Assembly: GCA_937864535.1 (NCBI GenBank)
Contig: CALMJS010000030.1
Coordinates: 1 to 64,000, forward strand
Direction of reading: 5' to 3'
Length of the DNA stretch: 64,000 nucleotides
Origin: an uncultured Paracoccaceae bacterium
GTDB lineage: Bacteria > Pseudomonadota > Alphaproteobacteria > Rhodobacterales > Rhodobacteraceae
Positions 1 through 64,000 of this stretch are shown in pieces. Position numbers and translations under genes: made by a program. The notes beneath the pieces were generated by a model. It saw only the letters and a program-made list of their open reading frames with translations, ran no database searches and was not told the DNA's origin. The first letter of the stretch is position 1. Each line of letters opens with the position of its first letter.

Positions 1-1369
1 ACATCGAGGCGGCGTAGAGAACGATGCCGATGGTGGCGAGCCAGAAGTGCCAGCTGACCAGCTTGAGGCTGTAGAGCGACTGACGGCCCCAGAGTTTCGG
101 CGTCAGGAAGTACAGCGCGCCAAACGTGATCATCCCGTTCCAGCCCAGCGCACCAGAGTGCACGTGACCGATGGTCCAGTCCGTATAGTGCGACAGCGAG
201 TTGACAGCGCGGATCGACATCATCGGACCTTCAAAGGTGGACATGCCGTAAAAGCCCAGCGAAATCACCATCATACGGATGATCGGGTCGGTGCGGATCT
301 TGTCCCATGCGCCCGAGAGCGTCATCAGACCGTTGATCATACCACCCCAGGACGGCATCCACAGGATCACCGAGAACACCATGCCCAGCGTCGAAGCCCA
401 GTCCGGCAGCGCGGTATAGTGAAGGTGGTGCGGACCAGCCCAGATGTAGAGGAAGATCAGCGCCCAGAAGTGGATGATCGACAGCTTATAGGAATAGACC
501 GGGCGTTCGGCTTGCTTGGGTACAAAATAGTACATCATGCCAAGGAAGCCCGCCGTCAGGAAGAAGCCCACTGCGTTGTGGCCATACCACCATTGGGTCA
601 TCGCATCCTGAACACCGCTCATCACCTGAACCGAACGCGCACCGAACAGGGACACCGGAACAACAAGGTTGTTAACGATGTGCAGCATCGCGATCGTCAC
701 GATGAACGACAGGAAGAACCAGTTCGCGACGTAGATATGCGGCTCTTTGCGTTTGAGGATCGTGCCGAGGAACACCAGCAGATAGGCAACCCAAACGACC
801 GTTAGCCACAGGTCAACATACCATTCCGGTTCGGCGTATTCCTTGCTCTGGGTCGCGCCCATCAGATAGCCGGTAGCGGCCAGAACGATGAACAGGTTGT
901 AGCCCCAGAACACGAACCACGGCAGGTTGCCGCCCCACAGGCGCGTCGCACTGGTACGCTGCACGATATAGAACGAGGTCGCAATCAGCGCGTTCCCGCC
1001 AAAGGCGAAAATCACCGCCGAGGTATGGAGGGGGCGCAGACGGCCAAAGTTGCCGTACCCCTGAAGAAATTCGAAATTCAGTGACGGAAAGGCCAACTGA
1101 AAGGCAATAAACGTCCCAACCAAAAACCCGGCCAGACCCCAGAACGTGGTTGCAATCACGCCGTAGCGGATCACTCCGTCCATATATCCGGTTTCTGCAG
1201 CCGGTTTCGGCTCTCCGGCAGTGCGTACGGTCCAGATGAACATGCCGGCAGCAACTGCCATCACGATCAACGCATGGACCTGAAAGGCCAGGTCGCGCGC
1301 GAAGTTCGCGGCGAGTGCGGCAAGCAGGGCGACGAGCCCCAATGCCACGATCTTGATCCAATCCCACAT
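1..1369 (-). CDS. ccoN: cbb3-type cytochrome c oxidase subunit I (CcoN), 3' end outside the window
   Basis: This is the haem-copper catalytic subunit of the high-affinity cbb3 terminal oxidase, an inner-membrane protein that reduces O2 to water under low oxygen. I translated the minus strand by hand from the ATG at 1369 and got an uninterrupted frame to the left edge (456 codons). It starts [18 protein letters not shown], as Rhodobacter CcoN does. Many hydrophobic helices follow, with the haem and CuB motif segments [25 protein letters not shown] and [17 protein letters not shown], and later [14 protein letters not shown]. The C-terminus and presumably ccoOQP lie beyond the left edge. The gene is divergent from a universal stress gene, with an FNR-type box between them, and fnrL lies close by, so anaerobic or microaerobic activation by FnrL is likely. 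The long plus-strand frame at 47-805 is its antisense shadow. Confidence 0.96.
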
Positions 1370-1457
1370 AACAAGCGTTCCCTTATTTTGCCCACGCGGA
1401 TTCGTTCGCGGGCCTTTTGCTCTCGCCTCGGTTTCTCAGACCGGCCGGTTAAATACC

Positions 1458-1471
1458 TTGATCCATGTCAA
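1458..1471. promoter_or_regulatory. FNR/FnrL binding box between ccoN and the universal stress gene
   Basis: The sequence TTGATCCATGTCAA fits the FNR consensus TTGAT-N4-ATCAA with a single mismatch in the right half. It lies 88 nt upstream of the ccoN ATG and 78 nt upstream of the uspA ATG in the divergent gap, so it could serve either or both promoters. FnrL, encoded 1 kb away, carries the matching ETVSR recognition helix. FnrL control of ccoN is established in Rhodobacter; control of this uspA is inference. Confidence 0.8.
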
Positions 1472-1549
1472 GTTATCGTGAGCCGCGCTTTGCTAGACCG
1501 TTTTTCGAGACGGTTGCCCCACGGGCGCTATGCAACTCCGGAGACTGCG

Positions 1550-2392
1550 ATGGCTTACAAAACGATTTCGGTCGTTATCACCGACGAACTGTCAGATCTG
1601 AATGCTCTGGCGACAGCCCGCGATTACGCCGCACGCGAAGCTGCCCATCTGGATGTCCATTGCGTTGGTATTGACCCTGCGCGCTATGACCCGATGCCCA
1701 TCGGATCGGCGGCAGTTTTGAACGAAGTGGGTATCAAAGAGGCGCAAAACCGTGCGGCAGCCTTGGAAAAATGGGCGCTGAGCCACCTGAGCGGCGACAA
1801 ATCCCTGATCACCGTGCATCCGGTGGTGATTCCCCAGATGGGGCTGGATGCCTTGGTCGCACGGCTTGCACGGTACTCTGACCTGATCGTCGCGACGAAA
1901 CCCTATGGCGAGGGGCGTAATCCGCTGCATGTCAGCGTGCTGGAGTCCGAACTGTTCGGCACCCGTGCGCCGGTTCTGGTGGTGCCGGCGACCGCCGCAT
2001 CGGGGGCCAAGCCCTATCGTCGGGTTGCGGTCGCGTGGAACGAGAGCAGCGAGTCTTTTTCCGCAATTCGCGCCGCCATGCCGATCCTGAAACAGGCCAG
2101 CGCTGTTGATCTCCTGATGATCGATCCGCCCAGCCATTCGCCCGAACGGTCCGATCCGGGCGGCGCAATGTGCATGATGCTATCGCGTCACGGTGTCCGA
2201 GCCGAGGTGTCGATCCTCGCGCGGACCATGCCACGGGTTTCCGATGTCTTGGCGCGGTTTGCGACGGAACACGCCTGCGATCTGATCGTCATGGGTGCCT
2301 ATGGACATTCACGGTTCCGCGAATCGATTCTGGGCGGCGCGACCCGCGACATGCTGGAACACGCGGAAATCCCGCTGCTGATGGCACACTGA
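1550..2392 (+). CDS. universal stress protein, two-domain UspA family
   Basis: A 280-residue cytoplasmic protein with two Usp folds in tandem. The N-terminal half starts MAYKTISVVITDEL. The C-terminal half ends with the typical ATP-binding UspA signature (DLIVMGAYGHSRFRESILGGATRDML, about residues 245-270) and a PLLMAH tail. The frame stays open upstream to 1274, but the ATG at 1550 begins the first beta strand of the fold and is preferred. The gene is divergent from ccoN and convergent with fnrL, in the ccoN-usp-fnrL-hemN order seen in Rhodobacteraceae. The FNR box 78 nt upstream suggests oxygen control. The actual cellular target is unknown. Confidence 0.88.
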   Translation: MAYKTISVVITDELSDLNALATARDYAAREAAHLDVHCVGIDPARYDPMPIGSAAVLNEVGIKEAQNRAAALEKWALSHLSGDKSLITVHPVVIPQMGLDALVARLARYSDLIVATKPYGEGRNPLHVSVLESELFGTRAPVLVVPATAASGAKPYRRVAVAWNESSESFSAIRAAMPILKQASAVDLLMIDPPSHSPERSDPGGAMCMMLSRHGVRAEVSILARTMPRVSDVLARFATEHACDLIVMGAYGHSRFRESILGGATRDMLEHAEIPLLMAH

Positions 2393-2433
2393 TGACACAG
2401 GATCGGGGACAGGCAGCGGGACCGAAGGGGAGA

Positions 2434-3177
2434 TCAGGCGATCATCCCGCCGTCCATGTCGTCCCCGGTTTCCTGCAGCAGAGCCTGAAAATCATCGACC
2501 CGGATACGGCGCTTGCCGTCCAGTTCGATGATGCTTTCGCGTTTGAGCGCGGAAATCTGGCGGCTCACGGTTTCAAGCGTCAGGCCCAGATAATCCGCCA
2601 TCGCTTCGCGCGTCAGCGGCAGGTCGATGGTGATCTTGCCGGTCAGCTTGGTCATGCCAAAGGTCGATTCACGGCGCGCGATGATCGCCAGCAGACTCGC
2701 GATTTTTTCGCGCGCGGTTTTGCGACCAAGGATCAGCATCCATTCGCGGGCGGCGTCCAGTTCATCCAGCGTCATATCCAACAGGCGTTCCGCCACATGC
2801 GGCGTGGACAAAATCATCTGTTCAAAGGGTTTGCGGCGGAAACAGCACAGCGTCACGTCGCTGACAGCTGTCACGTCGTAAACGGATTTGCCGCGCCCCG
2901 GTCTGCCGATGAAATCGGACGGCAACAGCAGGCCAACCATCTGCGTGCGTCCATCCTCGAGCGTTTGCGAAATGCTCGCCACGCCTTTGACGACAGAGGC
3001 GACAAACGGCATCTCATCGCCGGCCCAACTGATCGACTGGCCGGCCTCGTAATTCCGGTAGTACTTGATCCGCTCCAGCGCTTCGAGTTCGTCCGTGTCA
3101 CATTTTGCGCAGACAGCACGATGCCGAATTGGACATTCCGCACAATTCACATGGGTATCGAGGACAAGCTCGGTCAT
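2434..3177 (-). CDS. fnrL: FNR-type oxygen-sensing regulator FnrL (Crp/Fnr family)
   Basis: A 247-residue global anaerobic regulator. The N-terminus carries cysteines at 12, 15, 23 and 26 (NCAECPIRHRAVCAKCD), and an internal CC near residue 111 can supply a further ligand, as expected for an oxygen-labile [4Fe-4S] cluster. A cyclic-nucleotide-binding-like beta roll follows. The C-terminal helix-turn-helix (REAMADYLGLTLETVSRQIS) has the E-x2-SR arrangement that reads TTGAT half-sites. The gene is divergent from hemN and next to an FNR box and ccoN, so it probably controls cbb3 oxidase and oxygen-independent haem synthesis. I see no convincing FNR box in its own short upstream gap. Confidence 0.95.
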   Translation of the reverse strand: MTELVLDTHVNCAECPIRHRAVCAKCDTDELEALERIKYYRNYEAGQSISWAGDEMPFVASVVKGVASISQTLEDGRTQMVGLLLPSDFIGRPGRGKSVYDVTAVSDVTLCCFRRKPFEQMILSTPHVAERLLDMTLDELDAAREWMLILGRKTAREKIASLLAIIARRESTFGMTKLTGKITIDLPLTREAMADYLGLTLETVSRQISALKRESIIELDGKRRIRVDDFQALLQETGDDMDGGMIA

Positions 3178-3244
3178 TTGAATTTCGTCCCTGTTTCGCG
3201 CGTTAGGTGTGGCCAGTTTAACCCCATTTTTGGAAGGATGTGCA

Positions 3245-4600
3245 ATGGCAACGCGTGATCAACTCCGCGAACTGGGACTATTTGACGCCCGTGCGCCACG
3301 ATACACCAGCTATCCGCCGGCGAACCACTTTAACGGTCAGGTCTCTGCGGAAACGACCGCTGACTGGCTCCGGGCCGTTCCGGCAGGCGAACGGGTTTCG
3401 CTGTACGTACATATTCCCTATTGTCGGCGGCTCTGCTGGTTCTGCGCCTGCCGCACCCAAGGCACGAGCACGGACCGGCCATTGGTGCCCTATCTGCACC
3501 AGCTCAAACAGGAATTGGCCCTGATCGACGCCACCCTGCCCAAGGATGTGGTTGTCAGCCAAATCCACCTTGGCGGCGGGACGCCAACACTGTTGCCGCC
3601 GCATATGATCCGCAGTCTGGGCAAGGCGCTGCGCACCTTCCGCCCTCTGGCCGACGATCTACAGTTTTCGGTGGAAATCGACCCGACCGAGGTCGATCAG
3701 GCCCGTATCGATGCATTGGCCGACATCGGCATGACGCGGGCCTCTATCGGCGTGCAGGACTTTGATCCGGTGGTTCAGGACGCAATCGGCCGCCAGCAGA
3801 CCTTTGCGCAGACCCGTGACGTGGTGAATATGCTACGCGCTGCCGGGGTCAAATCGCTGAACATGGACATCCTCTATGGCCTGCCGCACCAGACCCGCGA
3901 ACGTATGTCGCAATCGGTGCAGAGCGTGCTATCGCTGTCGCCGGACCGGGTCGCGCTCTATGGCTATGCCCATGTTCCCTGGATGGCCAAACGGCAGGTG
4001 ATGATCCCCGCTGACGCCCTGCCTGACAGCGAAACCCGGCTAGACCTGTTTGATCTGGCGCGCGATCTGTTTCTGGCGGATGGCTATCAGGAAATCGGCA
4101 TCGACCACTATGCGCTGCCGACCGACAGTCTGGCAGACGCCGCGAAAAACGGCACCATGCGCCGCAATTTCCAAGGTTATACCGACGACACTGCCAATGT
4201 GCTGATCGGCATGGGGGCCTCGGCGATTTCCCGCTATCCTCAGGGCTTTGCGCAGAACCTGTCGACCTCGTCGCAATACGCGACTGCCGTCGAGGGGGGC
4301 CAGTTGGCGACATCGCGCGGCCATGCCATGTCTGCCGATGATATGTTGCGGTCCGATATGATCGAACAACTGATGTGCCAGTTCAAACTGGATTTGCCCG
4401 CGCTATCCGCGAAACATGGCGTATCGCTGGCGGGTTTGATCGACATGACCGCGCCGATGCGTAGGCGTTTTGCCGATCATCTGGCCATCACCAATAACGT
4501 CATCCAGCTAGACCAATCGGCCCGCCTGATTGCGCGTCTGTGCGCCCAAGAGATCGACGCCTATCACATGCCCGAAGGCCGCCACAGCCGCGCATTGTAA
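3245..4600 (+). CDS. hemN: oxygen-independent coproporphyrinogen III oxidase
   Basis: A radical-SAM enzyme that oxidatively decarboxylates coproporphyrinogen III to protoporphyrinogen IX without O2, in cytoplasmic haem synthesis. The protein has 451 residues. The cluster motif is C60-x3-C64-x2-C67-x-C69 inside YVHIPYC and WFCAC, which is the HemN pattern with the extra cysteine. The GGGTPT motif and the IGVQDFD/YGLPHQT segments are present. I chose the ATG at 3245 because a GGAAGGA ribosome site precedes it; a longer frame from 3209 has no such site. It is divergent from fnrL, which is expected to activate it when oxygen is low. Confidence 0.95.
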   Translation: MATRDQLRELGLFDARAPRYTSYPPANHFNGQVSAETTADWLRAVPAGERVSLYVHIPYCRRLCWFCACRTQGTSTDRPLVPYLHQLKQELALIDATLPKDVVVSQIHLGGGTPTLLPPHMIRSLGKALRTFRPLADDLQFSVEIDPTEVDQARIDALADIGMTRASIGVQDFDPVVQDAIGRQQTFAQTRDVVNMLRAAGVKSLNMDILYGLPHQTRERMSQSVQSVLSLSPDRVALYGYAHVPWMAKRQVMIPADALPDSETRLDLFDLARDLFLADGYQEIGIDHYALPTDSLADAAKNGTMRRNFQGYTDDTANVLIGMGASAISRYPQGFAQNLSTSSQYATAVEGGQLATSRGHAMSADDMLRSDMIEQLMCQFKLDLPALSAKHGVSLAGLIDMTAPMRRRFADHLAITNNVIQLDQSARLIARLCAQEIDAYHMPEGRHSRAL

Positions 4601-4659
4601 TTGCCGGGTTTTCTAAGTGCGGTCATGGCGCTATCCCTTTCGCCAAAGGGAGAAACGCC

Positions 4660-6168
4660 ATGACCAATCCGCTCTATGATCGGCTGTTCGGCCGCCACGC
4701 AGGCCGGGACACGACCTTCCTGATTTTGCCGGACGGTACGCGGATGACGCATGGTGCGTTTCTGGACCGTGCCGGACGCTTTGCGAATGCCCTGTTTGGT
4801 CTGGGACTGAAAACCGGCGACCGTGTCGCCGTCCAGATCGACAAGAGCGCGGATGCCCTCGCAGTTTATGCGGCCTGCGCCCGGACGGGTCTGGTGTTCC
4901 TGCCGCTCAACACCGCCTATACCGCTGCCGAGGTCGATTATTTCGTGTCCAACTCGGGCGCGGGACTGCTGATCGCCGCCCCGTCCAAGGCCGAGGCACT
5001 GAGATCCGTCGCTAACCGCTATCACGCGCGGCTGGAAACGCTGGACGATGCCGGTGGCGGCTCGCTCAGCGCGATCGCGGCAGGCCAGTCGCCCGATTTC
5101 GACACGGTTGACCGGGATCTGAACGATCTGGCCGCCATTCTCTATACCTCTGGCACGACAGGCCGGAGCAAGGGCGCGATGCTGTCGCAGGGCAACCTGA
5201 TCTCGAACGCCGAGGTTCTGCGCGATCACTGGCGGTTCACGGCGGACGATGTCTTGCTGCACGCCCTGCCGATTTTCCATACGCACGGGCTATTTGTCGG
5301 CACGAATATCTCGCTCTTGGCGGGCGGCGCGATGATTTTCCTGCCGAAACTGGATGTCGATGCGCTGATCAAATGGATGCCGCAGGCGACGGCGATGATG
5401 GGCGTGCCGACGTTCTATACCCGCCTTCTGGATGATCCGAGGCTGGACCATGCGCTGACAGCCACCATGCGGCTGTTCGTCTCTGGCTCTGCGCCCCTGC
5501 TGGCGGATACCCATCGACAGTTCTTTGACCGGACCGGCCACCGGATTTTGGAACGCTACGGGATGACCGAAACGAATATGAACACCTCTAACCCGTATGA
5601 CGGCGACCGCCGTCCGGGGACTGTTGGCACCGCCCTGCCCGGCGTCGAGGCCAAGGTCTGCGGCCCCGACGGCACCGAACTGCCCAGAGGCGAGGTTGGG
5701 ATCCTCGAGGTCCGCGGCCGGAATGTGTTCAAGGGATATTGGCAAATGCCCGAAAAAACCCGCGAAGAGCTGCGCGAGGACGGGTTCTTTATCACCGGCG
5801 ATTTGGCAACGATGGGCGAGGATGGCTATGTCACCATCGTTGGCCGCGGCAAGGATCTGGTGATCTCTGGCGGCTACAACGTCTACCCCAAAGAGGTCGA
5901 AGAGGCGATCGATGCCCTGCCCGGCGTTCTAGAGAGCGCGGTGATCGGCGTTCCCCATCCCGACCTCGGCGAAGCCCCGATGGCGGTTGTCGTCCCGCAA
6001 AAGGGCGCGCATTTGTCTGCCGACGCTATCCTCGCCGGGATCGCACCGTCGCTGGCGCGCTTTAAACAGCCGCGCCGGATCGAGATTGTGGAGGCGCTGC
6101 CGCGTAATACGATGGGCAAGGTCCAAAAGGCGCAGCTGCGCGCCCAGTATAAGGATAGCTTTCAATGA
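4660..6168 (+). CDS. matB: malonyl-CoA synthetase (MatB-like acyl-CoA ligase)
   Basis: A 502-residue ANL-superfamily ligase that would activate malonate to malonyl-CoA through an acyl-adenylate. It has the P-loop ILYTSGTTGRSKGAM (about 161-175), ERYGMTETNMNTS, TGDLATMGEDGYVTIVGRGKD and the C-terminal lysine motif NTMGKVQK. The NMNTSNPYDG version after the YGMTE motif and the overall length match MatB rather than long-chain ligases. The ATG at 4660 has an AAAGGGAG ribosome site, part of which lies in a 6-bp hairpin (4635-4650). No malonyl-CoA decarboxylase gene is adjacent. The stop overlaps the next start as ATGA, so the pair is translationally coupled. Another short dicarboxylate substrate is possible. 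Confidence 0.85.
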   Translation: MTNPLYDRLFGRHAGRDTTFLILPDGTRMTHGAFLDRAGRFANALFGLGLKTGDRVAVQIDKSADALAVYAACARTGLVFLPLNTAYTAAEVDYFVSNSGAGLLIAAPSKAEALRSVANRYHARLETLDDAGGGSLSAIAAGQSPDFDTVDRDLNDLAAILYTSGTTGRSKGAMLSQGNLISNAEVLRDHWRFTADDVLLHALPIFHTHGLFVGTNISLLAGGAMIFLPKLDVDALIKWMPQATAMMGVPTFYTRLLDDPRLDHALTATMRLFVSGSAPLLADTHRQFFDRTGHRILERYGMTETNMNTSNPYDGDRRPGTVGTALPGVEAKVCGPDGTELPRGEVGILEVRGRNVFKGYWQMPEKTREELREDGFFITGDLATMGEDGYVTIVGRGKDLVISGGYNVYPKEVEEAIDALPGVLESAVIGVPHPDLGEAPMAVVVPQKGAHLSADAILAGIAPSLARFKQPRRIEIVEALPRNTMGKVQKAQLRAQYKDSFQ

Positions 6169-6710
6169 CCGTAGATCGCCAACCCCGTTTGGCCGGATTT
6201 GGCTATCGGATCGACCCGATGGTTGCAACCGACCGCGACGGGCTGTTTGCCGCGGGGTCTGACCCGGTCACCTGGGCGGGCCATCCGGCCACGGACCGCT
6301 ATAAACGAGAGGTCTTTGATCCCTATTTCGACCTCTTACTGGCCTCTGGTCAGTCCGTGGTTTTCCGCACGGATGCGGGCCAGATCATCGGCACCTCGCG
6401 GCTCTATGATGCGCCGGACGCTCCGGAGGCTGTGGCAATCGGCTATACGTTCCTCGACTGCAAGTTCTGGGGCGGGGCTGCCAATTTCGCGATCAAGCAC
6501 CTGCTGATCGACCATATTCTCAAAACCCGACCAGAGGTCTGGTTCCATATCGCCCCCAGCAACATCAGGTCGCAAAAGGCGACGGCAAAGCTGGGCGCGA
6601 CATGGGTTCACGACCACGAATGGGGGCTTGCCGGCGGCAAAGTCGATCTGTGGAAATGCTATGTCCTGACCCGGGCCGACTGGGCTGCGACCTTGGCCAA
6701 TCGCAGCTAA
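6165..6710 (+). CDS. GNAT-family N-acetyltransferase (RimJ/RimL-like)
   Basis: A 181-residue protein with an acetyl-CoA-dependent acyltransferase fold. The central strands VVFRTDAGQIIGTSRLYD and EAVAIGYTFLDCKFWGG, then the helix AIKHLLIDHIL and the segment FHIAPSNIRSQKATAKLGA, match the RimJ/RimL branch. In that branch N-x-R-S-x-K-A-x-x-KLG follows the CoA-binding region. It overlaps matB by four bases (ATGA) and is probably co-transcribed. The substrate cannot be read from the sequence. Confidence 0.8.
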   Translation: MTVDRQPRLAGFGYRIDPMVATDRDGLFAAGSDPVTWAGHPATDRYKREVFDPYFDLLLASGQSVVFRTDAGQIIGTSRLYDAPDAPEAVAIGYTFLDCKFWGGAANFAIKHLLIDHILKTRPEVWFHIAPSNIRSQKATAKLGATWVHDHEWGLAGGKVDLWKCYVLTRADWAATLANRS

Positions 6711-6762
6711 ACGCTTGATCCTCTTGCACTGCCGTGCATGGTGATCCTCAGGAGGAGCCATC

Positions 6763-7938
6763 ATGAAACTAGGGATCGTTGTCCTGATCACGGCCTATGG
6801 GCTGAGCCAGTTTTATCGCGCGTTCTTGGCGGTGCTCGCACCCGCGCTAGAGGCCGACATCGGAGCAACCCGTGAAGTGCTCAGTGCAGCGTCAGGCGTC
6901 TGGTTCCTTGTTTTTGCTGCCATGCAGATCCCGGTTGGCGCGGCGCTTGACCGCATCGGGCCGAAACTGACAACAGCCATCCTGTTTGCAGTCTGCGGCG
7001 CTGGCGGGGCGGCAGTCTTTGCGATGGCGCAGCAACCTTGGCACGTCACGCTCGGCATGGCGCTGATCGGCGCAGGCTGTTCGCCAGTGCTGATGGCATC
7101 CTACTACATCTTTGCCCGATCCTTCTCGGCTGCGGCTTTTGCGTCGCTGGCGGGGATGACGCTGGGGCTGGGGTCCATGGGCAATATCGCCAGTTCTGCC
7201 CCGACTGCTTGGGCGGTCGAGGCGTTCGGCTGGCGCGAGACGATGTGGGCTGTGGCTGCGGCGACCTTTGCCATCGCGGTGCTGATCCTGTTCATCGTCA
7301 AAGACCCCGAGCGGGTCAAAAGCGATTCCCGTGGCACTGTGCTGGACGTTTTGAAAATCCCCGCGCTCTGGCCGATTTTCGCGATGGTCGCTGTGAACTA
7401 CGTCCCCGCAGCCTCGCTGCGCGGGCTGTGGTCGGGGCAATACCTGACCAACGTTTTCGGCGCCGACGCTACGGTGATCGGGAACGTGACGCTGGTCATG
7501 GGCTTTGCCATGATCGCGGGCAATCTTCTGTACGGTCCCATCGACCGGATGATCGGCCGGCGCAAGCTGGTGGTCTGGGTCGGTAACTTTATCGCGCTGC
7601 TGGGCTGCCTCGCTCTGGCCCTCCAGCCCGAGAACGGCATTGTCTACGCGACTATCATGTTGGCCGTGATCGGCTTTTTCGGATCGACCTTTCCGGTCAT
7701 CATGGCGCATGGCCGCAGTTTCTTTCCGCCGCATTTGGTCGGTCGCGGCGTGACGCTGCTGAACCTGTTCTCGCTCGGGACGGTCGGCATTGTGCAGTTC
7801 GGGGCCGCGCCGATGTCGCCTATGATCTTTGACGGGCGGACAGCGCCGCAGGGCTACACGATTATCTTTGCCGCCTATGCCGCGCTGCTGGGGCTGGGGC
7901 TATTTGCCTATCTGTTCTCAAAAGACCGCACCGATTGA
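6763..7938 (+). CDS. major facilitator superfamily transporter
   Basis: A 391-residue inner-membrane protein with about twelve hydrophobic segments. It starts directly with a membrane helix (GIVVLITAYGLSQFYRAFLAVLAP), and the loop 2-3 motif GAALDRIGPK is an MFS signature A variant. The middle loop around residue 185 (IVKDPERVKSDSRG) separates the two six-helix halves. A strong AGGAGGAG ribosome site precedes the ATG. The substrate is not evident. It follows matB and GNAT by 52 nt and may belong to the same unit, in which case an organic-acid substrate would make sense, but that is only inference. Confidence 0.85.
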   Translation: MKLGIVVLITAYGLSQFYRAFLAVLAPALEADIGATREVLSAASGVWFLVFAAMQIPVGAALDRIGPKLTTAILFAVCGAGGAAVFAMAQQPWHVTLGMALIGAGCSPVLMASYYIFARSFSAAAFASLAGMTLGLGSMGNIASSAPTAWAVEAFGWRETMWAVAAATFAIAVLILFIVKDPERVKSDSRGTVLDVLKIPALWPIFAMVAVNYVPAASLRGLWSGQYLTNVFGADATVIGNVTLVMGFAMIAGNLLYGPIDRMIGRRKLVVWVGNFIALLGCLALALQPENGIVYATIMLAVIGFFGSTFPVIMAHGRSFFPPHLVGRGVTLLNLFSLGTVGIVQFGAAPMSPMIFDGRTAPQGYTIIFAAYAALLGLGLFAYLFSKDRTD

Positions 7939-8013
7939 AACAGAATTGCGCAGGGACTTCCCCTTGGGCAGCTTTGGGTCTATAGCGCACGCGGTTTATA
8001 TTAGGAGAGGCCA

Positions 8014-9036
8014 ATGGGCTACAAAGTCGTCGTCGTTGGCGCCACGGGCAACGTGGGCCGCGAAATGCTCAACATCCTCGCTGAACGCGAGTTTCCGGTC
8101 GATGAAATCGCCGCGCTGGCCAGCCGTAAATCGCTGGGCACCGAGGTGAGCTTTGGCGAAAAGACCCTGAAAACCCAGGACCTCGACACCTTCGACTTTA
8201 CCGGCTGGGATATCGCGCTGTTCGCGATCGGCTCGGACGCCACCAAGAAATACGCCCCGCTCTGCGCCAGCCAGGGCTGTGTGGTCATCGATAACTCTTC
8301 GCTGTATCGCTACGATCCGGAAATTCCGTTGATCGTTCCCGAAGTGAACGCCGATGACGTGGTGCTCTATAAAAATAAGAACATCATCGCGAACCCGAAC
8401 TGTTCGACCGCGCAGATGGTTGTCGCGCTCAAACCGCTGCATGACCGCGCCAAGATCAAGCGCGTCGTGGTATCGACCTACCAGTCCGTGTCCGGCACCG
8501 GCAAGGAAGCCATTGACGAGCTGTGGAACCAGACCAAGGGCATGTATGTGCCGGGTCAGGAAGTCGCGCCGTCGGTCTATCCCAAGCAGATCGCGTTCAA
8601 CGTCATTCCGCACATCGACGTGTTCCTCGACTCGGGCGACACCAAAGAAGAGTGGAAGATGGTCACCGAGACCAAGAAGATCCTCGACAAGAGCATCAAG
8701 CTGACCGCGACCTGCGTGCGCGTGCCGGTGTTCGTCGGCCACTCGGAATCGATCAACGTCGAGTTCGAAGAGTTCCTCGATTGGGAAGAAGCCACCGATA
8801 TCCTGCGCGAAGCACCGGGCATCATGGTCGTCGACAAGCGTGAGGCTGGCGGCTACGTCACCCCGATCGAATGCGTCGGCGAATACGCCACCTACATTTC
8901 CCGCATCCGTCAGGACGTGACCGTCGAGAACGGCATCAACTTCTGGTGTGTTTCGGACAACCTGCGCAAGGGCGCTGCCCTGAACGCTGTCCAGATCGCA
9001 GAAGTTCTGGGACAGCGTTGCCTGAAAAAGGGCTGA
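8014..9036 (+). CDS. asd: aspartate-semialdehyde dehydrogenase
   Basis: Reduces aspartyl phosphate to aspartate semialdehyde with NADPH, the branch point to lysine/diaminopimelate, threonine and methionine. The protein has 340 residues. It shows the N-terminal nucleotide-binding GATGNVGREML, the catalytic cysteine C130 in ANPNCSTAQM and the segment STYQSVSGTGKEAIDELW, all typical of the family. The start has an AGGAG ribosome site. A Rho-independent terminator follows the stop, so the gene appears to be monocistronic. dapD and dapE elsewhere in the window use its product pathway. Confidence 0.96.
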   Translation: MGYKVVVVGATGNVGREMLNILAEREFPVDEIAALASRKSLGTEVSFGEKTLKTQDLDTFDFTGWDIALFAIGSDATKKYAPLCASQGCVVIDNSSLYRYDPEIPLIVPEVNADDVVLYKNKNIIANPNCSTAQMVVALKPLHDRAKIKRVVVSTYQSVSGTGKEAIDELWNQTKGMYVPGQEVAPSVYPKQIAFNVIPHIDVFLDSGDTKEEWKMVTETKKILDKSIKLTATCVRVPVFVGHSESINVEFEEFLDWEEATDILREAPGIMVVDKREAGGYVTPIECVGEYATYISRIRQDVTVENGINFWCVSDNLRKGAALNAVQIAEVLGQRCLKKG

Positions 9037-9058
9037 GGCCCAGATAAACAAACGAAAG

Positions 9059-9087
9059 GGCCAGCCACGTCGGCTGGCCTTTTTTAT
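9059..9087 (+). terminator. Rho-independent terminator of asd
   Basis: An 8-bp perfect stem (GGCCAGCC at 9059-9066 and GGCTGGCC at 9072-9079) with a five-base loop is followed by six T residues. It begins 23 nt after the asd stop. Confidence 0.92.
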
Positions 9088-9221
9088 TTCGACGCCACGG
9101 GGGGCGCAGTTACACTTCGAGCCCGACACACTCTCCTTTCGGCAGAATCCGTCTCCGCCTGAGGGCGCGACTGATTCCAATGCGCACGCAGAAACACGGC
9201 CCGAACGGCGATTTTGCCCTC

Positions 9222-9265
9222 GATTGGCCTAATTCTATGTACTCAATTAGAATAAATATTATTCT
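9222..9265 (+). promoter_or_regulatory. AT-rich promoter-like segment with a 7-bp dyad
   Basis: Within an otherwise GC-rich gap there is a possible -35 TTGGCC (9224-9229) and -10 TAGAAT (9248-9253) spaced by 18 nt. Overlapping the -10 is the inverted repeat AGAATAA-ATA-TTATTCT (9249-9265). The dyad resembles iron-responsive (Irr/Fur-type) boxes but does not match the Irr consensus. It would drive rightward transcription into the structured region at 9349-9505. From the asd terminator to here (9088-9221) I see nothing else. Confidence 0.35.
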
Positions 9266-9348
9266 TTTGAGAAAATCCTACACCAATGCGCACGGATACA
9301 CTTCTGTCGCGACAAAGACGGGTCGGTACATCTTGGGGTAGTGTTCAA

Positions 9349-9505
9349 GTGAGGCAAGGGCGTCCCAATCCCCCCGAACCTCAATCGCTCGACCAACCCT
9401 CCTCCAGTCGGTGGTGCCCTTCGTCCCAATCCCCGGGGCACCACCGACACCTCAGGGTTCCTCCCCTCACAGAGCAAAAAAACGGGCCCGCCAGGAGCCC
9501 GTTTT
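9349..9505 (+). ncRNA. candidate structured small RNA between asd and the carbonic anhydrase gene
   Basis: No protein is supported in 9088-9523. This segment holds a 13-bp perfect hairpin (9407-9419 with 9436-9448). It is enclosed by a 6-bp stem GTGAGG/CCTCAC (9349-9354 with 9465-9470) and followed by a terminator-like hairpin. The 13-mer CGTCCCAATCCCC occurs twice, at 9361-9373 and 9422-9434. On the plus strand CCCTCCTCC (9397-9405) sits just before the hairpin and TTCCTCCCC just after it, resembling the anti-Shine-Dalgarno motifs of some alphaproteobacterial stress RNAs. The strand is uncertain: the promoter-like segment favours plus, while the T-run of the last hairpin is better on minus. 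A 6S-like RNA on the minus strand is an alternative. Confidence 0.35.
9475..9505 (-). terminator. terminator of the carbonic anhydrase gene, possibly bidirectional
   Basis: The stem AAAACGGGC / GCCCGTTTT (9479-9487 with 9497-9505) has a nine-base loop. On the minus strand it is followed by a run of seven T, 19 nt after the carbonic anhydrase stop. On the plus strand the run is four T, so it could also end a rightward transcript. Confidence 0.85.
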
Positions 9506-9523
9506 CATTCGTGTTGGCGGTGA

Positions 9524-10171
9524 TCAAACGGTTACAAACCGCGCCTCGGCGGTATCGTAATAATCCAGCGTGCCATCACCGATGTCATTGTAGAGCCCAT
9601 GCAGGGTCAGATCCCCGTTTTCGACCGCCTCTTTGACAAAGGGGAACGTCATCAGGTTTTCGAGGCTCACCAGAACCGCCTCTTTCTCGAGTGCCTTGAC
9701 GCGGTCTTCTTCGGGCAATTCACGCACACGTTCAAAACCGGGGCGCAACAGGTTCAACCAAGTCCCGACGAACGAGGTTTTCTCTTCGAGCTCGGGCGCA
9801 TGGCCGGTGCACATTGCATGGCACCCCGCCACGCCGCCACACTGGGAATGCCCCATCACGATCAGATGGGCGACCTTGAGCGTGGTCACTGCATATTCGA
9901 CCGTTGCCGAGGTCCCGTGGTGATCGCCGTCCGGGTTATACGGCGGCACGAGATTTGCAATGTTCCGGTGAATAAAGAATTCACCCTGATCCGCCCCAAA
10001 GATCGAGGTCACATGCACACGGCTATCGCAGCACGAAATCACCATGGCGCGCGGACGCTGGCCTTCGTTGGCCAGACGACGATACCATGCACGATTTTCA
10101 GTGTAGGTCGTCGCCTTCCATCCTTGATAGCGGCGAACGAGGTAATCCGGCAGCGGCTTGGCGGTGTTCAT
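9524..10171 (-). CDS. beta-class carbonic anhydrase
   Basis: Interconverts CO2 and bicarbonate in the cytoplasm, supplying bicarbonate to carboxylases. The protein has 215 residues. Zinc ligands are C48 (in ISCCDSR), H108 and C111 (in GHSQCGG), with the D49/R51 dyad present. HRNIANLVPP and the long ending typical of the plant-type beta class are also there. The ATG at 10171 has a GGAG site eight bases upstream. The frame runs on to 10357, but that extension has no homology-like features and no ribosome site. A terminator follows the stop. Confidence 0.93.
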   Translation of the reverse strand: MNTAKPLPDYLVRRYQGWKATTYTENRAWYRRLANEGQRPRAMVISCCDSRVHVTSIFGADQGEFFIHRNIANLVPPYNPDGDHHGTSATVEYAVTTLKVAHLIVMGHSQCGGVAGCHAMCTGHAPELEEKTSFVGTWLNLLRPGFERVRELPEEDRVKALEKEAVLVSLENLMTFPFVKEAVENGDLTLHGLYNDIGDGTLDYYDTAEARFVTV

Positions 10172-10286
10172 GTCATCTCCATCGCAGGTGTTTTCCCGTA
10201 GATAGGGTGCATTTAACTGGATTTCGAGTGATTTCTTTGCCGCAAGTAAACCGGTTGAAAACCGTCTATCGCGTACCAGCAGAGGT

Positions 10287-10706
10287 ATGAACGACATGCA
10301 AACATATCGCCTAGACCCTGTCCCGCAAACGCGCCGCGTGGTGCGTCTGGTGCCCAATGACCGGTTTGCGATCGACCCGACCCCGATACGCCGTCTGTTC
10401 CAGACACTGCCGCAGGATCAGGCAGAGGATCTGGTCGCGCATGCGATCGACGATTTGGCGAAAACGCTCGACCGAATGGAGGATGCACTTGCCAACTGTT
10501 GCTTTCACGACATTGCCCTTCATGCAAACGAGGCTGCTGCGGTTGCGCAGGCAATAGGGCTGACAGACCTGCGCACCGTTGCGGATCATCTGATCCGATG
10601 TGTGGCTGCCGGAAATACCAATGCGCTACTGCCTCTGATGGCGCGATTTTCCCGTTTGCTGAACCACGCGCCAAACGATCTGTGGACGGCCAAGGGGGCA
10701 GTTTAG
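10287..10706 (+). CDS. conserved hypothetical protein, helical, weakly Hpt-like
   Basis: A 139-residue acidic, mostly helical protein of unknown function. After a polar N-terminus (MNDMQTYRLDPVPQTRR) the stretch at about 43-125 resembles a histidine-phosphotransfer helical bundle. In particular HDIALHANEAAAVAQAIGLTD has a histidine followed ten residues later by IGL, and the next helix begins LRTVADHLIRC. The lysine and glycine that normally follow the phospho-accepting histidine are missing, so it may be a degenerate Hpt fold or unrelated. A GAGG stretch precedes the ATG at 10287; the ATG at 10296 is also possible. It is divergent from the carbonic anhydrase gene. Confidence 0.6.
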   Translation: MNDMQTYRLDPVPQTRRVVRLVPNDRFAIDPTPIRRLFQTLPQDQAEDLVAHAIDDLAKTLDRMEDALANCCFHDIALHANEAAAVAQAIGLTDLRTVADHLIRCVAAGNTNALLPLMARFSRLLNHAPNDLWTAKGAV

Positions 10707-10769
10707 GTCAACTTGCGCGTCCGTTTGGAAATCGTCATTGTCAGGCCACCGACCTGACAGGAGAAAACC

Positions 10770-12143
10770 TTGCAATTCTATGCCGATAGCCCCGCCGCCT
10801 TGCCCGTAGTTCCGCTATCGTCAGTGGATTGGCCGGACTATCTCGCAAAACTGTCATCGGCGCAGCAAACATGGGCGGGTCTCTCTGGCTTTACGGGCGC
10901 TGCAGGTCAGGCGGCGGTTCTCCCCGATGCGGCTGGTGCGCCCGGTTGCGCTGTGATCGGACTGGGCGATGATCGTTCGGCGCGCCGGTCCCGGTTCATT
11001 GTCGCCAGCGCCGCTGCACGACTGCCCGCGGGGGACTACCGTCTCACCGGATTGTCGGGCGCAGCACTCGAAGAGGCGGCATTGGGCTGGCTGCTGGAAT
11101 CCTATCGGTTTGATCGCTATCGCAAACAGACGCCGATGGCCGCACGTCTAGTCCGGCCCGATGGCGTTGATGCCGACAGAATATTGGCCATTGCCGGTGG
11201 CGAATGCCTGACGCGCGATCTGATCAACACCCCCGCGCAGGATATGGGCCCGCAAGAGCTTGAGGCAGCCGCGCGCAGCCTCGCCAGCAGGCATAAGGCA
11301 ACGATCACTGTGATCACCGGTGACGACCTCCTGAGCCAGAATTTTCCGATGATCCACGCTGTCGGCCGGGCCTCTGACCGTGCGCCACGTCTGATTGACC
11401 TGCGCTGGGGCACCCGGGGTCCGCGCCTGACGCTGGTGGGCAAGGGCGTCTGTTTCGACACGGGTGGTCTGGATATCAAACCCGCCTCCTCTATGGGGCT
11501 GATGAAAAAGGACATGGGCGGCGCGGCGACTGTTCTGGGTCTTGCCCATATGATCATGGCGACTGGAGTGGCCGTACAACTGCGGGTGCTAATCCCTGCG
11601 GTGGAAAACGCCGTTGCGGGCAATGCCTTCCGCCCGCAGGATATATTGACCAGCCGCAAGGGGCTGACCGTCGAAATCAACAATACGGACGCAGAAGGGC
11701 GGCTGGTTCTGGCAGATGCGCTGGCCTATGGCGCAGAGGAACAGCCTGATCTGATGATCTCGATGGCGACCCTGACCGGCGCGGCGCGGGTTGCAGTGGG
11801 GCCGGATCTGGCACCGTTCTTTACCGATTTCGATGCCGATGCCGCCGCGCTGGCCAAGGCGGGCCAAGAGGTGCGCGATCCTGTCTGGCGCATGCCCTTT
11901 CATGACCCCTACGATACGATGATCGAACCGGGGATTGCGGATCTGGACAACGCCCCCGGTGGCGGCATGGCCGGATCAATCACCGCCGCGTTGTTCCTGC
12001 GCCGGTTTGCCGCCGATCGCTACATGCATTTCGATATCTACGGTTGGCAACCCAGCGCCGCCCCCGGGCGGCCAAAGGGTGGCGTAGGTCAGGGCGCGCG
12101 GGCGCTCTTGGCGGCGCTGCCTGACATGCTCGGGATCAAATGA
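10770..12143 (+). CDS. leucyl aminopeptidase family protein (M17), TTG start
   Basis: A cytoplasmic two-metal aminopeptidase that removes N-terminal residues from peptides. The protein has 457 residues. M17 metal and catalytic motifs are present: K225-GVCFDTGG (D230), MKKDMGGAA (K247 region) and the signature NTDAEGRL (305-312). The start is a TTG at 10770, chosen because AGGAG lies seven bases upstream and no ATG or GTG comes before the conserved N-terminal domain. It overlaps the next gene by four bases (ATGA), so aminopeptidase and NlpC/P60 peptidase are translationally coupled. This fits a role in recycling murein or other peptides. Confidence 0.9.
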   Translation: MQFYADSPAALPVVPLSSVDWPDYLAKLSSAQQTWAGLSGFTGAAGQAAVLPDAAGAPGCAVIGLGDDRSARRSRFIVASAAARLPAGDYRLTGLSGAALEEAALGWLLESYRFDRYRKQTPMAARLVRPDGVDADRILAIAGGECLTRDLINTPAQDMGPQELEAAARSLASRHKATITVITGDDLLSQNFPMIHAVGRASDRAPRLIDLRWGTRGPRLTLVGKGVCFDTGGLDIKPASSMGLMKKDMGGAATVLGLAHMIMATGVAVQLRVLIPAVENAVAGNAFRPQDILTSRKGLTVEINNTDAEGRLVLADALAYGAEEQPDLMISMATLTGAARVAVGPDLAPFFTDFDADAAALAKAGQEVRDPVWRMPFHDPYDTMIEPGIADLDNAPGGGMAGSITAALFLRRFAADRYMHFDIYGWQPSAAPGRPKGGVGQGARALLAALPDMLGIK

Positions 12144-12949
12144 TGGACCGCCGGACAACGCCTGCGAACCAGCGTGTTGCCGCCAGCCATCTACGCGCGG
12201 TCATCGAGCGTCCCGCGTATTCCGACGGCCATGTCGCAACGGTATGCCGGCCGGTGTTGGATATTCTGGACATTCCCGGCGGGCGTCGGGATCGCCAGAT
12301 CCTGTGCGGGACGCAGGTCACCGTCTATGAGGATCGCGATGGTTGGTCCTTTATCCAGACGCGGCAATCGGGTTATTGCGGCTATGTCCTGTCGCGGTTC
12401 CTGACGCGGGATTGGACCCCGACCCACCGCGTCGTGTCGCGTTCGACCCATGCCTATAAATCTGCTGACCTGAAATCACCCGATCAATATTTGCTGCCGT
12501 TCCTGTCGGCGCTTGCGGTTATAGAAACCGAAGCTGGCTTTGTTCGCACCCCTCTGGGCTATGTGCCAGCCTCGCACCTTGAACCGTTGGACATTGCTCG
12601 GCCTGACCTCGTGACGACTGCAGAGTACCTGCTCGACACGCCCTACCTCTGGGGGGGGAATTCGACCTGTGGCATTGATTGTTCAGGGCTGGTCGAGGCC
12701 TGTTTCACCGCCGCCAACCTGCCCTGCCCCGGCGACAGTGACCTCCAAGAGGCATCTATCGGTACGGCGCTAGACACAGACACCACCGTTCGCCGGGGGG
12801 ATCTGCTGTTCTGGAAGGGGCATGTGGCCATCGTCCGCGATGCGACATCGATTATCCACGCCAATGCCCGCGACATGGCCGTCAAGGTCGAGGGGCTACA
12901 GGCTGCGATCGACCGGATCGGCCCCGTTCGAACGCACAGGCGAGCGTAG
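12140..12949 (+). CDS. NlpC/P60 family peptidase with N-terminal SH3-type domains
   Basis: A 269-residue putative cell-wall peptide hydrolase (gamma-D-glutamyl-diamino acid endopeptidase class). Residues 20-150 form beta-rich SH3-like repeats (for example CGTQVTVYEDRDGWSFIQ and GYCGYVLSRFL). Residues 157-269 are the papain-like NlpC/P60 domain with catalytic C181 in CGIDCSGLVEA, H228 in GDLLFWKGHVAIV and H240 in IIHANA. No signal peptide is visible, so it probably acts in the cytoplasm on recycled muropeptides, consistent with its coupling to the aminopeptidase. Confidence 0.9.
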   Translation: MMDRRTTPANQRVAASHLRAVIERPAYSDGHVATVCRPVLDILDIPGGRRDRQILCGTQVTVYEDRDGWSFIQTRQSGYCGYVLSRFLTRDWTPTHRVVSRSTHAYKSADLKSPDQYLLPFLSALAVIETEAGFVRTPLGYVPASHLEPLDIARPDLVTTAEYLLDTPYLWGGNSTCGIDCSGLVEACFTAANLPCPGDSDLQEASIGTALDTDTTVRRGDLLFWKGHVAIVRDATSIIHANARDMAVKVEGLQAAIDRIGPVRTHRRA

Positions 12950-12950
12950 C

Positions 12951-13289
12951 TCACTCCACGATGCGGATCAGTTTGCGCTCGAGCACGGCCAGAACCTGAC
13001 GCAAGTCATTGCCGCGCTTTAGCACCTGACCTTCGGTCCCGATCAGGGCGTATTGCCCCTGTTTGGCCCGAAGGCGGGGTCGTTTTTCGATGCGATACAG
13101 CGGGTTTTCGGCGGTCCGGCGAAATACGGCAAAGACGGCCACATCCCGCAGGCACGAAATACCGTAGTCGCGCCATTCCCCCGCAGCCACCATTCGGCCA
13201 TAAAGCCCGAGGATCACACCCAGCTCAGTGCGATGGAACGAAACCTGTTCTGTCTGTCCCACAAAGGGGATCGGGGGTTGGATCGTCAT
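12951..13289 (-). CDS. DUF2794 family protein
   Basis: A 112-residue protein of unknown function that I recognise as the alphaproteobacterial DUF2794 type. Its middle RTELGVILGLYGRMVAAGEWRDYGISCLRDVAVFAVFRR and the RIEKRPRLRAKQGQYAL segment are characteristic. The ATG at 13289 is preferred over an upstream TTG at 13307. It is convergent with the NlpC/P60 gene, with one base between the stops. Confidence 0.75.
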   Translation of the reverse strand: MTIQPPIPFVGQTEQVSFHRTELGVILGLYGRMVAAGEWRDYGISCLRDVAVFAVFRRTAENPLYRIEKRPRLRAKQGQYALIGTEGQVLKRGNDLRQVLAVLERKLIRIVE

Positions 13290-13506
13290 AGCCTTAGAAT
13301 GACGCAAATCCGTTACAAATCAAGACTCCGCTTGCATCAGTAGCATCGCGGTCGATGCGCCAACGCAGGTGCAGGCCGGTCGTTTGATGCCGATAGTGAA
13401 CAGGCAGCGCATATTTCCCACCTTCCACATCGGCGCAGTGCAATCTGGCGGTTGTAATTCCCGGCCCGTTGCGCCAGCGTTCAGCCAACTAGATTTGGAG
13501 GATATG

Positions 13507-14637
13507 ATGCGTACAAGAGCCGCTGTTGCGGTCGCTCCGGGCAAACCGCTCGAGGTGATGGAAGTCAACCTGGAGGGCCCAAAAGCAGGCGAAGTGCTGG
13601 TCGAAATTAAAGCGACCGGCATTTGCCACACCGACGAATTCACCCTGTCTGGCGCCGACCCCGAAGGTCTGTTCCCGGCCATTCTGGGCCACGAAGGCGC
13701 AGGCGTCGTTCTCGAGGTTGGTCCGGGCGTCAAGTCGCTGAAACCCGGCGATCATGTGATCCCGCTTTACACGCCGGAATGTCGCGAATGCTATTCGTGC
13801 ACCTCTGGCAAAACCAACCTGTGCACCTCGATCCGCAGCACCCAAGGCCAAGGCCTGATGCCCGATGGCACAACCCGTTTTTCGATGCTCGATGGCACGC
13901 CGATCCTGCACTATATGGGCTGCTCGACCTTTGCGAACCTTACGGTTCTGCCGGAAATCGCACTGGCGAAAATCCGTCCTGACGCGCCGTTCGACAAGGT
14001 CTGCTACATCGGCTGCGGCGTGACCACCGGCATCGGCGCGGTCATCAACACCGCCAAGGTAGAGGCTGGCGCGACCGCCGTGGTGTTTGGTCTGGGCGGG
14101 ATCGGTCTGAACGTGATTCAGGGTCTGCGTCTGGCGGGTGCCGATATGATCATCGGCGTTGACCTGAACAATTCGAAAAAGGAACGGGGTGAAAAGTTCG
14201 GGATGACCCACTTTGTCAACCCGACCGAAATCGACGGCGATGTCGTCCCCTATATCGTCAATATGACCAAGCGCCGTGGCGACCTGATTGGCGGCGCGGA
14301 CTACACGTTTGACTGCACCGGCAACGTCAAGGTGATGCGTCAGGCGCTGGAATGTGCGCACCGTGGCTGGGGTCAGTCGGTGGTCATCGGCGTGGCCCCC
14401 GCTGGCGCCGAAATCAGCACCCGTCCGTTCCAACTGGTCACAGGCCGCGTGTGGAAGGGCACTGCCTTTGGCGGCGCCAAGGGCCGGACCGACGTGCCAA
14501 AGATCGTGGATTGGTACATGGATGGCAAAATCCAGATCGACCCGATGATCACCCATACGCTCAAGCTCGAGGACATCAACAAGGGCTTTGACCTGATGCA
14601 CGCCGGGGAATCGATCCGGTCGGTGGTCCTCTACTAA
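13507..14637 (+). CDS. S-(hydroxymethyl)glutathione dehydrogenase (class III alcohol dehydrogenase)
   Basis: Oxidises the formaldehyde-glutathione adduct to S-formylglutathione with NAD, the main formaldehyde detoxification step in this group; the Rhodobacter equivalent is called adhI. The protein has 376 residues. Catalytic zinc ligands are C40 (GICHTDEF) and H62 (LGHEGAG). Structural zinc ligands are C92, C95, C98 and C106. The dinucleotide motif is [15 protein letters not shown] lies five bases before the ATG at 13507; an ATG directly upstream at 13504 is too close to it. The 217-nt upstream gap holds no clear regulatory site. No esterase (fghA) gene is adjacent. Confidence 0.94.
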
Positions 14638-14653
14638 ATAGTGCGGCGAGCCG

Positions 14654-15313
14654 TCAGGCCCGCCTGCCGTACCGGGCGAGGAACATATCCACCGCCCCTT
14701 CGACGACCCGCGTAATTTCAGCGTTGGAATAGGTCGTTTCCAGTTTGAACAGGCAGCGATCCATCAAATCCACCTTGCACAGCAGGGCAAATTGTTCCGC
14801 CGCGAGGTCGAAATCGACGATCACCAGATCGCCCTTTTCCACGTATTTTCGCAGGAAAAACGCAATACGATCGCGCACCAGACCGGGGCCGCATTCATAG
14901 AACTGCCGACCGATTTCCGGGAACCGCTCGGATTCAGCGACACACATTCTGTACATACGCTGATTAAAGGTCTGCGACATGATCGCGATCATCTGCTCCC
15001 CCGCGAACAGCAGCACATCGCGAATGGGCAGTCGCGGATCGATCTGTGCCGTTGCCATATCCGCCTGCGCCTGACACTCGCTGCGCGCGACCTCCATGAA
15101 CAACAGGCGTTTATCAGGGAAATAGCTGTAGAGCGTCGCCTTGGACACACCTGCGGCCCGCGCGATATCATCGACACTGGCCCCGTCAAAGCCGTCGCGC
15201 AGGAACACTTCACGCGCGCCTTCGAGGACCTGATCGAATTTACGACCGCGTTTGATTTCTTGACCGTCGTCCGGCATGGGGCCCCCGCTAAACAGAGCCA
15301 CATCATAGGCCAT
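14654..15313 (-). CDS. TetR family transcriptional regulator
   Basis: A 219-residue repressor-type protein. The N-terminal helix-turn-helix (about 25-70) reads ASVDDIARAAGVSKATLYSYFPDKRLLFMEV, a textbook TetR domain. The C-terminal ligand-binding domain (YMCVAESERFPEIGRQFYECG) resembles AcrR-like regulators. GGAGG precedes the ATG at 15313. It lies 36 bases downstream of a small exported protein gene in the same direction, and the palindrome at 15589-15604 upstream of that pair is a likely operator. It is convergent with the formaldehyde dehydrogenase gene. Confidence 0.88.
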   Translation of the reverse strand: MAYDVALFSGGPMPDDGQEIKRGRKFDQVLEGAREVFLRDGFDGASVDDIARAAGVSKATLYSYFPDKRLLFMEVARSECQAQADMATAQIDPRLPIRDVLLFAGEQMIAIMSQTFNQRMYRMCVAESERFPEIGRQFYECGPGLVRDRIAFFLRKYVEKGDLVIVDFDLAAEQFALLCKVDLMDRCLFKLETTYSNAEITRVVEGAVDMFLARYGRRA

Positions 15314-15349
15314 TTCGTGCCTCCGACAAGCCGGGCGGTTGGCCAAGCC

Positions 15350-15529
15350 CTAGGAGGTCGGGCAAACGGGCGTAGTGGGCAGGGCAACCTGAACCGTGCA
15401 GGCCTGCGTCACAGGTTCAGCCACCGGCTGCGGCCACGTCAGCGTCGGCGGAACATAGATCGCGTCAAACGCCAAGGCATGGCTGGCAAGGGTCAAGAGG
15501 GCGATTGCGCCAAAGAGAAATTTTTTCAT
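15350..15529 (-). CDS. small exported protein of unknown function
   Basis: A 59-residue protein with a clear Sec signal peptide (MKKFLFGAIALLTLASHALA, cleavage after ALA). The short, proline-rich mature part begins FDAIYVPPTLTWPQP and contains two cysteines. GGAGAC lies upstream of the ATG at 15529; a further ATG at 15541 is possible but less well placed. It is probably the first gene of a unit with the TetR gene. I do not recognise a family. Confidence 0.6.
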   Translation of the reverse strand: MKKFLFGAIALLTLASHALAFDAIYVPPTLTWPQPVAEPVTQACTVQVALPTTPVCPTS

Positions 15530-15588
15530 CTGAGTCTCCATTCACGACTCAATAAATAAACCAAACAGTTTAGTTTACAATAGAAAAC

Positions 15589-15604
15589 TGAACTGATCAG
15601 TTCA
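15589..15604. promoter_or_regulatory. 16-bp perfect palindrome, likely TetR-type operator
   Basis: TGAACTGATCAGTTCA is a perfect palindrome 60 bases upstream of the small exported protein / TetR unit and 56 bases before mbfA. A related half-site, AAACAGTTTAGTTT, lies at 15564-15577. Size and symmetry fit TetR-family operators, so autoregulation is the simplest reading. Confidence 0.6.
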
Positions 15605-15625
15605 CTTGTCATTAGGGTCAGAAAG

Positions 15626-15642
15626 TTTAGAATAATTCTAAA
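15626..15642 (+). promoter_or_regulatory. Irr box (iron control element) upstream of mbfA
   Basis: TTTAGAA-TAA-TTCTAAA is a perfect 7-3-7 inverted repeat identical to the Irr-box consensus. It lies 17 bases before the mbfA ATG, where bound Irr would block transcription under iron limitation. Irr repression of mbfA is established in other alphaproteobacteria. Confidence 0.9.
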
Positions 15643-15659
15643 TACTATTGGAGCGTGGA

Positions 15660-16637
15660 ATGATTCCGGGATTTGGCCAACGCCGCCGCTTTAACGATCT
15701 GACAGAGCAAGAGATTTTGGCTCTGGCGATTTCGTCCGAAGAAGATGACGCACGGATTTACCGGTCCTACGCCGAGAAACTAAGGGCGGATTTTCCGGCC
15801 TCGGCCCAGATTTTCGACGTGATGGCCACGGAGGAGGACACCCACCGCAAGCGGCTGATCGACGCACATGAGGCACGGTTTGGATCGGTTATCCCGCTGA
15901 TCCGCCGCGAACACGTCGCCGGATTCTACGCGCGGCGCCCGATCTGGCTGATTGAAAACCTCAGTATCGACCGCATCCGCGCCGAAGCCGCCGCGATGGA
16001 ACGGGACGCGGAACGGTTCTACCTCGCTGCGGCGGCCCGCACCTCCGATGCCGGCACCCGCAAACTGCTGGGCGATCTCGCCGCCGCCGAGGCCAGTCAC
16101 GGTTATCACGCCGCCGCCGCCGAAGCCCAAGCTATGACCGAGGACGCGACGACCCAAGAGGCTGACGTGGCGCATCGGCAATTCGTGCTGACATGGGTCC
16201 AGCCCGGTCTGGCGGGCCTGATGGATGGGTCGGTGTCCACGCTGGCCCCGATCTTTGCGACGGCCTTTGCGACGCAGAACACACATACCACGTTTCTGGT
16301 TGGCCTTGCCGCGTCAATCGGTGCCGGGATTTCCATGGGCTTTACCGAGGCCGCATCGGACGACGGGCAGATTTCAGGACGGGGCTCGCCCTTTAAACGG
16401 GGGATCGCTACCGGGGTCATGACGACAGTGGGCGGTCTGGGGCACGCCATGCCCTATCTAATCCCGCATTTCTGGACCGCGACCCTGATCGCCTTTGCTG
16501 TGGTGTTTATCGAACTCTGGGCCATCGTCTGGATCCAGAACCGCTATATGCAGACGCCGTTCCTACGTGCTGCGTTTCAGGTGGTTTTGGGGGGTGCGCT
16601 GGTGTTTGCCGCCGGGGCGCTGATCGGCGCCGGATAA
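15660..16637 (+). CDS. mbfA: membrane-bound ferritin MbfA (erythrin-VIT1 fusion)
   Basis: An inner-membrane iron exporter that protects against iron and peroxide stress. The protein has 325 residues. Residues 1-145 are a ferritin-like di-iron domain with acidic helices (SSEEDDARIYRSYAEKL) and the ExxH motif E59-x-x-H62, repeated later in the domain as DLAAAEASHGYH. Residues 170-325 are a VIT1/CCC1-type membrane domain with GLMDGSVSTLAPIFATAFAT and IGAGISMGFTEAASDDG. GGAG precedes the ATG at 15660; the frame could also open with TTG at 15648. The Irr box directly upstream confirms iron control. Confidence 0.96.
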   Translation: MIPGFGQRRRFNDLTEQEILALAISSEEDDARIYRSYAEKLRADFPASAQIFDVMATEEDTHRKRLIDAHEARFGSVIPLIRREHVAGFYARRPIWLIENLSIDRIRAEAAAMERDAERFYLAAAARTSDAGTRKLLGDLAAAEASHGYHAAAAEAQAMTEDATTQEADVAHRQFVLTWVQPGLAGLMDGSVSTLAPIFATAFATQNTHTTFLVGLAASIGAGISMGFTEAASDDGQISGRGSPFKRGIATGVMTTVGGLGHAMPYLIPHFWTATLIAFAVVFIELWAIVWIQNRYMQTPFLRAAFQVVLGGALVFAAGALIGAG

Positions 16638-16722
16638 GGAGTATTTTGGGCGAAATGGCGGTGCGGGGCTGTTCCTTGGCTTTGGACAAAGCTAAGACAG
16701 ACCCAAGCAGATGGAGGCCCTC

Positions 16723-18246
16723 ATGTCGCGACCCAAACCCGTAGTTCTGTGCATCCTCGATGGCTGGGGCAAAAACGCCGATAGCGCTTTTAACGCCCCC
16801 GCCTTGGCCAACACACCGACCTTTGATCGCATTCAGGCCACCTGCCCGACCGCCGAGGTGATCACCCATGGGCCCGACGTGGGTCTGCCCACCGGACAAA
16901 TGGGCAATTCCGAGGTCGGACACACCAATATTGGTGCAGGCCGCGTGGTCGCGATGGACCTTGGTCAGATCGACCTCTCGATCGAGGACGGCAGCTTTGG
17001 CCAGACCGAGGCCTTGGTCGACTTTATCGCCAAGATGAAGGAAACCGGCGGCACCGCCCATCTGATGGGTGTCGTGTCGGACGGCGGGGTACACGGCCAC
17101 ATCGAACATATTCTAGCTGCCGCGCAGGTGCTGCGGGATGCGGGTCTGCCGGTCGTTCTGCATGCGATGACCGATGGCCGCGACGTTGCCCCCAAATCCG
17201 CCGATGGTTTCATGGCCGATCTGTGCAATCGCCTGCCTGCGGGGGCAGAGGTGGCGACGGTGATCGGCCGCTATTACGCCATGGACCGCGACAATCGCTG
17301 GGAACGGGTCCAGACCGCCTATGAGGCGATTGCCACCGGCACCGGCCAGTACACGGCCGCGACTGCGACAGAGGCCGTTGCCGCCGCCTATGCCCGTGGT
17401 GAAACCGACGAATTCATCAAGGCAACTGTGATCGGAGACTATGCTGGCGTTCAGGACGGCGACGGATTGTTCTGTCTCAATTTCCGCGCCGACCGCGCCC
17501 GCGAAATCCTCGCCGCGCTCGTCAACCCTGACTTTGACGGCTTTGATCGCGGGGGATTGCCGCCCTTTGCGGTGCGTCTGGGCATGGTGGAATATTCCGC
17601 GCAACATAACGACTGGCTGGCGACGGTTTTCCCGAAACGCAAGATCGTCAACACCTTGGGCGAATGGGTAGCCAAACAGGGCCTGACCCAGTTCCGTCTG
17701 GCCGAGACCGAGAAATATCCGCATGTGACGTTCTTTTTGAACGGGGGCAAGGAAACGCCGGAGCCGGGCGAGGATCGGTTCATGCCGAAATCGCCCAAGG
17801 TGGCCACCTATGACCTCCAGCCGGAAATGTCCGCCGCCGAAGTGACTGCGAAATTCGTCGAGGCCATTGAACACGGCTACGACCTGATCGTCACCAACTA
17901 TGCCAACCCCGACATGGTGGGTCACACGGGCGATCTGAACGCCGCGATCAAGGCCTGCGAGGCCGTGGATCGGGGTCTGACCGCCGTTGTCGCCGCGCTG
18001 GAAAAGGTCGGGGGCGCCATGGTGCTGACCGCCGATCACGGCAACTGCGAAACGATGTATGACCCGGTCACCGGCGGGCCGCACACCGCCCACACGCTGA
18101 ACCCGGTGCCGGTTGCTGTGTTTGGCGGTCCGGCGGGGATCACGCTGCGCAACGGCCGTTTGGCCGACCTCGCCCCGACGGTTTTGGACCTTATGGGCCT
18201 GCCCCAGCCCGAAGAAATGACCGGAAAGAGCCTGATCAACCGATGA
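16723..18246 (+). CDS. gpmI: 2,3-bisphosphoglycerate-independent phosphoglycerate mutase
   Basis: Interconverts 3- and 2-phosphoglycerate in glycolysis and gluconeogenesis using two Mn ions. The protein has 507 residues. It shows LCILDGWG at the N-terminus, the catalytic serine loop GNSEVGHTNIGAGR, HAMTDGRDVAPKSA, and the C-terminal metal segments NYANPDMVGHTGD and LTADHGNCETM. GGAGG lies five bases before the ATG at 16723; the ATG at 16711 overlaps that site and is rejected. Its stop overlaps the envC start as ATGA, giving a gpmI-envC-ctpA run that is common in this family. Confidence 0.96.
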   Translation: MSRPKPVVLCILDGWGKNADSAFNAPALANTPTFDRIQATCPTAEVITHGPDVGLPTGQMGNSEVGHTNIGAGRVVAMDLGQIDLSIEDGSFGQTEALVDFIAKMKETGGTAHLMGVVSDGGVHGHIEHILAAAQVLRDAGLPVVLHAMTDGRDVAPKSADGFMADLCNRLPAGAEVATVIGRYYAMDRDNRWERVQTAYEAIATGTGQYTAATATEAVAAAYARGETDEFIKATVIGDYAGVQDGDGLFCLNFRADRAREILAALVNPDFDGFDRGGLPPFAVRLGMVEYSAQHNDWLATVFPKRKIVNTLGEWVAKQGLTQFRLAETEKYPHVTFFLNGGKETPEPGEDRFMPKSPKVATYDLQPEMSAAEVTAKFVEAIEHGYDLIVTNYANPDMVGHTGDLNAAIKACEAVDRGLTAVVAALEKVGGAMVLTADHGNCETMYDPVTGGPHTAHTLNPVPVAVFGGPAGITLRNGRLADLAPTVLDLMGLPQPEEMTGKSLINR

Positions 18247-19364
18247 TCCGTCGCGCCGCGCTCTTGTTCGCTGTGCTGGCGTCGCCCGTCTGGGCAGACG
18301 CCAGTGCGACCGATGCTGCCCAAGAGGCGGTTGCCCGGCTCGAAGAGGCGAGCCTGCTGCTAAGCGAGGCCGAGTCCGCACGCGATCAGGTCACGGCCCT
18401 GACGGAAACGGTCAAAGCCTATGAGGACGGGTTGATTGCCCTGCGCGACGGGCTGCGGCGGGCCGCCATTCGTCAGCAGAGCCTCGAGCAAGAGCTCGCG
18501 GCAAAATCGGACGATGTTTCGCGGCTATTGGGCGTGCTGCAATCCATGGGCCGCGCCCCCGCGCCGCTGTTGTTCCTGCACCCGTCCGGACCACTGGGCA
18601 CGGCACGATCGGGGATGATCGTCGCTGATGTCACCCCCGCCCTTCAGGCCGAGGTGAGCGAGTTGCGCAACCAATTGGACGAAGTCGCGGTGTTGCGCAG
18701 CCTTCAGGCCAATGCTGCCGAAACACTCCGTAAAGGTTTGGACGGTGCGCAAACTGCCCGCAGCGAGCTGTCGGCGGCCATCTCTGATCGGACCGATCTG
18801 CCGAAGCGGTTTGACGAAGATCAGGTGCAGATGGCCGTGTTGATTTCCTCCGCTGAAACGCTCGATGCCTTTGCCAGCAGCCTCGATGGCACGATCGATG
18901 GCGATGTGTCCGGCGAAGCCCCTGATGCGCTCTCGATGCGCGGTCAACTGCCGCAGCCGGTTCCCGGTCGTATCTTGCGCAGGTTCAACGAAGAGGACCT
19001 CGCGGGGCTCGTCCGGCCGGGCGTTCTGATTGCAACGCAGCCTCGCATGCTGGTGACTAGCCCCGTCGCCGCGACCCTGCGGTTCCGCGGGCCACTGCTG
19101 GACTATGGCAATGTGGTGATCACCGAACCGGCGGCAGGCGTTCTGTTTATCTATGCCGGCCTTGCCGAAGTGTTCGGCACGGTCGGCGAGGTGATCCCCT
19201 CAGGCTCGCCCATCGGCATTATGGGGGGCGATATCCCCCTCGTTGACGAGATTTTGACTGAAATGTCCGAAGGTACGGGCCCAAGAGCCACAGAAACCCT
19301 TTATCTTGAAGTCAGAGAGGGGCAATCTCCTGTGGACCCCGCGATTTGGTTCGCGATGGAGTGA
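18243..19364 (+). CDS. EnvC-like murein hydrolase activator with degenerate LytM domain
   Basis: A 373-residue periplasmic protein with a signal peptide (MIRRAALLFAVLASPVWA). Long coiled coils follow at about residues 25-90 and 125-185. The C-terminal M23/LytM-like domain (about 265-373) keeps the fold landmarks YGNVVI, GEVIPSGSPIGIMGG and LYLEVREG. However, the catalytic histidine of the H-x-H motif and the D/H of the first motif are replaced (TLYLEV instead of HLHFE), so it should lack peptidase activity. This matches EnvC, which activates amidases at division. It is coupled to gpmI upstream and lies nine bases before ctpA. Confidence 0.88.
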   Translation: MIRRAALLFAVLASPVWADASATDAAQEAVARLEEASLLLSEAESARDQVTALTETVKAYEDGLIALRDGLRRAAIRQQSLEQELAAKSDDVSRLLGVLQSMGRAPAPLLFLHPSGPLGTARSGMIVADVTPALQAEVSELRNQLDEVAVLRSLQANAAETLRKGLDGAQTARSELSAAISDRTDLPKRFDEDQVQMAVLISSAETLDAFASSLDGTIDGDVSGEAPDALSMRGQLPQPVPGRILRRFNEEDLAGLVRPGVLIATQPRMLVTSPVAATLRFRGPLLDYGNVVITEPAAGVLFIYAGLAEVFGTVGEVIPSGSPIGIMGGDIPLVDEILTEMSEGTGPRATETLYLEVREGQSPVDPAIWFAME

Positions 19365-19372
19365 GGTAAACT

Positions 19373-20701
19373 ATGAAAAAATTCGCCATTTCGGCTGTGA
19401 CGGGCTCTGTGCTGGCCGTCCTAGCGACGACCCAAATCGCTGGGCCCCTGATCGCACAAGAAGCCGCTGACAATTCTACCGTCTACGAACAGCTGGATCT
19501 GTTTGGCGATATTTTTGACCGCATCCGCAGTCAGTATGTCGAAGAAGTCGATGAAAAGCAGTTGATCGAGGCGGCCATCAACGGGATGCTCACCTCGCTT
19601 GACCCGCACTCCAGCTATTTGTCCGCCGATGCCGCTGACGACATGCGCGTTCAGACCTCTGGCGAATTTGGCGGTCTGGGGATCGAGGTCACCCAAGAAG
19701 ACGGCTGGGTCAAGGTCGTGGCGCCAATGGACGGCACGCCGGCCGCGAATGCCGGGCTGCAATCGGGCGACTTTATCACCCAGGTCAACGGAGAGAGTCT
19801 GTTGGGCCTGACCCTCGATCAGGCGGTGGACATGATGCGCGGTCCGGTCGGATCGGAAATCGTGATCACCATCGTGCGCGAAGGCCAGACAGAACCCTTT
19901 GACGTTTCGCTGATCCGCGACACCATCAAGCTGACCGCCGTTCGCGCCCGCACCGAAGGCAATACTGTCGTGCTACGCGTGGCGACCTTTAGCGGACAGA
20001 CCTTCCCGGACCTGATGGCAGGGCTCTCCGATCAAATCGAAGCTGCTGGCGGTGCCGAGAACCTGAATGGTGTGGTGCTGGACCTGCGCAACAACCCGGG
20101 CGGTCTGCTGGATCAGGCAATCTATGTCGCCGACGCCTTCCTTGAGTCGGGCGAAATCGTGTCCACGCGTGGCCGCAACCCGCAGGACGGCGAACGGTTC
20201 AACGCTACGCCCGGCGATCTGACTGGTGGTTTGCCGGTTGTCGTCCTGATCAACGGCGGTTCTGCTTCGGCCTCGGAAATCGTGGCGGGGGCGCTGCAGG
20301 ATCAAAACCGTGCAGTCGTGGTTGGCACCAAATCCTTTGGCAAGGGCTCGGTCCAGTCGGTGATGCAGCTGCGTGATGATGGCGCGATCCGCCTGACGAC
20401 AGCGCGGTATTACACGCCCTCGGGCCGGTCCATTCAGGCACTGGGGATCCAGCCCGATATCATCGTCGAACAGCCGATGCCCAAGGACCCCGCAACCGAG
20501 GGCGAAGAGGAGCCGCAGTTCCGGTCAGAGGCCGATCTGCGCGGCGCGTTGACCAACGACAGCCTGACCGAAGACGAGCTGAAGCAGCGCGAAGAAGAGG
20601 CCGCCCGCGCCGAGGCCACCGCCGCACTGCGCGATGAGGATTACCAACTCGCCTATGCCATCGACCTGCTGCGCGGCCTGACCGTGCTCAAGTCCGAATA
20701 G
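19373..20701 (+). CDS. ctpA: carboxyl-terminal processing protease (S41, CtpA)
   Basis: A 442-residue periplasmic serine protease with an N-terminal signal segment (MKKFAISAVTGSVLAVLATTQIAG). A PDZ domain lies at about 85-170 (GLGIEVTQEDGWVKVV, GDFITQVNGESL). The S41 catalytic region has the serine in NGGSASASEIVAGAL and the lysine in GTKSFGKGSVQSV. An acidic, glutamate-rich tail follows (EDELKQREEEAARAEA). It processes envelope proteins and, next to an EnvC-like amidase activator, probably helps cell-wall turnover. Confidence 0.94.
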   Translation: MKKFAISAVTGSVLAVLATTQIAGPLIAQEAADNSTVYEQLDLFGDIFDRIRSQYVEEVDEKQLIEAAINGMLTSLDPHSSYLSADAADDMRVQTSGEFGGLGIEVTQEDGWVKVVAPMDGTPAANAGLQSGDFITQVNGESLLGLTLDQAVDMMRGPVGSEIVITIVREGQTEPFDVSLIRDTIKLTAVRARTEGNTVVLRVATFSGQTFPDLMAGLSDQIEAAGGAENLNGVVLDLRNNPGGLLDQAIYVADAFLESGEIVSTRGRNPQDGERFNATPGDLTGGLPVVVLINGGSASASEIVAGALQDQNRAVVVGTKSFGKGSVQSVMQLRDDGAIRLTTARYYTPSGRSIQALGIQPDIIVEQPMPKDPATEGEEEPQFRSEADLRGALTNDSLTEDELKQREEEAARAEATAALRDEDYQLAYAIDLLRGLTVLKSE

Positions 20702-20749
20702 TAAGACCATCGCGCCGCGGGGCTACCTGCGGCGCATCAAAGGCCTGCC

Positions 20750-21232
20750 ATGACCCCTGAACAGATCGCTAAACTGCCCTATCGCCCCTGCGTTGGCGTC
20801 GTCCTCGTGAATAGGGAGGGCAAGGTTTTTGTCGGACAACGTGCCGAAACCACAGAACCCGCGTGGCAAATGCCCCAAGGTGGCGTCGATGACGGCGAAA
20901 CCGCGCCAGAGGCCGCGCTGCGCGAGCTCTGGGAAGAGGCCGGGGTGAATCCGGCCCTGGTCACGATTGTGGCCCAGACCTCGGGCTGGATTCCCTACGA
21001 TTTGCCCTATGACGTTGTCGTCCACAAATGGAAGGGCAAGTTCCGCGGACAAGAACAGAAATGGTTCCTGATGCGGTTCAATGGCACCGATGATCAGGTG
21101 AACATCCAGACCGCACATCCCGAATTTTCAGAATGGAAATGGGTCACCCCGACTGAGGTCGTCGCAGCCATCGTACCGTTCAAACGCGCCGTGTATGAAC
21201 AGGTGATGGCCGAACTGGTGCCGCACATCTAA
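20750..21232 (+). CDS. rppH: RNA pyrophosphohydrolase (Nudix)
   Basis: Removes pyrophosphate from the 5' end of mRNAs, starting decay, and may also hydrolyse dinucleoside polyphosphates. The protein has 160 residues. The Nudix box [22 protein letters not shown] fits G-x5-E-x7-REUxEExGU, and [19 protein letters not shown] and [11 protein letters not shown] are RppH signatures. It is convergent with rnr, so two genes of RNA decay meet here across a shared hairpin. Confidence 0.94.
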
Positions 21233-21237
21233 CGCAA

Positions 21238-21265
21238 AACGGGCCCGTCAATGACGGGTCCGTTT
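21238..21265. terminator. shared terminator hairpin between rppH and rnr
   Basis: A near-perfect 12-bp stem (AACGGGCCCGTC at 21238-21249 against GACGGGTCCGTT) starts six bases after the rppH stop and overlaps the rnr stop codon. T-runs are short on both sides (TTT on plus, TTTT on minus). Confidence 0.6.
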
Positions 21266-23503
21266 GACCTTGCGGCGTTCCTTTGCGGCCTTCAGCTTGG
21301 CCGCGCCCAATTTGCGACGCGGGGCTTTGCCACGTTTGCCAGAACCACCGCGCGGCAGCACCCGTTCGTCCAAGGTCACCAACTCGCCGGTCAGACCGCC
21401 AGTGACGGGCGTTGCTTCGGTCAATTTGACCGTCACCCGCTGGCCCAGCGCGATCACGGTCCGCGACTGCGCCCCGATCAACTGCTGCGCTTCGGCGTCA
21501 TAATGGAAAAACTCGGTGCCGAGGGTGCGGATCGGCACCAGCATATCCGCGCCGGTTTCGTCCAGTTTCACGAACACGCCAAACTTGGCGATGCCGCTGA
21601 TCCGTCCGCCCAGTTCCGCCCCGACACGATCCGCCATAAAGGCCGCCAGATACCGGTCCGTAGTGTCCCGCTCTGCCATCATCGACCGGCGTTCGGTATC
21701 ACTGATCTGTTGGCCGGTGTCGGCCAGATGTTCGATATCCCATTCGGACAGACCGTCATCGCCCCAGCGATGCGCCTTGATCAGGGACCGGTGGACAATC
21801 AGGTCGGAATAACGGCGGATTGGCGAGGTAAAATGCGCGTAATTCCGCAACGCAAGGCCGAAATGACCAAAGTTATCAGGTCCATAGTAGGCCTGCGTCA
21901 TCGATCGCAGCGTCGTCAGGTTGATGAGTTCGTCGTGCGGCGTGCCCTCAGCCTGCGCCAGCAACTGGTTCAAATGCCGGGTTTGCAGCACTTGCCACTT
22001 GGCCAGCACCAGACCACTGGCCTGTGCCACCTCCCGCAGGCTGTCCAGTTTTTCCTGACTGGGCTCTTCGTGCACCCGGAACAGCAGCGGTTCGCGGTGT
22101 TTGATCAGTTCCTCGGCGGCGGCCACGTTGGCCAGAACCATGAATTCTTCGATCAGCCGATGCGCATCGAACCGTTCCTTGAAATTGACCGAGGTCACCT
22201 GACCCGCCTCGTCCAGTTCAATCCGCCGTTCTGGCAGGTCAAGTTCGAGCGGTTGCCGCGCGGCGCGGGCACGTTTCAGCGCCTCAAACGCAGCATAGAG
22301 CGGTTTGAGGATCGGTTCGACCAGCGGAGCGGTCTTGTCATTCGGCGCACCGTCAATGGCTGCCTGCACGTCCTCATAGGCCAAGGACGCCACCGAGAGC
22401 ATCAGACCACGGGTAAAGCGATGGTCGAGTTTGCGGCCCTCGCTATCGATCCGCATGCGGACGGCCAGAACGGCACGCGGGACACCTTCGTGCAGCGAGC
22501 ACAGATCGCCTGACAGGCGATCGGGTAGCATCGGGACGACGCGATCCGGAAAATAGGTCGAGTTGCCACGTTTGCGCGCCTCGCCGTCGAGTTCGGACCC
22601 GGGCCGCACATAATGGGCCACATCGGCAATCGCGACCCAGAGGATAAACCCGCCCTGATTGTTTGGATCTTCGTCGACCTGCGCCAGAACCGCATCGTCG
22701 CGGTCGCGGGCATCTGCGGGGTCGATGGTCAACAAAGGCAGTTGCCGCAGGTCCTCTCGGCCACTCAGGCCGGCGGGCCTTTGTGCGTCAGCCTCGGCCA
22801 GTACCTGTGCGGGGAAATCATCGGGAATGCCATGTTGATGGATGGCTATCAAGCTAACGGCACGCGGGCCGGTCGGGTCCCCCAGACGGTTGACGATCCG
22901 CGCCTTGGGCAGACCCAGACGCCCCTTGGGGCCGGCCTGCTCGGCCTCGACCAGTTCGCCATCCTTGGCGCCCTGCTCCAGTCCGGCGGGTACAATCCAT
23001 TGTTTGTCCACGCCCTTATCGATGGGCATAATCCGCCCGCCCTCGTGGCTCTTGCGGAATATCCCGACCACGCGCAGCGGGTTCACGCCAATGCGGCGGA
23101 TCATCCGGGCGGTATAGTCGTAATCTTCGCCCTGAACCTGCGTCATCCGGCCCAGAATGCGGTCACCGGGGGCCAGACCTGCCTCGCCGTCGCGCTGGAT
23201 CATCAGGATACGCGGCATGGCTCCGTCACCTGCCCATTCGACAGGCCGCGCCCACAGGTCGCCATTGTGATCCGGATCGGTCAACTGCAACAGTGCGACA
23301 GGCGGCAAGCGGTCGGCGTCGCGATAGGACGACTTGCGCTTGACCAGACTCCCGTCATCCTCCAACTCGCGCAGAATACGCTTGAGGTCGATGCGGGCAG
23401 CCCCTTTGATCCCGAACGCTTTGGCGATGTCGCGTTTGGCTGTCAGGGTCGGATTTTCTGAAATCCATTCGAGGATTTCTTCTTTGGACGGAATACGAGT
23501 CAT
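21248..23503 (-). CDS. rnr: ribonuclease R
   Basis: A processive 3'-5' exoribonuclease that degrades structured RNA. The protein has 751 residues. An N-terminal winged-helix region comes first (about 1-65, TLTAKRDIAKAFGIKGAARIDLKRIL). Cold-shock-like domains follow, then the RNB domain with the metal-binding acidic run DPADARDRDDAV (about 265-276) and YFPDRVVPMLP. An S1 domain follows at about 625-705 (GAELGGRISGIAKFGVFVKLDETGADMLV). The tail is very basic (about 715-751) and probably binds RNA. It shares a convergent terminator with rppH. Confidence 0.95.
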   Translation of the reverse strand: MTRIPSKEEILEWISENPTLTAKRDIAKAFGIKGAARIDLKRILRELEDDGSLVKRKSSYRDADRLPPVALLQLTDPDHNGDLWARPVEWAGDGAMPRILMIQRDGEAGLAPGDRILGRMTQVQGEDYDYTARMIRRIGVNPLRVVGIFRKSHEGGRIMPIDKGVDKQWIVPAGLEQGAKDGELVEAEQAGPKGRLGLPKARIVNRLGDPTGPRAVSLIAIHQHGIPDDFPAQVLAEADAQRPAGLSGREDLRQLPLLTIDPADARDRDDAVLAQVDEDPNNQGGFILWVAIADVAHYVRPGSELDGEARKRGNSTYFPDRVVPMLPDRLSGDLCSLHEGVPRAVLAVRMRIDSEGRKLDHRFTRGLMLSVASLAYEDVQAAIDGAPNDKTAPLVEPILKPLYAAFEALKRARAARQPLELDLPERRIELDEAGQVTSVNFKERFDAHRLIEEFMVLANVAAAEELIKHREPLLFRVHEEPSQEKLDSLREVAQASGLVLAKWQVLQTRHLNQLLAQAEGTPHDELINLTTLRSMTQAYYGPDNFGHFGLALRNYAHFTSPIRRYSDLIVHRSLIKAHRWGDDGLSEWDIEHLADTGQQISDTERRSMMAERDTTDRYLAAFMADRVGAELGGRISGIAKFGVFVKLDETGADMLVPIRTLGTEFFHYDAEAQQLIGAQSRTVIALGQRVTVKLTEATPVTGGLTGELVTLDERVLPRGGSGKRGKAPRRKLGAAKLKAAKERRKVKRTRH

Positions 23504-23575
23504 GCCCTGCCCCTATCACTGGGCCGCGACCGGCGCAGCCCCTGTTCTCATCAAAGGGCGGTCAGCCCGTCAAAG

Positions 23576-24721
23576 TCACGCAAAATAGTCCGTCAGGATG
23601 CGGGTATAGATCGCCTTGAGCCGATGGATCTGATCGACTTCGACCCGTTCATCGACCTGATGCATGGTTTTCCCCACCAGTCCGAATTCGACCACGGGGC
23701 AGTGGTTTTTCACAAACCGCGCGTCCGAGGTGCCGCCAGAGGTCGACAATTCCGGCGTCCGGCCCGTTTCCGCCTGAACCGCGCGGGCCACCATCGCGGA
23801 CAAATCGCCCGGCGGTGTGAGAAAGCTCTCGCCAGAGACCTTGACCCGCATGGCAACCTGAACGCCGAATTCGGCAGCAATCTCGTCCGCCTGCGATTGC
23901 AGCCATGACGTCAGGCTATCGCCGCTATGCAGGTCATTATAGCGGATGTTGACCGCGGCCTTGGTCTGGGCGGGGATCACATTGGTGGCAGGATTGCCGG
24001 TGTCAATCGTCACAAACGCCAGCGTCGAGGGGTCGAAATGGTCTGTTCCCTGATCCAGTTCATGCGACGACAGTCGATCCACCAAACGCGCCATCGCAGG
24101 CAGCGGGTTTTTCGCCCGGTGGGGATAGGCGGCATGGCCCTGCACTCCGGTCACGGTGAACCACGCCGTCAGCGACCCGCGGCGACCGATTTTCATCATA
24201 TCGCCCAGCTCATTCGGGCAGGTCGGCTCCCCCACCAGACAAACCGACATCGACTCGCCGTGATTGGCCATCCAGTCCAGCAGCGCGGTCGTGCCGTGAT
24301 CGGCGTCACCCTCTTCGTCGCCGGTGATCGCCAGAACCACCGCCCCGTCGGGCGGCGTTGTCTGAACGAAATCCACGGCCGCCGCCGCAAAGGCCGCCAC
24401 GCCCGATTTCATATCGGTGGTGCCGCGCCCATACATCCAGCCGTCCCGAATTTCCGCGCCGAACGGATCGGCAGTCCAATCGTCACGATTGCCGATCGGA
24501 ACCACGTCCGTATGCCCGTTAAAGCCAAAGGTCCGGTTCGCGCCCTTGCGCCCCCAACGCGCATAGAGGTTCGGCGTTCCCTCGCGGTCCACGCGGGTGC
24601 AATCGAACCCGGCCTTGGTCAGGAGATCGGACAGCAGCGTCAGCGCGCCGCCCTCGGCCGGGGTCACGGTGTGACAACGAACTAGACGGGCAGTCAGATC
24701 AACGGGATCAATCGGGGTCAT
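23576..24721 (-). CDS. dapE: succinyl-diaminopimelate desuccinylase
   Basis: Removes succinate from N-succinyl-LL-diaminopimelate in lysine and murein precursor synthesis. The protein has 381 residues. Zinc-binding segments [11 protein letters not shown] and [14 protein letters not shown], the acid ITGDEEGDA, and [10 protein letters not shown] near the C-terminus match DapE. GGAG lies six bases before the ATG at 24721; the frame continues to 25096 as noise. Together with dapD (33660-34487) and asd it gives three steps of the succinylase branch in one window. It is divergent from the LysR gene. Confidence 0.94.
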
Positions 24722-24814
24722 GGCGGTCTCCTTTGACGTATGGCTAATGGCACAGGCTCCGGGATGCAATCCAAACCCCGTTGCGGCCACCGTCCGGCGT
24801 GATAGCCTGCGCGC

Positions 24815-25819
24815 ATGGCACATGACCTGAACCTCAACGCGATGAACTATTTCGAGGCCGTCGCCCGTCTGGGGGGCGTGTCCAAGGCCGCCGAAGAGTT
24901 GGGCGTCTCGCCCTCTGCGGTCAGTCAGCAAATCCGCCAGCTGGAACAGCAATTCGGGGTCCGCCTGTTCAGGCGCGAAAAACGCCGTCTGTTGCTGACG
25001 CTGGATGGCGAGAGGTTGTTTCAAACCACGACCCAGGCATTCCGTATGATGCGCGATGTCCGCTCGGCGATCCAGCGACAGCGGGAAAACCGGCATTTCA
25101 TCATGCGGGTATCACCGTCCTTTGCCGTGCGGTGGCTCGGGCCACGGATCAAATCGTTTCTGGACATTGCGCCCAACTGGGACCTTCGGATCGACGCCGG
25201 GCCGGATTTTTCCGACTTTGAAACCGAAGTTGTCGATCTCGACCTGCGCTACGGCGAGGGCGATTGGTCCGGCCTTCATACAGAGCCGGTTGTCCACGAT
25301 CTGGTCCTGCCAATGTGTTCGCCCGGCTATCTGGCCGATCTCAGGGCGATGTCGGGCGACCCCATCGGGCAACTGAGGCAGGCCCGTTTGATCGATTCCG
25401 TGAAAACCCATTACAGATGGGATTTCTGGCTGGCGAAACATGGGGTCATGGGCGAACGGATGGTCTATCCACTGCGATTTGATCGCAGTTCGATGGCGCT
25501 TCAGGTCGCCTGTGCAGGTGGCGGCGTGGTGCTCGAGAGCACGACACTCGCCCTCAACGAGCTGGAGACCGGCGCGCTGGTCCCGCTGTCCACCGCCTTC
25601 GAGGTCATCCGGTTCCCTGCCTATTGGATCGTCTGCCCGGCACGGCACACCAGCCGGCGGATCGTACGCATCTTTACGGACTGGATGAAAGACGAAGGCC
25701 GCGCCCATGATCTGCGCGCGGCCCAAGTCATCAACGATTTTGGCTGTCGCATCCGGGATGTGACAGGGCCCAAGGTCCCCGGCGCAGAGTTCACCGCTGC
25801 GCCAGAGGACGAGGCTTAG
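24815..25819 (+). CDS. LysR family transcriptional regulator (GcvA-like)
   Basis: A 334-residue regulator. The N-terminal winged helix-turn-helix (about 8-65) reads [35 protein letters not shown], as in the GcvA/AmpR branch. The rest is a periplasmic-binding-like effector domain. Its stop overlaps the stop of the oppositely oriented SDR gene by four bases. It may control the neighbouring sugar module or dapE, but no operator was recognised. The target is unknown. Confidence 0.85.
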
Positions 25820-26571
25820 TGGATCAGCGAACCGCCGTTCACATCCACCTCTGACCCGGTGACATAGGCCGACAGATCCGACGCGAGGAACAGCGCGCAG
25901 CCCGCAACGTCATCTGCCGTCCCGGCACGGCCCATCGGAATACCGGCCAGAACACTGGCCCGCATTTCCTCGGTCAATTTGCCAGCGGTGATGTCCGTGG
26001 CGATAAAGCCCGGGCAGATCGCATTGAAACGCACGCCATCCGGCGCACATTCGCGGGCCATTGCCTTGGTCAGGCCCAGAATGCCCGCCTTGGCAGCCGA
26101 GTAGTGCGGCCCGCCAAAGATACCGCCGCCGCGCTGCGCCGAAACCGACGACAGGTTGACGACAGAGCCGGTCTTGCGGGCGCGGAAATGCGGGATCAGC
26201 GCTTGGCTCATGTACAGCGTGCCGCGCAGGTTGACGTCCAGAACGGCGTCGTAGTTTTCCGGCATGATGTCCATGATTTTCAGCGGCTGGGTGATCCCGG
26301 CGTTATTGACCAGAATATCGACAGCGCCCCATTTGGCGACCAGTTCGTCGGCGACAGCCTGACAGGCGGCCTTGTCCGTGACGTTGCAGGCCAGACCGAC
26401 GTGGCCGGTGCCGGGCAGGTCCGCCGCCGCAGCAGCGGCCTGATCGGCGTTCAGGTCCAGAATGGCAACGGTTGCGCCATGTTCGGCGAACAGCTTGGCC
26501 GTCGCCTTGCCCAGACCGCGCGGGCTGGCGCCGCCGGTGACGATTGCGAATTTACCTGTGAGTAGTCCCAT
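25816..26571 (-). CDS. short-chain dehydrogenase/reductase
   Basis: A 251-residue NAD(P)-dependent oxidoreductase with the classical SDR motifs: GGASPRGLGKA (about 13-23), NNAG, the catalytic tyrosine/lysine in YSAAKAGILGL, and an IATD segment. An AAGGAAAG ribosome site precedes the ATG at 26571. It lies 23 bases downstream of the split transketolase genes in the same direction, so all three probably form one operon. A polyol or sugar substrate is suggested by the neighbours (transketolase, TIM-barrel isomerase, DhaK-DhaL kinase), but the exact substrate is unknown. Confidence 0.85.
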   Translation of the reverse strand: MGLLTGKFAIVTGGASPRGLGKATAKLFAEHGATVAILDLNADQAAAAAADLPGTGHVGLACNVTDKAACQAVADELVAKWGAVDILVNNAGITQPLKIMDIMPENYDAVLDVNLRGTLYMSQALIPHFRARKTGSVVNLSSVSAQRGGGIFGGPHYSAAKAGILGLTKAMARECAPDGVRFNAICPGFIATDITAGKLTEEMRASVLAGIPMGRAGTADDVAGCALFLASDLSAYVTGSEVDVNGGSLIH

Positions 26572-26594
26572 TTTCTTTCCTTCCTTCGCGGAAA

Positions 26595-27623
26595 TTACAT
26601 CCAACCGCGTATTTGTTCGGCAACCTTTGTGGTGCTCAGTCCGTACATGTCATGCAGCGTGGGCAGGGCCCCCGCCTCTAGGAATTGGTCGGGCAGGCCG
26701 ATCTGGCGGAACACCGGCGTGACACCGGCCCGCATCAGGGTCGCGGCGACCGCCTCGCCCAGACCGCCTACGACCGAATGGTTTTCCGCAGTGACCAGCA
26801 GACGCCCCTTGCCCGCCTCGGCGATCAGGGTCTGCGTGTCCAAGGGTTTGATCGTCGGGCAGTGCAGCACGGCAACGTCGATACCGTCCTTAGACAACAG
26901 TTCGGCCGCATCGAGGGCGCGCATCGTCATGATGCCGGACGTCACGACCAGAACATCGCGCCCTTCGCGGATCATCTGCGCCTTGCCCAACTGGAACTGA
27001 TAGTCCGGCCGATAGCGGGTCAGAACCGACGGCACATTCCCGCGCAACAGCCGCGCATAGACCGGACCGTCGTGAGCGATCATCGCAGGCACCATTTGCG
27101 CGACATCGGTAGCATCCGCCGGGTCGATGATCGTCATATTGGGCAGGCCACGGAAAATCGCCATGTCCTCGGTCGCTTGATGGCTGGGCCCATAGCCGGT
27201 GGTGAGACCCGGCAGGCCGCAGACGATTTTGACCGGCAGGTTTTCTTCGGCAATCGCCATGCAGATAAAGTCATAGGCCCGGCGCGAGGCGAACACCGCA
27301 TAGGTCGTGGCAAAGGGGATAAAGCCTTCGTGCGCCATGCCTGCGGCAGCGGACATCAGCAACTGTTCCGCCATGCCCATCTGATAGAACCGATCAGGGA
27401 ATGCTTTGGCAAAGACATGGAGGTCCGTGTATTTCGCCAGATCGGCTGTCAGCCCGACAATCCGCTCATCCGTCTGGGCGGCCTGCACCAGCGCATGTCC
27501 AAAGGGCGCGGGAACGGCGTCATAGCCTTCGGCGGCCAAGGAGGCGATCATCGCACTGGTCGCGACCTTGGTCTCTGGCGCCATGCGCGGTTCATATTTC
27601 CGGGCGCGAGCGTTAGCGGTCAT
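26595..27623 (-). CDS. transketolase-like C-terminal subunit
   Basis: A 342-residue protein covering the pyrimidine-binding and C-terminal domains of a transketolase split over two genes. FYQMGMAEQLLMSAAAGMAHEGFIPFATTYAVFASRRAYDF (about 80-120) carries the conserved glutamate that activates thiamine diphosphate. TGYGPSHQATEDMAIFR contains the usual substrate-site histidine. It overlaps the N-terminal subunit gene by four bases (ATGA), so the two chains are made together. Split transketolases of this type occur in dedicated sugar pathways, such as apulose 4-phosphate transketolase. The substrate here is inference. Confidence 0.88.
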   Translation of the reverse strand: MTANARARKYEPRMAPETKVATSAMIASLAAEGYDAVPAPFGHALVQAAQTDERIVGLTADLAKYTDLHVFAKAFPDRFYQMGMAEQLLMSAAAGMAHEGFIPFATTYAVFASRRAYDFICMAIAEENLPVKIVCGLPGLTTGYGPSHQATEDMAIFRGLPNMTIIDPADATDVAQMVPAMIAHDGPVYARLLRGNVPSVLTRYRPDYQFQLGKAQMIREGRDVLVVTSGIMTMRALDAAELLSKDGIDVAVLHCPTIKPLDTQTLIAEAGKGRLLVTAENHSVVGGLGEAVAATLMRAGVTPVFRQIGLPDQFLEAGALPTLHDMYGLSTTKVAEQIRGWM

Positions 27624-28471
27624 GCGGGCACCTGTGCGTCTAGAATATCAATGGCCTTGGCCCATTCATCGGCTTCGACCCGAACGAAATGGGTGATCTC
27701 GCGATCTTCGAGGAAGGGAACGCCCTTGCACATTTTGGTGTTGCAGATGATCACCCGGGGACAGTCGCCCGGATGCCCACGCGCCGCATCAAAGGCCGCG
27801 ACCACCGCATCCAGATCGTTACCGTCCACCTCTTGGGCGAACCAGCCGAACGCGGCCCATTTCGGTGCCTCTGGCCCCACGGCCAGCGCATCACGGGTGG
27901 GGCCGTCGGCCTGCTGGTTGTTGAAATCGACGACGCAGATCAGATTGTCCAGCCGCCATTGGGCAGCGGACATCACCGCCTCCCAGGTCGAACCCTCGCC
28001 CAGTTCACCGTCGGACATCAGGTTATAGACGAATTGACCGCCGCCCTTGCGTTTGACGCCCAGCGCCATGCCCACGGCGATGCCGAGGCCCTGACCCAGC
28101 GACCCGCCAGTGATTTCCATCCCCGGCGTGTAGGAGGCCATACCGGACATCGGCATGCGGCTATCGTCCATGCCATAGGTGTCGATTTCGTCTTCGGGCA
28201 AAATCCCCGCCTCGATCAACACGGCATAGAGCGCGATCGCGTAGTGACCGATCGACAGAAGGAACCTGTCGCGGCCCTCCCATTCGGGGTCTTCGGGGCG
28301 ATAGGTCATCGCGTGAAAATAAGAGACCGCCAGAACATCCGCAACGCCCAGCGCCTGCCCGACATAGCCCTGCCCCTGCACCTCGCCCATCAGCAGGGCC
28401 TTGCGCCTGATGCCCCAAGCCCGACGCGCCAAAGACACGTTCGACAGCGCTCGCGTCGCTGGTTCTGACAT
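27620..28471 (-). CDS. transketolase-like N-terminal subunit
   Basis: A 283-residue protein equal to the thiamine-diphosphate (pyrophosphate-binding) half of transketolase. It has GSLGQGLGIAVGMA, then SDGELGEGSTWEA where full transketolases read GDGE, and VDFNNQQADG, which form the Mg-diphosphate site. GGGAGGAATC lies directly upstream of the ATG at 28471. It is the first gene of the leftward unit and is divergent from the isomerase gene across 157 bases that should hold both promoters. It pairs with the C-terminal subunit to form one active enzyme. Confidence 0.88.
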   Translation of the reverse strand: MSEPATRALSNVSLARRAWGIRRKALLMGEVQGQGYVGQALGVADVLAVSYFHAMTYRPEDPEWEGRDRFLLSIGHYAIALYAVLIEAGILPEDEIDTYGMDDSRMPMSGMASYTPGMEITGGSLGQGLGIAVGMALGVKRKGGGQFVYNLMSDGELGEGSTWEAVMSAAQWRLDNLICVVDFNNQQADGPTRDALAVGPEAPKWAAFGWFAQEVDGNDLDAVVAAFDAARGHPGDCPRVIICNTKMCKGVPFLEDREITHFVRVEADEWAKAIDILDAQVPA

Positions 28472-28628
28472 GATTCCTCCCGGCCGGATCCCAATCCTGT
28501 TGGGCGCATTTGACCCAAGGCGGCCCCGAAGAACAAGCAAGAGGTCTTAAAGACATCTGAAGTAATTCTTAAATGTTTGACCGGAAATGGTTCGTTATCA
28601 GTCCGATAGCTTTGAGACGGAGGACGTT

Positions 28629-29447
28629 ATGAAATTAGGTTTGGGCAGCTACACCTACCGGTGGTCTATCGGGATCAAGGATCAGGTTCCGGCGCAACCG
28701 ATGACCGCCTTCGACATTCTGGACCGGGCTCATGCGCTGGGGCTAGAGGTCATGCAATACGCCGACAACATGCCGCTGGACCGCTATTCGGCCGAGGATC
28801 ACAATCGTCTCTATGAGATCGCGACCGAACGCGGCATGGCGCTGGAACTGGGCATCCAGAGCTTTGATCCCGATGAACTGGACCGGTATCTGGTGATTGG
28901 CCAACGGCTGCATGCAAAAATCCTGCGCGTTGCACTGGATGCGGCAGATAGTGCCATCGCGGTGTCCGACCTCGCCGATCAACTGCGGCCCCGCGTGCAA
29001 AAGGCCCGCGACGCCGGGATGAAGATCGCGATCGAAAACCACTTTAACTACCCCTCGCCCCGCATGGTCGAGTTGCTGGAAACAGTGGCGGATGATCATC
29101 TGGGCGTCTGTCTGGACGTTGCCAATTCGATCTGCGCGGGCGAATGGCCCGAGGAAACCGTCAAAATGCTGGCGCCGTGGGCGATCAACCTGCACCTCAA
29201 GGATTACCGGATCACCCCTGATCCCTATGGCGTCGGCTTTCGCATTCATGGCGTGCCGCTGGGCCAGGGCCGTGCGCCGATCCCCTGGATCCTCGACCAA
29301 CTTGCGCACTGCTCGCCGGACCTGAGCGTGATCTTGGAACATTGGCTGATGCTGCCCACCGACGGGCTAGACGCCGCAATCGCCCAAGAGCAGCCTTGGA
29401 TCGAACAAACCGTCGCGGCCGCGCGCGACTTTCTAAAGGGACGCTAG
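28629..29447 (+). CDS. sugar phosphate isomerase/epimerase family protein (TIM barrel)
   Basis: A 272-residue xylose-isomerase-like TIM barrel. It starts MKLGLGSYTYRWSIG. Metal ligands appear in IAIENHFNYPS and GVCLDVANSICAGEWP (about 140-180) and in NLHLKDYRI. GGAGG lies before the ATG at 28629. One base separates its stop from the DhaK-DhaL kinase start, so the two are coupled. An aldose-ketose or epimerisation step feeding the kinase is likely. The sugar is unknown. Confidence 0.8.
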   Translation: MKLGLGSYTYRWSIGIKDQVPAQPMTAFDILDRAHALGLEVMQYADNMPLDRYSAEDHNRLYEIATERGMALELGIQSFDPDELDRYLVIGQRLHAKILRVALDAADSAIAVSDLADQLRPRVQKARDAGMKIAIENHFNYPSPRMVELLETVADDHLGVCLDVANSICAGEWPEETVKMLAPWAINLHLKDYRITPDPYGVGFRIHGVPLGQGRAPIPWILDQLAHCSPDLSVILEHWLMLPTDGLDAAIAQEQPWIEQTVAAARDFLKGR

Positions 29448-29448
29448 A

Positions 29449-31191
29449 ATGACCGACGATATCCGCACTAAAAAACTGTTCAACGCCCCCGAAGACATCA
29501 TCACCCATGCGATCGAGGGGATGATCTCTGCCCATCCCGATCTGCTCTGCGTCCAGGGCGCGACGGGCCGCGCTGTCGTGGCCAAGGACGGGCCGCGCGA
29601 CGGCAAGGTCGGGATCATCATCGGCGGCGGCTCTGGCCATGAACCGGCATTCGCTGGCTATGTCGGTCGCGGTCTGGCCGACGCTGCGGCGGTCGGCAAC
29701 GTGTTTGCCTCGCCCGCGCCGGAACAGATCATGGACGCCGCACGGGCCGCCGATGGCGGTGCAGGGGTTTTGTTCCTCTATGGCAACTACACCGGCGACG
29801 TGATGAATTTTGACATGGCCGCCGAGGACTGCGAACGGCTGGGGATTCCGGCGCGATCGGTTCAGGTGACCGACGATGTGGCCTCTGCCCCCAAGGGCCG
29901 CGAAGGCGAACGGCGCGGCATCGCGGGCGATTTCTTTGTTTTCAAAATTGCTGGCGCCGCTGCCGAACATGGCCGCGACCTCACCGGTTGCGTCGCCGCC
30001 GCCCGTCACGCCAATGACAATTGCCGGTCGATGGGTGTGGCGTTGTCGGCCTGTTCGATGCCGCAGACGGGCAAACTGAACTTTGAGATTGGCCATGACG
30101 AAATGGAAATCGGCATGGGCGTTCATGGCGAACCGGGGATGCGGCGCGGCAAACTGGCCACCGCCGACGAGGTCACGGACGAACTGATGGCCGCGATGCT
30201 GGCCGATATGCCGCTGGGCGCGGGGGATCGGGTTGCTGTGCTGGTCAACGGGCTGGGGGCAACCGGGCCGCTCGAGCTCTATATCCTGCACCGCCGTGTC
30301 GCGCAGATTCTGGGCGAGCGCGGCGTGGCGATCCATCGGTCATGGGTCGGGGAATATTGCACCTCGCTGGAAATGGCGGGCGCCTCGATCACCTTGCTGA
30401 AACTGGACGAGGACCTGCAACTGCTGCTGGACACGCCGTGCCGGACACCGGCCCTGACAGTTGCCGGAGCGTTAGAGCCAAAGGGCACCCTGACCAGGCG
30501 TGACCACAGCGCCGCAGCCGCCGGGACAGCCGTCAACCGTGCCGCGCTGAAAACCGACGGCACGGTGACCCCCGATGTGTTCCGCGCCATGATGCTGGCG
30601 GCGGCGGACGCAATTCACGCAAACCGCGACTGGCTGTCGGAACTGGACGGCGTGATTGGCGATGGCGACCATGGCGTCACAATGGATATCGGCTGGACCG
30701 CAGTGCGAAAAATCCTGTCCACCGAACAAGACGGCACAATTTCGGAACTGTCCGACGCGATGGGCAAAGCGTTTCTGGACGCGGTGGGGGCATCGTCCGG
30801 TCCGCTCTATGCCTCGGCCTTTCGCAAGGCGGGCGAAGCTGTTGCAGACCGGCTCAATCTGAATGCCGATGGGATGGTCGCGTGGATCGAGGGGCTCTGC
30901 GCCGGCATTCAGGCCCGCGGTGGTGCACAGGTTGGCGACAAGACCATGATCGACGCGTGGGTGCCTGCCGTGGCCAAGGCCCGCGAAGCCCTGCATTCGG
31001 GCGGCTCTGTGTCCGACTGTCTGGCTGCGGCCTGCCAGGGCGGCATCAGCGGCCGCGACTACACCGCCACGATCGAGAGCAGGCGCGGCCGTTCGGCCAA
31101 GCTGGGCGCGCGGTCGCTGGGTCATGTCGACCCAGGCGCGGCGAGCGCGGTTGTTCTGCTCACAGCCCTGCGCGACACCGTCCAATCCTGA
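29449..31191 (+). CDS. fused DhaK-DhaL kinase (dihydroxyacetone/erythrulose kinase type)
   Basis: A 580-residue single-chain ATP-dependent kinase. Residues 1-330 are the DhaK domain with GIIIGGGSGHEPAFAGYVGRG and the segment SACSMPQTGKLNFEIGHDEMEIGMGVHGEPG; a histidine in the last part should hold the keto-sugar covalently. Residues 370-580 are the DhaL domain with GDGDHGVTMDIGW (Mg-ATP site) and a late S-G-RDYTATIESRRGRSAKLGARS region. Family members act on dihydroxyacetone or on D/L-erythrulose. With a transketolase and isomerase alongside, either substrate is plausible. Confidence 0.9.
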   Translation: MTDDIRTKKLFNAPEDIITHAIEGMISAHPDLLCVQGATGRAVVAKDGPRDGKVGIIIGGGSGHEPAFAGYVGRGLADAAAVGNVFASPAPEQIMDAARAADGGAGVLFLYGNYTGDVMNFDMAAEDCERLGIPARSVQVTDDVASAPKGREGERRGIAGDFFVFKIAGAAAEHGRDLTGCVAAARHANDNCRSMGVALSACSMPQTGKLNFEIGHDEMEIGMGVHGEPGMRRGKLATADEVTDELMAAMLADMPLGAGDRVAVLVNGLGATGPLELYILHRRVAQILGERGVAIHRSWVGEYCTSLEMAGASITLLKLDEDLQLLLDTPCRTPALTVAGALEPKGTLTRRDHSAAAAGTAVNRAALKTDGTVTPDVFRAMMLAAADAIHANRDWLSELDGVIGDGDHGVTMDIGWTAVRKILSTEQDGTISELSDAMGKAFLDAVGASSGPLYASAFRKAGEAVADRLNLNADGMVAWIEGLCAGIQARGGAQVGDKTMIDAWVPAVAKAREALHSGGSVSDCLAAACQGGISGRDYTATIESRRGRSAKLGARSLGHVDPGAASAVVLLTALRDTVQS

Positions 31192-31217
31192 GCGGGTCGC
31201 AGGACCATTCACAAAAC

Positions 31218-31254
31218 GCCCCAGCGCGACAATTCCGCAACGTCGCGCCGGGGC
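31218..31254 (+). terminator. hairpin after the DhaK-DhaL gene, possible terminator
   Basis: A 13-position stem with one mismatch (31218-31230 against 31242-31254) begins 27 bases after the stop. There is no T-run, so it may be a Rho-dependent end or an mRNA-stabilising hairpin. The remaining gap to 31424 shows nothing recognisable. Confidence 0.4.
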
Positions 31255-31424
31255 TGTTACTAGAAAGTTTTGTACAGAAACCATCCTTTCGGATACAATA
31301 TCCTCCAATAGACGTATCAAGGCCGAGGCCCGATGGGGGCCGGGCCAGACATATTGGCATTAAGATATTGGTTATGTGTCCAATTCTCGGGGCACTGACC
31401 TTGGCGTGAGCTGAGGCAAGGTAC

Positions 31425-32999
31425 ATGGCGACTGGATCGGAACTGACCTATCAGACGAACGCCTCGGCGTTGAATATGGCCCAGACCATATTTGGCAATG
31501 GTGTGACGGTCGTATCGGCGAGCTATACTGGCGACAATCAATCGTCAGCGATCTATTCGAATGGTCAATTGGCACCCGGTGTCGTTCCCTCAGACAGCGG
31601 CGTCATTCTATCGACCGGGCGGGCACGCGATTTTACCAACAGCAACGGCGACCCTAACCGCGACCCCGATACCACAACCAACACAAACGGTATCGACAAC
31701 AATGCCGCATTCGACGCACTGGCCGGTACGGACACATATGATGCGTCATGGCTGGATGTGACGTTTGTCCCGACCGGCAATCTGTTGACCATGTCCTTTG
31801 TTTTCGCGTCAGAGGAATATCCGGAATATTCGGGGTCTATCTTTAACGACGTCGTCGGAATTTGGGTCAACGGGTCGCTGGTTCCCCTGACGGTTGGCAA
31901 TGGTCAGGCGGGCGTCGGGAACCTGAACCAGAGCCAGAACAGCAACCTGTTCGTGTCCAACGTCAACGATGACTACAACACCGAGATGGACGGTTTCACT
32001 GTCAAGCTGACACTGAACATTCCGGTTTTGGCCGGGCAGAACAACACCATCCGGATCGGCATCGCCGATGTTGCCGACTACAAATACGATTCCAACCTGC
32101 TGATTGCTGCGGATTCAGCGCAGACCAGCCTGATTGCCAATGATGACCTCGTGTCGATGCAAGAAGGCACGACCCAGACCGTCGATCTGCTGGGCAATGA
32201 CATCAACAGCACCACGGGTACGCTGTCCATCACCCATATCAACGGTATTGCCGTCACCGCCGGATCGACGGTCACTCTGGCAACCGGCCAGGTGTTGACG
32301 CTAAACGCCAATGGCACCGTGACCATCACCACCGATGCCGACCATGATACGGTGAATTTCACCTATGATATCGCGGCCATGAACGGCAGCACCGTTCTGC
32401 AGACCGCCACCGGCATTGTGACGGTAGAAACAGTGCCCTGTTTCGTGGCAGGCACCGACATCCTGACACCCGCCGGACCCAAGCGGGTCGAGGATCTGCA
32501 CGTCGGCGATCTGGTGTTTACACAGGACAATGGTCCCCAGCCGATCCGCTGGATTGGTCAGCGCACGGTTCCGGCTATCGGTTCGATGGCGCCGATCCGT
32601 ATAGCGCAGGGCACCCTTGGCGTGACCAAGGATCTCTGGCTGTCACCCCAGCATCGCATCATGATCAAGGGCGCAGCGGCCACCATGTTGTTCGGCGAAA
32701 CCGAGGTCTTGGCCAAGGCCAAACATCTGGTGAACGGCCAGACGATCCGCGAAATGCCGGGCGGCATGGTCACCTATGTCCATCTACTGTTCGATCGGCA
32801 TCAGATTATCTATGCCAATGGTCTGACGACCGAGAGCTTTCAGCCCGGGCCGGAAACCGCCGCCAGTTTCGACCCCGAGGTCGCCGCCGAATTGCTGTCG
32901 CTGTTTCCCGAACTCGGGCCGGATATGTCGGACTATGGCCCTGCCGCGCGCATGTCCCTGCGTCGGCACGAGGCCAGAGTTCTAGCGGGCAACCTGTAA
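31425..32999 (+). CDS. Hint-domain (hedgehog/intein-type) exoprotein with choice-of-anchor L domain
   Basis: A 524-residue protein of the type common in Rhodobacteraceae. Residues 1-235 form a choice-of-anchor-L-like domain (TIFGNGVTVVSASYTGD, SGVILSTGRARDFTNSN, FVFASEEYPEYSGSIFND). Residues 240-335 look like a cadherin/VCBS-type beta domain (ANDDLVSMQEGTTQTVDLLGNDIN). Residues 339-510 are a Hint domain starting at C339 (CFVAGTDILTPAGPKRVEDLHVGDLVFT) with LSPQHRIMIKG. There is no Sec signal, so type I secretion is probable. Hint domains can self-cleave after the first cysteine. It is convergent with a small gene that begins at the next base. Confidence 0.88.
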   Translation: MATGSELTYQTNASALNMAQTIFGNGVTVVSASYTGDNQSSAIYSNGQLAPGVVPSDSGVILSTGRARDFTNSNGDPNRDPDTTTNTNGIDNNAAFDALAGTDTYDASWLDVTFVPTGNLLTMSFVFASEEYPEYSGSIFNDVVGIWVNGSLVPLTVGNGQAGVGNLNQSQNSNLFVSNVNDDYNTEMDGFTVKLTLNIPVLAGQNNTIRIGIADVADYKYDSNLLIAADSAQTSLIANDDLVSMQEGTTQTVDLLGNDINSTTGTLSITHINGIAVTAGSTVTLATGQVLTLNANGTVTITTDADHDTVNFTYDIAAMNGSTVLQTATGIVTVETVPCFVAGTDILTPAGPKRVEDLHVGDLVFTQDNGPQPIRWIGQRTVPAIGSMAPIRIAQGTLGVTKDLWLSPQHRIMIKGAAATMLFGETEVLAKAKHLVNGQTIREMPGGMVTYVHLLFDRHQIIYANGLTTESFQPGPETAASFDPEVAAELLSLFPELGPDMSDYGPAARMSLRRHEARVLAGNL

Positions 33000-33347
33000 T
33001 CAGGCGTTGCCCTTGCTGTCCATGTCACCAAAAAACGGCGTCATCTGGGCAACGATGACGCTGTTTTCTTCGAGCGCGCGCTGCATCAGGGCCTGTTCTT
33101 CCTCGTCGATGTCGTGCCCGTCTTCCAGACGCTCTTCCAGCGTGCCATAGCCGGTTACATCCAGCGGATTCAGATCAGCCTGTTTCAGGATGGCGACGGT
33201 TTCGCGGACGGCCTCTGCCTCGTCCACACCGCTGGCATAGCACATCAGGGCCGCGCCGGTGCTGCCCTCGGGCAGACCATCATCCTTTTTCCGGCCGACT
33301 TCGACCAAAAGTGTATAAACCTGCTGTTTGCCGCGTGCCGTTGTCAT
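33000..33347 (-). CDS. conserved hypothetical protein
   Basis: A 115-residue acidic protein with a two-part look: a beta-alpha start (MTTARGKQQVYTLLVEVGRKKDDG) and an alpha-helical, glutamate-rich end (EERLEDGHDIDEEEQALMQRALEENSVI). GAGGGTG lies three bases before the ATG at 33347; an extension to 33428 is unlikely. The stop directly abuts the stop of the Hint gene. I do not recognise its function. Confidence 0.65.
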   Translation of the reverse strand: MTTARGKQQVYTLLVEVGRKKDDGLPEGSTGAALMCYASGVDEAEAVRETVAILKQADLNPLDVTGYGTLEERLEDGHDIDEEEQALMQRALEENSVIVAQMTPFFGDMDSKGNA

Positions 33348-33489
33348 GTCACCCTCTGGACCGTCTTGGAGTGGATTATTGAATCCAATAGAAAATTTAT
33401 TTATCGCCGCGCGCCGCACCATCGTCACAACCTATACGTTTGACCGCAGGTTTTTACCCATCCGGCTAGTGGCGCACCAAGTGGTATTC

Positions 33490-33648
33490 CACCTAAAACG
33501 GGTGTGTCGAGGCATCGCCCCCACCCAAATACGCCACGCACCCGGCGGATTTTGGCGATGTCGCTTCAGTCTTTCTAGGGCGCCGGTCGGTCATCCGTCC
33601 TGGCTGGCGCTCCGACTTTTACCCCGCAGGCGTGCCTGCGGGGTTTTT
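33490..33648 (+). ncRNA. candidate structured RNA upstream of an orphan plus-strand terminator
   Basis: The gap 33348-33659 lacks a credible protein but ends in a strong plus-strand terminator that no plus-strand gene needs. Upstream of it are an 11-bp hairpin (33578-33588 with 33602-33612, two G-T pairs) and two longer-range stems, 33500-33507 with 33537-33544 and 33511-33519 with 33554-33562. These two interleave and would make an H-type pseudoknot if both form. The start is unknown; AT-rich sequence at 33375-33396 could hold a promoter. The RNA class is not recognised. Confidence 0.35.
33622..33648 (+). terminator. strong Rho-independent terminator without an obvious plus-strand gene
   Basis: CCCCGCAGGC / GCCTGCGGGG (33622-33631 with 33634-33643) is followed by five T. 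On the minus strand, where dapD ends 12 bases before it, the trailing run is poor, so it is oriented rightward although it may also help dapD. Confidence 0.85.
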
Positions 33649-33659
33649 CTTTGCGCGGA

Positions 33660-34487
33660 TCAGTCCCGCAGCAACTCGTTGATGCCAGTCTTGGACCGGG
33701 TCTTTTCATCCACGCGCTTGACGATGACCGCGCAGTACAGATTGATCCCGTTCTTGGACGGCATCGAACCGGACACGACGACCGAATACGGCGGCACTTC
33801 ACCGTACATGACTTCGCCGGTTTCGCGGTCGACGATCTTGGTCGATTGGCCGATGTAGACACCCATGCCCAGCACCGATCCTTCGCGGATGATGCAGCCT
33901 TCGACGACTTCGGAACGGGCACCGATAAAGCAGTTGTCCTCGATGATGGTCGGACCGGCCTGCATCGGCTCCAGAACGCCGCCGATGCCGACGCCGCCAG
34001 AGAGGTGGACGTGCTTGCCGATCTGGGCGCAAGACCCGACCGTCGCCCAGGTGTCGACCATAGTGCCTTCGCCCACATGGGCGCCAAGGTTCACAAAGGA
34101 CGGCATGAGGACCACGCCCTTGGCGATGTAGGCCGATTTACGGACAACAGCGTTCGGTACAGCGCGGAAACCGGCGGCGCGATACTCTGCCTCGCCCCAG
34201 CCCTTGAACTTGCTGTCAACCTTGTCCCACCAGCTGTGACCCTGCGGGCCGCCGGCGTGCAGTTCCATATCCTTGATGCGGAAGCCCAGCAGAACGGCTT
34301 TCTTTGCCCATTGGTTCACATGCCAATTGCCGTCTGCCTGCTTTTCAGCGACGCGCAGTGCACCACTGTCCAGAGCGTTCAGCGTCTCTTCGATGGCGTC
34401 GCGGGTTTCGCCGGTGGTGGCAGGAGTAATCGTGTCGCGGGCTTCCCACGCGGCTTCGATTGCGGCTTCTAGCTGGGCGTTGGACAT
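33660..34487 (-). CDS. dapD: 2,3,4,5-tetrahydropyridine-2,6-dicarboxylate N-succinyltransferase
   Basis: Transfers succinate from succinyl-CoA to tetrahydrodipicolinate in lysine/diaminopimelate synthesis. The protein has 275 residues. The N-terminal helical domain ([19 protein letters not shown]) precedes a left-handed beta helix of hexapeptide repeats (about 105-230), for example [36 protein letters not shown] and [20 protein letters not shown]. The GAGAGGCC ribosome site fits the ATG at 34487. The enzyme is trimeric and cytoplasmic. The product is the upstream substrate of the route that ends in DapE, encoded 9 kb away. Confidence 0.96.
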
Positions 34488-34562
34488 TTGGCCTCTCGGG
34501 GTCTGGTCAGTTTCTGCCAGCGGCTATAGACCGTTTCACCCCGAAAGAGCAACAAATGCGCG

Positions 34563-35222
34563 TCACACCTTGGCCTTCTTGCGACGAAGCATAACCGCAC
34601 CCAGCCCCATCGCCCCGAGCAGCAGTGGCAGAGTGGCCGGTGTCGGGACAGACGGCAACAGCACCGAGGTATCAGAGCCCGAACCGATGTCGCTCGTCAG
34701 GCTCATTCCGGTTGCCATGAACGAAAATTCGCCAAAGTTGGTTGCAACCTTCTCGGAGGAACTCAGATCAGCCTCGACCAAGCCGAGTTTGTTCAACAGC
34801 TGCGTCCGCGACGAACCGATGGCGTTGGATATCAGGAAATTCTCACCCGCATAGGTCAGATGCACCGCCCAGAGCGACGTGCTGTCAAACGTCAGCGAAT
34901 CAAGGCTCCAGACACGCTGCAATCCGCCGCTATTGGCATAGGTCGCCTCGTCGATATCCCGCCACGCGCCGTTGTTACCCTTAGATCTGCCCTGCGACCC
35001 CATCTTCAGATAGAGCGAGGCAACGGGATCAGACGTAAAGCCGGTGTAACCGGTCAGACCGACATAGCCACCAAAAAGGTCCAGCAATTCAAGCCAGTTG
35101 GACTGAGTCACCTCAGGCTGGGTCTTGACCGGCACAGCCATGGCAGGCGCGGCCGACAACGCAACAACGCAGGCAGCGGCGGCAATTAATCTGGAGAGGA
35201 CGGAGGAGATCTTTTTGTACAC
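34563..35222 (-). CDS. exported protein with VPxPA-type C-terminal sorting signal
   Basis: A 219-residue secreted protein of unknown function. From a GTG at 35222 it has a signal peptide of about 30 residues ending SAAPAMA. A beta-rich body follows (LDLFGGYVGLTGYTGFTSDP, GENFLISNAIGSS). The C-terminus has the tripartite sorting motif VPTPATLPLLLGAMGLGAVMLRRKKAK: VPxPA, a membrane helix and a basic cluster, as in the VPLPA-CTERM/exosortase system of Rhodobacteraceae. AAGGA lies nine bases before the GTG. The ATG at 35294 would place about 24 residues before the signal and is disfavoured. No exosortase gene is in the window. Confidence 0.78.
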   Translation of the reverse strand: MYKKISSVLSRLIAAAACVVALSAAPAMAVPVKTQPEVTQSNWLELLDLFGGYVGLTGYTGFTSDPVASLYLKMGSQGRSKGNNGAWRDIDEATYANSGGLQRVWSLDSLTFDSTSLWAVHLTYAGENFLISNAIGSSRTQLLNKLGLVEADLSSSEKVATNFGEFSFMATGMSLTSDIGSGSDTSVLLPSVPTPATLPLLLGAMGLGAVMLRRKKAKV

Positions 35223-35355
35223 GGTAACATGTCCTTCAGGACGAAATTCATTGACTGCACGACTATACGGCAAATGTGGCCGAAAATCGATCAAAACCGG
35301 ACACTTTGATATGTGACGCTACGATACTTGCCGACCGGTCACCGGTGTTGTCGTT

Positions 35356-35385
35356 TTGACAGCGCACGAGAGGCCTGATTAGGAT
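35356..35385 (+). promoter_or_regulatory. sigma-70-type promoter for the LOG-gntK pair
   Basis: TTGACA (35356-35361) and TAGGAT (35380-35385) are 18 bases apart, ending 16 bases before the ATG. GATATA at 35383-35388 is an alternative -10. Confidence 0.5.
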
Positions 35386-35401
35386 ATACAAAAAGGATTG
35401 C

Positions 35402-36253
35402 ATGATGCACGACGACCACCGCAGCCATCCGCTGCGACATAGCGGCGAAGACAGGCGCGCCGCGCGCCATATCCCCGACACCCCACAAACGCGGTCCGGC
35501 ACCTACAAGCTGGCCTTTACCGACGAGGATTTTCTCTGCCGAGAGGATCTGCGCCCGGTTCGGCTCCAGCTCGAATTGCTCAAGCCCGAGGTGATGATGG
35601 ATGCGGCAGGCGTCGATTCGACCATCGTGATGTTCGGCGGAGCCCGGATTCCCGCCCCCGAGAATAAGGCGACGGCCCGCACCCCTGCACTCGCCGACCT
35701 GTCGCGGTTCTACACCGAGGCACAGACCTTTGCGCGGCTGATGACAGAACGGTCAATGGCCGCTGGCGGGCGTGACGGCGTAATTGTCACTGGCGGCGGT
35801 CCCGGTGTGATGGAGGCAGGCAACCGCGGTGCAGCCGAGGCGGGCGGGCGATCTGTCGGGCTCAATATCGTTTTGCCGCACGAACAGGCCCCGAATGCCT
35901 ATGTTACGCCTGAGCTCTGCTTCAACTTCCATTACTTTGCGATCCGCAAGATGCATTTCCTGATGCGGGCGCAGGCGCTCTGCGTGTTTCCGGGCGGGTT
36001 TGGCACCTTGGACGAGATGTTTGAAACCCTGACGCTGATCCAGACCGGGCGGATGTCGCAAATTCCGGTGCTGCTATTCGGGCGCGATTTTTGGACCAAT
36101 ATCATCAACTGGCAGGCTCTGGCCGAGGCTGGCACGATTTCCGACGAAGACCTCAAACTGTTTCGTATGGTTGAAACCGCCGAAGAGGCCATCGCGGAAA
36201 TCGACGCCTGGTCCCACGTTGGCGAACGTCGCGCCACAATTCCGGGCCGCTAA
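35402..36253 (+). CDS. LOG family protein (nucleoside 5'-monophosphate phosphoribohydrolase)
   Basis: A 283-residue lysine-decarboxylase-like/LOG protein that by family would split AMP or cytokinin-type nucleotides into base and ribose 5-phosphate. Motifs are VTGGGPGVMEAGNRGAAEAGG and the signature PGGFGTLDEMFE (about 198-209). The N-terminal 75 residues are an extra polar extension relative to short LOG proteins. AAGGA precedes the ATG at 35402. The stop is immediately followed by the gntK ATG (TAAATG). A pppGpp-nucleosidase-like role (as in PpnN) is also possible. Confidence 0.88.
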   Translation: MMHDDHRSHPLRHSGEDRRAARHIPDTPQTRSGTYKLAFTDEDFLCREDLRPVRLQLELLKPEVMMDAAGVDSTIVMFGGARIPAPENKATARTPALADLSRFYTEAQTFARLMTERSMAAGGRDGVIVTGGGPGVMEAGNRGAAEAGGRSVGLNIVLPHEQAPNAYVTPELCFNFHYFAIRKMHFLMRAQALCVFPGGFGTLDEMFETLTLIQTGRMSQIPVLLFGRDFWTNIINWQALAEAGTISDEDLKLFRMVETAEEAIAEIDAWSHVGERRATIPGR

Positions 36254-36748
36254 ATGACCTATCCGTTCTATCTGGTGATGGGTGTTTCCGGGTCGGGCAA
36301 GACCAGCATCGGCCAAACGATGGCTGCGCGGCTGGATGCCCTTTTCATTGACGCGGATGATCTGCACTCTGCGGAAAACGTGGCCCATATGCGCGCGGGG
36401 CATCCATTGACCGACGAAATGCGCTGGCCGTGGCTGACGACCTGTGCAGAAACGGTCGCGACCGAACGGACCAAACACCCGGTCATTCTGGCCTGTTCGG
36501 CGCTACGCCGTATCTATCGGGATAAACTGCGGGCGACGCACCCGGACTTGCGGTTGATCTACCCGGTTGCGAACCGGGATCTGATTGCGGATCGTATGTC
36601 CAAACGACAGGGCCACTATATGCCGGTCAGCCTGCTGGACAGCCAATTTGCGACCCTCGAAGAGCCGACGAGCGAAGAGGGCGCAATCTGCGTTCCGATC
36701 AATGGCACGGTCGAGGACATCGTGAAGGACATCCTCGACCGCATTTAG
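36254..36748 (+). CDS. gntK: gluconokinase
   Basis: Phosphorylates gluconate to 6-phosphogluconate with ATP. The protein has 164 residues. P-loop GVSGSGKTS (about 10-18), then IDADDLHSAENVAHMRAGHPLTDEMRWPWL and LACSALRRIYRDKLR, are GntK signatures, and RQGHYMPVSLLDSQFATLE matches the lid region. It starts directly at the stop of the LOG gene with no space. It is convergent with the Gfo/Idh gene, with three bases between. Confidence 0.92.
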   Translation: MTYPFYLVMGVSGSGKTSIGQTMAARLDALFIDADDLHSAENVAHMRAGHPLTDEMRWPWLTTCAETVATERTKHPVILACSALRRIYRDKLRATHPDLRLIYPVANRDLIADRMSKRQGHYMPVSLLDSQFATLEEPTSEEGAICVPINGTVEDIVKDILDRI

Positions 36749-36751
36749 CGA

Positions 36752-37861
36752 TTACTTGGCGATCCAGACGTTGCCGCCTGCCTGACTCTGCTGGCAGGCG
36801 CGGATGAACCACATCCCGTCCAGACCGTCGCTGAGCGTCGGCAAGAGAGAACCGTCAGCCTTGCCCTGGATCACGTCGGCCGCATCGGCGTAAATGGTCG
36901 CAAAGGCTTCGAGATAGCCTTCGGGATGGCCCGGCGGAATGCGGGTCCATTGGCCCGCCGCACCGCCCAGACCGGCACCGCCACGGGTGATGATCTGCTT
37001 GGGTTCGCCAAAGCGGGCAAACTGCATGACGTTGGGGTTCTCTTGCCCCCATTCGATGCTGCCTTTGTCGCCATAGATCCGCAGCGACAGCCCGTTTTCC
37101 TTGCCGACTGCCACCTGTGACGCCCAGAGCATACCCCGCGCACCGCCCTGCATTTTCAGCAGGATATGGGCGTTGTCATCGACCGCGCGCCCGTCAACCA
37201 TGCTGTGCAGTTCGGCCAGAAGCGCCTCGGTCTTGAGCCCGGACACGAAAGACAGCAGGTTAAAGGCGTGGGTGCCAATGTCCCCGATCGCGCCGCCACC
37301 AGCCTTGGCCGGATCGGTGCGCCATTCGGCCTGTTTATTGGCGGGATCGGCGGCTTCGGTCAGCCAGTCCTGCGCATATTCCGCCTGAATGACCCGGATT
37401 TTGCCCAGATCGCCGCGCGCGATCATCGCCCGCGCCTGCCGGATCAGCGGATAGCCGGTGTAGTTGTGGGTCAGGATGAACCGCGCCTTGGACTTGGCCG
37501 CGGCATCCGCAATGGCCTGTGCCTGATCTGCCGTCGCCGCCAGCGGTTTATCACAGATCACGTTAATCCCGGCGTTCAGGAATGCAATCGCCGGTCCCGC
37601 GTGCATGTGGTTCGGCGTCACGATTGCAACGGCGTCAATGCCATCGTCCATTGCGGCTTCGGCACTCGCCATCTCTTCGTAGCTAGAGTAGCTGCGCGCA
37701 ATGCCCAGTTCCGCCGCACTGGCAGCGGCGCGTTCAGGGTTCGACGACAGTGCCCCGGCGACCAGATCAAAGCGGTCATCAATACGGGCCGCAATACGGT
37801 GGACGCCACCGATAAATGCGCCCTGACCACCGCCAACCATACCTAGTTTCAGCTTTGTCAT
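36752..37861 (-). CDS. Gfo/Idh/MocA family oxidoreductase
   Basis: A 369-residue NAD(P)-dependent sugar dehydrogenase. The N-terminal Rossmann motif is GMVGGGQGAFIGGVHRIA. The catalytic lysine lies in ICDKPLA, and GGGAIGDIGTHAFNLL (about 185-200) carries the aspartate/histidine of the active site. The segment AEYAQDWLTEAADPANKQAEWR resembles the corresponding region of levoglucosan dehydrogenase-type members. It overlaps the upstream TIM-barrel gene by four bases (ATGA). The operon with that gene and lacI reads leftward, away from the ABC transporter operon. A 3-keto-glycoside-forming activity is possible. Confidence 0.87.
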   Translation of the reverse strand: MTKLKLGMVGGGQGAFIGGVHRIAARIDDRFDLVAGALSSNPERAAASAAELGIARSYSSYEEMASAEAAMDDGIDAVAIVTPNHMHAGPAIAFLNAGINVICDKPLAATADQAQAIADAAAKSKARFILTHNYTGYPLIRQARAMIARGDLGKIRVIQAEYAQDWLTEAADPANKQAEWRTDPAKAGGGAIGDIGTHAFNLLSFVSGLKTEALLAELHSMVDGRAVDDNAHILLKMQGGARGMLWASQVAVGKENGLSLRIYGDKGSIEWGQENPNVMQFARFGEPKQIITRGGAGLGGAAGQWTRIPPGHPEGYLEAFATIYADAADVIQGKADGSLLPTLSDGLDGMWFIRACQQSQAGGNVWIAK

Positions 37862-38913
37862 AGTCCCAACATCCGTTTGATTTGCGCCTCGTCCCGCTCG
37901 GCCCCGGCAAAATCGTCAAAGGCCTTCTCGGTCACTTCGATCAGGTGGCTCTCGATGAACGGAGCGCCCTCGGCAGCCCCTTGCTGCGGAGATTTGATGC
38001 AGCATTCCCACTCGAGCACGGCCCAGCTATCATAGCCGTATTGAGTCAATTTGCTAAAGATGCCAGCGAAATCAACCTGACCATCGCCCAGCGACCGGAA
38101 CCGGCCCGCGCGATCCGTCCAGCCCTGATAGCCGGAATAGACACCCTGCCGCCCGGTCGGGTTAAACTCGGCGTCCTTGACGTGGAAGGCGTTGATGCGG
38201 TCGTGATACAGGTCGATGAAGGCCAGATAGTCCAACTGTTGCAGGACAAAGTGCGAGGGATCGTAATTGATCATCGCAGCCGGGTGTTCCTTACAGGCAT
38301 CGAGGAACATTTCCCACGTTGCGCCGTCAAACACGTCTTCGCCGGGGTGGATTTCATAGCCCAGCGACACGCCGTTATCACGGTAAACGTCCAAAATCGG
38401 CATCCAACGGCGTCCGAGTTCGGCAAAGGCCTCTTCGATCAGGCCAGCGGGGCGCTGCGGCCACGGATAAAGATAGGGAAACGCGAGGCTGCCGGTAAAT
38501 CCGACCGAGGTTTTCAGCCCCAGTTTGCGTGACACAACGGCGGCCTTTTTCACCTGATCGACGGCCCATTCCTGACGGCCCTTTGCGTTGCCGTGCAGAT
38601 GTTTGGGCGCAAAGGCGTCAAAGGCCTCATTATAAATCGGGTTCACCGCCACCAATTGACCCTGCAAGTGGGTCGAGAGTTCGGTGATCTCTACCCCGGC
38701 ATCGGCGCAGATCCCTTTGACTTCGTCGCAATAGGTGTCGCTGTCATAGGCTTTGTCCAAATCGAACAAGTGGGGCACAAAGGTCGGGATTTGCACGCCC
38801 TTGTACCCCAGACCCGCGGCCCAGCGGGTGATACCTTCGAGTGTATTGAACGGCGCGTCTGCGCCTGCGAACTGCGCCAAGAAAATTCCCGGCCCCTTGA
38901 TCCGTGTCGTCAT
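37858..38913 (-). CDS. sugar phosphate isomerase/epimerase family protein (TIM barrel)
   Basis: A 351-residue xylose-isomerase-like barrel. Metal-binding residues lie in GYEIHPGEDVFD, INYDPSHFVLQQLD, INAFHVKDAEFN and the late VLEWECCIK (about 300-308). It is longer than the 250-290-residue members in this window. It is translationally coupled to the Gfo/Idh gene. By analogy with Gfo/Idh partner enzymes it may isomerise or eliminate from a 3-keto sugar. AGAGGA precedes the ATG at 38913. Confidence 0.82.
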   Translation of the reverse strand: MTTRIKGPGIFLAQFAGADAPFNTLEGITRWAAGLGYKGVQIPTFVPHLFDLDKAYDSDTYCDEVKGICADAGVEITELSTHLQGQLVAVNPIYNEAFDAFAPKHLHGNAKGRQEWAVDQVKKAAVVSRKLGLKTSVGFTGSLAFPYLYPWPQRPAGLIEEAFAELGRRWMPILDVYRDNGVSLGYEIHPGEDVFDGATWEMFLDACKEHPAAMINYDPSHFVLQQLDYLAFIDLYHDRINAFHVKDAEFNPTGRQGVYSGYQGWTDRAGRFRSLGDGQVDFAGIFSKLTQYGYDSWAVLEWECCIKSPQQGAAEGAPFIESHLIEVTEKAFDDFAGAERDEAQIKRMLGL

Positions 38914-38932
38914 TCTATCCTCTGTTCGAATG

Positions 38933-39973
38933 TTATTTTGTCATGTCATCCGCGCTCGGCACTTCTAGCCCCTGCATCGGCGGAAGGTCCGGTTCGTTGA
39001 TCGCCTGCATTGCGGCCTGCGCCAGAAAGGCTCCGGCACGGTCCACATTTTCTGGCAAAACCATCAACTCTTTCCGGAAGAGTTTCAGGAAAGGCACCGC
39101 CTCTTTGCCAAAAATATCAATATCTTGCCCCAGAACACGTCCGGCATTTTCGGCAGCGGCGACCGAGCCCATTGCAGCGACATGCGACCCGCAGATAATG
39201 CCGTCGATCTGCGGTTCTTCGGCCAGAACCTTGGCCATCTGGCTGCGGATCATCTCGCCGCCAGAATCGGACGTCACCCGCACCAGAGGGCGCAGATACA
39301 CCCCCAACTGGGCGGCGGCCTCGACGCTGCCACGGATCATTTCAGCGGAATAGAACTGTGCACGCGGCGGTGCGATGACCACGATATGGCGACGCCCCTT
39401 GGCCACCAATTGTTCGACCGCGATACGCCCGAATTCGACGTTGTCGTAATCGAAATAGGGGTGCTGATCTGCCCAATCCGAGCGGCCATGCGCGACAAAG
39501 GGGAATTTGTGTTCCATCAGATAGGCGATGCGCGCGTCTTGCGGTTCTGTCTGGTTCAGGATGATCGCATCCGCCGACCGGGTTTCGACGATATAGCGAA
39601 CGGGCCGCATTTTATCTTCGTCCGGAAAAAAATGCGTGATGATCAGATGGTAGGGCGTGTTCCGCAATGTCCGCGCAACCGAGGTGATCAACTGCGCGGT
39701 ATGGTTCATCATATCCGACTCCGGAGAGAGAATCAGACTGATGACATTCGTCTTGCCCGTGCGCAAACGGACCCCGGCGCGATTCGGAACATAGCCTATT
39801 TCAGAGGCGATTCGCTGGATCAAACGCTTGGTTTCAGCCCCGATATCAGGGGCATCATTTAGCGCCCGCGAAACGGTCGGAACCGCCAATCCGCTGATCC
39901 GCGAAATGGTTTTCAGGGTCGGTTTTTCACCCGGCTCAAGCTCGATCGGCCCCTTGATTTCATTGGCTACCAT
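38933..39973 (-). CDS. LacI family transcriptional regulator
   Basis: A 346-residue repressor with the LacI helix-turn-helix at about 15-65 (LKTISRISGLAVPTVSRALNDAPDIGAETKRLI and IGYVPNRAGVRLRTGKTN). A ribose-binding-like sugar domain follows (IAVEQLVAKGRRHIVVIAPP, IDGIICGSHVAAMGSV). The ATG at 39973 is chosen by a GGGGGG-containing ribosome site; the frame to 40069 is noise. It is divergent from the solute-binding gene, and the operator at 40133-40166 lies between them. It should repress the transporter/mannosidase operon until sugar is present. Confidence 0.93.
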   Translation of the reverse strand: MVANEIKGPIELEPGEKPTLKTISRISGLAVPTVSRALNDAPDIGAETKRLIQRIASEIGYVPNRAGVRLRTGKTNVISLILSPESDMMNHTAQLITSVARTLRNTPYHLIITHFFPDEDKMRPVRYIVETRSADAIILNQTEPQDARIAYLMEHKFPFVAHGRSDWADQHPYFDYDNVEFGRIAVEQLVAKGRRHIVVIAPPRAQFYSAEMIRGSVEAAAQLGVYLRPLVRVTSDSGGEMIRSQMAKVLAEEPQIDGIICGSHVAAMGSVAAAENAGRVLGQDIDIFGKEAVPFLKLFRKELMVLPENVDRAGAFLAQAAMQAINEPDLPPMQGLEVPSADDMTK

Positions 39974-40119
39974 GGCAGCCCCCCTTACTTTGTCCGCCCC
40001 ACGACGTGAGCATTTCCTTCGACTTGGTCCAGCCCCAAAATCACCAAGAGCACCCGGAATTTTCTGCATTGCGGCGACACTTTATTGCGAATGCAGCAAA
40101 CACAAGGTTCGAAAATTTC

Positions 40120-40166
40120 TTGTCATGCAAATCTAAATCGTTATAGGACTTTCTACAACGATTTAG
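40120..40166 (+). promoter_or_regulatory. promoter overlapped by a LacI-type operator
   Basis: A -35 TTGTCA (40120-40125) and -10 TATAGG (40142-40147) are spaced by 16 bases. Two perfect 10-bp inverted arms, CTAAATCGTT (40133-40142) and AACGATTTAG (40157-40166), flank the -10 and start site with a 14-base spacer. Each arm has the central CG typical of LacI sites. Bound repressor would cover the promoter of the transporter operon. Confidence 0.75.
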
Positions 40167-40186
40167 AACTCAGGGAGGAGCGAATC

Positions 40187-41410
40187 GTGAAACTGACAAC
40201 GAAACTACTGGCCGCATCCGCAATTGTTAGCGCAACCGGCGCCTTCGCGACGGATCTGGAAGTCACCCACTGGTGGACTTCGGGCGGCGAAGCTGCTGCT
40301 GTGGCCGAACTGGCCAAGCTGTTTGACGCCTCGGGCGATCATTGGGTTGACGGCGCGATCGCCGGTTCGGGCGGCACCGCTCGTCCGATCATGATCAGCC
40401 GCATCACCGGCGGCGACCCGATGGGCGCAACCCAGTTCAACCACGGCCAGCAGGCTCTGGAACTGGTCGAAGCCGGCCTGATGCTGGACCTGACCGACGT
40501 TGCCGAAGCCAACGACTGGAAAAACAAGATTTTCCCGAGCACCCTTCTGGATGCCTGCACCATCGACGGTCGCATCTACTGTGCCCCGGTGAACATCCAC
40601 TCGCCGGAATGGCTGTGGCTGTCGAACAAGGTCTATGAAGATCTGGGCCTGCCGGTTCCGACCAACTGGAACGAATTCGTGGCCTCTGCCGAAGCCGTCC
40701 GCGCCGCTGGCAAAGTGCCGCTGGCTCTGGGCAACCAGCCGTGGCAGTCGAACCTCGCGTTCGGCGCGATGCAGGTCGCCGTTGCCGGTCTCGACAACTG
40801 GAAAGCCGTGAACATGGACAAGAACATGGAAGTCGCCGCTGGCGATGCCTATGCCGCCGTGTTCCAGGCTGCTGCTGACGCACGCGGTCTGGCTGTCGGT
40901 TCGAACGTCCAGGACTGGAACCAGGCCACCAACCTCGTGATCACCGATCAGGCTGCTGGCCAGATCATGGGTGACTGGGCGCAGGGTGAATTCGCTGTTG
41001 CAGGCGAAGTTGCTGGCACCGATTACACCTGTCTGCCGGGTCTGGGCCTGAACGCCTACCTGTCGACCGGTGGTGACGCCTTCTACTTCCCGAAGCTGGA
41101 AGATGCAGAAAAGGAAGAAGCACAGAAGCGTCTGGCCGCGATGATCGTTTCGCCGGAAGCCCAGGTTGCCTTCAACCTGAAAAAAGGCTCGCTGCCGATC
41201 CGTGGCGACGTCGACCTGTCGGCAGCTAACGACTGTATGAAAAAAGGTCTGGAACTGCTGGCCTCTGGCAACGTGATGCCCTCGGGCGACATGCTGTGGA
41301 CCCCGGACACCCAGAAGCAAGTAGAAGACCTGATGGTCGAATTCTGGATGAGCGACATGGACCCCGCTGTGGCTCACGAGCGCTGGGTTGATATCCTGAG
41401 CAACAACTAA
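40187..41410 (+). CDS. ABC transporter sugar-binding protein (CUT1 type), GTG start
   Basis: A 407-residue periplasmic solute receptor. The signal peptide is MKLTTKLLAASAIVSATGAFA. The mature protein begins TDLEVTHWWTSGGEAAAV, as in glucose/mannose-type receptors of the family. QFNHGQQALELVEAGLMLDLTDVA and the WNQATNLVITDQAAGQIMGDWAQGEF region fit family-1 binding proteins. The GTG at 40187 has a GGGAGGAG site; the frame to 40085 is not used. It is the first gene of the LacI-controlled operon, and its codon use is biased toward common codons, suggesting high expression. Confidence 0.92.
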   Translation: MKLTTKLLAASAIVSATGAFATDLEVTHWWTSGGEAAAVAELAKLFDASGDHWVDGAIAGSGGTARPIMISRITGGDPMGATQFNHGQQALELVEAGLMLDLTDVAEANDWKNKIFPSTLLDACTIDGRIYCAPVNIHSPEWLWLSNKVYEDLGLPVPTNWNEFVASAEAVRAAGKVPLALGNQPWQSNLAFGAMQVAVAGLDNWKAVNMDKNMEVAAGDAYAAVFQAAADARGLAVGSNVQDWNQATNLVITDQAAGQIMGDWAQGEFAVAGEVAGTDYTCLPGLGLNAYLSTGGDAFYFPKLEDAEKEEAQKRLAAMIVSPEAQVAFNLKKGSLPIRGDVDLSAANDCMKKGLELLASGNVMPSGDMLWTPDTQKQVEDLMVEFWMSDMDPAVAHERWVDILSNN

Positions 41411-41430
41411 GGTTTAGGCCTTTCTTGTGG

Positions 41431-41463
41431 AGGGCCGCCCGACGCGAGTGGGCGGCCCTTTTT
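41431..41463 (+). terminator. partial terminator (attenuator) after the binding-protein gene
   Basis: AGGGCCGCCC / GGGCGGCCCT (41431-41440 with 41450-41459) followed by five T. It lies between the binding-protein gene and the permease genes, the usual way to make receptor in excess of the membrane parts. Confidence 0.85.
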
Positions 41464-41496
41464 GTCCTAGCGATAAGACGACCAGGGGACTTGGGG

Positions 41497-42390
41497 ATGT
41501 CATCCAAACCGATGCGCAAGCGCATGCTGCGCAATGTCAACGCTAAGATTGCAGCCATTCCGATGATCATCACCACGCTCGTGGTGTTTGTAGGTGGCAC
41601 GATCTGGTCCGTTGTCTATGCCTTCACCGGATCAAAGCTACTGCCGAAACTCAAGTTTGTCGGCTTTGACCAATTCGACCGTCTGTGGAGTAACAGCCGC
41701 TGGATGGTCTCGATCGAAAACCTGATGTGGTACGGGATTTTTGCGCTGGTCTTTACGATCGCCGTCGGCTTCCTGCTCGCGGTTCTGCTGGACCAGAAAA
41801 TCAGGTTCGAAGATACGTTCCGAACCATTTTGCTCTACCCGTTTGCCCTGTCCTTTATCGTGACGGGCCTCGTGTGGCAGTGGCTGCTGAACCCGGAATT
41901 GGGCATTCAGGCAGTGGTTCGCGGTATGGGCTGGACGAGCTTTACCTTTGATCCGCTGTATACCCCCGAACTCGTGCTGGTCGGCCTGTTGATGGCCGGA
42001 CTGTGGCAGGGCACCGGCTTTGTGATGTGTATCATGTTGGCTGGCCTGCGCGGCATCGACGAAGACATCTGGAAGGCCTCTCGTGTGGACGGCATTTCCA
42101 AATGGAAAACCTACCTCTTTGTCGTCATCCCGATGATGCGGCCTGTGTTCATCACCACGCTGGTGATCGTCGCCGCCGGCATCATCAAGCTCTACGATCT
42201 GGTCGTTGCAATGACGTCTGGCGGACCCGGCAACTCGAGCCAGGTTCCCGCGATGTATGTCTACGACTACATGTTCCAGGCGCAGAACCTAGGTCAGGGT
42301 CTGGCGGCGTCGACAATGATGCTGCTGTCGGTGCTGATCGTGTTGATCCCTTGGGCCTATCTCGAATTCGGAGGCAAGAAACGTGGCTGA
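41497..42390 (+). CDS. ABC transporter permease (MalF-like)
   Basis: A 297-residue inner-membrane protein with six predicted helices. The EAA loop is IDEDIWKASRVDGISKWKTYLFVVIPMMRP (about 210-240), which docks to the ATPase. The ATG at 41497 follows a G-rich site and places MSSKPMRKRM at the cytoplasmic side. It overlaps the next permease by eight bases. With its partner it forms the membrane channel of the CUT1 importer. Confidence 0.92.
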   Translation: MSSKPMRKRMLRNVNAKIAAIPMIITTLVVFVGGTIWSVVYAFTGSKLLPKLKFVGFDQFDRLWSNSRWMVSIENLMWYGIFALVFTIAVGFLLAVLLDQKIRFEDTFRTILLYPFALSFIVTGLVWQWLLNPELGIQAVVRGMGWTSFTFDPLYTPELVLVGLLMAGLWQGTGFVMCIMLAGLRGIDEDIWKASRVDGISKWKTYLFVVIPMMRPVFITTLVIVAAGIIKLYDLVVAMTSGGPGNSSQVPAMYVYDYMFQAQNLGQGLAASTMMLLSVLIVLIPWAYLEFGGKKRG

Positions 42391-43285
42391 CGCAACCGCA
42401 AACCTGTCCGGCCCGCGCGGTCCCAAACCCCGCAAGGCACTGTCCCGCCGGAATATTATCCTCTACGGCATTCTTGCCCTCGTAAGCCTCTATTACATCC
42501 TGCCGCTCTGGGTGATGGTCATGACCTCGCTCAAGGGGATGCCGGAAATCCGCATGGGCAATATCTTTGCCCCGCCGGTGGAAATCACGTTTGAACCCTG
42601 GGTCAAGGCATGGTCCTCGGCCTGTACCGGTCTGAACTGCGACGGCCTAAGCCGCGGGTTCTGGAACTCGATCCAGATCCTGATCCCCTCGGTCATTCTG
42701 TCGATCGCAATCGCATCGGTGAACGGCTACGCGCTGATCAACTGGAAGTTCAAAGGCTCCGAGGTCTTCTTTACCATCCTGATCTTTGGTTCGTTCATTC
42801 CCTACCAGATCATGCTCTACCCCATCGTTATCCTGCTGCGGGAAATGGGCATCTACGGGACGCTCTGGGGTCTGGTTCTGGTGCACTCTGTGTTTGGTAT
42901 GCCGATCCTGACGCTGCTGTTCCGCAACTATTTTTCTTCGGTGCCCGAAGAACTGTTCAAGGCCGCGCGTGTCGATGGCGCGGGGTTCTGGGGGATCTAT
43001 TTCCGGATCATGCTGCCGATGTCCCTGCCGATCTTTGTGGTCGCGGTCATTCTGCAGGTGACGGGCATCTGGAACGACTTCCTGTTCGGGGTCGTGTTTA
43101 CCAAGCCCGATCTCTACCCGATGACGGTGCAGCTCAATAACATCGTGAACTCTGTTCAGGGCGTCAAAGAATACAACGTCAACATGGCGGCAACGATGCT
43201 GACCGGCCTTGTTCCCCTGATCATCTATTTCGCTTCTGGAAAACTCTTTGTCCGCGGCATTGCTGCGGGTGCCGTGAAAGGCTGA
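42383..43285 (+). CDS. ABC transporter permease (MalG-like), GTG start
   Basis: A 300-residue inner-membrane protein with six helices. The EAA loop is VPEELFKAARVDGAGFWGIYFRIMLPMSLP (about 190-220). The loop segment SSACTGLNCDGLSRGFWNSIQI resembles glucose-type (GtsC-like) permeases. GGAGG lies ten bases before the GTG at 42383. It is six bases from the ATPase gene. Confidence 0.92.
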   Translation: MADATANLSGPRGPKPRKALSRRNIILYGILALVSLYYILPLWVMVMTSLKGMPEIRMGNIFAPPVEITFEPWVKAWSSACTGLNCDGLSRGFWNSIQILIPSVILSIAIASVNGYALINWKFKGSEVFFTILIFGSFIPYQIMLYPIVILLREMGIYGTLWGLVLVHSVFGMPILTLLFRNYFSSVPEELFKAARVDGAGFWGIYFRIMLPMSLPIFVVAVILQVTGIWNDFLFGVVFTKPDLYPMTVQLNNIVNSVQGVKEYNVNMAATMLTGLVPLIIYFASGKLFVRGIAAGAVKG

Positions 43286-43291
43286 CGACCC

Positions 43292-44371
43292 ATGACCTAT
43301 TCTGTCCAGATCAAGGACCTCGACCTCGAATTCGGCGCCGTCAAGGTGCTGCGCGGCCTGAACCTCGATATCAACGAAGGCGAGTTCCTCGTTCTTCTGG
43401 GATCGTCGGGCTGCGGGAAGTCGACCCTTCTCAACTGCATTGCTGGCCTCTTGGAACCGACTGACGGCCAGATTTTCATCAAGGACAATAACGTGACCTG
43501 GGCCGAGCCCAGCGAACGTGGCATCGGGATGGTGTTCCAGTCCTACGCGCTCTATCCGCAGATGACGGTGCGCGGGAACCTGTCCTTTGGCCTGAAAAAC
43601 GCCAAGGTTCCCAAGGCCGAGATCGAAAAGCGCGTCGCACGTGCCGCAGAAATCCTCCAGATCCAGCCCTTGCTAGATCGCAAACCGGCAGCTCTGTCCG
43701 GTGGTCAGCGTCAGCGCGTGGCCATCGGACGGGCGCTGGTGCGCGACGTGGATGTGTTCCTGTTCGACGAACCGCTGTCCAACCTCGATGCCAAATTGCG
43801 CGCCGACCTGCGGGTCGAGCTCAAGCGTCTGCACAACCAGCTGAAAAACACCATGATCTACGTGACCCACGACCAGATCGAGGCGATGACGCTGGCCGAC
43901 CGGATCGCCATCATGAAGGGCGGCGTCATCATGCAGCTGTCCAGCCCCGATGAAATCTATAACCGCCCCGCGAACAAATACGTCGCTGGATTTATCGGCA
44001 GCCCGTCGATGAACTTCCTCGACGGTGACCTGCGGAACGGGGCGTTTGTGCAAAACCAGATCGTGATCCCGATGGACGGCTATGCGTTCAAGGGCGACGC
44101 CAAAGCATCGGCCGCTGTGACGCTGGGCATTCGCCCCGAACACGTGCTGACCGGTCCCTTGGCTGAAACGGCACCGGTGCGGACCACTGTCACTGTGGAA
44201 CTGGTGGAACCGATGGGCTCTGACACGCTGGTCTATGCGGATCTGGCAGGGCAAACCTTCCGTATCCGGATGGACGGACAGGCCCGTGTGGCGATTGGCG
44301 ACAAGCTGGAAATCGGCCTGCAGCCGTCGCGCGCCTCGCTCTTTGATGCCAAGACCGAGGAGCGGCTATGA
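43292..44371 (+). CDS. ABC transporter ATP-binding protein (MalK/UgpC type)
   Basis: A 359-residue ATPase that powers the CUT1 importer. Walker A is GSSGCGKST (about 37-45), the Q-loop is GMVFQSYALYPQMTV, the signature is LSGGQRQRVAIGRALVR, Walker B is FLFDEPLSNLD and the switch is YVTHDQIEAM. The C-terminal TOBE domain (LGIRPEHV) is present. It overlaps the mannosidase gene start by four bases (ATGA), tying transporter and hydrolase synthesis. Confidence 0.95.
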   Translation: MTYSVQIKDLDLEFGAVKVLRGLNLDINEGEFLVLLGSSGCGKSTLLNCIAGLLEPTDGQIFIKDNNVTWAEPSERGIGMVFQSYALYPQMTVRGNLSFGLKNAKVPKAEIEKRVARAAEILQIQPLLDRKPAALSGGQRQRVAIGRALVRDVDVFLFDEPLSNLDAKLRADLRVELKRLHNQLKNTMIYVTHDQIEAMTLADRIAIMKGGVIMQLSSPDEIYNRPANKYVAGFIGSPSMNFLDGDLRNGAFVQNQIVIPMDGYAFKGDAKASAAVTLGIRPEHVLTGPLAETAPVRTTVTVELVEPMGSDTLVYADLAGQTFRIRMDGQARVAIGDKLEIGLQPSRASLFDAKTEERL

Positions 44372-46755
44372 TCCAATTGTCCGGCGTCTGGTCCCTCGTG
44401 GACCAGACAGGCGACTTTCGTTGCCCGATCACCCTGCCCGGAGACGGGATTACCGCCCTCCACGCGGCAGGGCTGATCCCGGACCCCTACTGGGGCAAGA
44501 ATGAAGACGGTCTGCGTTGGATCGCAGACCGCGACTGGACCGCAACCCGCACTGTGACCTTGACCGATAGCAACGTTGACCTGATCCTGTCGGGTCTGGA
44601 TACGATTTGCTCGGTTCGCTGGAACGGGGTCGAGGTTCTGACCTCTCGCAACGCGTTCCGCAGTTTCCGGATCGCGCTGTCGAATGTTGCCCGCGTCGGC
44701 GACAACGAGGTGTCGATCACCTTCCACAACTCGATTGCCGCTGCGGCTGCCGAACAGGCAAAGCAGCCGTTCTATGTGCCCTCGATGCACGACAACCCCA
44801 ACATGAAGTCGATGTGCCCGATCCCGAACGGCAATATGCTGCGCAAGGTCGCCTGCGACTATGGCTGGGACTGGAACATCGCGCTCGCGCCCTTTGGTGT
44901 GGTTGGCGACATGCGGCTAGAGGCTGCGAACACCGCGCGCGTGGACAGCATTCGGGTCAGCCAGATCCATTCCGATGGTCAGGTAGAGGTCGATCTGACG
45001 ATCAAAACCAGTTTTGCCGACGGCGAAAACGTTTCTGCCGCGCTCTGCGGTGTGACAGCAGAGGGTCGCGTGAGCGACGGGACAGCAAAACTGTCGCTGA
45101 TCATCAAAAACCCGGACCTCTGGTGGCCGAACGGGGCAGGCCCGCAGACCCTTCATGACCTGACTGTGACCGTCGCGGGCACCACCGCCCAGCGCCGGAT
45201 TGGCCTGCGTGACATCACGTTGATCACTGACAGCGACGCCACCGGCAGCCGCTTTACCTTTCGCGTGAACGGCACAGATATTTTTGCCAAGGGCGCAAAC
45301 TGGATTCCGGCGGACGCCCTGTCGGGGCGTATCACGCCCGAGGCGACCCGCGGTCTGCTGCAATCCGCGGTCGATGTTCATATGAACATGCTGCGCATCT
45401 GGGGTGGTGGCCGGTATGAGGCCGACTGGTTCTACGATCTATGTGACGAACTGGGCCTGATGATCTGGCAGGATTTCATGTTCTCCTGTAACCTCTACCC
45501 CTCGGACCGCGCCTATCTGTCCGAGGTCAGGGCCGAGGTCGCCGAAAACGCCATGCGGCTGCACCACCATGCCTGCATCGCGCTCTGGTGCGGCGATAAC
45601 GAACTGGTCGGCGCGCTGAACTGGTTCCCGGAGAGCCGCGAAAATCGGGACCGGTATCTGGTGAACTACGACCGACTGAACCGGACGATCGAGGATACGC
45701 TGCTGGATACCATTCCGGACGCGGTTTGGTGGCCGTCTTCGCCCTGTCCGGGTCCGATGGATTTCGGCGATAGCTGGCATTCCGATACCTCTGGCGACAT
45801 GCATTTCTGGTCCGTCTGGCACGAAAGCAAGGACTTTGACTATTACCGGACGGTATCGCCGCGGTTCTGTTCGGAATTCGGGTTCCAGAGCTATCCGTCG
45901 CTCTCGGCCATCCGCACCTTTGCCGACCCCAAGGATTGGAACATCGCCTCGCCGATCTTCGAGGCGCACCAGAAAAACGACGGCGGCAACGAACGGATCG
46001 CCGGAACCATGTTCCGCTATTTCCGCTGGCCTGAAAAATTCGAAGACTTTGTCTGGCTCAGTCAGGTCCAGCAGGGGCTGGCGATCAAGACGGCGGTCAC
46101 CCATTGGCGCGGACTGAAACCGCACTGCATGGGCACGCTGTACTGGCAGTTGAACGATACGTGGCCGGTCTGTTCATGGTCTTCGCTGGACTATGGCGGC
46201 AACTGGAAACTGCTGCACCACATGGCCCAGCGGTTCTATGCCCCTGTCAGCGTGGTCTGCATCCCGAATGCGGGCGGTTATGTGCTAAAGGCCGTCAACG
46301 ACACAAACACCCCGGTCGACCTGACAATTCAGGCCAAGGCCGTGTCGATGTCTGGCGCTATCCGCGATCTGGCCTCCGCGACGGTCAGTGTGAACGCCAC
46401 CGCCATCAACGCGATGGACATTGCGCAGGCTGCAGTGGGCGAGGACGAGCTGATCGTGTTCACATGGTCCGGCGCGGGACACAGCGGCGGCGATCACTTT
46501 GCCCCGCGCGCCTATAAGACCTACGACCTGCCAGACAGCGACCTAAAGCTAACGGTTGACGGCCAGACCCTGACACTGACCGCGGCGCGGCTGTCGCTGT
46601 TTGCCACGGTCGAGGCGGACGTTCCCGGCCGTTTCTCGAACAATGCGTTTATGGTGTTCCCGGATCATCCGGCCACCCTCACCTTTACCCCTGATGACCC
46701 TGCGGCCACGCCAAAGTTCGTCGTCCGGGATCTCTATTCGGCCACCGTGGCCTGA
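44368..46755 (+). CDS. glycoside hydrolase family 2 protein, beta-mannosidase type
   Basis: A 795-residue retaining glycosidase without a signal peptide, so it acts in the cytoplasm on imported oligosaccharide. The N-terminal jelly-roll and immunoglobulin-like domains (about 1-280) include YGWDWNIALAPFGVVGDM. The TIM barrel follows with NMLRIWGGGRYEADWFYDLCDELGLMIWQDFMFSC. The acid/base glutamate lies in LWCGDNELVG and the nucleophile glutamate in FCSEFGFQSYPS; GTLYWQLNDTWPVCSWSS is also beta-mannosidase-like. Beta-mannosides are the most likely substrates. Confidence 0.92.
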   Translation: MIQLSGVWSLVDQTGDFRCPITLPGDGITALHAAGLIPDPYWGKNEDGLRWIADRDWTATRTVTLTDSNVDLILSGLDTICSVRWNGVEVLTSRNAFRSFRIALSNVARVGDNEVSITFHNSIAAAAAEQAKQPFYVPSMHDNPNMKSMCPIPNGNMLRKVACDYGWDWNIALAPFGVVGDMRLEAANTARVDSIRVSQIHSDGQVEVDLTIKTSFADGENVSAALCGVTAEGRVSDGTAKLSLIIKNPDLWWPNGAGPQTLHDLTVTVAGTTAQRRIGLRDITLITDSDATGSRFTFRVNGTDIFAKGANWIPADALSGRITPEATRGLLQSAVDVHMNMLRIWGGGRYEADWFYDLCDELGLMIWQDFMFSCNLYPSDRAYLSEVRAEVAENAMRLHHHACIALWCGDNELVGALNWFPESRENRDRYLVNYDRLNRTIEDTLLDTIPDAVWWPSSPCPGPMDFGDSWHSDTSGDMHFWSVWHESKDFDYYRTVSPRFCSEFGFQSYPSLSAIRTFADPKDWNIASPIFEAHQKNDGGNERIAGTMFRYFRWPEKFEDFVWLSQVQQGLAIKTAVTHWRGLKPHCMGTLYWQLNDTWPVCSWSSLDYGGNWKLLHHMAQRFYAPVSVVCIPNAGGYVLKAVNDTNTPVDLTIQAKAVSMSGAIRDLASATVSVNATAINAMDIAQAAVGEDELIVFTWSGAGHSGGDHFAPRAYKTYDLPDSDLKLTVDGQTLTLTAARLSLFATVEADVPGRFSNNAFMVFPDHPATLTFTPDDPAATPKFVVRDLYSATVA

Positions 46756-46773
46756 TCAATGAAAGGACCAGAA

Positions 46774-47514
46774 ATGCCCGGCATTTCCTATCAACTCTAC
46801 TGTTCGCGCAACTATGGTATCGAAGAGTCGCTGGCGATGCTGTCGCAGGTCGGCTTTGACGCCGTCGAAGGCTATGGCCCGCTCTACGACGACCTGCCCG
46901 CCACCAAGGCGATGCTGGCGAAATACAACCTGACCATGCCGACCGGCCATTTCAGCGTCGATCTGGCTGAAAACACCGAACGCACGCTGGAAATCTGCCG
47001 CGAATTGGGCATCAAGGCGGTGATCGTTCCCTACATCATGCCGGATCAGCGCCCCGTGGATAGCGCTGGCTGGGCGGCCTTTGGCGCCCGTCTGGCCAAG
47101 GCGGCCGAACCGCTGGTCGCGGCGGGGCTGAAATTCGGCTGGCACAACCACGAATTCGAATTCGACGTGCTGTCCGATGGAAAACTGCCGCTGGATCTGA
47201 TTCTCGAAGCCTCGCCGCTGGTGGGTCTGGAACTCGACCTTGGCTGGACCAAGATCGCCGGGCACGAACCGGCCCAGTGGATCGCCAAATACGCTGACCG
47301 TTTGGTGGCCGTCCACGTCAAGGATATCGCCCCCGATGGCGAAAACGCTGACGAAGACGGCTGGGCCGATGTAGGCCACGGCATCGTTGACTGGGCCCCG
47401 ATCAAGGCGGCCTTGGACGCGGCCGGCGTCGACCGCTATGTCGTCGAACACGATAAACCCAGCGACCACCAGCGGTTTGCAAGCCGGTCACTGGCCTCTG
47501 TCAAAGCCTTTTAA
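46774..47514 (+). CDS. sugar phosphate isomerase/epimerase family protein (TIM barrel)
   Basis: A 246-residue xylose-isomerase-like barrel. Likely metal residues lie in WHNHEFEFDVL, LELDLGWTKIAGH, AVHVKDIAPDG and VVEHDKPSDHQRF. AAAGGA precedes the ATG at 46774; the ATG at 46759 is too near the mannosidase stop and lacks a site. It sits between the mannosidase and a Gfo/Idh gene, so it may process an oxidised sugar rather than a phosphate. Confidence 0.82.
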   Translation: MPGISYQLYCSRNYGIEESLAMLSQVGFDAVEGYGPLYDDLPATKAMLAKYNLTMPTGHFSVDLAENTERTLEICRELGIKAVIVPYIMPDQRPVDSAGWAAFGARLAKAAEPLVAAGLKFGWHNHEFEFDVLSDGKLPLDLILEASPLVGLELDLGWTKIAGHEPAQWIAKYADRLVAVHVKDIAPDGENADEDGWADVGHGIVDWAPIKAALDAAGVDRYVVEHDKPSDHQRFASRSLASVKAF

Positions 47515-47526
47515 GGATCAAAAACC

Positions 47527-48660
47527 ATGAGCAAACTAGGTGTTGGCATCATCGGATGCGGCAACATTTCGACCACCTACCTCAAATACGCGCCGCTGTT
47601 TAAGGCGCTCGAGGTTCGGGCCGTCGCGGACATCAACCCCGCCGTGGCACAGGCTCAGGGCGCGGCCTTTAACGTGCGGGTCGAAACGGTCGAGGACATC
47701 CTCAAGGCCAAGGACATCGACGTCATCGTGAACCTGACCATTCCCGGCGTTCACTATGCGGTCACTAAGCAGATCCTCGAAGCTGGCAAGCACGCCTATT
47801 CGGAAAAGCCGCTGGTTCTGACCCTCGACGAAGGCAAGGCCCTGCGCGATCTGGCAGAGGCCAAGGGTCTGCGCGTCGGCTCTGCTCCGGATACGTTCCT
47901 TGGTGGGGCGCATCAGGCAGCCCGTGCGGCGATCGACAGCGGCAAGACCGGCAAGATCATCGGCGGCACCTGCCACTTTATGGGTCACGGCATGGAAGGC
48001 TGGCACCCGAACCCCGACTTCTTCTTCCAGCCGGGCGGCGGCCCTGTTCTGGACATGGGTCCCTACTACATCACCAACCTCGTTCAGTTGATCGGGCCGG
48101 TGAAATCGGTATCGGCCATGTGCGCCGCGACCTTCCCGACCCGGACCATCGGCAACGGCCCGCGCAATGGCGAAGTGATCCCGGTCGAAACCCCGACCAA
48201 TATCCACGCCCTGCTGGAGTTCGTGAACGGCGCCATTGTCACGCTGGGCGTGTCGTGGGATGTCTGGGCGCACCGTCATCCGAACATGGACCTCTACGGC
48301 GAAAATGCCTCGCTCTATGTGCCGGACCCGAACTTCTTTGCCGGGGATGTCACACTGACCGGCGCGGACGGCACTGGCGTTCTGCTGGATCACGACGGCC
48401 ACCCGTTCAGCGTTTGCAATCAGGAAAACCACCTGAATCAGCCGATCGCGAACTATCGCTGTGCCGGTCTGGCGGACATGCTGTCGGCCATCGACGAAAA
48501 CCGCCAGCATCGCTGCAACATCGATCTGGCTGTCCACGTCACCGACGTGATGACCAGCATCCTGAAGGCAGGCGAAACCCGTGGTTGGGTCGATATGTCG
48601 ACCACCTGTGACCGTCCTGACGCGCTGAGCGCGGATCAGGCCCGGGCACTGATGGTCTGA
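47527..48660 (+). CDS. Gfo/Idh/MocA family oxidoreductase
   Basis: A 377-residue NAD(P)-dependent dehydrogenase. The Rossmann motif is GIIGCGNISTTYLKYA, the catalytic lysine is in AYSEKPLVLT, and GGGPVLDMGPYYITNLVQL carries the second active-site motif. It is 12 bases after the TIM-barrel gene and is the last gene of the LacI-controlled operon. Its 3' end overlaps a small ribbon-helix-helix gene on the other strand by 25 bases. The exact sugar substrate is unknown. Confidence 0.88.
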   Translation: MSKLGVGIIGCGNISTTYLKYAPLFKALEVRAVADINPAVAQAQGAAFNVRVETVEDILKAKDIDVIVNLTIPGVHYAVTKQILEAGKHAYSEKPLVLTLDEGKALRDLAEAKGLRVGSAPDTFLGGAHQAARAAIDSGKTGKIIGGTCHFMGHGMEGWHPNPDFFFQPGGGPVLDMGPYYITNLVQLIGPVKSVSAMCAATFPTRTIGNGPRNGEVIPVETPTNIHALLEFVNGAIVTLGVSWDVWAHRHPNMDLYGENASLYVPDPNFFAGDVTLTGADGTGVLLDHDGHPFSVCNQENHLNQPIANYRCAGLADMLSAIDENRQHRCNIDLAVHVTDVMTSILKAGETRGWVDMSTTCDRPDALSADQARALMV

Positions 48661-48836
48661 TGATCCGGTCGGGCCCGAACCGCAGCAGCGGATTGGGCCC
48701 CATCGCGCAACGCCAATTCGCGGCGTAGCGCAGCCTCTAGTATCGTAGGGACATCGACTCCATCGCGGAGTGAGACCTGCCGCAAAGCAGCCTCCATGGT
48801 GTCGGTCACCCAAAAGGAAAGGGTCAGACGTTTCAT
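48636..48836 (-). CDS. small ribbon-helix-helix-like DNA-binding protein
   Basis: A 66-residue protein whose first 45 residues look like an Arc/CopG ribbon-helix-helix fold: a short beta strand KRLTLSFWVTD, then two helices (TMEAALRQVSLRDG and VPTILEAALRRELALRDG). The tail is disordered. The start codon and its GGG-containing ribosome site lie inside the hairpin at 48818-48850. The 3' end overlaps the Gfo/Idh gene. Family assignment rests on pattern only; it could be a chance frame, but the composition is protein-like. Confidence 0.5.
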   Translation of the reverse strand: MKRLTLSFWVTDTMEAALRQVSLRDGVDVPTILEAALRRELALRDGAQSAAAVRARPDHQTISARA

Positions 48837-48850
48837 ACGTCTGACCCTTT
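48818..48850 (-). terminator. 14-bp-arm hairpin; rlmN terminator and/or control element of the small gene
   Basis: AAAGGGTCAGACGT (48818-48831) and its exact complement (48837-48850) enclose a five-base loop. On the minus strand the loop reads ATGAA, which is the start codon of the small gene. It begins 23 bases after the rlmN stop and is followed by TTTCCTTTT, so it can act as the rlmN terminator. Confidence 0.7.
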
Positions 48851-48872
48851 CATGATTCTGGTTTAGGGGCGG

Positions 48873-50054
48873 TTAAAGACCGGCTTCGGATTCGATCTGC
48901 GCCCGCGATTTGCGTTCCCGTTCCGTCGCGGATTTCAGCTGACCACAGGCGGCCATGATATCCTCGCCGCGCGGGGTACGGATCGGGCTGGCATACCCGG
49001 CCTCCATCAAAATGGTCGCAAAGGCGCGAATACGGTTGTTCGACGACCGTTTATACGGCGCACCGGGCCATTCGTTGAACGGGATCAGGTTCACCTTGGC
49101 CGGAATGCCATCCAGCAATTTCACCAGACGATGTGCGTCGTCAAAGGTATCGTTCACCCCGTCGAGCATCACATATTCAAAGGTGATCCGCTCGCTATTC
49201 GTCGCCTTGGGGTATTCGCGCAGCGCGTTCAGCAGGGTTTCGATGTTCCATTTCTTGTTCACCGGAACCAGCACGTCGCGCACAGCATCGGTTGTGGCGT
49301 GGAACGACACAGCCAGCAGACAGCCGATTTCCTCGGCGGTGCGGGCGATTTCCGGCACCACACCAGAGGTCGACAGCGTAATACGGCGGCGTCCCAGCGC
49401 AATGCCTTCGCCATCCATGCAGATCTTCATCGCATCGCGGACGTTTTCGAAATTGTACAGCGGCTCGCCCATGCCCATCAGAACGATGTTCGAGAGCAGG
49501 CGCGGACCTTCGTCGCCCGTCCCGGTGCCGGGCGCGGGCCATTCGTCCAGATCGTCGCGTGCCAGCATGACCTGACCCACAATTTCGGCGGCAGTCAGGT
49601 TGCGAACCAGTTTCTGCGTGCCGGTATGACAGAACGAACAGGTCAGCGTACAGCCAACCTGCGACGACACGCAGAGCGTACCGCGGCCTTCCTCGGGGAT
49701 ATAGACAATCTCAACCTCATGGCCGCCGGCGATGCGCACCAGATATTTGCGCGTGCCGTCTTCGGACACCAGTTTGGTGACCAGCTCGGGCCGCGCGATC
49801 ACGAAATGGTCGGCCAAGAGTTTGCGGTAATCCTTGGACAGGTTGGTCATCACGTCAAAATCGGTGACACCCCAATGATAGACCCACTGCCACACCTGAT
49901 TCAGGCGCATCTTGGCCTGCTTTTCCGGCGTCCCTGCCTCGATCAAGGCGGCGCGCATCTGGTCGCGCGTCATCCCGGCCAAATTCTTGGCTCCTTCGGG
50001 GATTTTGCGCGGAATGGTCAGAACGTCTTGGGTAATGGGGGCAGTTGCGGTCAT
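48873..50054 (-). CDS. rlmN: dual-specificity 23S rRNA/tRNA adenine C2-methyltransferase
   Basis: A radical-SAM enzyme that methylates A2503 of 23S rRNA and A37 of some tRNAs. The protein has 393 residues. The cluster motif is [11 protein letters not shown] (C-x3-C-x2-C). [19 protein letters not shown] and STSGVVPEI are RlmN signatures, and the catalytic cysteine is likely the one in IMAACGQL near the C-terminus. GAGG lies five bases before the ATG at 50054; an ATG at 50087 has no site. Confidence 0.95.
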
Positions 50055-50155
50055 GGCGGCCTCGGATGCAGCTAGATGGGCGCTCATATAGGATTCGGGG
50101 CGAAATTCAAAAGAATTCCGCCCGTCAGCAGGTAAATTCTCGGCCTTGGCCTAGG

Positions 50156-50683
50156 TCAGCCGCCGCAGCGCTTGGCAGCTTCTTCGACAGAGGCGGTAAA
50201 GCCGAGCAAAGAGAACGTGTCTTTGGTCACCGTACCACGGCTGGACCGTCCCGTCGCGGTCGCGGTCGAACCGCGCTTCATCGCGGCGACGATCTGCGCG
50301 TCTGCCTCAGCGTTCGCGGGCCACGCATATTCGCCATCTACGTAAAGCTCGAACTTGGTGCCGCCGATGTCCAACTCGACGGTCGAATTTTCGGCAAACG
50401 GATAGCCACCTGCAAAGGCGACCTGATCTTTCACACCGTTTTCAGGCCGATACGACACATAAAGCAGGATATCGCCGCGACGGGCCGCCACGACATTCCC
50501 ATCGCGGGTGTTGACCGTTTCCTTGGGCGCAGAGACCGCCCAGCATTCATGGGGAGACGGGTTCTCGCAGACAGTCCAATCGTTGTTCGATGCCGGACAA
50601 GAGGACCCATCCTGAGCATAAGCCGAATTTGCCGCCGTGAGGGCGACCACTGCGCAGGCTGCGCGGAACATACCAGAAATCAT
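50156..50683 (-). CDS. IalB-family (invasion associated locus B) periplasmic protein
   Basis: A 175-residue exported protein with a signal peptide (MISGMFRAACAVVALTAANSAYA). The mature part has the IalB layout: WTVCENPSPHECWAVSAP, then a charged beta segment DILLYVSYRPENG, GGYPFAENSTVELDIGG and a late KDTFSLLGFTASVEEAAKRC. Four cysteines could form disulphides. GGAGG lies upstream of the ATG. The molecular function of the family is unclear. The gap to rpiB (50684-50878) shows no recognisable element. Confidence 0.82.
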   Translation of the reverse strand: MISGMFRAACAVVALTAANSAYAQDGSSCPASNNDWTVCENPSPHECWAVSAPKETVNTRDGNVVAARRGDILLYVSYRPENGVKDQVAFAGGYPFAENSTVELDIGGTKFELYVDGEYAWPANAEADAQIVAAMKRGSTATATGRSSRGTVTKDTFSLLGFTASVEEAAKRCGG

Positions 50684-50878
50684 TTTACAGCCTCCAAGCT
50701 GTCCTTGCCTCTGCCGCGCCCAGATCGGTGTATTCTATGACACCTTTGGACCTGTCGTGGCCTTGTTCACCCGATGGGCTTAGACTTAACAAGAAAACCG
50801 CGCATTGGAAAAGACCAAATGGGTCACATTTCTGCGCGGATTCCCGCCGGTTAGCAAAGACAGCCCGAGGCGCGCGGC

Positions 50879-51334
50879 TTAGGACCGCGCGTTGTATTTT
50901 GCGTCGACCTGATCAATCGCCTGCACGTTCGTCGCACTCGACCCGACAGGATCGAACGATTTGGACAGGAACGCGTCCACGATATCCTTGGCCAGTTCGG
51001 ACCCGATGACCCGCGCGCCCATGGTGATGATCTGAGCGTTGTTCGAGGTCGCGGCCTTGCCCGCCGAATAGGTGTCATGGGTCAGGGCGGCGCGGATGCC
51101 CGGAACCTTGTTCGCGGCGATACAGACACCAATGCCGGTGCCGCATACAAGGATCGCCTTGTCGAATTTACCGTCCATCACGCTAGAGGCAACGCTGTCG
51201 GACAGGTTGGCATAGAAACCGGCCTCGACATCCTTCATAGTCAGGAACGTTACATCGAACCGGTTTGCCAGATAGTCCGCCAGAACCTTGGCCAGACCAT
51301 CACCAGCGCTATCGCCTGCTACTGCAATTTTCAT
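50879..51334 (-). CDS. RpiB-family isomerase (EryI-like, tetrulose/erythrose 4-phosphate)
   Basis: A 151-residue RpiB/LacAB fold. The catalytic cysteine and loop are [13 protein letters not shown] (about 65-77), and [25 protein letters not shown] follows. The ATG at 51334 has a GAGGGAAG site. It is 11 bases after a TpiA-like gene, as in ery operons of Brucella and rhizobia. There the RpiB paralogue converts D-3-tetrulose 4-phosphate to D-erythrose 4-phosphate. General ribose 5-phosphate isomerase activity cannot be excluded. Confidence 0.88.
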
Positions 51335-51345
51335 CGTCTCTTCCC

Positions 51346-52107
51346 TCAGATTACGGCCGCACATTTGGCCAAGATGTTAAGATAGCCGTCAACGTTCCAT
51401 GCCGATCGGCCGATAAACAGCCCGTCGATATGCGGGCACTGGATCAATTCCTCGCAGTTTTCGGGGTTCACCGATCCGCCATAAAGGCAGGGAATCCGGC
51501 GGCCCAGACACTGTTGCGCCACCTCGATGATTTCGGCCTGACGCGCATCAGCATAATCGCTGGTCGCGGGAATGCCGTTCACCCCGATGGCCCAGACGGG
51601 CTCATAGGCCAAGAGGATCGGCGCATCCTTTTGCGCCCCGGAGAGTTTGCCCAGCGCCCCGCGCACTTCCTCGGCCAGCACCTCGGCCGCACGCCCGCTC
51701 TCTCTTTGTTCCAGCGTCTCACCGATGCAGATCAACGGGATCAGACCGTGGCGCACTGCGGCCTCGACCTTGAGTCCGACCGTTTCGTCGGTCTCCCCGA
51801 AAAATTCGCGCCGCTCAGAATGGCCCAGTTCAACAATGTCGAGGTTGCAATCCTTCAACATCAGCGGCGACACTTCGCCCGTCCAGGCGCCGTTGTCGGC
51901 CCAATGCATGTTTTGTGCGCCGACCTTGACGCTGGTGTCGGCCAGCATTTCCTTGACCTCTCGCACGGCGGTAAACGGCGGAATAACAAACCGCTGAATC
52001 CGGTCGTCGCGATCTGCGTCGGCAGCCGCCAGACCTTGGGCAAAGACCTTGGCCTCGGCCAGGGTCTTGTTCATTTTCCAACTGGTGCCAATCCAGAACT
52101 GTGACAT
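51346..52107 (-). CDS. TpiA-family isomerase (EryH-like, tetrulose phosphate)
   Basis: A 253-residue triosephosphate-isomerase fold with all catalytic residues: GTSWKMNKT near the N-terminus, the histidine in [13 protein letters not shown], the glutamate in AYEPVWAIG and the phosphate loop YGGSVNPEN. The N-terminus [11 protein letters not shown], not the usual (L)VAGNWKMN, and its place between deoR and rpiB match the second TPI of erythritol loci, which interconverts 3-tetrulose 4-phosphate enantiomers. AAAGGA precedes the ATG. Confidence 0.88.
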
Positions 52108-52110
52108 GGG

Positions 52111-52872
52111 TTAGTCCTTTGCATTCAGAATTTCGATGCCCGCCTCGCGTAGGGGCGCGGCAAGGTTCTCCGCCAGATCGACGGTGACAATGGTCTGGAA
52201 CAGGGTCAGCGGTGCGAGATGATGCAGCGCCGTCCGTCCGAATTTCTTGCCATCAGCCAGCAACACGCGGCGGGCGCCCGCCTCGATCATCGCACGTTTG
52301 CACCGGGTCACGGCCTCGTCCATGTGGTAACAATGCAGCCCCGAAATCGCGGGAGAGGATAGGAACGCGATGTCCACCTTGAGCTGAGACAGAGACTGTT
52401 CCGTCAGCAAACCGAAAAATCCGTTGAATTTACGGCTATAGGTTCCACCCAGCGCAATGAGCGTGAGGCCAGAGACATCCGACAGCGCATCAATGACGGC
52501 CAGATTGTTCGAAATCACAGTAAGAGGCCGAATTTGCGTCAGCATCTCGGCCATCAGACCGGCGGTGGTGCCGTCATTGATCAGCACGGTCATGCCCGGT
52601 TCGATCAGCCCCACAGCGGCGCGCGCGACTGCACGTTTTGCATCTACGTTTTGCATAGCGCGGTATCGGTAGTCAGCTTCGAACTGGGTGGAGCTTTCGA
52701 TAGAGGCGCCGCCACGGACTTTGCGCAGCAGGCCCGCGGCCTCCAGATCGTCGAGGTCGCGATGGATCGTCATTTTGGACACGCCAAAGCGGGCCGACAG
52801 ATCATCAAGCGTGACGGACCCTGCCTGAACCAACTGGTCCAGTATCAACTGACGGCGATCTTCTAGTTTCAT
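52111..52872 (-). CDS. DeoR family transcriptional regulator (EryR-like)
   Basis: A 253-residue repressor. The N-terminal helix-turn-helix is RRQLILDQLVQAGSVTLDDLSARFGVSKMTIHRDLDDLEAAGLLRKVRGGA. The sugar-phosphate-binding domain has LINDGTTAGLMAE, TVISNNLAVIDAL and LADGKKFGRTALH. GGAGGG lies before the ATG at 52872. It sits three bases from the TpiA-like gene, as eryR does in known ery operons. The repeated TGTGAT/ATCACA hexamers in the adjacent gap are likely its operator. Confidence 0.9.
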   Translation of the reverse strand: MKLEDRRQLILDQLVQAGSVTLDDLSARFGVSKMTIHRDLDDLEAAGLLRKVRGGASIESSTQFEADYRYRAMQNVDAKRAVARAAVGLIEPGMTVLINDGTTAGLMAEMLTQIRPLTVISNNLAVIDALSDVSGLTLIALGGTYSRKFNGFFGLLTEQSLSQLKVDIAFLSSPAISGLHCYHMDEAVTRCKRAMIEAGARRVLLADGKKFGRTALHHLAPLTLFQTIVTVDLAENLAAPLREAGIEILNAKD

Positions 52873-52953
52873 GCGGCTCCCTCCGATGACGTGGTGTGCA
52901 TCATCGGTCCTTGGCTGAATTGATACCAGTCTGTCGCGGTTTATCAATATATA

Positions 52954-53032
52954 TTTGTGATTTTGTGAATTTTACTTGTTAATATAACACCGAAAACGTA
53001 ACAAATCACACGGTAAGGTCGAAAATATCACA
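52954..53032. promoter_or_regulatory. repeated TGTGAT/ATCACA sites in the deoR-transaldolase gap
   Basis: The AT-rich divergent gap holds a direct repeat of TTTGTGA (52954-52960 and 52962-52968) and two inverted copies of the core as ATCACA (53005-53010 and 53027-53032). Arrays of such half-sites suit DeoR-family binding. A CRP-like protein is an alternative. Confidence 0.5.
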
Positions 53033-53055
53033 TCGATCCAAGAGAGGAGACCACC

Positions 53056-53709
53056 ATGAAATTCTTTGTCGATACCGCCGTGATCGAAGACATCCGCGAT
53101 CTGAACGAATACGGACTGCTGGACGGCGTCACCACAAATCCGTCCCTGATCGCCAAATCTGGCCGTGATTTCAAAGAGGTCATCGCCGAGATTTGCAGTG
53201 TCGTTGACGGCCCGGTGTCCGCCGAGGTTGCCGCAATGGATTTTGCCGGCATGGTTGCCGAGGGCGAACACCTCGCCGCGATCGCGCCGAACGTTGTGAT
53301 CAAACTGCCGCTGACCCTCGACGGGCTCAAGGCCTGCCGTCATTTCACGGCCAAGGGGATCAAAACCAACGTGACCCTGTGTTTTTCCGCCAATCAGGCG
53401 CTGCTGGCGGCCAAGGCAGGCGCAACCTACATCAGCCCGTTCGTCGGGCGTCTGGATGATATCAACATCGACGGCATGGATCTGATCCGTGACATCCGCG
53501 ACATCTACGACAACTACGGGTTTGAAACAGAAATCCTCGCCGCTTCGGTGCGGACCCCTAACCATGTCAAGGACGCCGCCCTCGCCGGGGCCGATGTCGC
53601 CACCATCCCGCCAGCGGTGATCAAGGGGCTGGCCAAACATGTGCTGACCGACAAGGGACTGGAACAATTCGCCAAGGACTGGGCCGCAACAGGCCAAACG
53701 ATCCTGTAA
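53056..53709 (+). CDS. transaldolase / fructose-6-phosphate aldolase family protein
   Basis: A 217-residue MipB/TalC-type barrel. The Schiff-base lysine is K83 in [18 protein letters not shown] and [32 protein letters not shown] are signatures of the short transaldolase/FSA subfamily. A GAGAGGAGA site lies before the ATG. It is divergent from deoR and inside the erythritol region, where a transaldolase could draw erythrose 4-phosphate into the pentose phosphate network. Which of the two activities it has is not readable here. Confidence 0.9.
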
Positions 53710-53726
53710 CTACAGAATGAACATGC

Positions 53727-53751
53727 AGGTGCGGCCCGATCCGCCGCACCT
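53727..53751. terminator. hairpin between the convergent transaldolase and eryC-like genes
   Basis: AGGTGCGGC / GCCGCACCT (53727-53735 with 53743-53751), a 9-bp perfect stem that overlaps the eryC-like stop codon. No T-run on either side. Confidence 0.4.
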
Positions 53752-54682
53752 AGATGTTCAGATCCGCCACTCCGCTGTCGATATGAGGCGCCCAAAAGGC
53801 GACGCTCTCAGCGATTTGGGAAATCACCTGACGATCGTTCGGTTCGCGTTCCTTGAACGACAGTTCGAGACAGATTTCGTTGTCCTTTGCCCCACCTTCG
53901 GCAAAGGCCTGCAACAGGGGTTCGGGATGAATCCGCCCTTTGGCGTTGAACTCGGCAGTAAACGGACGGTGACCGCCCTTGTCCATCAATGACTGTTTGA
54001 TGTGAATGATCGGGCTAACCTTGGGCACCGCGCGCGCCCAGGCATACGGATCAAAATCATCGGGATTATCGCTGGTAACGTCGCCATGGTCGATGTCAGC
54101 CATCATCCACATGGGTATCGCCATCTGCGCGGCGGCAATCCGGTCTTGTAACTCCAAACAGGCGCGAATGGTTTCGCCGAACTCGCGACCGATGCTCATC
54201 GGCTCCCAGAAAACATAGTCTAACCCGGCTGATTTCGAGTGATCAGCCACCTCCGCCCAACAGTCGATGGCAATCTCGATCAGGTCATTGCGACGGATCG
54301 GATCGTCAAAATCACGGTAGGTAAAGATCGCGAACTGGGTCCCCACAGAGGTCCCACCCAGATCGGCCGTGATATCGGCAAAGGTCTTGAACCAGTCCAC
54401 GTAATACCGCCGCACATCGCGGTCAGGATGGCCAAAGTGGTTCAATCGGCCGTACGGTCCGGTCATGCCAGAGGTCACGCACACTCCGGTTCGGGCCAGC
54501 GCGGCAGACATTTGCCGTGTCAGCCGCCGAATGACCGGCGCAGGCCAGCTCGGGTTGATAAACTCATGGGTCAATTGAAGGTCGCGAATGCGCAAATCAC
54601 GTGCAACAGTGTCGATTAGATCGTCAGGATCCGCAAATCGGTTCACCAGCGGGTTCGTATTCAGCGACAGCGTCAGGGGCAT
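53750..54682 (-). CDS. EryC-like tetrulose phosphate isomerase (TIM barrel)
   Basis: A 310-residue xylose-isomerase-like barrel with the length of Brucella EryC. It starts MPLTLSLNTNPLVNRFADPDDLIDTVARDLRIRDLQLTHEFINPSWPAP. Metal residues lie in YVFWEPMSIGREFGET, MMADIDHGD, IIHIKQSLMDKGGH and the late CLELSFKEREPNDR. GAGGACG lies before the ATG at 54682, seven bases after the HAD gene. In the ery pathway this protein acts on tetrulose phosphate after EryB. Confidence 0.85.
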   Translation of the reverse strand: MPLTLSLNTNPLVNRFADPDDLIDTVARDLRIRDLQLTHEFINPSWPAPVIRRLTRQMSAALARTGVCVTSGMTGPYGRLNHFGHPDRDVRRYYVDWFKTFADITADLGGTSVGTQFAIFTYRDFDDPIRRNDLIEIAIDCWAEVADHSKSAGLDYVFWEPMSIGREFGETIRACLELQDRIAAAQMAIPMWMMADIDHGDVTSDNPDDFDPYAWARAVPKVSPIIHIKQSLMDKGGHRPFTAEFNAKGRIHPEPLLQAFAEGGAKDNEICLELSFKEREPNDRQVISQIAESVAFWAPHIDSGVADLNI

Positions 54683-54689
54683 AACGTCC

Positions 54690-55511
54690 TCATAGATCAA
54701 AATGGGGTAGGACAAAATCGGGCATCGCACCGATCAGCCGGCAGTGGTCGAGGACCTGTTCTTCCGGCTCTCCGGCGTGAATACCAGTGCGCACCAGCGC
54801 GGTCGCAAAACCGGCATCGCGCCCGCCTTTGATATCGTGGGCGGGGCTATCACCGATGCACAACACACGGCTTGGATCGACGCCGCCCAAAATTCGGTTG
54901 GCGACTTGGTAGATCAACGGAAACGGCTTGCCGATCCAGTCCACCTTGCCGCCCAGGCTCTCGTAGAGCTGCGCGATACGGCCCGCACCGAAACTCTGCC
55001 CGGCAGAGGTCAGCATCTGCATATCCGGATTTGTGCAATAGGCAGGCACGCCGCGCGCCACAGCAGGGGCTAGAATGGCACGATACTGATCTAGCGTCGT
55101 CGTGTCCCCTTGGCTGCCCGCAATGATCAGCACATCTGCGACGCCCGGATCATCGGCAGGGATCAGGCCGAGGCCATCAATCGCGCTCTGGTCATTATCG
55201 CGGGCATGCAGCCAGACCTTGTGACCGGTTGGAACCCGGTCCGCCAGTACGGCATACGCGGCCTCGCCCGATGACAGCACCATCTGATAACTGTCTCTAT
55301 CAAAGCCTAATCGCGTCAGACGTGCCGCATTCGGTTCGCTCCGCTTGCCCGAATTTGACAGCAGTAGAATTTTCTTATCCATGGCCGCCAAGCGCCTTAG
55401 CGCCATCGGCGCAGAGGGATAGGCGCCATCTCCGGTCAGCAGGACACCGAACTGATCAATCAAGAACGCATCAAAGAGCGGGGCAATCGCCACGAGGGTC
55501 GTATGTTTCAT
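54690..55511 (-). CDS. HAD-superfamily class IIA hydrolase (TIGR01459-like)
   Basis: A 273-residue phosphatase-type HAD protein. The first motif reads AFLIDQFGVLLTGDGAYPSA, so the nucleophile position is D in LIDQFG, with G-V following. LLLSNSGKRSEPNAARLTRLGF is motif II, and CIGDSPAHDIKGGRDAGFATALV is motif IV with the metal acid pair. It overlaps the FGGY kinase gene by four bases. It may dephosphorylate a sugar phosphate to relieve toxicity. The substrate is unknown. Confidence 0.82.
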   Translation of the reverse strand: MKHTTLVAIAPLFDAFLIDQFGVLLTGDGAYPSAPMALRRLAAMDKKILLLSNSGKRSEPNAARLTRLGFDRDSYQMVLSSGEAAYAVLADRVPTGHKVWLHARDNDQSAIDGLGLIPADDPGVADVLIIAGSQGDTTTLDQYRAILAPAVARGVPAYCTNPDMQMLTSAGQSFGAGRIAQLYESLGGKVDWIGKPFPLIYQVANRILGGVDPSRVLCIGDSPAHDIKGGRDAGFATALVRTGIHAGEPEEQVLDHCRLIGAMPDFVLPHFDL

Positions 55512-56758
55512 CCCCGTGCAGGCCCCACCATGGCCAATAGTGCCGTGCCAAAGGCCGCCTCTCCCGACGCGGCGGCAACCATTGGTACGCCGAGGTGACG
55601 TTCCCGGATGCGTGTCCACGTCGCGTTTCCAGCACCGCCCCCGACAGCCCGTACAGACGTCAAACGCGGAGCGCCGAGTTCCGCCAAACGACGATAGGCT
55701 AGCGCCTCGATCTTGGCGATGCCTTGGAAAATACCGTGCAGGTGATCGGCGTCTGACACGGGTCGCGGCCCTAAACGTGGCAATAAGCCCGGATCGTTGA
55801 TCGGGAACCTCTCACCCGGCTGTTTGAGTGGATAGTAATCCAGATCAATATCGGATTCAGAGTCTATTTCGTCCGAAATCGCATCAATGTTGGTGTCAGG
55901 AAACTCGGCCTTGATCACGTTGCCACCCGTATTTGACGCCCCTCCGGCCAACCACAGGCCAAGGATCCTGTGACTATAGATCCCGTAGCCGGGTGCAAAA
56001 ATCGGTTTGTCCGACAGCAGTTTGATGGTCATCGTCGTCCCGAGAGCGGTGACCCCGGCGCCCGGTTGATCCGCCCCAGTCGCCAGGAACGAGGCGCAAC
56101 CATCCGTCGTGCCCGCGACAATGGCGCAATTCGGGTCTAACCCGTAGGAATTTGCGCCAACCGTGCCGACTCTTGTGCCTGCAGGCACAACCGGCGGCAA
56201 AATTGCCGGATCTATGACCTGCGCGATCCATTGTGGCCAGTCGCCAGTAACCGGATCGTAGCCGGTTTTCAGCGCGTTGTTCTCATCGGTCACGACTGGC
56301 GCGCCGAACAGCATTGCGATCCAGTCGGCCTGATGAACCACCCGGTCTGGCGTATATGTCGCCACCAGTTCAACCGCCCGGGCCAGAGCGCTGGAGGCTC
56401 CACGCGCGGCAGTCGTTTCAGGCGAAATCGTAGAAATCTGGTGAATTAGCGAATGATTTGTACAGGGATCATTATACATGACACCATCGCCGAGAGGTTG
56501 CCCATCACGATCAAGGGCAATCATCGTCCCCGACGTGCCATCGACCGCCAAGGCCCGGACCAAGGTCGGGTCGATCGCGGATAGGACCTGACGTACGACA
56601 AGTTCGGTAGCGGACTGCCAGACCCGCGGACTGCGATGATTGTCACCATGATCAGTCATCGCGCTCTTGGCCTCGGCAACGACGGCGCGGTCCTGATCTA
56701 TGACGATCGCACGCACGCCAGAGGTCCCCACATCAATCCCGAGATAGAGGTCACGCAT
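55508..56758 (-). CDS. FGGY-family carbohydrate kinase of unknown pentitol/pentulose specificity
   Basis: A 416-residue kinase with YLGIDVGTSGVRAIVIDQDRAVV at the N-terminus and AVDGTSGTMIALD, TTDGCASFLATGADQ and LTSVRAVGGGAGNATWTRIRERHLGVPM later. It is shorter than typical xylulokinase (about 480-500), with reduced lid insertions, and resembles the ribulokinase-like short branch. It overlaps both neighbours in the operon by 4 and 8 bases. A D-ribulose or other pentulose substrate is likely, which would extend the locus beyond erythritol. Confidence 0.82.
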   Translation of the reverse strand: MRDLYLGIDVGTSGVRAIVIDQDRAVVAEAKSAMTDHGDNHRSPRVWQSATELVVRQVLSAIDPTLVRALAVDGTSGTMIALDRDGQPLGDGVMYNDPCTNHSLIHQISTISPETTAARGASSALARAVELVATYTPDRVVHQADWIAMLFGAPVVTDENNALKTGYDPVTGDWPQWIAQVIDPAILPPVVPAGTRVGTVGANSYGLDPNCAIVAGTTDGCASFLATGADQPGAGVTALGTTMTIKLLSDKPIFAPGYGIYSHRILGLWLAGGASNTGGNVIKAEFPDTNIDAISDEIDSESDIDLDYYPLKQPGERFPINDPGLLPRLGPRPVSDADHLHGIFQGIAKIEALAYRRLAELGAPRLTSVRAVGGGAGNATWTRIRERHLGVPMVAAASGEAAFGTALLAMVGPARG

Positions 56759-57728
56759 TGAGGGCCTGCCGGTATTTTTCAGCATCCCAATTCAGCAGCT
56801 CGGCATTCTCGGCGAGGGTCAGATAGGCCAGCTTTGCATCCTTGGGCATACGGGTCAGCACATCTCCCAGACACTGTGCTAAGGACCAAGCGCCCGCACT
56901 GGCGTCTGTGCGCATCGCCGCCCCAATGCCCGGAATGATGTAGAACGGCGGCGTTTCGCCAGTTGGCAGCGGCAGCGAATGCGCCTCTGCCCCGATCCCG
57001 CAAAAGATCACATGGTCGGGATAGAGGCTGCCACCTGTCGCCATCGCAGTCAGCTGTTGGTCAAGAGCAACCGCTGACAGGCTATTGGGTGCGGCGACCC
57101 AGCCCTCGGCCAAGTCTGACTGACCAACATTTTCAGCCGAAATAGGGTCGATTTTTAGCGCATCGTGCACCTGCCGAACCAATAGGTCGGCCTCTGCAAC
57201 TGTATCCGCCGCGACGATGAGACCGTGATTGGACAGGACAATCACATTGGCCCCCTGCCGGACGACGTCCATCACCTGCGCGGCCAACTGCGCACCCGGC
57301 TTGGCATAGGGAACGATCCCCCAGTCAAATCCATCCAGCCTGCTACCGATGGCGGCGACTGGATCGGATTGCACCGCGAAGACCAGCGTATGGACGCTAT
57401 GCACATGCACGACCACCCGCTGCGGGAACACCGCATGCAACGAGGTTTCGATCGAGGGACGCAATCCTCCGTTCTGTAGCGCGAATTCCTGTGGCTGATC
57501 GGCACGCAATTCCCCCCGCGCCACGCTATCGCGCATCGCGGGCAGATCGCAGGGAACAAAGATATCGCGTCTCAAAGCATCGGCAAGGTTCGTCCCCGAT
57601 GCCTTGATCCACATGACATCGCCATCCTTGATCGACGTATTGCCGCCCGGTCCCTGAATATACATCGGATCAGAGCCTAACTCGGCTGAAATACGCGCAA
57701 GTTCGGCCAAATCAGGTGGCGGCGTCAT
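56751..57728 (-). CDS. class II aldolase/adducin family protein, long form
   Basis: A 325-residue protein with the class II aldolase fold. QGPGGNTSIKDGDVMWIKASGTNLADALRRDIFVPCD is the substrate/phosphate region. VVHVHSVHTLVF supplies two zinc histidines and LSNHGLIVA the third-strand motif. The C-terminal 100 residues (VIFCGIGAEAHSLPLPTGETPPFYIIPGIGAAM) are an extension absent from FucA. It overlaps both the FGGY kinase and the eryB-like gene, so it is coupled to them. Its product may be the aldol cleavage of the phosphorylated keto-sugar made by the kinase. Confidence 0.78.
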   Translation of the reverse strand: MTPPPDLAELARISAELGSDPMYIQGPGGNTSIKDGDVMWIKASGTNLADALRRDIFVPCDLPAMRDSVARGELRADQPQEFALQNGGLRPSIETSLHAVFPQRVVVHVHSVHTLVFAVQSDPVAAIGSRLDGFDWGIVPYAKPGAQLAAQVMDVVRQGANVIVLSNHGLIVAADTVAEADLLVRQVHDALKIDPISAENVGQSDLAEGWVAAPNSLSAVALDQQLTAMATGGSLYPDHVIFCGIGAEAHSLPLPTGETPPFYIIPGIGAAMRTDASAGAWSLAQCLGDVLTRMPKDAKLAYLTLAENAELLNWDAEKYRQALNA

Positions 57729-59230
57729 GCGGATGCCCTCTGTTTTTCGTCAAACCACGCGACCAACGCTGCCTGTTCAGACACCGTTGTATGCAGGTTC
57801 TCTTTGGTGCGACGATGGAGGATATCTTCGGCGGTTTGTGCCCACTCCTGTTTGCACAGATACCTGACCTCTGCCTCGTAGAGGCGGGGGCCAAACTGCG
57901 CGCCCAGATCGGCAATCGACTGGCAGCCCGACATAAACCGATGCATCCGCGTCCCGTAGAGCCGCGCCCAATGATGCGCGAGGTCGCGTGGTAGCCACGG
58001 GTAGGTCTGCTGAATCTCGCCAAGGAAACGGACGAAATCCGCGCCTGCCATGTCGCCGCCCGGCAGCACCGCGCCAGAGGTCCAATCACGCCCCATCTGC
58101 GGGAAAACCTTGTCCAGCTTTTGTAGCGCGTGTTCAGCCAGTTTACGGAACGTCGTAATCTTGCCGCCAAACACGTTGAGCAAGGGCGCACCGCCGCTGG
58201 TCTCCAGGTCGAACACATAGTCGCGCGTTACCGCGCTGGGATTGCCAGCGCCGTCATCATAGAGAGGCCGGACGCCAGAAAAGCTCTGGATCACGTCGGT
58301 GCGACGCAACTCTTGCTTAAAGTACTTGTTCACCGCAGCCAGCAAATAGGAAATCTCGGTCTCATCGGCCACGACCTTTTCCGGCGCACCGTCATAGGGA
58401 ATATCGGTGGTACCGATCAGCGCCTTGTCGCCCTCATAGGGGTTGATAAAGATCACGCGTTTATCGTGGTTCTGGACCAGATAGGCCTGCTGGCCGTCCC
58501 AGAATTTCGGCACGATAATGTGGCTGCCCTTGACCAGCCGCACGTTGCGCCGGCTATTCGTCCCGGTGACCCGCCCGATGATGTCATTGACCCATGGACC
58601 GCCCGCATTGACCAAGGCACGGGCCTGAACCTTGCGGCGTTCACCTGTTACGGTGTCGGTCATCTCGACATCCCACAGATCACCGTTGCGCCGCGCGCTG
58701 GTACAGGCGGTCCTGGTCAGCACCTCGGCGCCACGTTCTGCGGCATCAAGCGCATTGAGCACCACCAACCGCGCGTCATCAACCCAACAGTCGGAATATT
58801 CAAAGCCTTTGGTATACTGGTCCTTGATCGGCGCCCCCTCCGGGTCACGCAACAGGTCGAGCGTCCGCGTCCCCGGTAGGCGTTTGCGCCCCCCCAGATG
58901 ATCATAGAGAAACAGACCCAAACGCACCAGCCAAGCGGGTCTATCCTGCGGCGAATGGGGCAAAACGAACCGCATGGGCCAAATGATATGCGGGGCCGAG
59001 TTCAGCAGAACTTCGCGTTCGATCAACGCTTCGCGGACCAAGCGGAATTCGTAGTATTCCAGATACCGCAGCCCGCCGTGGACCAGCTTGCCGGATCGGC
59101 TAGACGTGCCTTGGGCCAGATCATCCTTTTCACACAGGATCACCGACAGACCGCGCCCGGCGGCATCTCTGGCGATACCGGCACCATTGATGCCACCGCC
59201 GATAATGAACAGATCAACACATTGGCTCAT
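57725..59230 (-). CDS. eryB: EryB/GlpD-type FAD-dependent polyol phosphate dehydrogenase
   Basis: A 501-residue membrane-associated flavoprotein. The N-terminal FAD motif is IIGGGINGAGIARDAAGRGLSVILCEKDDLAQGTSSRSGKLVHGGLRYLE. NAGGPWVNDI, GSHIIVPKFW and IGTTDIPYDG follow, and the C-terminal GlpD domain starts near 380. GlpD (glycerol 3-phosphate) and EryB (erythritol 4-phosphate) are hard to separate by eye. Position in an operon with an EryA-like kinase favours EryB. A GGAGAGG site precedes the ATG. Confidence 0.82.
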   Translation of the reverse strand: MSQCVDLFIIGGGINGAGIARDAAGRGLSVILCEKDDLAQGTSSRSGKLVHGGLRYLEYYEFRLVREALIEREVLLNSAPHIIWPMRFVLPHSPQDRPAWLVRLGLFLYDHLGGRKRLPGTRTLDLLRDPEGAPIKDQYTKGFEYSDCWVDDARLVVLNALDAAERGAEVLTRTACTSARRNGDLWDVEMTDTVTGERRKVQARALVNAGGPWVNDIIGRVTGTNSRRNVRLVKGSHIIVPKFWDGQQAYLVQNHDKRVIFINPYEGDKALIGTTDIPYDGAPEKVVADETEISYLLAAVNKYFKQELRRTDVIQSFSGVRPLYDDGAGNPSAVTRDYVFDLETSGGAPLLNVFGGKITTFRKLAEHALQKLDKVFPQMGRDWTSGAVLPGGDMAGADFVRFLGEIQQTYPWLPRDLAHHWARLYGTRMHRFMSGCQSIADLGAQFGPRLYEAEVRYLCKQEWAQTAEDILHRRTKENLHTTVSEQAALVAWFDEKQRASA

Positions 59231-59880
59231 TTCGCCTCTCCTCTGGACTGGACACCATAGGATTCAAACCCGCGGGCGGTTTCCTCGATCTGTGAGTCGG
59301 TCAAAATATGCCCTCCTCCGATCGCCAGCACGTGGAAATACTGGTTGGCGAGAGCCTCCAGTTCACCCGCCAGCCACATGGTGCGGGTCAGATCCTTGCC
59401 TGCGACGACCATGCCGTGGTTTGCCATCAGACAGCCGTTGCGGCCCTGCATTGCCCGAATGATGTTCTGGGACAATTCCGCCGTCCCATAGAGCGCATAA
59501 TCGGCCACGCGGATATCCGGGCCGCCGAAGGCCGCGATCATGTAGTGGATCGCGGGAATGGGTTTACGGGCAATCGACATGACCGTCGAAAACGGCGCAT
59601 GCGTATGGACGACGGCGTTCACATCCGGGCGGTTCCGGAGGATGTCCCGGTGAAACCGCCATTCGCTAGAGGGTTTATGGCTACCCTCCCAGTCACCACC
59701 GTCCGCGTTGATCCGCATCCGGGCCATCATCGACCCGTCGAGAATGTCATAGGGCACCCCGGACGGCGTAATGATCATCCAATCGCCGTCCCGCACGCTG
59801 ACATTGCCAGAGGCACCCCGGTTCAGGCCCGTGCTCTCCAGCTTTTTGCAGGCGACGACAATATCTGCGCAGGTATCCAT
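59227..59880 (-). CDS. class II aldolase, FucA/OtnC-like short form
   Basis: A 217-residue zinc aldolase or decarboxylase. Motifs are NRGASGNVSVRDGD (phosphate loop), VNAVVHTHAPFSTVMS with two zinc histidines, and MANHGMVVAGKDLTRTMWLAGELEALANQY with the glutamate and further ligands. Length matches L-fuculose 1-phosphate aldolase and 3-oxo-tetronate 4-phosphate decarboxylase. It overlaps eryB by four bases and abuts the hydroxyacid dehydrogenase gene (one-base overlap). A tetronate-related reaction would fit the dehydrogenase next door, but this is inference. Confidence 0.85.
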   Translation of the reverse strand: MDTCADIVVACKKLESTGLNRGASGNVSVRDGDWMIITPSGVPYDILDGSMMARMRINADGGDWEGSHKPSSEWRFHRDILRNRPDVNAVVHTHAPFSTVMSIARKPIPAIHYMIAAFGGPDIRVADYALYGTAELSQNIIRAMQGRNGCLMANHGMVVAGKDLTRTMWLAGELEALANQYFHVLAIGGGHILTDSQIEETARGFESYGVQSRGEAK

Positions 59881-60923
59881 CAGCAGGGATTCCTTGCAGG
59901 CTCACCAGCGATATAGCGGCGTACTTCTTCGGCGGCCTGTTCGGCGGCATAGGTGACGGTCCGCACAGAGGCGCCCGCGATATGCGGGGTGAGCGTGACA
60001 TTCGGCAATTGCAACAGCGGCCAATCGGTCGGAACCGGTTCGATCGCAAAGGTTTCGAGCATGGCAGAGCCAATCTCACCCTCGATCAGGGCCTGATAGA
60101 GATCGTCATAGTTGCACAGCGGCCCGCGTGCCGTGTTCACAAATAGCGCGTCGGACTTCATCTTCTTGAACGCCTCGGCATTCATCAGCCCCCGCGTTTC
60201 CTCGGTCACCCGCGGATGCAGGGTGACGACATCGGACTGCGACAGCAGCGTATCCATATCCACATGGCTGACCATGTCATCCTGGGCATCCTGCGGCGAC
60301 AGTTGGACATAGGGATCGCAGACCAACACGCGGGTGCCAAAGGCCCGCAGAAGGCGCACAACCTTGGTCCCGATATTGCCGTAGCCAACCACACCAACGG
60401 TCATTTCGCACAGTTCGCGGCCCGTCACATCCGCACGGTACAGATCGCCGCGCCAGTTGCCGGCGCGCAGGGCTTCGTGGCCCTCGCGGATTTTGCGGGT
60501 CTCGCTCAGGATGGCGCCAATGGTAAATTCGGCAACGGCCGTCGAATTGCGACCGGGCGTGTTGACGACCAGAACCCCGTGATCGCGGGCGGCCTGCATG
60601 TCGATGTTCACCGGCCCGCCACGCGATACGGCGATCATTTTCAGATTGGGCAACCGCTCGAGCATGGACCGCGACATCGGCGCCAATTGCGTCACGAGGA
60701 TCTCTGCATCACCGACAAACTCCACGACGTCGTCGGCTGTTCCGAAATATTCTTTTAGCCCGTCCATCCCCGCCACGGCATAGCCGTGCTCCATCGGCTC
60801 GTCGGGCCAATTGTCTTTGCGGGTGCGTATAGTCACTTTGTCACCACACGCCGATTTCAACGCCGTTTCAAAGGCTTCTGGCAACATGAACAGGTCGCCG
60901 ATGATCGCGACGGACTTAGACAT
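59880..60923 (-). CDS. D-isomer-specific 2-hydroxyacid dehydrogenase
   Basis: A 347-residue NAD-dependent enzyme of the phosphoglycerate/glyoxylate reductase family. The nucleotide-binding motif is VGVVGYGNIGTKVVRLLRAFGTRVLVCDPY. The catalytic arginine lies in FVNTARGPLCNYDDL, and the histidine in LTPHIAGASVRTVTYAA. GGAG lies before the ATG at 60923. It overlaps eryA by eight bases. In known rhizobial polyol loci a similar SerA-like gene also lies beside ery genes; its role is not settled. Confidence 0.87.
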   Translation of the reverse strand: MSKSVAIIGDLFMLPEAFETALKSACGDKVTIRTRKDNWPDEPMEHGYAVAGMDGLKEYFGTADDVVEFVGDAEILVTQLAPMSRSMLERLPNLKMIAVSRGGPVNIDMQAARDHGVLVVNTPGRNSTAVAEFTIGAILSETRKIREGHEALRAGNWRGDLYRADVTGRELCEMTVGVVGYGNIGTKVVRLLRAFGTRVLVCDPYVQLSPQDAQDDMVSHVDMDTLLSQSDVVTLHPRVTEETRGLMNAEAFKKMKSDALFVNTARGPLCNYDDLYQALIEGEIGSAMLETFAIEPVPTDWPLLQLPNVTLTPHIAGASVRTVTYAAEQAAEEVRRYIAGEPARNPC

Positions 60924-62481
60924 TTTTCTTCTCCTGAACGGCAGCAAGTGTTGCCCATACGGGTTCAGCGGCGATGCGCAGGCTCCGATAGGCGGGAAAT
61001 AGGTCGGAATACAGGGTGGCCAGGTGTGGATCGGGCAATTCCGCCTGGCCCAGCGTTGGCAAAACCCAGTCATTGACGCAGGCGTCCATATCGCGATAGG
61101 CGCCGATTGCAACGGCCGCCATCATCGCGGCACCGGCGGCACCTGCCTCTTCGCGGGATACGGCGCGCACCGGTCGGTCGAGCGCGGCGGACATGATCCG
61201 GCGCAGGCCCTTGGACCGGACCGCGCCACCAGTCAGACGGATTTCGGCGGGGATATCGCCCATCGTGTCGTAGCAATCGCGCGAGGAATAGCCCAAGCCC
61301 TCGATCACGGCGCGCAGCAAATCCGGGAACCGATGGTTGGACGACAGCCCGTTAAAGGCCGCGCGGGCGTCGCTGTTGACAATCGGACCACGCTCGCCCG
61401 CCTCTGAAATATACGGGTGATAGAGGATCGAGGCGGGCGAGGTCGCGCCCAGCCAGCCATCGATCCGATCAACCAGCGCACGGTGCGTCACCGTCTGCCC
61501 CATATCCGCCATCAGATCGGCGGCCAGCTTGAGCAGCCAGTCGATGTTCAGGGTTGAGGCCATATTCGATTGGATCTGCGCCACATAGCCGGGCACGGGC
61601 AGCACCATCACATAGCCCGTACGACCGTCGTTCAACTGAACCCCGTCCTGCGGCGTGGCCCGCATATGCATGCCCGTCGAGCCGACGATCGTGCAACCCG
61701 CGGGTTGACCGGGGGTATAGATTCCCGCCCCCATCGCCGTGCAAACCACATCCACATAAGCAAGGCTAACTGGCGTTCCCGCCAACAGACCTGTCTGCGC
61801 GGCGGCCTCAGCCGTCAACGGATGGGTGGTCTGCGTGCCATCCACAATCGGCGGCAACAGGTTGCGGCGGTGTGACAGCCCCAGCGCCGCAATAACGTCT
61901 TCGTTGTAGTCGCGGCTGCTATAGTTGCCAAAGGTGAAATTCGCCTCGGACGGATCGGTGGCCCGCACGCCTGTCAGGTTCAGATAGAGCCAGTCTTTGC
62001 AATGCAGGGCGACCTCGGACCTATCCAGCATCTCGGGGGTGGTGTCGTCCATATGGGCCAGTTGCGACCCCATCTGACAGCAATTCAGACCGCTCCCCGT
62101 GCTGGCAAAGCGGGCGATATCGCTGGACTGCGCCCGTAGACGGTTCACCGCCGGAGCAGACCGCGCGTCCAGCCACAGCCAGCCATCCGTAACCGGTGCA
62201 TTTCCAGCCCCGACCAGCCAAGTCCCATCCCCCTGCGCCGTCACAGCGACAGCGGCGACACGCTCGGCCCCGATCTGCGCGGTCAACTCGCGCAGGGTTT
62301 GGGCGCAATCCTCCCATGTCTGGGCCAAGGGTTGATAGGCCGCGCCGTCCGCCCGGGCCGTATACCGGTTCGGAACGGCAACGGCTGCAACCTGTTGACC
62401 TGTCAGGGTAAAGGCAACCGACTTGATGACCGAAGTCCCCGCGTCGATGCCAATGATCAGATCACGCCCGCCCTGTGTCAT
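60916..62481 (-). CDS. eryA: erythritol kinase
   Basis: An FGGY kinase of 521 residues, the length of EryA, which phosphorylates erythritol. It has LIIGIDAGTSVIKSVAFTLTGQQVAAVAVPNRY at the start, then AVTAQGDGTWLVG, LWLDARSAPAVNRL and LHCKDWLYLNLTGVRATDPSEANFTFG, which I recognise as EryA-like. It ends with RLTGGAVRSKGLRRIMSAALDRPVRAV and AGAAGAAMMAAVAIGAY. It is coupled to the ABC ATPase upstream (ATGA) and to the dehydrogenase downstream. L-xylulose or other polyol kinases of the same family are the alternative. Confidence 0.88.
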   Translation of the reverse strand: MTQGGRDLIIGIDAGTSVIKSVAFTLTGQQVAAVAVPNRYTARADGAAYQPLAQTWEDCAQTLRELTAQIGAERVAAVAVTAQGDGTWLVGAGNAPVTDGWLWLDARSAPAVNRLRAQSSDIARFASTGSGLNCCQMGSQLAHMDDTTPEMLDRSEVALHCKDWLYLNLTGVRATDPSEANFTFGNYSSRDYNEDVIAALGLSHRRNLLPPIVDGTQTTHPLTAEAAAQTGLLAGTPVSLAYVDVVCTAMGAGIYTPGQPAGCTIVGSTGMHMRATPQDGVQLNDGRTGYVMVLPVPGYVAQIQSNMASTLNIDWLLKLAADLMADMGQTVTHRALVDRIDGWLGATSPASILYHPYISEAGERGPIVNSDARAAFNGLSSNHRFPDLLRAVIEGLGYSSRDCYDTMGDIPAEIRLTGGAVRSKGLRRIMSAALDRPVRAVSREEAGAAGAAMMAAVAIGAYRDMDACVNDWVLPTLGQAELPDPHLATLYSDLFPAYRSLRIAAEPVWATLAAVQEKKNV

Positions 62482-63602
62482 GCCAACTCTGCCCCATGCG
62501 AAAGAGCCTGCCCCGTTTTCGCGTCAAAGACATGCAGATCCTCGGGTTTGAGCTGAACGCGGATGTCCTGACCCAGCACCACATCCGCAAAGTCATGTTC
62601 AACCAGCACAATCGCGCCCCCGGCGAAACTCGCGGCAATATGCGTCTGGTCGCCCAGCCACTGGTTGGCCACGACCTGCGCCGGAGCACCCTGATCGCTA
62701 CGATGCACGGCATAGGGACGCACCCCCAGAACGATCTGCCGACTCGCCACCATCGCCTTGCGGACGGGGTCCGAAAACTCGGACACCGGATATTTCAGAT
62801 CCAGCCCGCCCTGAAGGTCCAGATGGATCATCCCGCCCGCCTCTGTAACTGTCGCGGGGAACACATTCATCGGCGGCTCGCCGACAAAGGTGCCTGTGAA
62901 CAGGTTAGCCGGGGCTTCCTTGATCTCTTCGGGGCTGGCGAACTGCTGCAGGACGCCGCCCTCCATGACCGCAATACGATCTGCCATGGCGTTCGCTTCG
63001 GTCTGGTCGTGGGTCACGAGGATCGCGGTCAATCCGCGCTCTTTGATGTAATGTTTTATACGGCCGCGCAGCAAGGTCCGCAGCTGCGGTTCCAATTGCC
63101 CCATCGGTTCGTCCAACAGATGCAGGTCAGCATCGCGCACCAGCGCCCGCGCCAGCGAGGCACGCTGCTGCTGCCCGCCAGAGATCGACGTCGGATAGCG
63201 ATCCAGAATGTCGGTGATTTCCAGCATTTCTGCGACCTCTGTCACCTTGGCGGCAACCTCGGCCTCCGGTAGGCGGGCGGCCTTAAGCGCAAAGGCGATG
63301 TTTTCGCGTACCGTCACCGTCGGATAGAGAGAATACCCCTCAAAGGCCATCGCGACATTGCGTTTCACCGGCGGCAGGCGGTGGATTTCACGCCCCGCCA
63401 AAGTGATAGTGCCGCGGCTGGTGTCCTCGAACCCGGCAACCATCCGCAGGGTCGAGGTTTTTCCGCAGCCCGAAGACCCCAAGAGCGCGATGATCTCGCC
63501 CTTGTGGATGTCCATATTGATGTTCTTGACGGCATGGACACCTTTGCTGATCGGGCCATAGAATTTGTCCACGGCCTTGAGGCTGAGTTGAACAGTCATC
63601 AT
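62478..63602 (-). CDS. ABC transporter ATP-binding protein (MalK type), second of a tandem pair
   Basis: A 374-residue importer ATPase. Walker A is GSSGCGKTS (about 38-46), the signature is ISGGQQQRASLARALVR, Walker B is LHLLDEPMGQLEPQLR, and the switch is LVTHDQTEANAMADR. The Q-loop region reads VAMAFEGYSLYPTVTV, with a glutamate where glutamine is normal. The D-loop has MGQLE rather than LSNLD. Both substitutions resemble the GlpT-type half of glycerol/polyol importers with two different ATPases. It overlaps both neighbours by ATGA. Confidence 0.88.
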   Translation of the reverse strand: MMTVQLSLKAVDKFYGPISKGVHAVKNINMDIHKGEIIALLGSSGCGKTSTLRMVAGFEDTSRGTITLAGREIHRLPPVKRNVAMAFEGYSLYPTVTVRENIAFALKAARLPEAEVAAKVTEVAEMLEITDILDRYPTSISGGQQQRASLARALVRDADLHLLDEPMGQLEPQLRTLLRGRIKHYIKERGLTAILVTHDQTEANAMADRIAVMEGGVLQQFASPEEIKEAPANLFTGTFVGEPPMNVFPATVTEAGGMIHLDLQGGLDLKYPVSEFSDPVRKAMVASRQIVLGVRPYAVHRSDQGAPAQVVANQWLGDQTHIAASFAGGAIVLVEHDFADVVLGQDIRVQLKPEDLHVFDAKTGQALSHGAELA

Positions 63603-64000
63603 GCGGCTCCTTGCACGGCAGCGGATTGACCGGGTTCGATCCGGTCGCCGCTGGTGCGATCAAACAGGTGGATATTGGTCACATCGGCAATTACCCAAGC
63701 GGTCCCGGAGGACGGTGCCTCGGTGCCAGACGGACGAGAGATCATCACCTCGCGCCTGTTTTTGGTCAGCGCAAGCGTGACGGTTTTTTCGTTCAGCGGA
63801 GCCTCGGTTTCGATCTGAACCGGGATCGCGCCCGGCGTGCCTTCGGGCACGAACTGCAGCGCCTCGGGGCGGATACCCAGAACACAAGACTGGCCGATGG
63901 CATGGGCAAACCCGGCATCAATCACCAAGGGCTGACCGGACAGCATGACCTGCACGCCTCTTTCGCTCCGTTCAGGTGTCACATCCAAGAGGTTGATCAC
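63599..64000 (-). CDS. ABC transporter ATP-binding protein, C-terminal part (5' end outside the window)
   Basis: Only 133 residues are inside the window. They form the TOBE/OB domain of a MalK-type ATPase: MINLLDVTPERSERGVQVMLSGQ, VLGIRPEALQF and VIADVTNIHLFDRTSGDRI. The first codon at the edge is a GTG within the gene, not a start. It lies directly before the second ATPase with an ATGA overlap, so the importer has two ATPase chains, as in GlpST. Confidence 0.82.
   Translation of the reverse strand: MINLLDVTPERSERGVQVMLSGQPLVIDAGFAHAIGQSCVLGIRPEALQFVPEGTPGAIPVQIETEAPLNEKTVTLALTKNRREVMISRPSGTEAPSSGTAWVIADVTNIHLFDRTSGDRIEPGQSAAVQGAA

Follow-up and report, generated by a model that had tools for sequence, protein, structure and literature searches.

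How is a gene expressed when its start codon lies in the loop of a long, perfect hairpin, and what does the hairpin do there? The question is raised by a locus in a 64,000-nucleotide stretch of DNA from an uncultured Paracoccaceae bacterium, which was analyzed as a whole and is referred to here as the window.

A perfect hairpin downstream of rlmN encloses a start codon

On the minus strand of the window, rlmN (48873..50087), which passes TIGR00048, is followed by a 66-codon gene for a predicted ribbon-helix-helix (RHH) protein (48636..48836), with its ATG at 48836 and its stop codon inside the end of a convergent GFO/IDH/MocA oxidoreductase gene on the plus strand (47527..48660). As open reading frames in the window, the RHH frame shares the last 25 nt of the oxidoreductase gene. 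The hairpin spans 48817-48851 and starts 21 nt past the rlmN stop codon. Read on the minus strand, its two 15-bp arms, one base pair longer than given in the preliminary description of this DNA, are 100% complementary and enclose the loop ATGAA (48832..48836) with the RHH start codon. The 5' arm, GAAAGGGTCAGACGT (48837..48851), contains the ribosome-site-like string AAAGGG, as had been claimed, and doubles as the -10 and start region of the promoter predicted below. The 3' arm (48817..48831) is coding, and in addition to codons 3 to 6, which had been assigned to it before, it takes in the end of codon 2 and part of codon 7.

The hairpin is not a chance feature. Of 41 inverted repeats found in the window, the 25 longest were compared, and no other of these contains as long a perfect repeat; by chance, 64 kb should hold approximately 0.0009 perfect repeats of 15 bp with a loop of 3 to 10 nt. 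When the 24 nt located 5' of the ATG were shuffled 20,000 times, no shuffle reached 15 bp and the maximum was 13 bp. As RNA, the hairpin region folds at -37.5 kcal/mol (z score of -6.4), and none of 200 shuffles folded as well. An origin in a repeat family was ruled out by the hairpin being single copy in the genome with up to 3 mismatches allowed, and an Rfam search of positions 48500-49000 at an E value of 1 matched no known RNA element.

The form of the hairpin on the minus strand fits the earlier proposal of a terminator, with a GC-rich stem followed by a T-containing tail, CTTTTGGG (48809..48816), which together with the terminal TTTC of the 3' arm reads TTTCCTTTT. This tail is only moderately T-rich. 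A terminator scan listed the site on the minus strand only, and the tail on the plus strand is T-poor. Since the scan total of 2 sites per 1.5 kb was near the level of shuffles (1.2, with a standard deviation of 1.2), the listing by itself is no evidence for a terminator, and what stands of the proposal is the minus-strand anatomy.

The overlapped frame is a real gene for a predicted RHH protein

The preliminary description had read the frame starting in the loop as RHH-like, a reading borne out by the occurrence of family members 3' of rlmN, by purifying selection, and by a structural model. The AlphaFold2 model, built from a 4-row alignment (mean pLDDT of 76.1 and pTM of 0.61), has a strand at residues 3 to 7 followed by helices at residues 12 to 25 and 29 to 45. 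This predicted strand-helix-helix arrangement of about 45 residues resembles those of small RHH factors and antitoxins such as CopG, CopASO, and Pfam RHH_1 members, and the fold matches included the DNA-binding domain of the CopASO antitoxin (6iya_C, TMt of 0.82) and CopG (1ea4_B, TMt of 0.65), both with E values above 0.001; no fold match was as good as an E value of 0.001. RHH proteins are dimers that contact DNA via their strand. Unlike CopG, CopASO, and RHH_1 members, the window protein matched no family in either Pfam or NCBIfam at an E value of 1, has no toxin gene beside it, and is linked to rlmN. RHH_1 was passed, barely, by two of 10 relatives scanned (L024 and L031), and a sequence search of solved structures returned only two matches, both to an enzyme and with E values above 1.

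Within one genus represented by three species, RHH proteins differed at 11 to 15 synonymous and 0 to 1 replacement codons per 60, and rlmN differed in the same comparison at 107 to 119 synonymous and 8 to 14 replacement codons per 360, indicating purifying selection on the RHH protein. The window frame is a real gene, and its product is a predicted RHH DNA-binding protein. Other identities for the gene were considered and rejected. A toxin-antitoxin module was dismissed as no toxin gene adjoins it, its neighbors being rlmN and the oxidoreductase gene; a mobile gene was dismissed after a plasmid search at an E value of 1 gave no match; and a phage gene was dismissed after none of 84 pattern matches in viral contigs was confirmed.

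Comparison of genomes suggests that the RHH family is patchily distributed across one bacterial family, in many genera and often directly after rlmN. When the window protein was used as the query, two of 394 genomes of this bacterial family matched, its own included; in the other (G312), the RHH gene also lies 3' of rlmN, with a gene assigned by reading as patatin-like in between. A two-row profile at a loose E value of 1 matched 215 of the 394 genomes, most of them weakly, and a 15-row profile at an E value of 0.001 matched 47 of 325. Seventeen of these 47 matches came without a locus and were left out of the member set, which consists of 36 distinct RHH members, each with its start set at the ATG nearest the profile start. 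An rlmN gene lies 5' of the RHH gene on the same strand in 24 of the 36, the RHH gene following the end of the rlmN match after 36 to 1409 nt; the other 12 have no upstream same-strand rlmN within the flank examined. Among 21 RHH loci (L016-L036, the window's included), 18 contain an rlmN gene followed on the same strand by the RHH gene, the exceptions being L033, L034, and L036. In G049 and G284, the RHH gene likewise abuts the same convergent oxidoreductase gene.

Some members are longer (130 to 190 aa; L024, L025, L029, L030, L032, L036, L038, and others), with about 100 extra C-terminal residues. In the two scanned, L024 and L025, this extra part has a weak likeness to TraI/MobP relaxases (best E value of 4e-5, under the curated cutoff). 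Several of the longer members without rlmN in the flank examined still have the promoter box described below.

Most RHH genes share a CtrA-like putative promoter box at -37 to -40

Comparison with control ORFs shows that a motif shared by the family, a putative promoter box, is real. A TTAA-N7-TTAA box with at most one mismatch is located at -37 to -40 in 27 of the 36 members versus 1 of 769 control ORFs; the Fisher p value of 1.5e-41 is only nominal, since the controls were mechanically chosen (ORFs of at least 200 aa from the same loci, starting at the first ATG, some overlapping). Among the remaining nine members, eight have a box with two mismatches at -37 to -40 and one has no box there. 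In an earlier set with four starts shifted by hand, a box with at most one mismatch occurred within 70 nt in 20 of 24 members versus 0.47 in shuffles. The box is identical in all three species of the L019 genus. In the window, the CtrA-like box TTAACCGCCCCTAAA (48862..48876, minus strand) has one mismatch to TTAA-N7-TTAA and is located at -40, its first half lying over the rlmN stop codon.

Further bases recur between the box and the ATG in the 35 members with no more than two box mismatches. Counted from the ATG, A-11 occurs in 23, T-7 in 23, and G-4 in 22 of the 35, with p values of 5e-9 for A-11 and 2e-9 for T-7 at positions picked post hoc; counted from the box, the numbers are 24, 17, and 26, respectively. 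CtrA-activated promoters of Rhodobacter sphaeroides have the box end 23 to 24 nt 5' of a purine start, an invariant A-11, and a conserved G-4 (PMC6180460), and the Caulobacter ctrA P2 promoter has its box at -39 (PMC4287350). The RHH promoters resemble those of R. sphaeroides fla2 and Caulobacter crescentus genes in the TTAA-N7-TTAA type of box (PMC6180460, PMC4287350), and they would also agree well in the spacing of 23 to 24 nt from box end to start, with A-11 and G-4, but only with the start codon as the point where transcription begins. By this analogy, we infer that CtrA is the likely factor and that transcription probably begins at the ATG. The fla2 genes have 12 to 33 nt from start site to start codon (PMC6180460), and a distance of 0 to 1 nt is predicted here. 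A leaderless Caulobacter gene whose CtrA motif stands at -32 is described in PMC4287350.

In the window, transcription is predicted to start at 48836 or at 48837, just 5' of the ATG. With the A of the ATG as +1, A-11 and G-4 are off by one; they fit if the start is the T just before the ATG, a pyrimidine. The putative -10 hexamer, AAGGGT (48844..48849, minus strand), retains the frequent A and T of the family when anchored on the box. A search of the window's own genome for exact TTAAC-N6-TTAAC gave six matches (two forward and four reverse) versus zero and two for the reversed-pattern control, numbers too small to be read further.

A GAATC site lies between the box and the hairpin in the window (48854..48858, minus strand), and such sites occur at -20 to -22 in 7 of the 36 members (the window, L018, L019, L021, L029, L035, and L172). 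GANTC is given as the CcrM methylation motif in PMC4287350. The recurrent GAATC could add CcrM-type methylation to a CtrA-like promoter.

The frame is conserved across genera and the hairpin is not

The preliminary description had proposed aligning the gap in relatives to see whether hairpin and frame are conserved together. Across genera the frame was found to be conserved and the hairpin was not, which suggests that the two have different histories. In the 35 other members, no perfect stem that has the ATG in its loop exceeds 7 bp, even when loops up to 40 nt are allowed; L025 has an 8-bp stem with the ATG inside an arm rather than in the loop. Only 4 of the 18 members within 260 nt of rlmN (the window, L025, L027, and L122) have a stem of at least 8 bp between the two genes, and none was found in 14 of the 17 others with loops up to 40 nt. 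Thus, separation of the RHH gene from rlmN by a stem is not a general need.

The window's RlmN places its genome, at 94%, in the genus of Paradonghicola geojensis FJ12, now Marivivens geojensis, and the species is taken here to be a Marivivens. Within this genus, the RHH gene was found in none of six other genomes at an E value of 0.01. As the hairpin is absent from members in other genera and the sister species lack the gene, the hairpin appears particular to the window species among the genomes compared. Three of the sister genomes (G394, G395, and G396) retain the convergent oxidoreductase gene and have a different, terminator-style hairpin in the gap before it, with arms of 12, 10, and 10 bp, respectively; in G398, G117, and G397, the oxidoreductase gene is absent from the flank examined, and G398 and G117 have a 7- to 8-bp repeat at the end of rlmN. 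In G395 and G396 (loci L011 and L012), a near-identical 72-codon gene occupies the position of the RHH gene, between rlmN and the 10-bp hairpin and oxidoreductase gene.

The three sister gaps bear on whether the hairpin is a plain terminator that ends transcripts of rlmN, and perhaps of the oxidoreductase gene, with the ATG in its loop being an accident of squeezing. These gaps hold hairpins of similar style where the RHH gene is missing, the window hairpin closely follows the rlmN stop codon, and its GC-rich stem flanked by A and T is like those of intrinsic terminators between convergent genes. Unlike such terminators, its loop holds the start codon of another gene and the place where transcription of that gene is predicted to begin, and its plus-strand tail is weak. 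Counting against a plain terminator, the minus-strand tail is just moderately rich in T, and the frame truly belongs to the family and has the family box in place, so that even an accidental overlap with the start site is not without consequences. We regard a plain terminator as a doubtful account that nevertheless deserves to be taken seriously.

Perfect palindromes can also arise by template switching, and L025 offers a second long repeat at an RHH locus. At L025:1393-1458, between rlmN and the RHH box and ending before the box, lies an inverted repeat of 23 perfectly paired bp around a 20-nt loop. On visual inspection, the arm of this repeat looks similar to the DERLVAPLRALLA-coding stretch of other long members (e.g., L024), as though part of their coding sequence had been inserted at this site as an inverted copy. 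The window hairpin may be a mutational footprint, left when template switching placed a copy of the coding arm in the promoter, with no part played by selection. Its arms match perfectly even though one of them, the 5' arm, is noncoding, short repeats lie at the same place in some relatives, and the L025 repeat indicates that such repeats do arise at the RHH locus. Against a footprint stands the absence of the gene from all six same-genus genomes compared, which leaves the ancestral state of the hairpin out of view. We consider this origin decidedly unlikely.

Relatives show a mild excess of short repeats around the start codon

As duplex DNA, the 35-bp palindrome could be an operator at which RHH dimers bind and repress their own promoter, the RNA hairpin being a by-product, and this role had been suggested in the preliminary description. 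Repeats whose loop contains the start codon are indeed in mild excess in the 35 relatives, with a mean of 3.66 bp versus 3.10 bp in shuffles for loops up to 12 nt and 4.51 versus 3.78 bp for loops up to 20 nt (0 of 200 shuffles reaching the observed mean in either case), and no such excess is seen in any of four control sets, each of 35 ORFs. In the flank one step further upstream, repeats averaged 3.29 versus 3.13 bp, a value reached by 30 of 200 shuffles. Repeats spanning the start include GGGTCA/TGACCC in L004, GGTCATG/CATGACC in L019, and GGTGAG/CTCACC in L018. With loops limited to 8 nt, however, the excess is weak, with 29 of 200 shuffles reaching it in the 35 members and 9 of 300 and 16 of 300 in an earlier set of 23, and 26 of the 35 have no repeat of at least 5 bp centered between -1.5 and +5. 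LTL-type codons dictate part of the 3' half-site. Moreover, within the three-species L019 genus, the repeat is damaged in two species although the protein is almost identical, suggesting that the repeat is not maintained there. An operator of this kind therefore seems unlikely to us. A conserved operator at a fixed place was rejected, as none of 171 symmetry centers dominated in the 35 relatives (best z scores of 3.1 at -9 and 2.8 at +5).

The palindrome may act only on read-through RNA from rlmN

The explanation that we favor, with moderate confidence, is that the window carries a CtrA-class leaderless RHH gene whose species-specific palindrome works as a terminator and start hider only on read-through RNA from rlmN. 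The RHH gene would be an old neighbor of rlmN with its own CtrA-class promoter, the box of which lies over the rlmN stop codon, and transcription would begin at the ATG or one base 5' of it, making its own mRNA leaderless or nearly so. In the window species, the segment from the -10 region through codon 7 would have turned into a perfect palindrome. RNA reading through from rlmN would fold the hairpin and terminate intrinsically, and in any read-through RNA escaping termination, the ribosome-site-like string and the start codon would be concealed. For transcripts from the gene's own promoter, the 5' arm would belong to the promoter and be missing from the RNA, so that no hairpin would form and the gene would be translated. 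The hairpin would thereby uncouple rlmN transcription from the RHH gene, and RHH expression would rely on its own promoter. The case for termination is the form of the hairpin. RNA from the ATG onward (56 nt) folds at only -9.7 kcal/mol, with 142 of 200 shuffles folding as well, and the minimum-energy fold leaves its first 19 nt unpaired. Points against a leaderless gene with a palindrome acting on read-through RNA are the one-base offset of A-11 and G-4 in the window, the lack of a stem of at least 8 bp in most other members near rlmN, and the AAAGGG string 5' of the ATG, which would serve no purpose if the mRNA were leaderless.

RNA from the oxidoreductase gene would meet the hairpin from the other side, after crossing nearly the whole RHH gene in antisense, and because of the poor plus-strand tail we claim no working terminator for it. 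Were oxidoreductase RNA to end at the hairpin, its 3' end would be antisense to nearly the whole RHH gene (48661-48836).

The preliminary description had viewed the hairpin as a translation lock, which would require that the 5' arm be part of the mRNA and that initiation wait for the stem to open. The stable fold, the AAAGGG in the stem, and the ATG in the loop all agree with a lock. The promoter geometry of the family, however, would start transcription at the ATG and leave the own mRNA without the 5' arm, so that a lock on this mRNA is unsupported, and relatives do without the hairpin. We consider such a lock very unlikely, and the idea survives for rlmN read-through RNA alone.

These roles could also be combined, with the one 35-bp palindrome serving, in duplex form, as RHH operator over the CtrA-driven start site and as both terminator and start lock on RNA from outside, and being escaped by a CtrA-started leaderless mRNA. 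Only such an mRNA would escape the palindrome, because its transcription would begin in the loop. If this improbable combination were true, translation of the RHH gene would depend entirely on mRNA from its own cell-cycle promoter.

A candidate regulator downstream of CtrA

In open-license literature, we found no paper linking the ribbon-helix-helix or CopG family with CtrA in alphaproteobacteria or Rhodobacter, and none on CtrA in Marivivens, which is weak evidence of novelty since only open-license papers were covered. Curated profiles miss the RHH member in the window. The layout preferred here, a leaderless gene overlapped by a hairpin acting on read-through RNA, suggests how a terminator can silence read-through and leave the overlapped gene untouched, because the RNA of that gene would begin in or beside the loop. 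For the bacterial family, promoter comparison and analogy with known CtrA promoters point to a patchily distributed group of small RHH proteins, seemingly under direct CtrA control and made from leaderless mRNAs, that may represent a candidate regulator acting downstream in the CtrA network.
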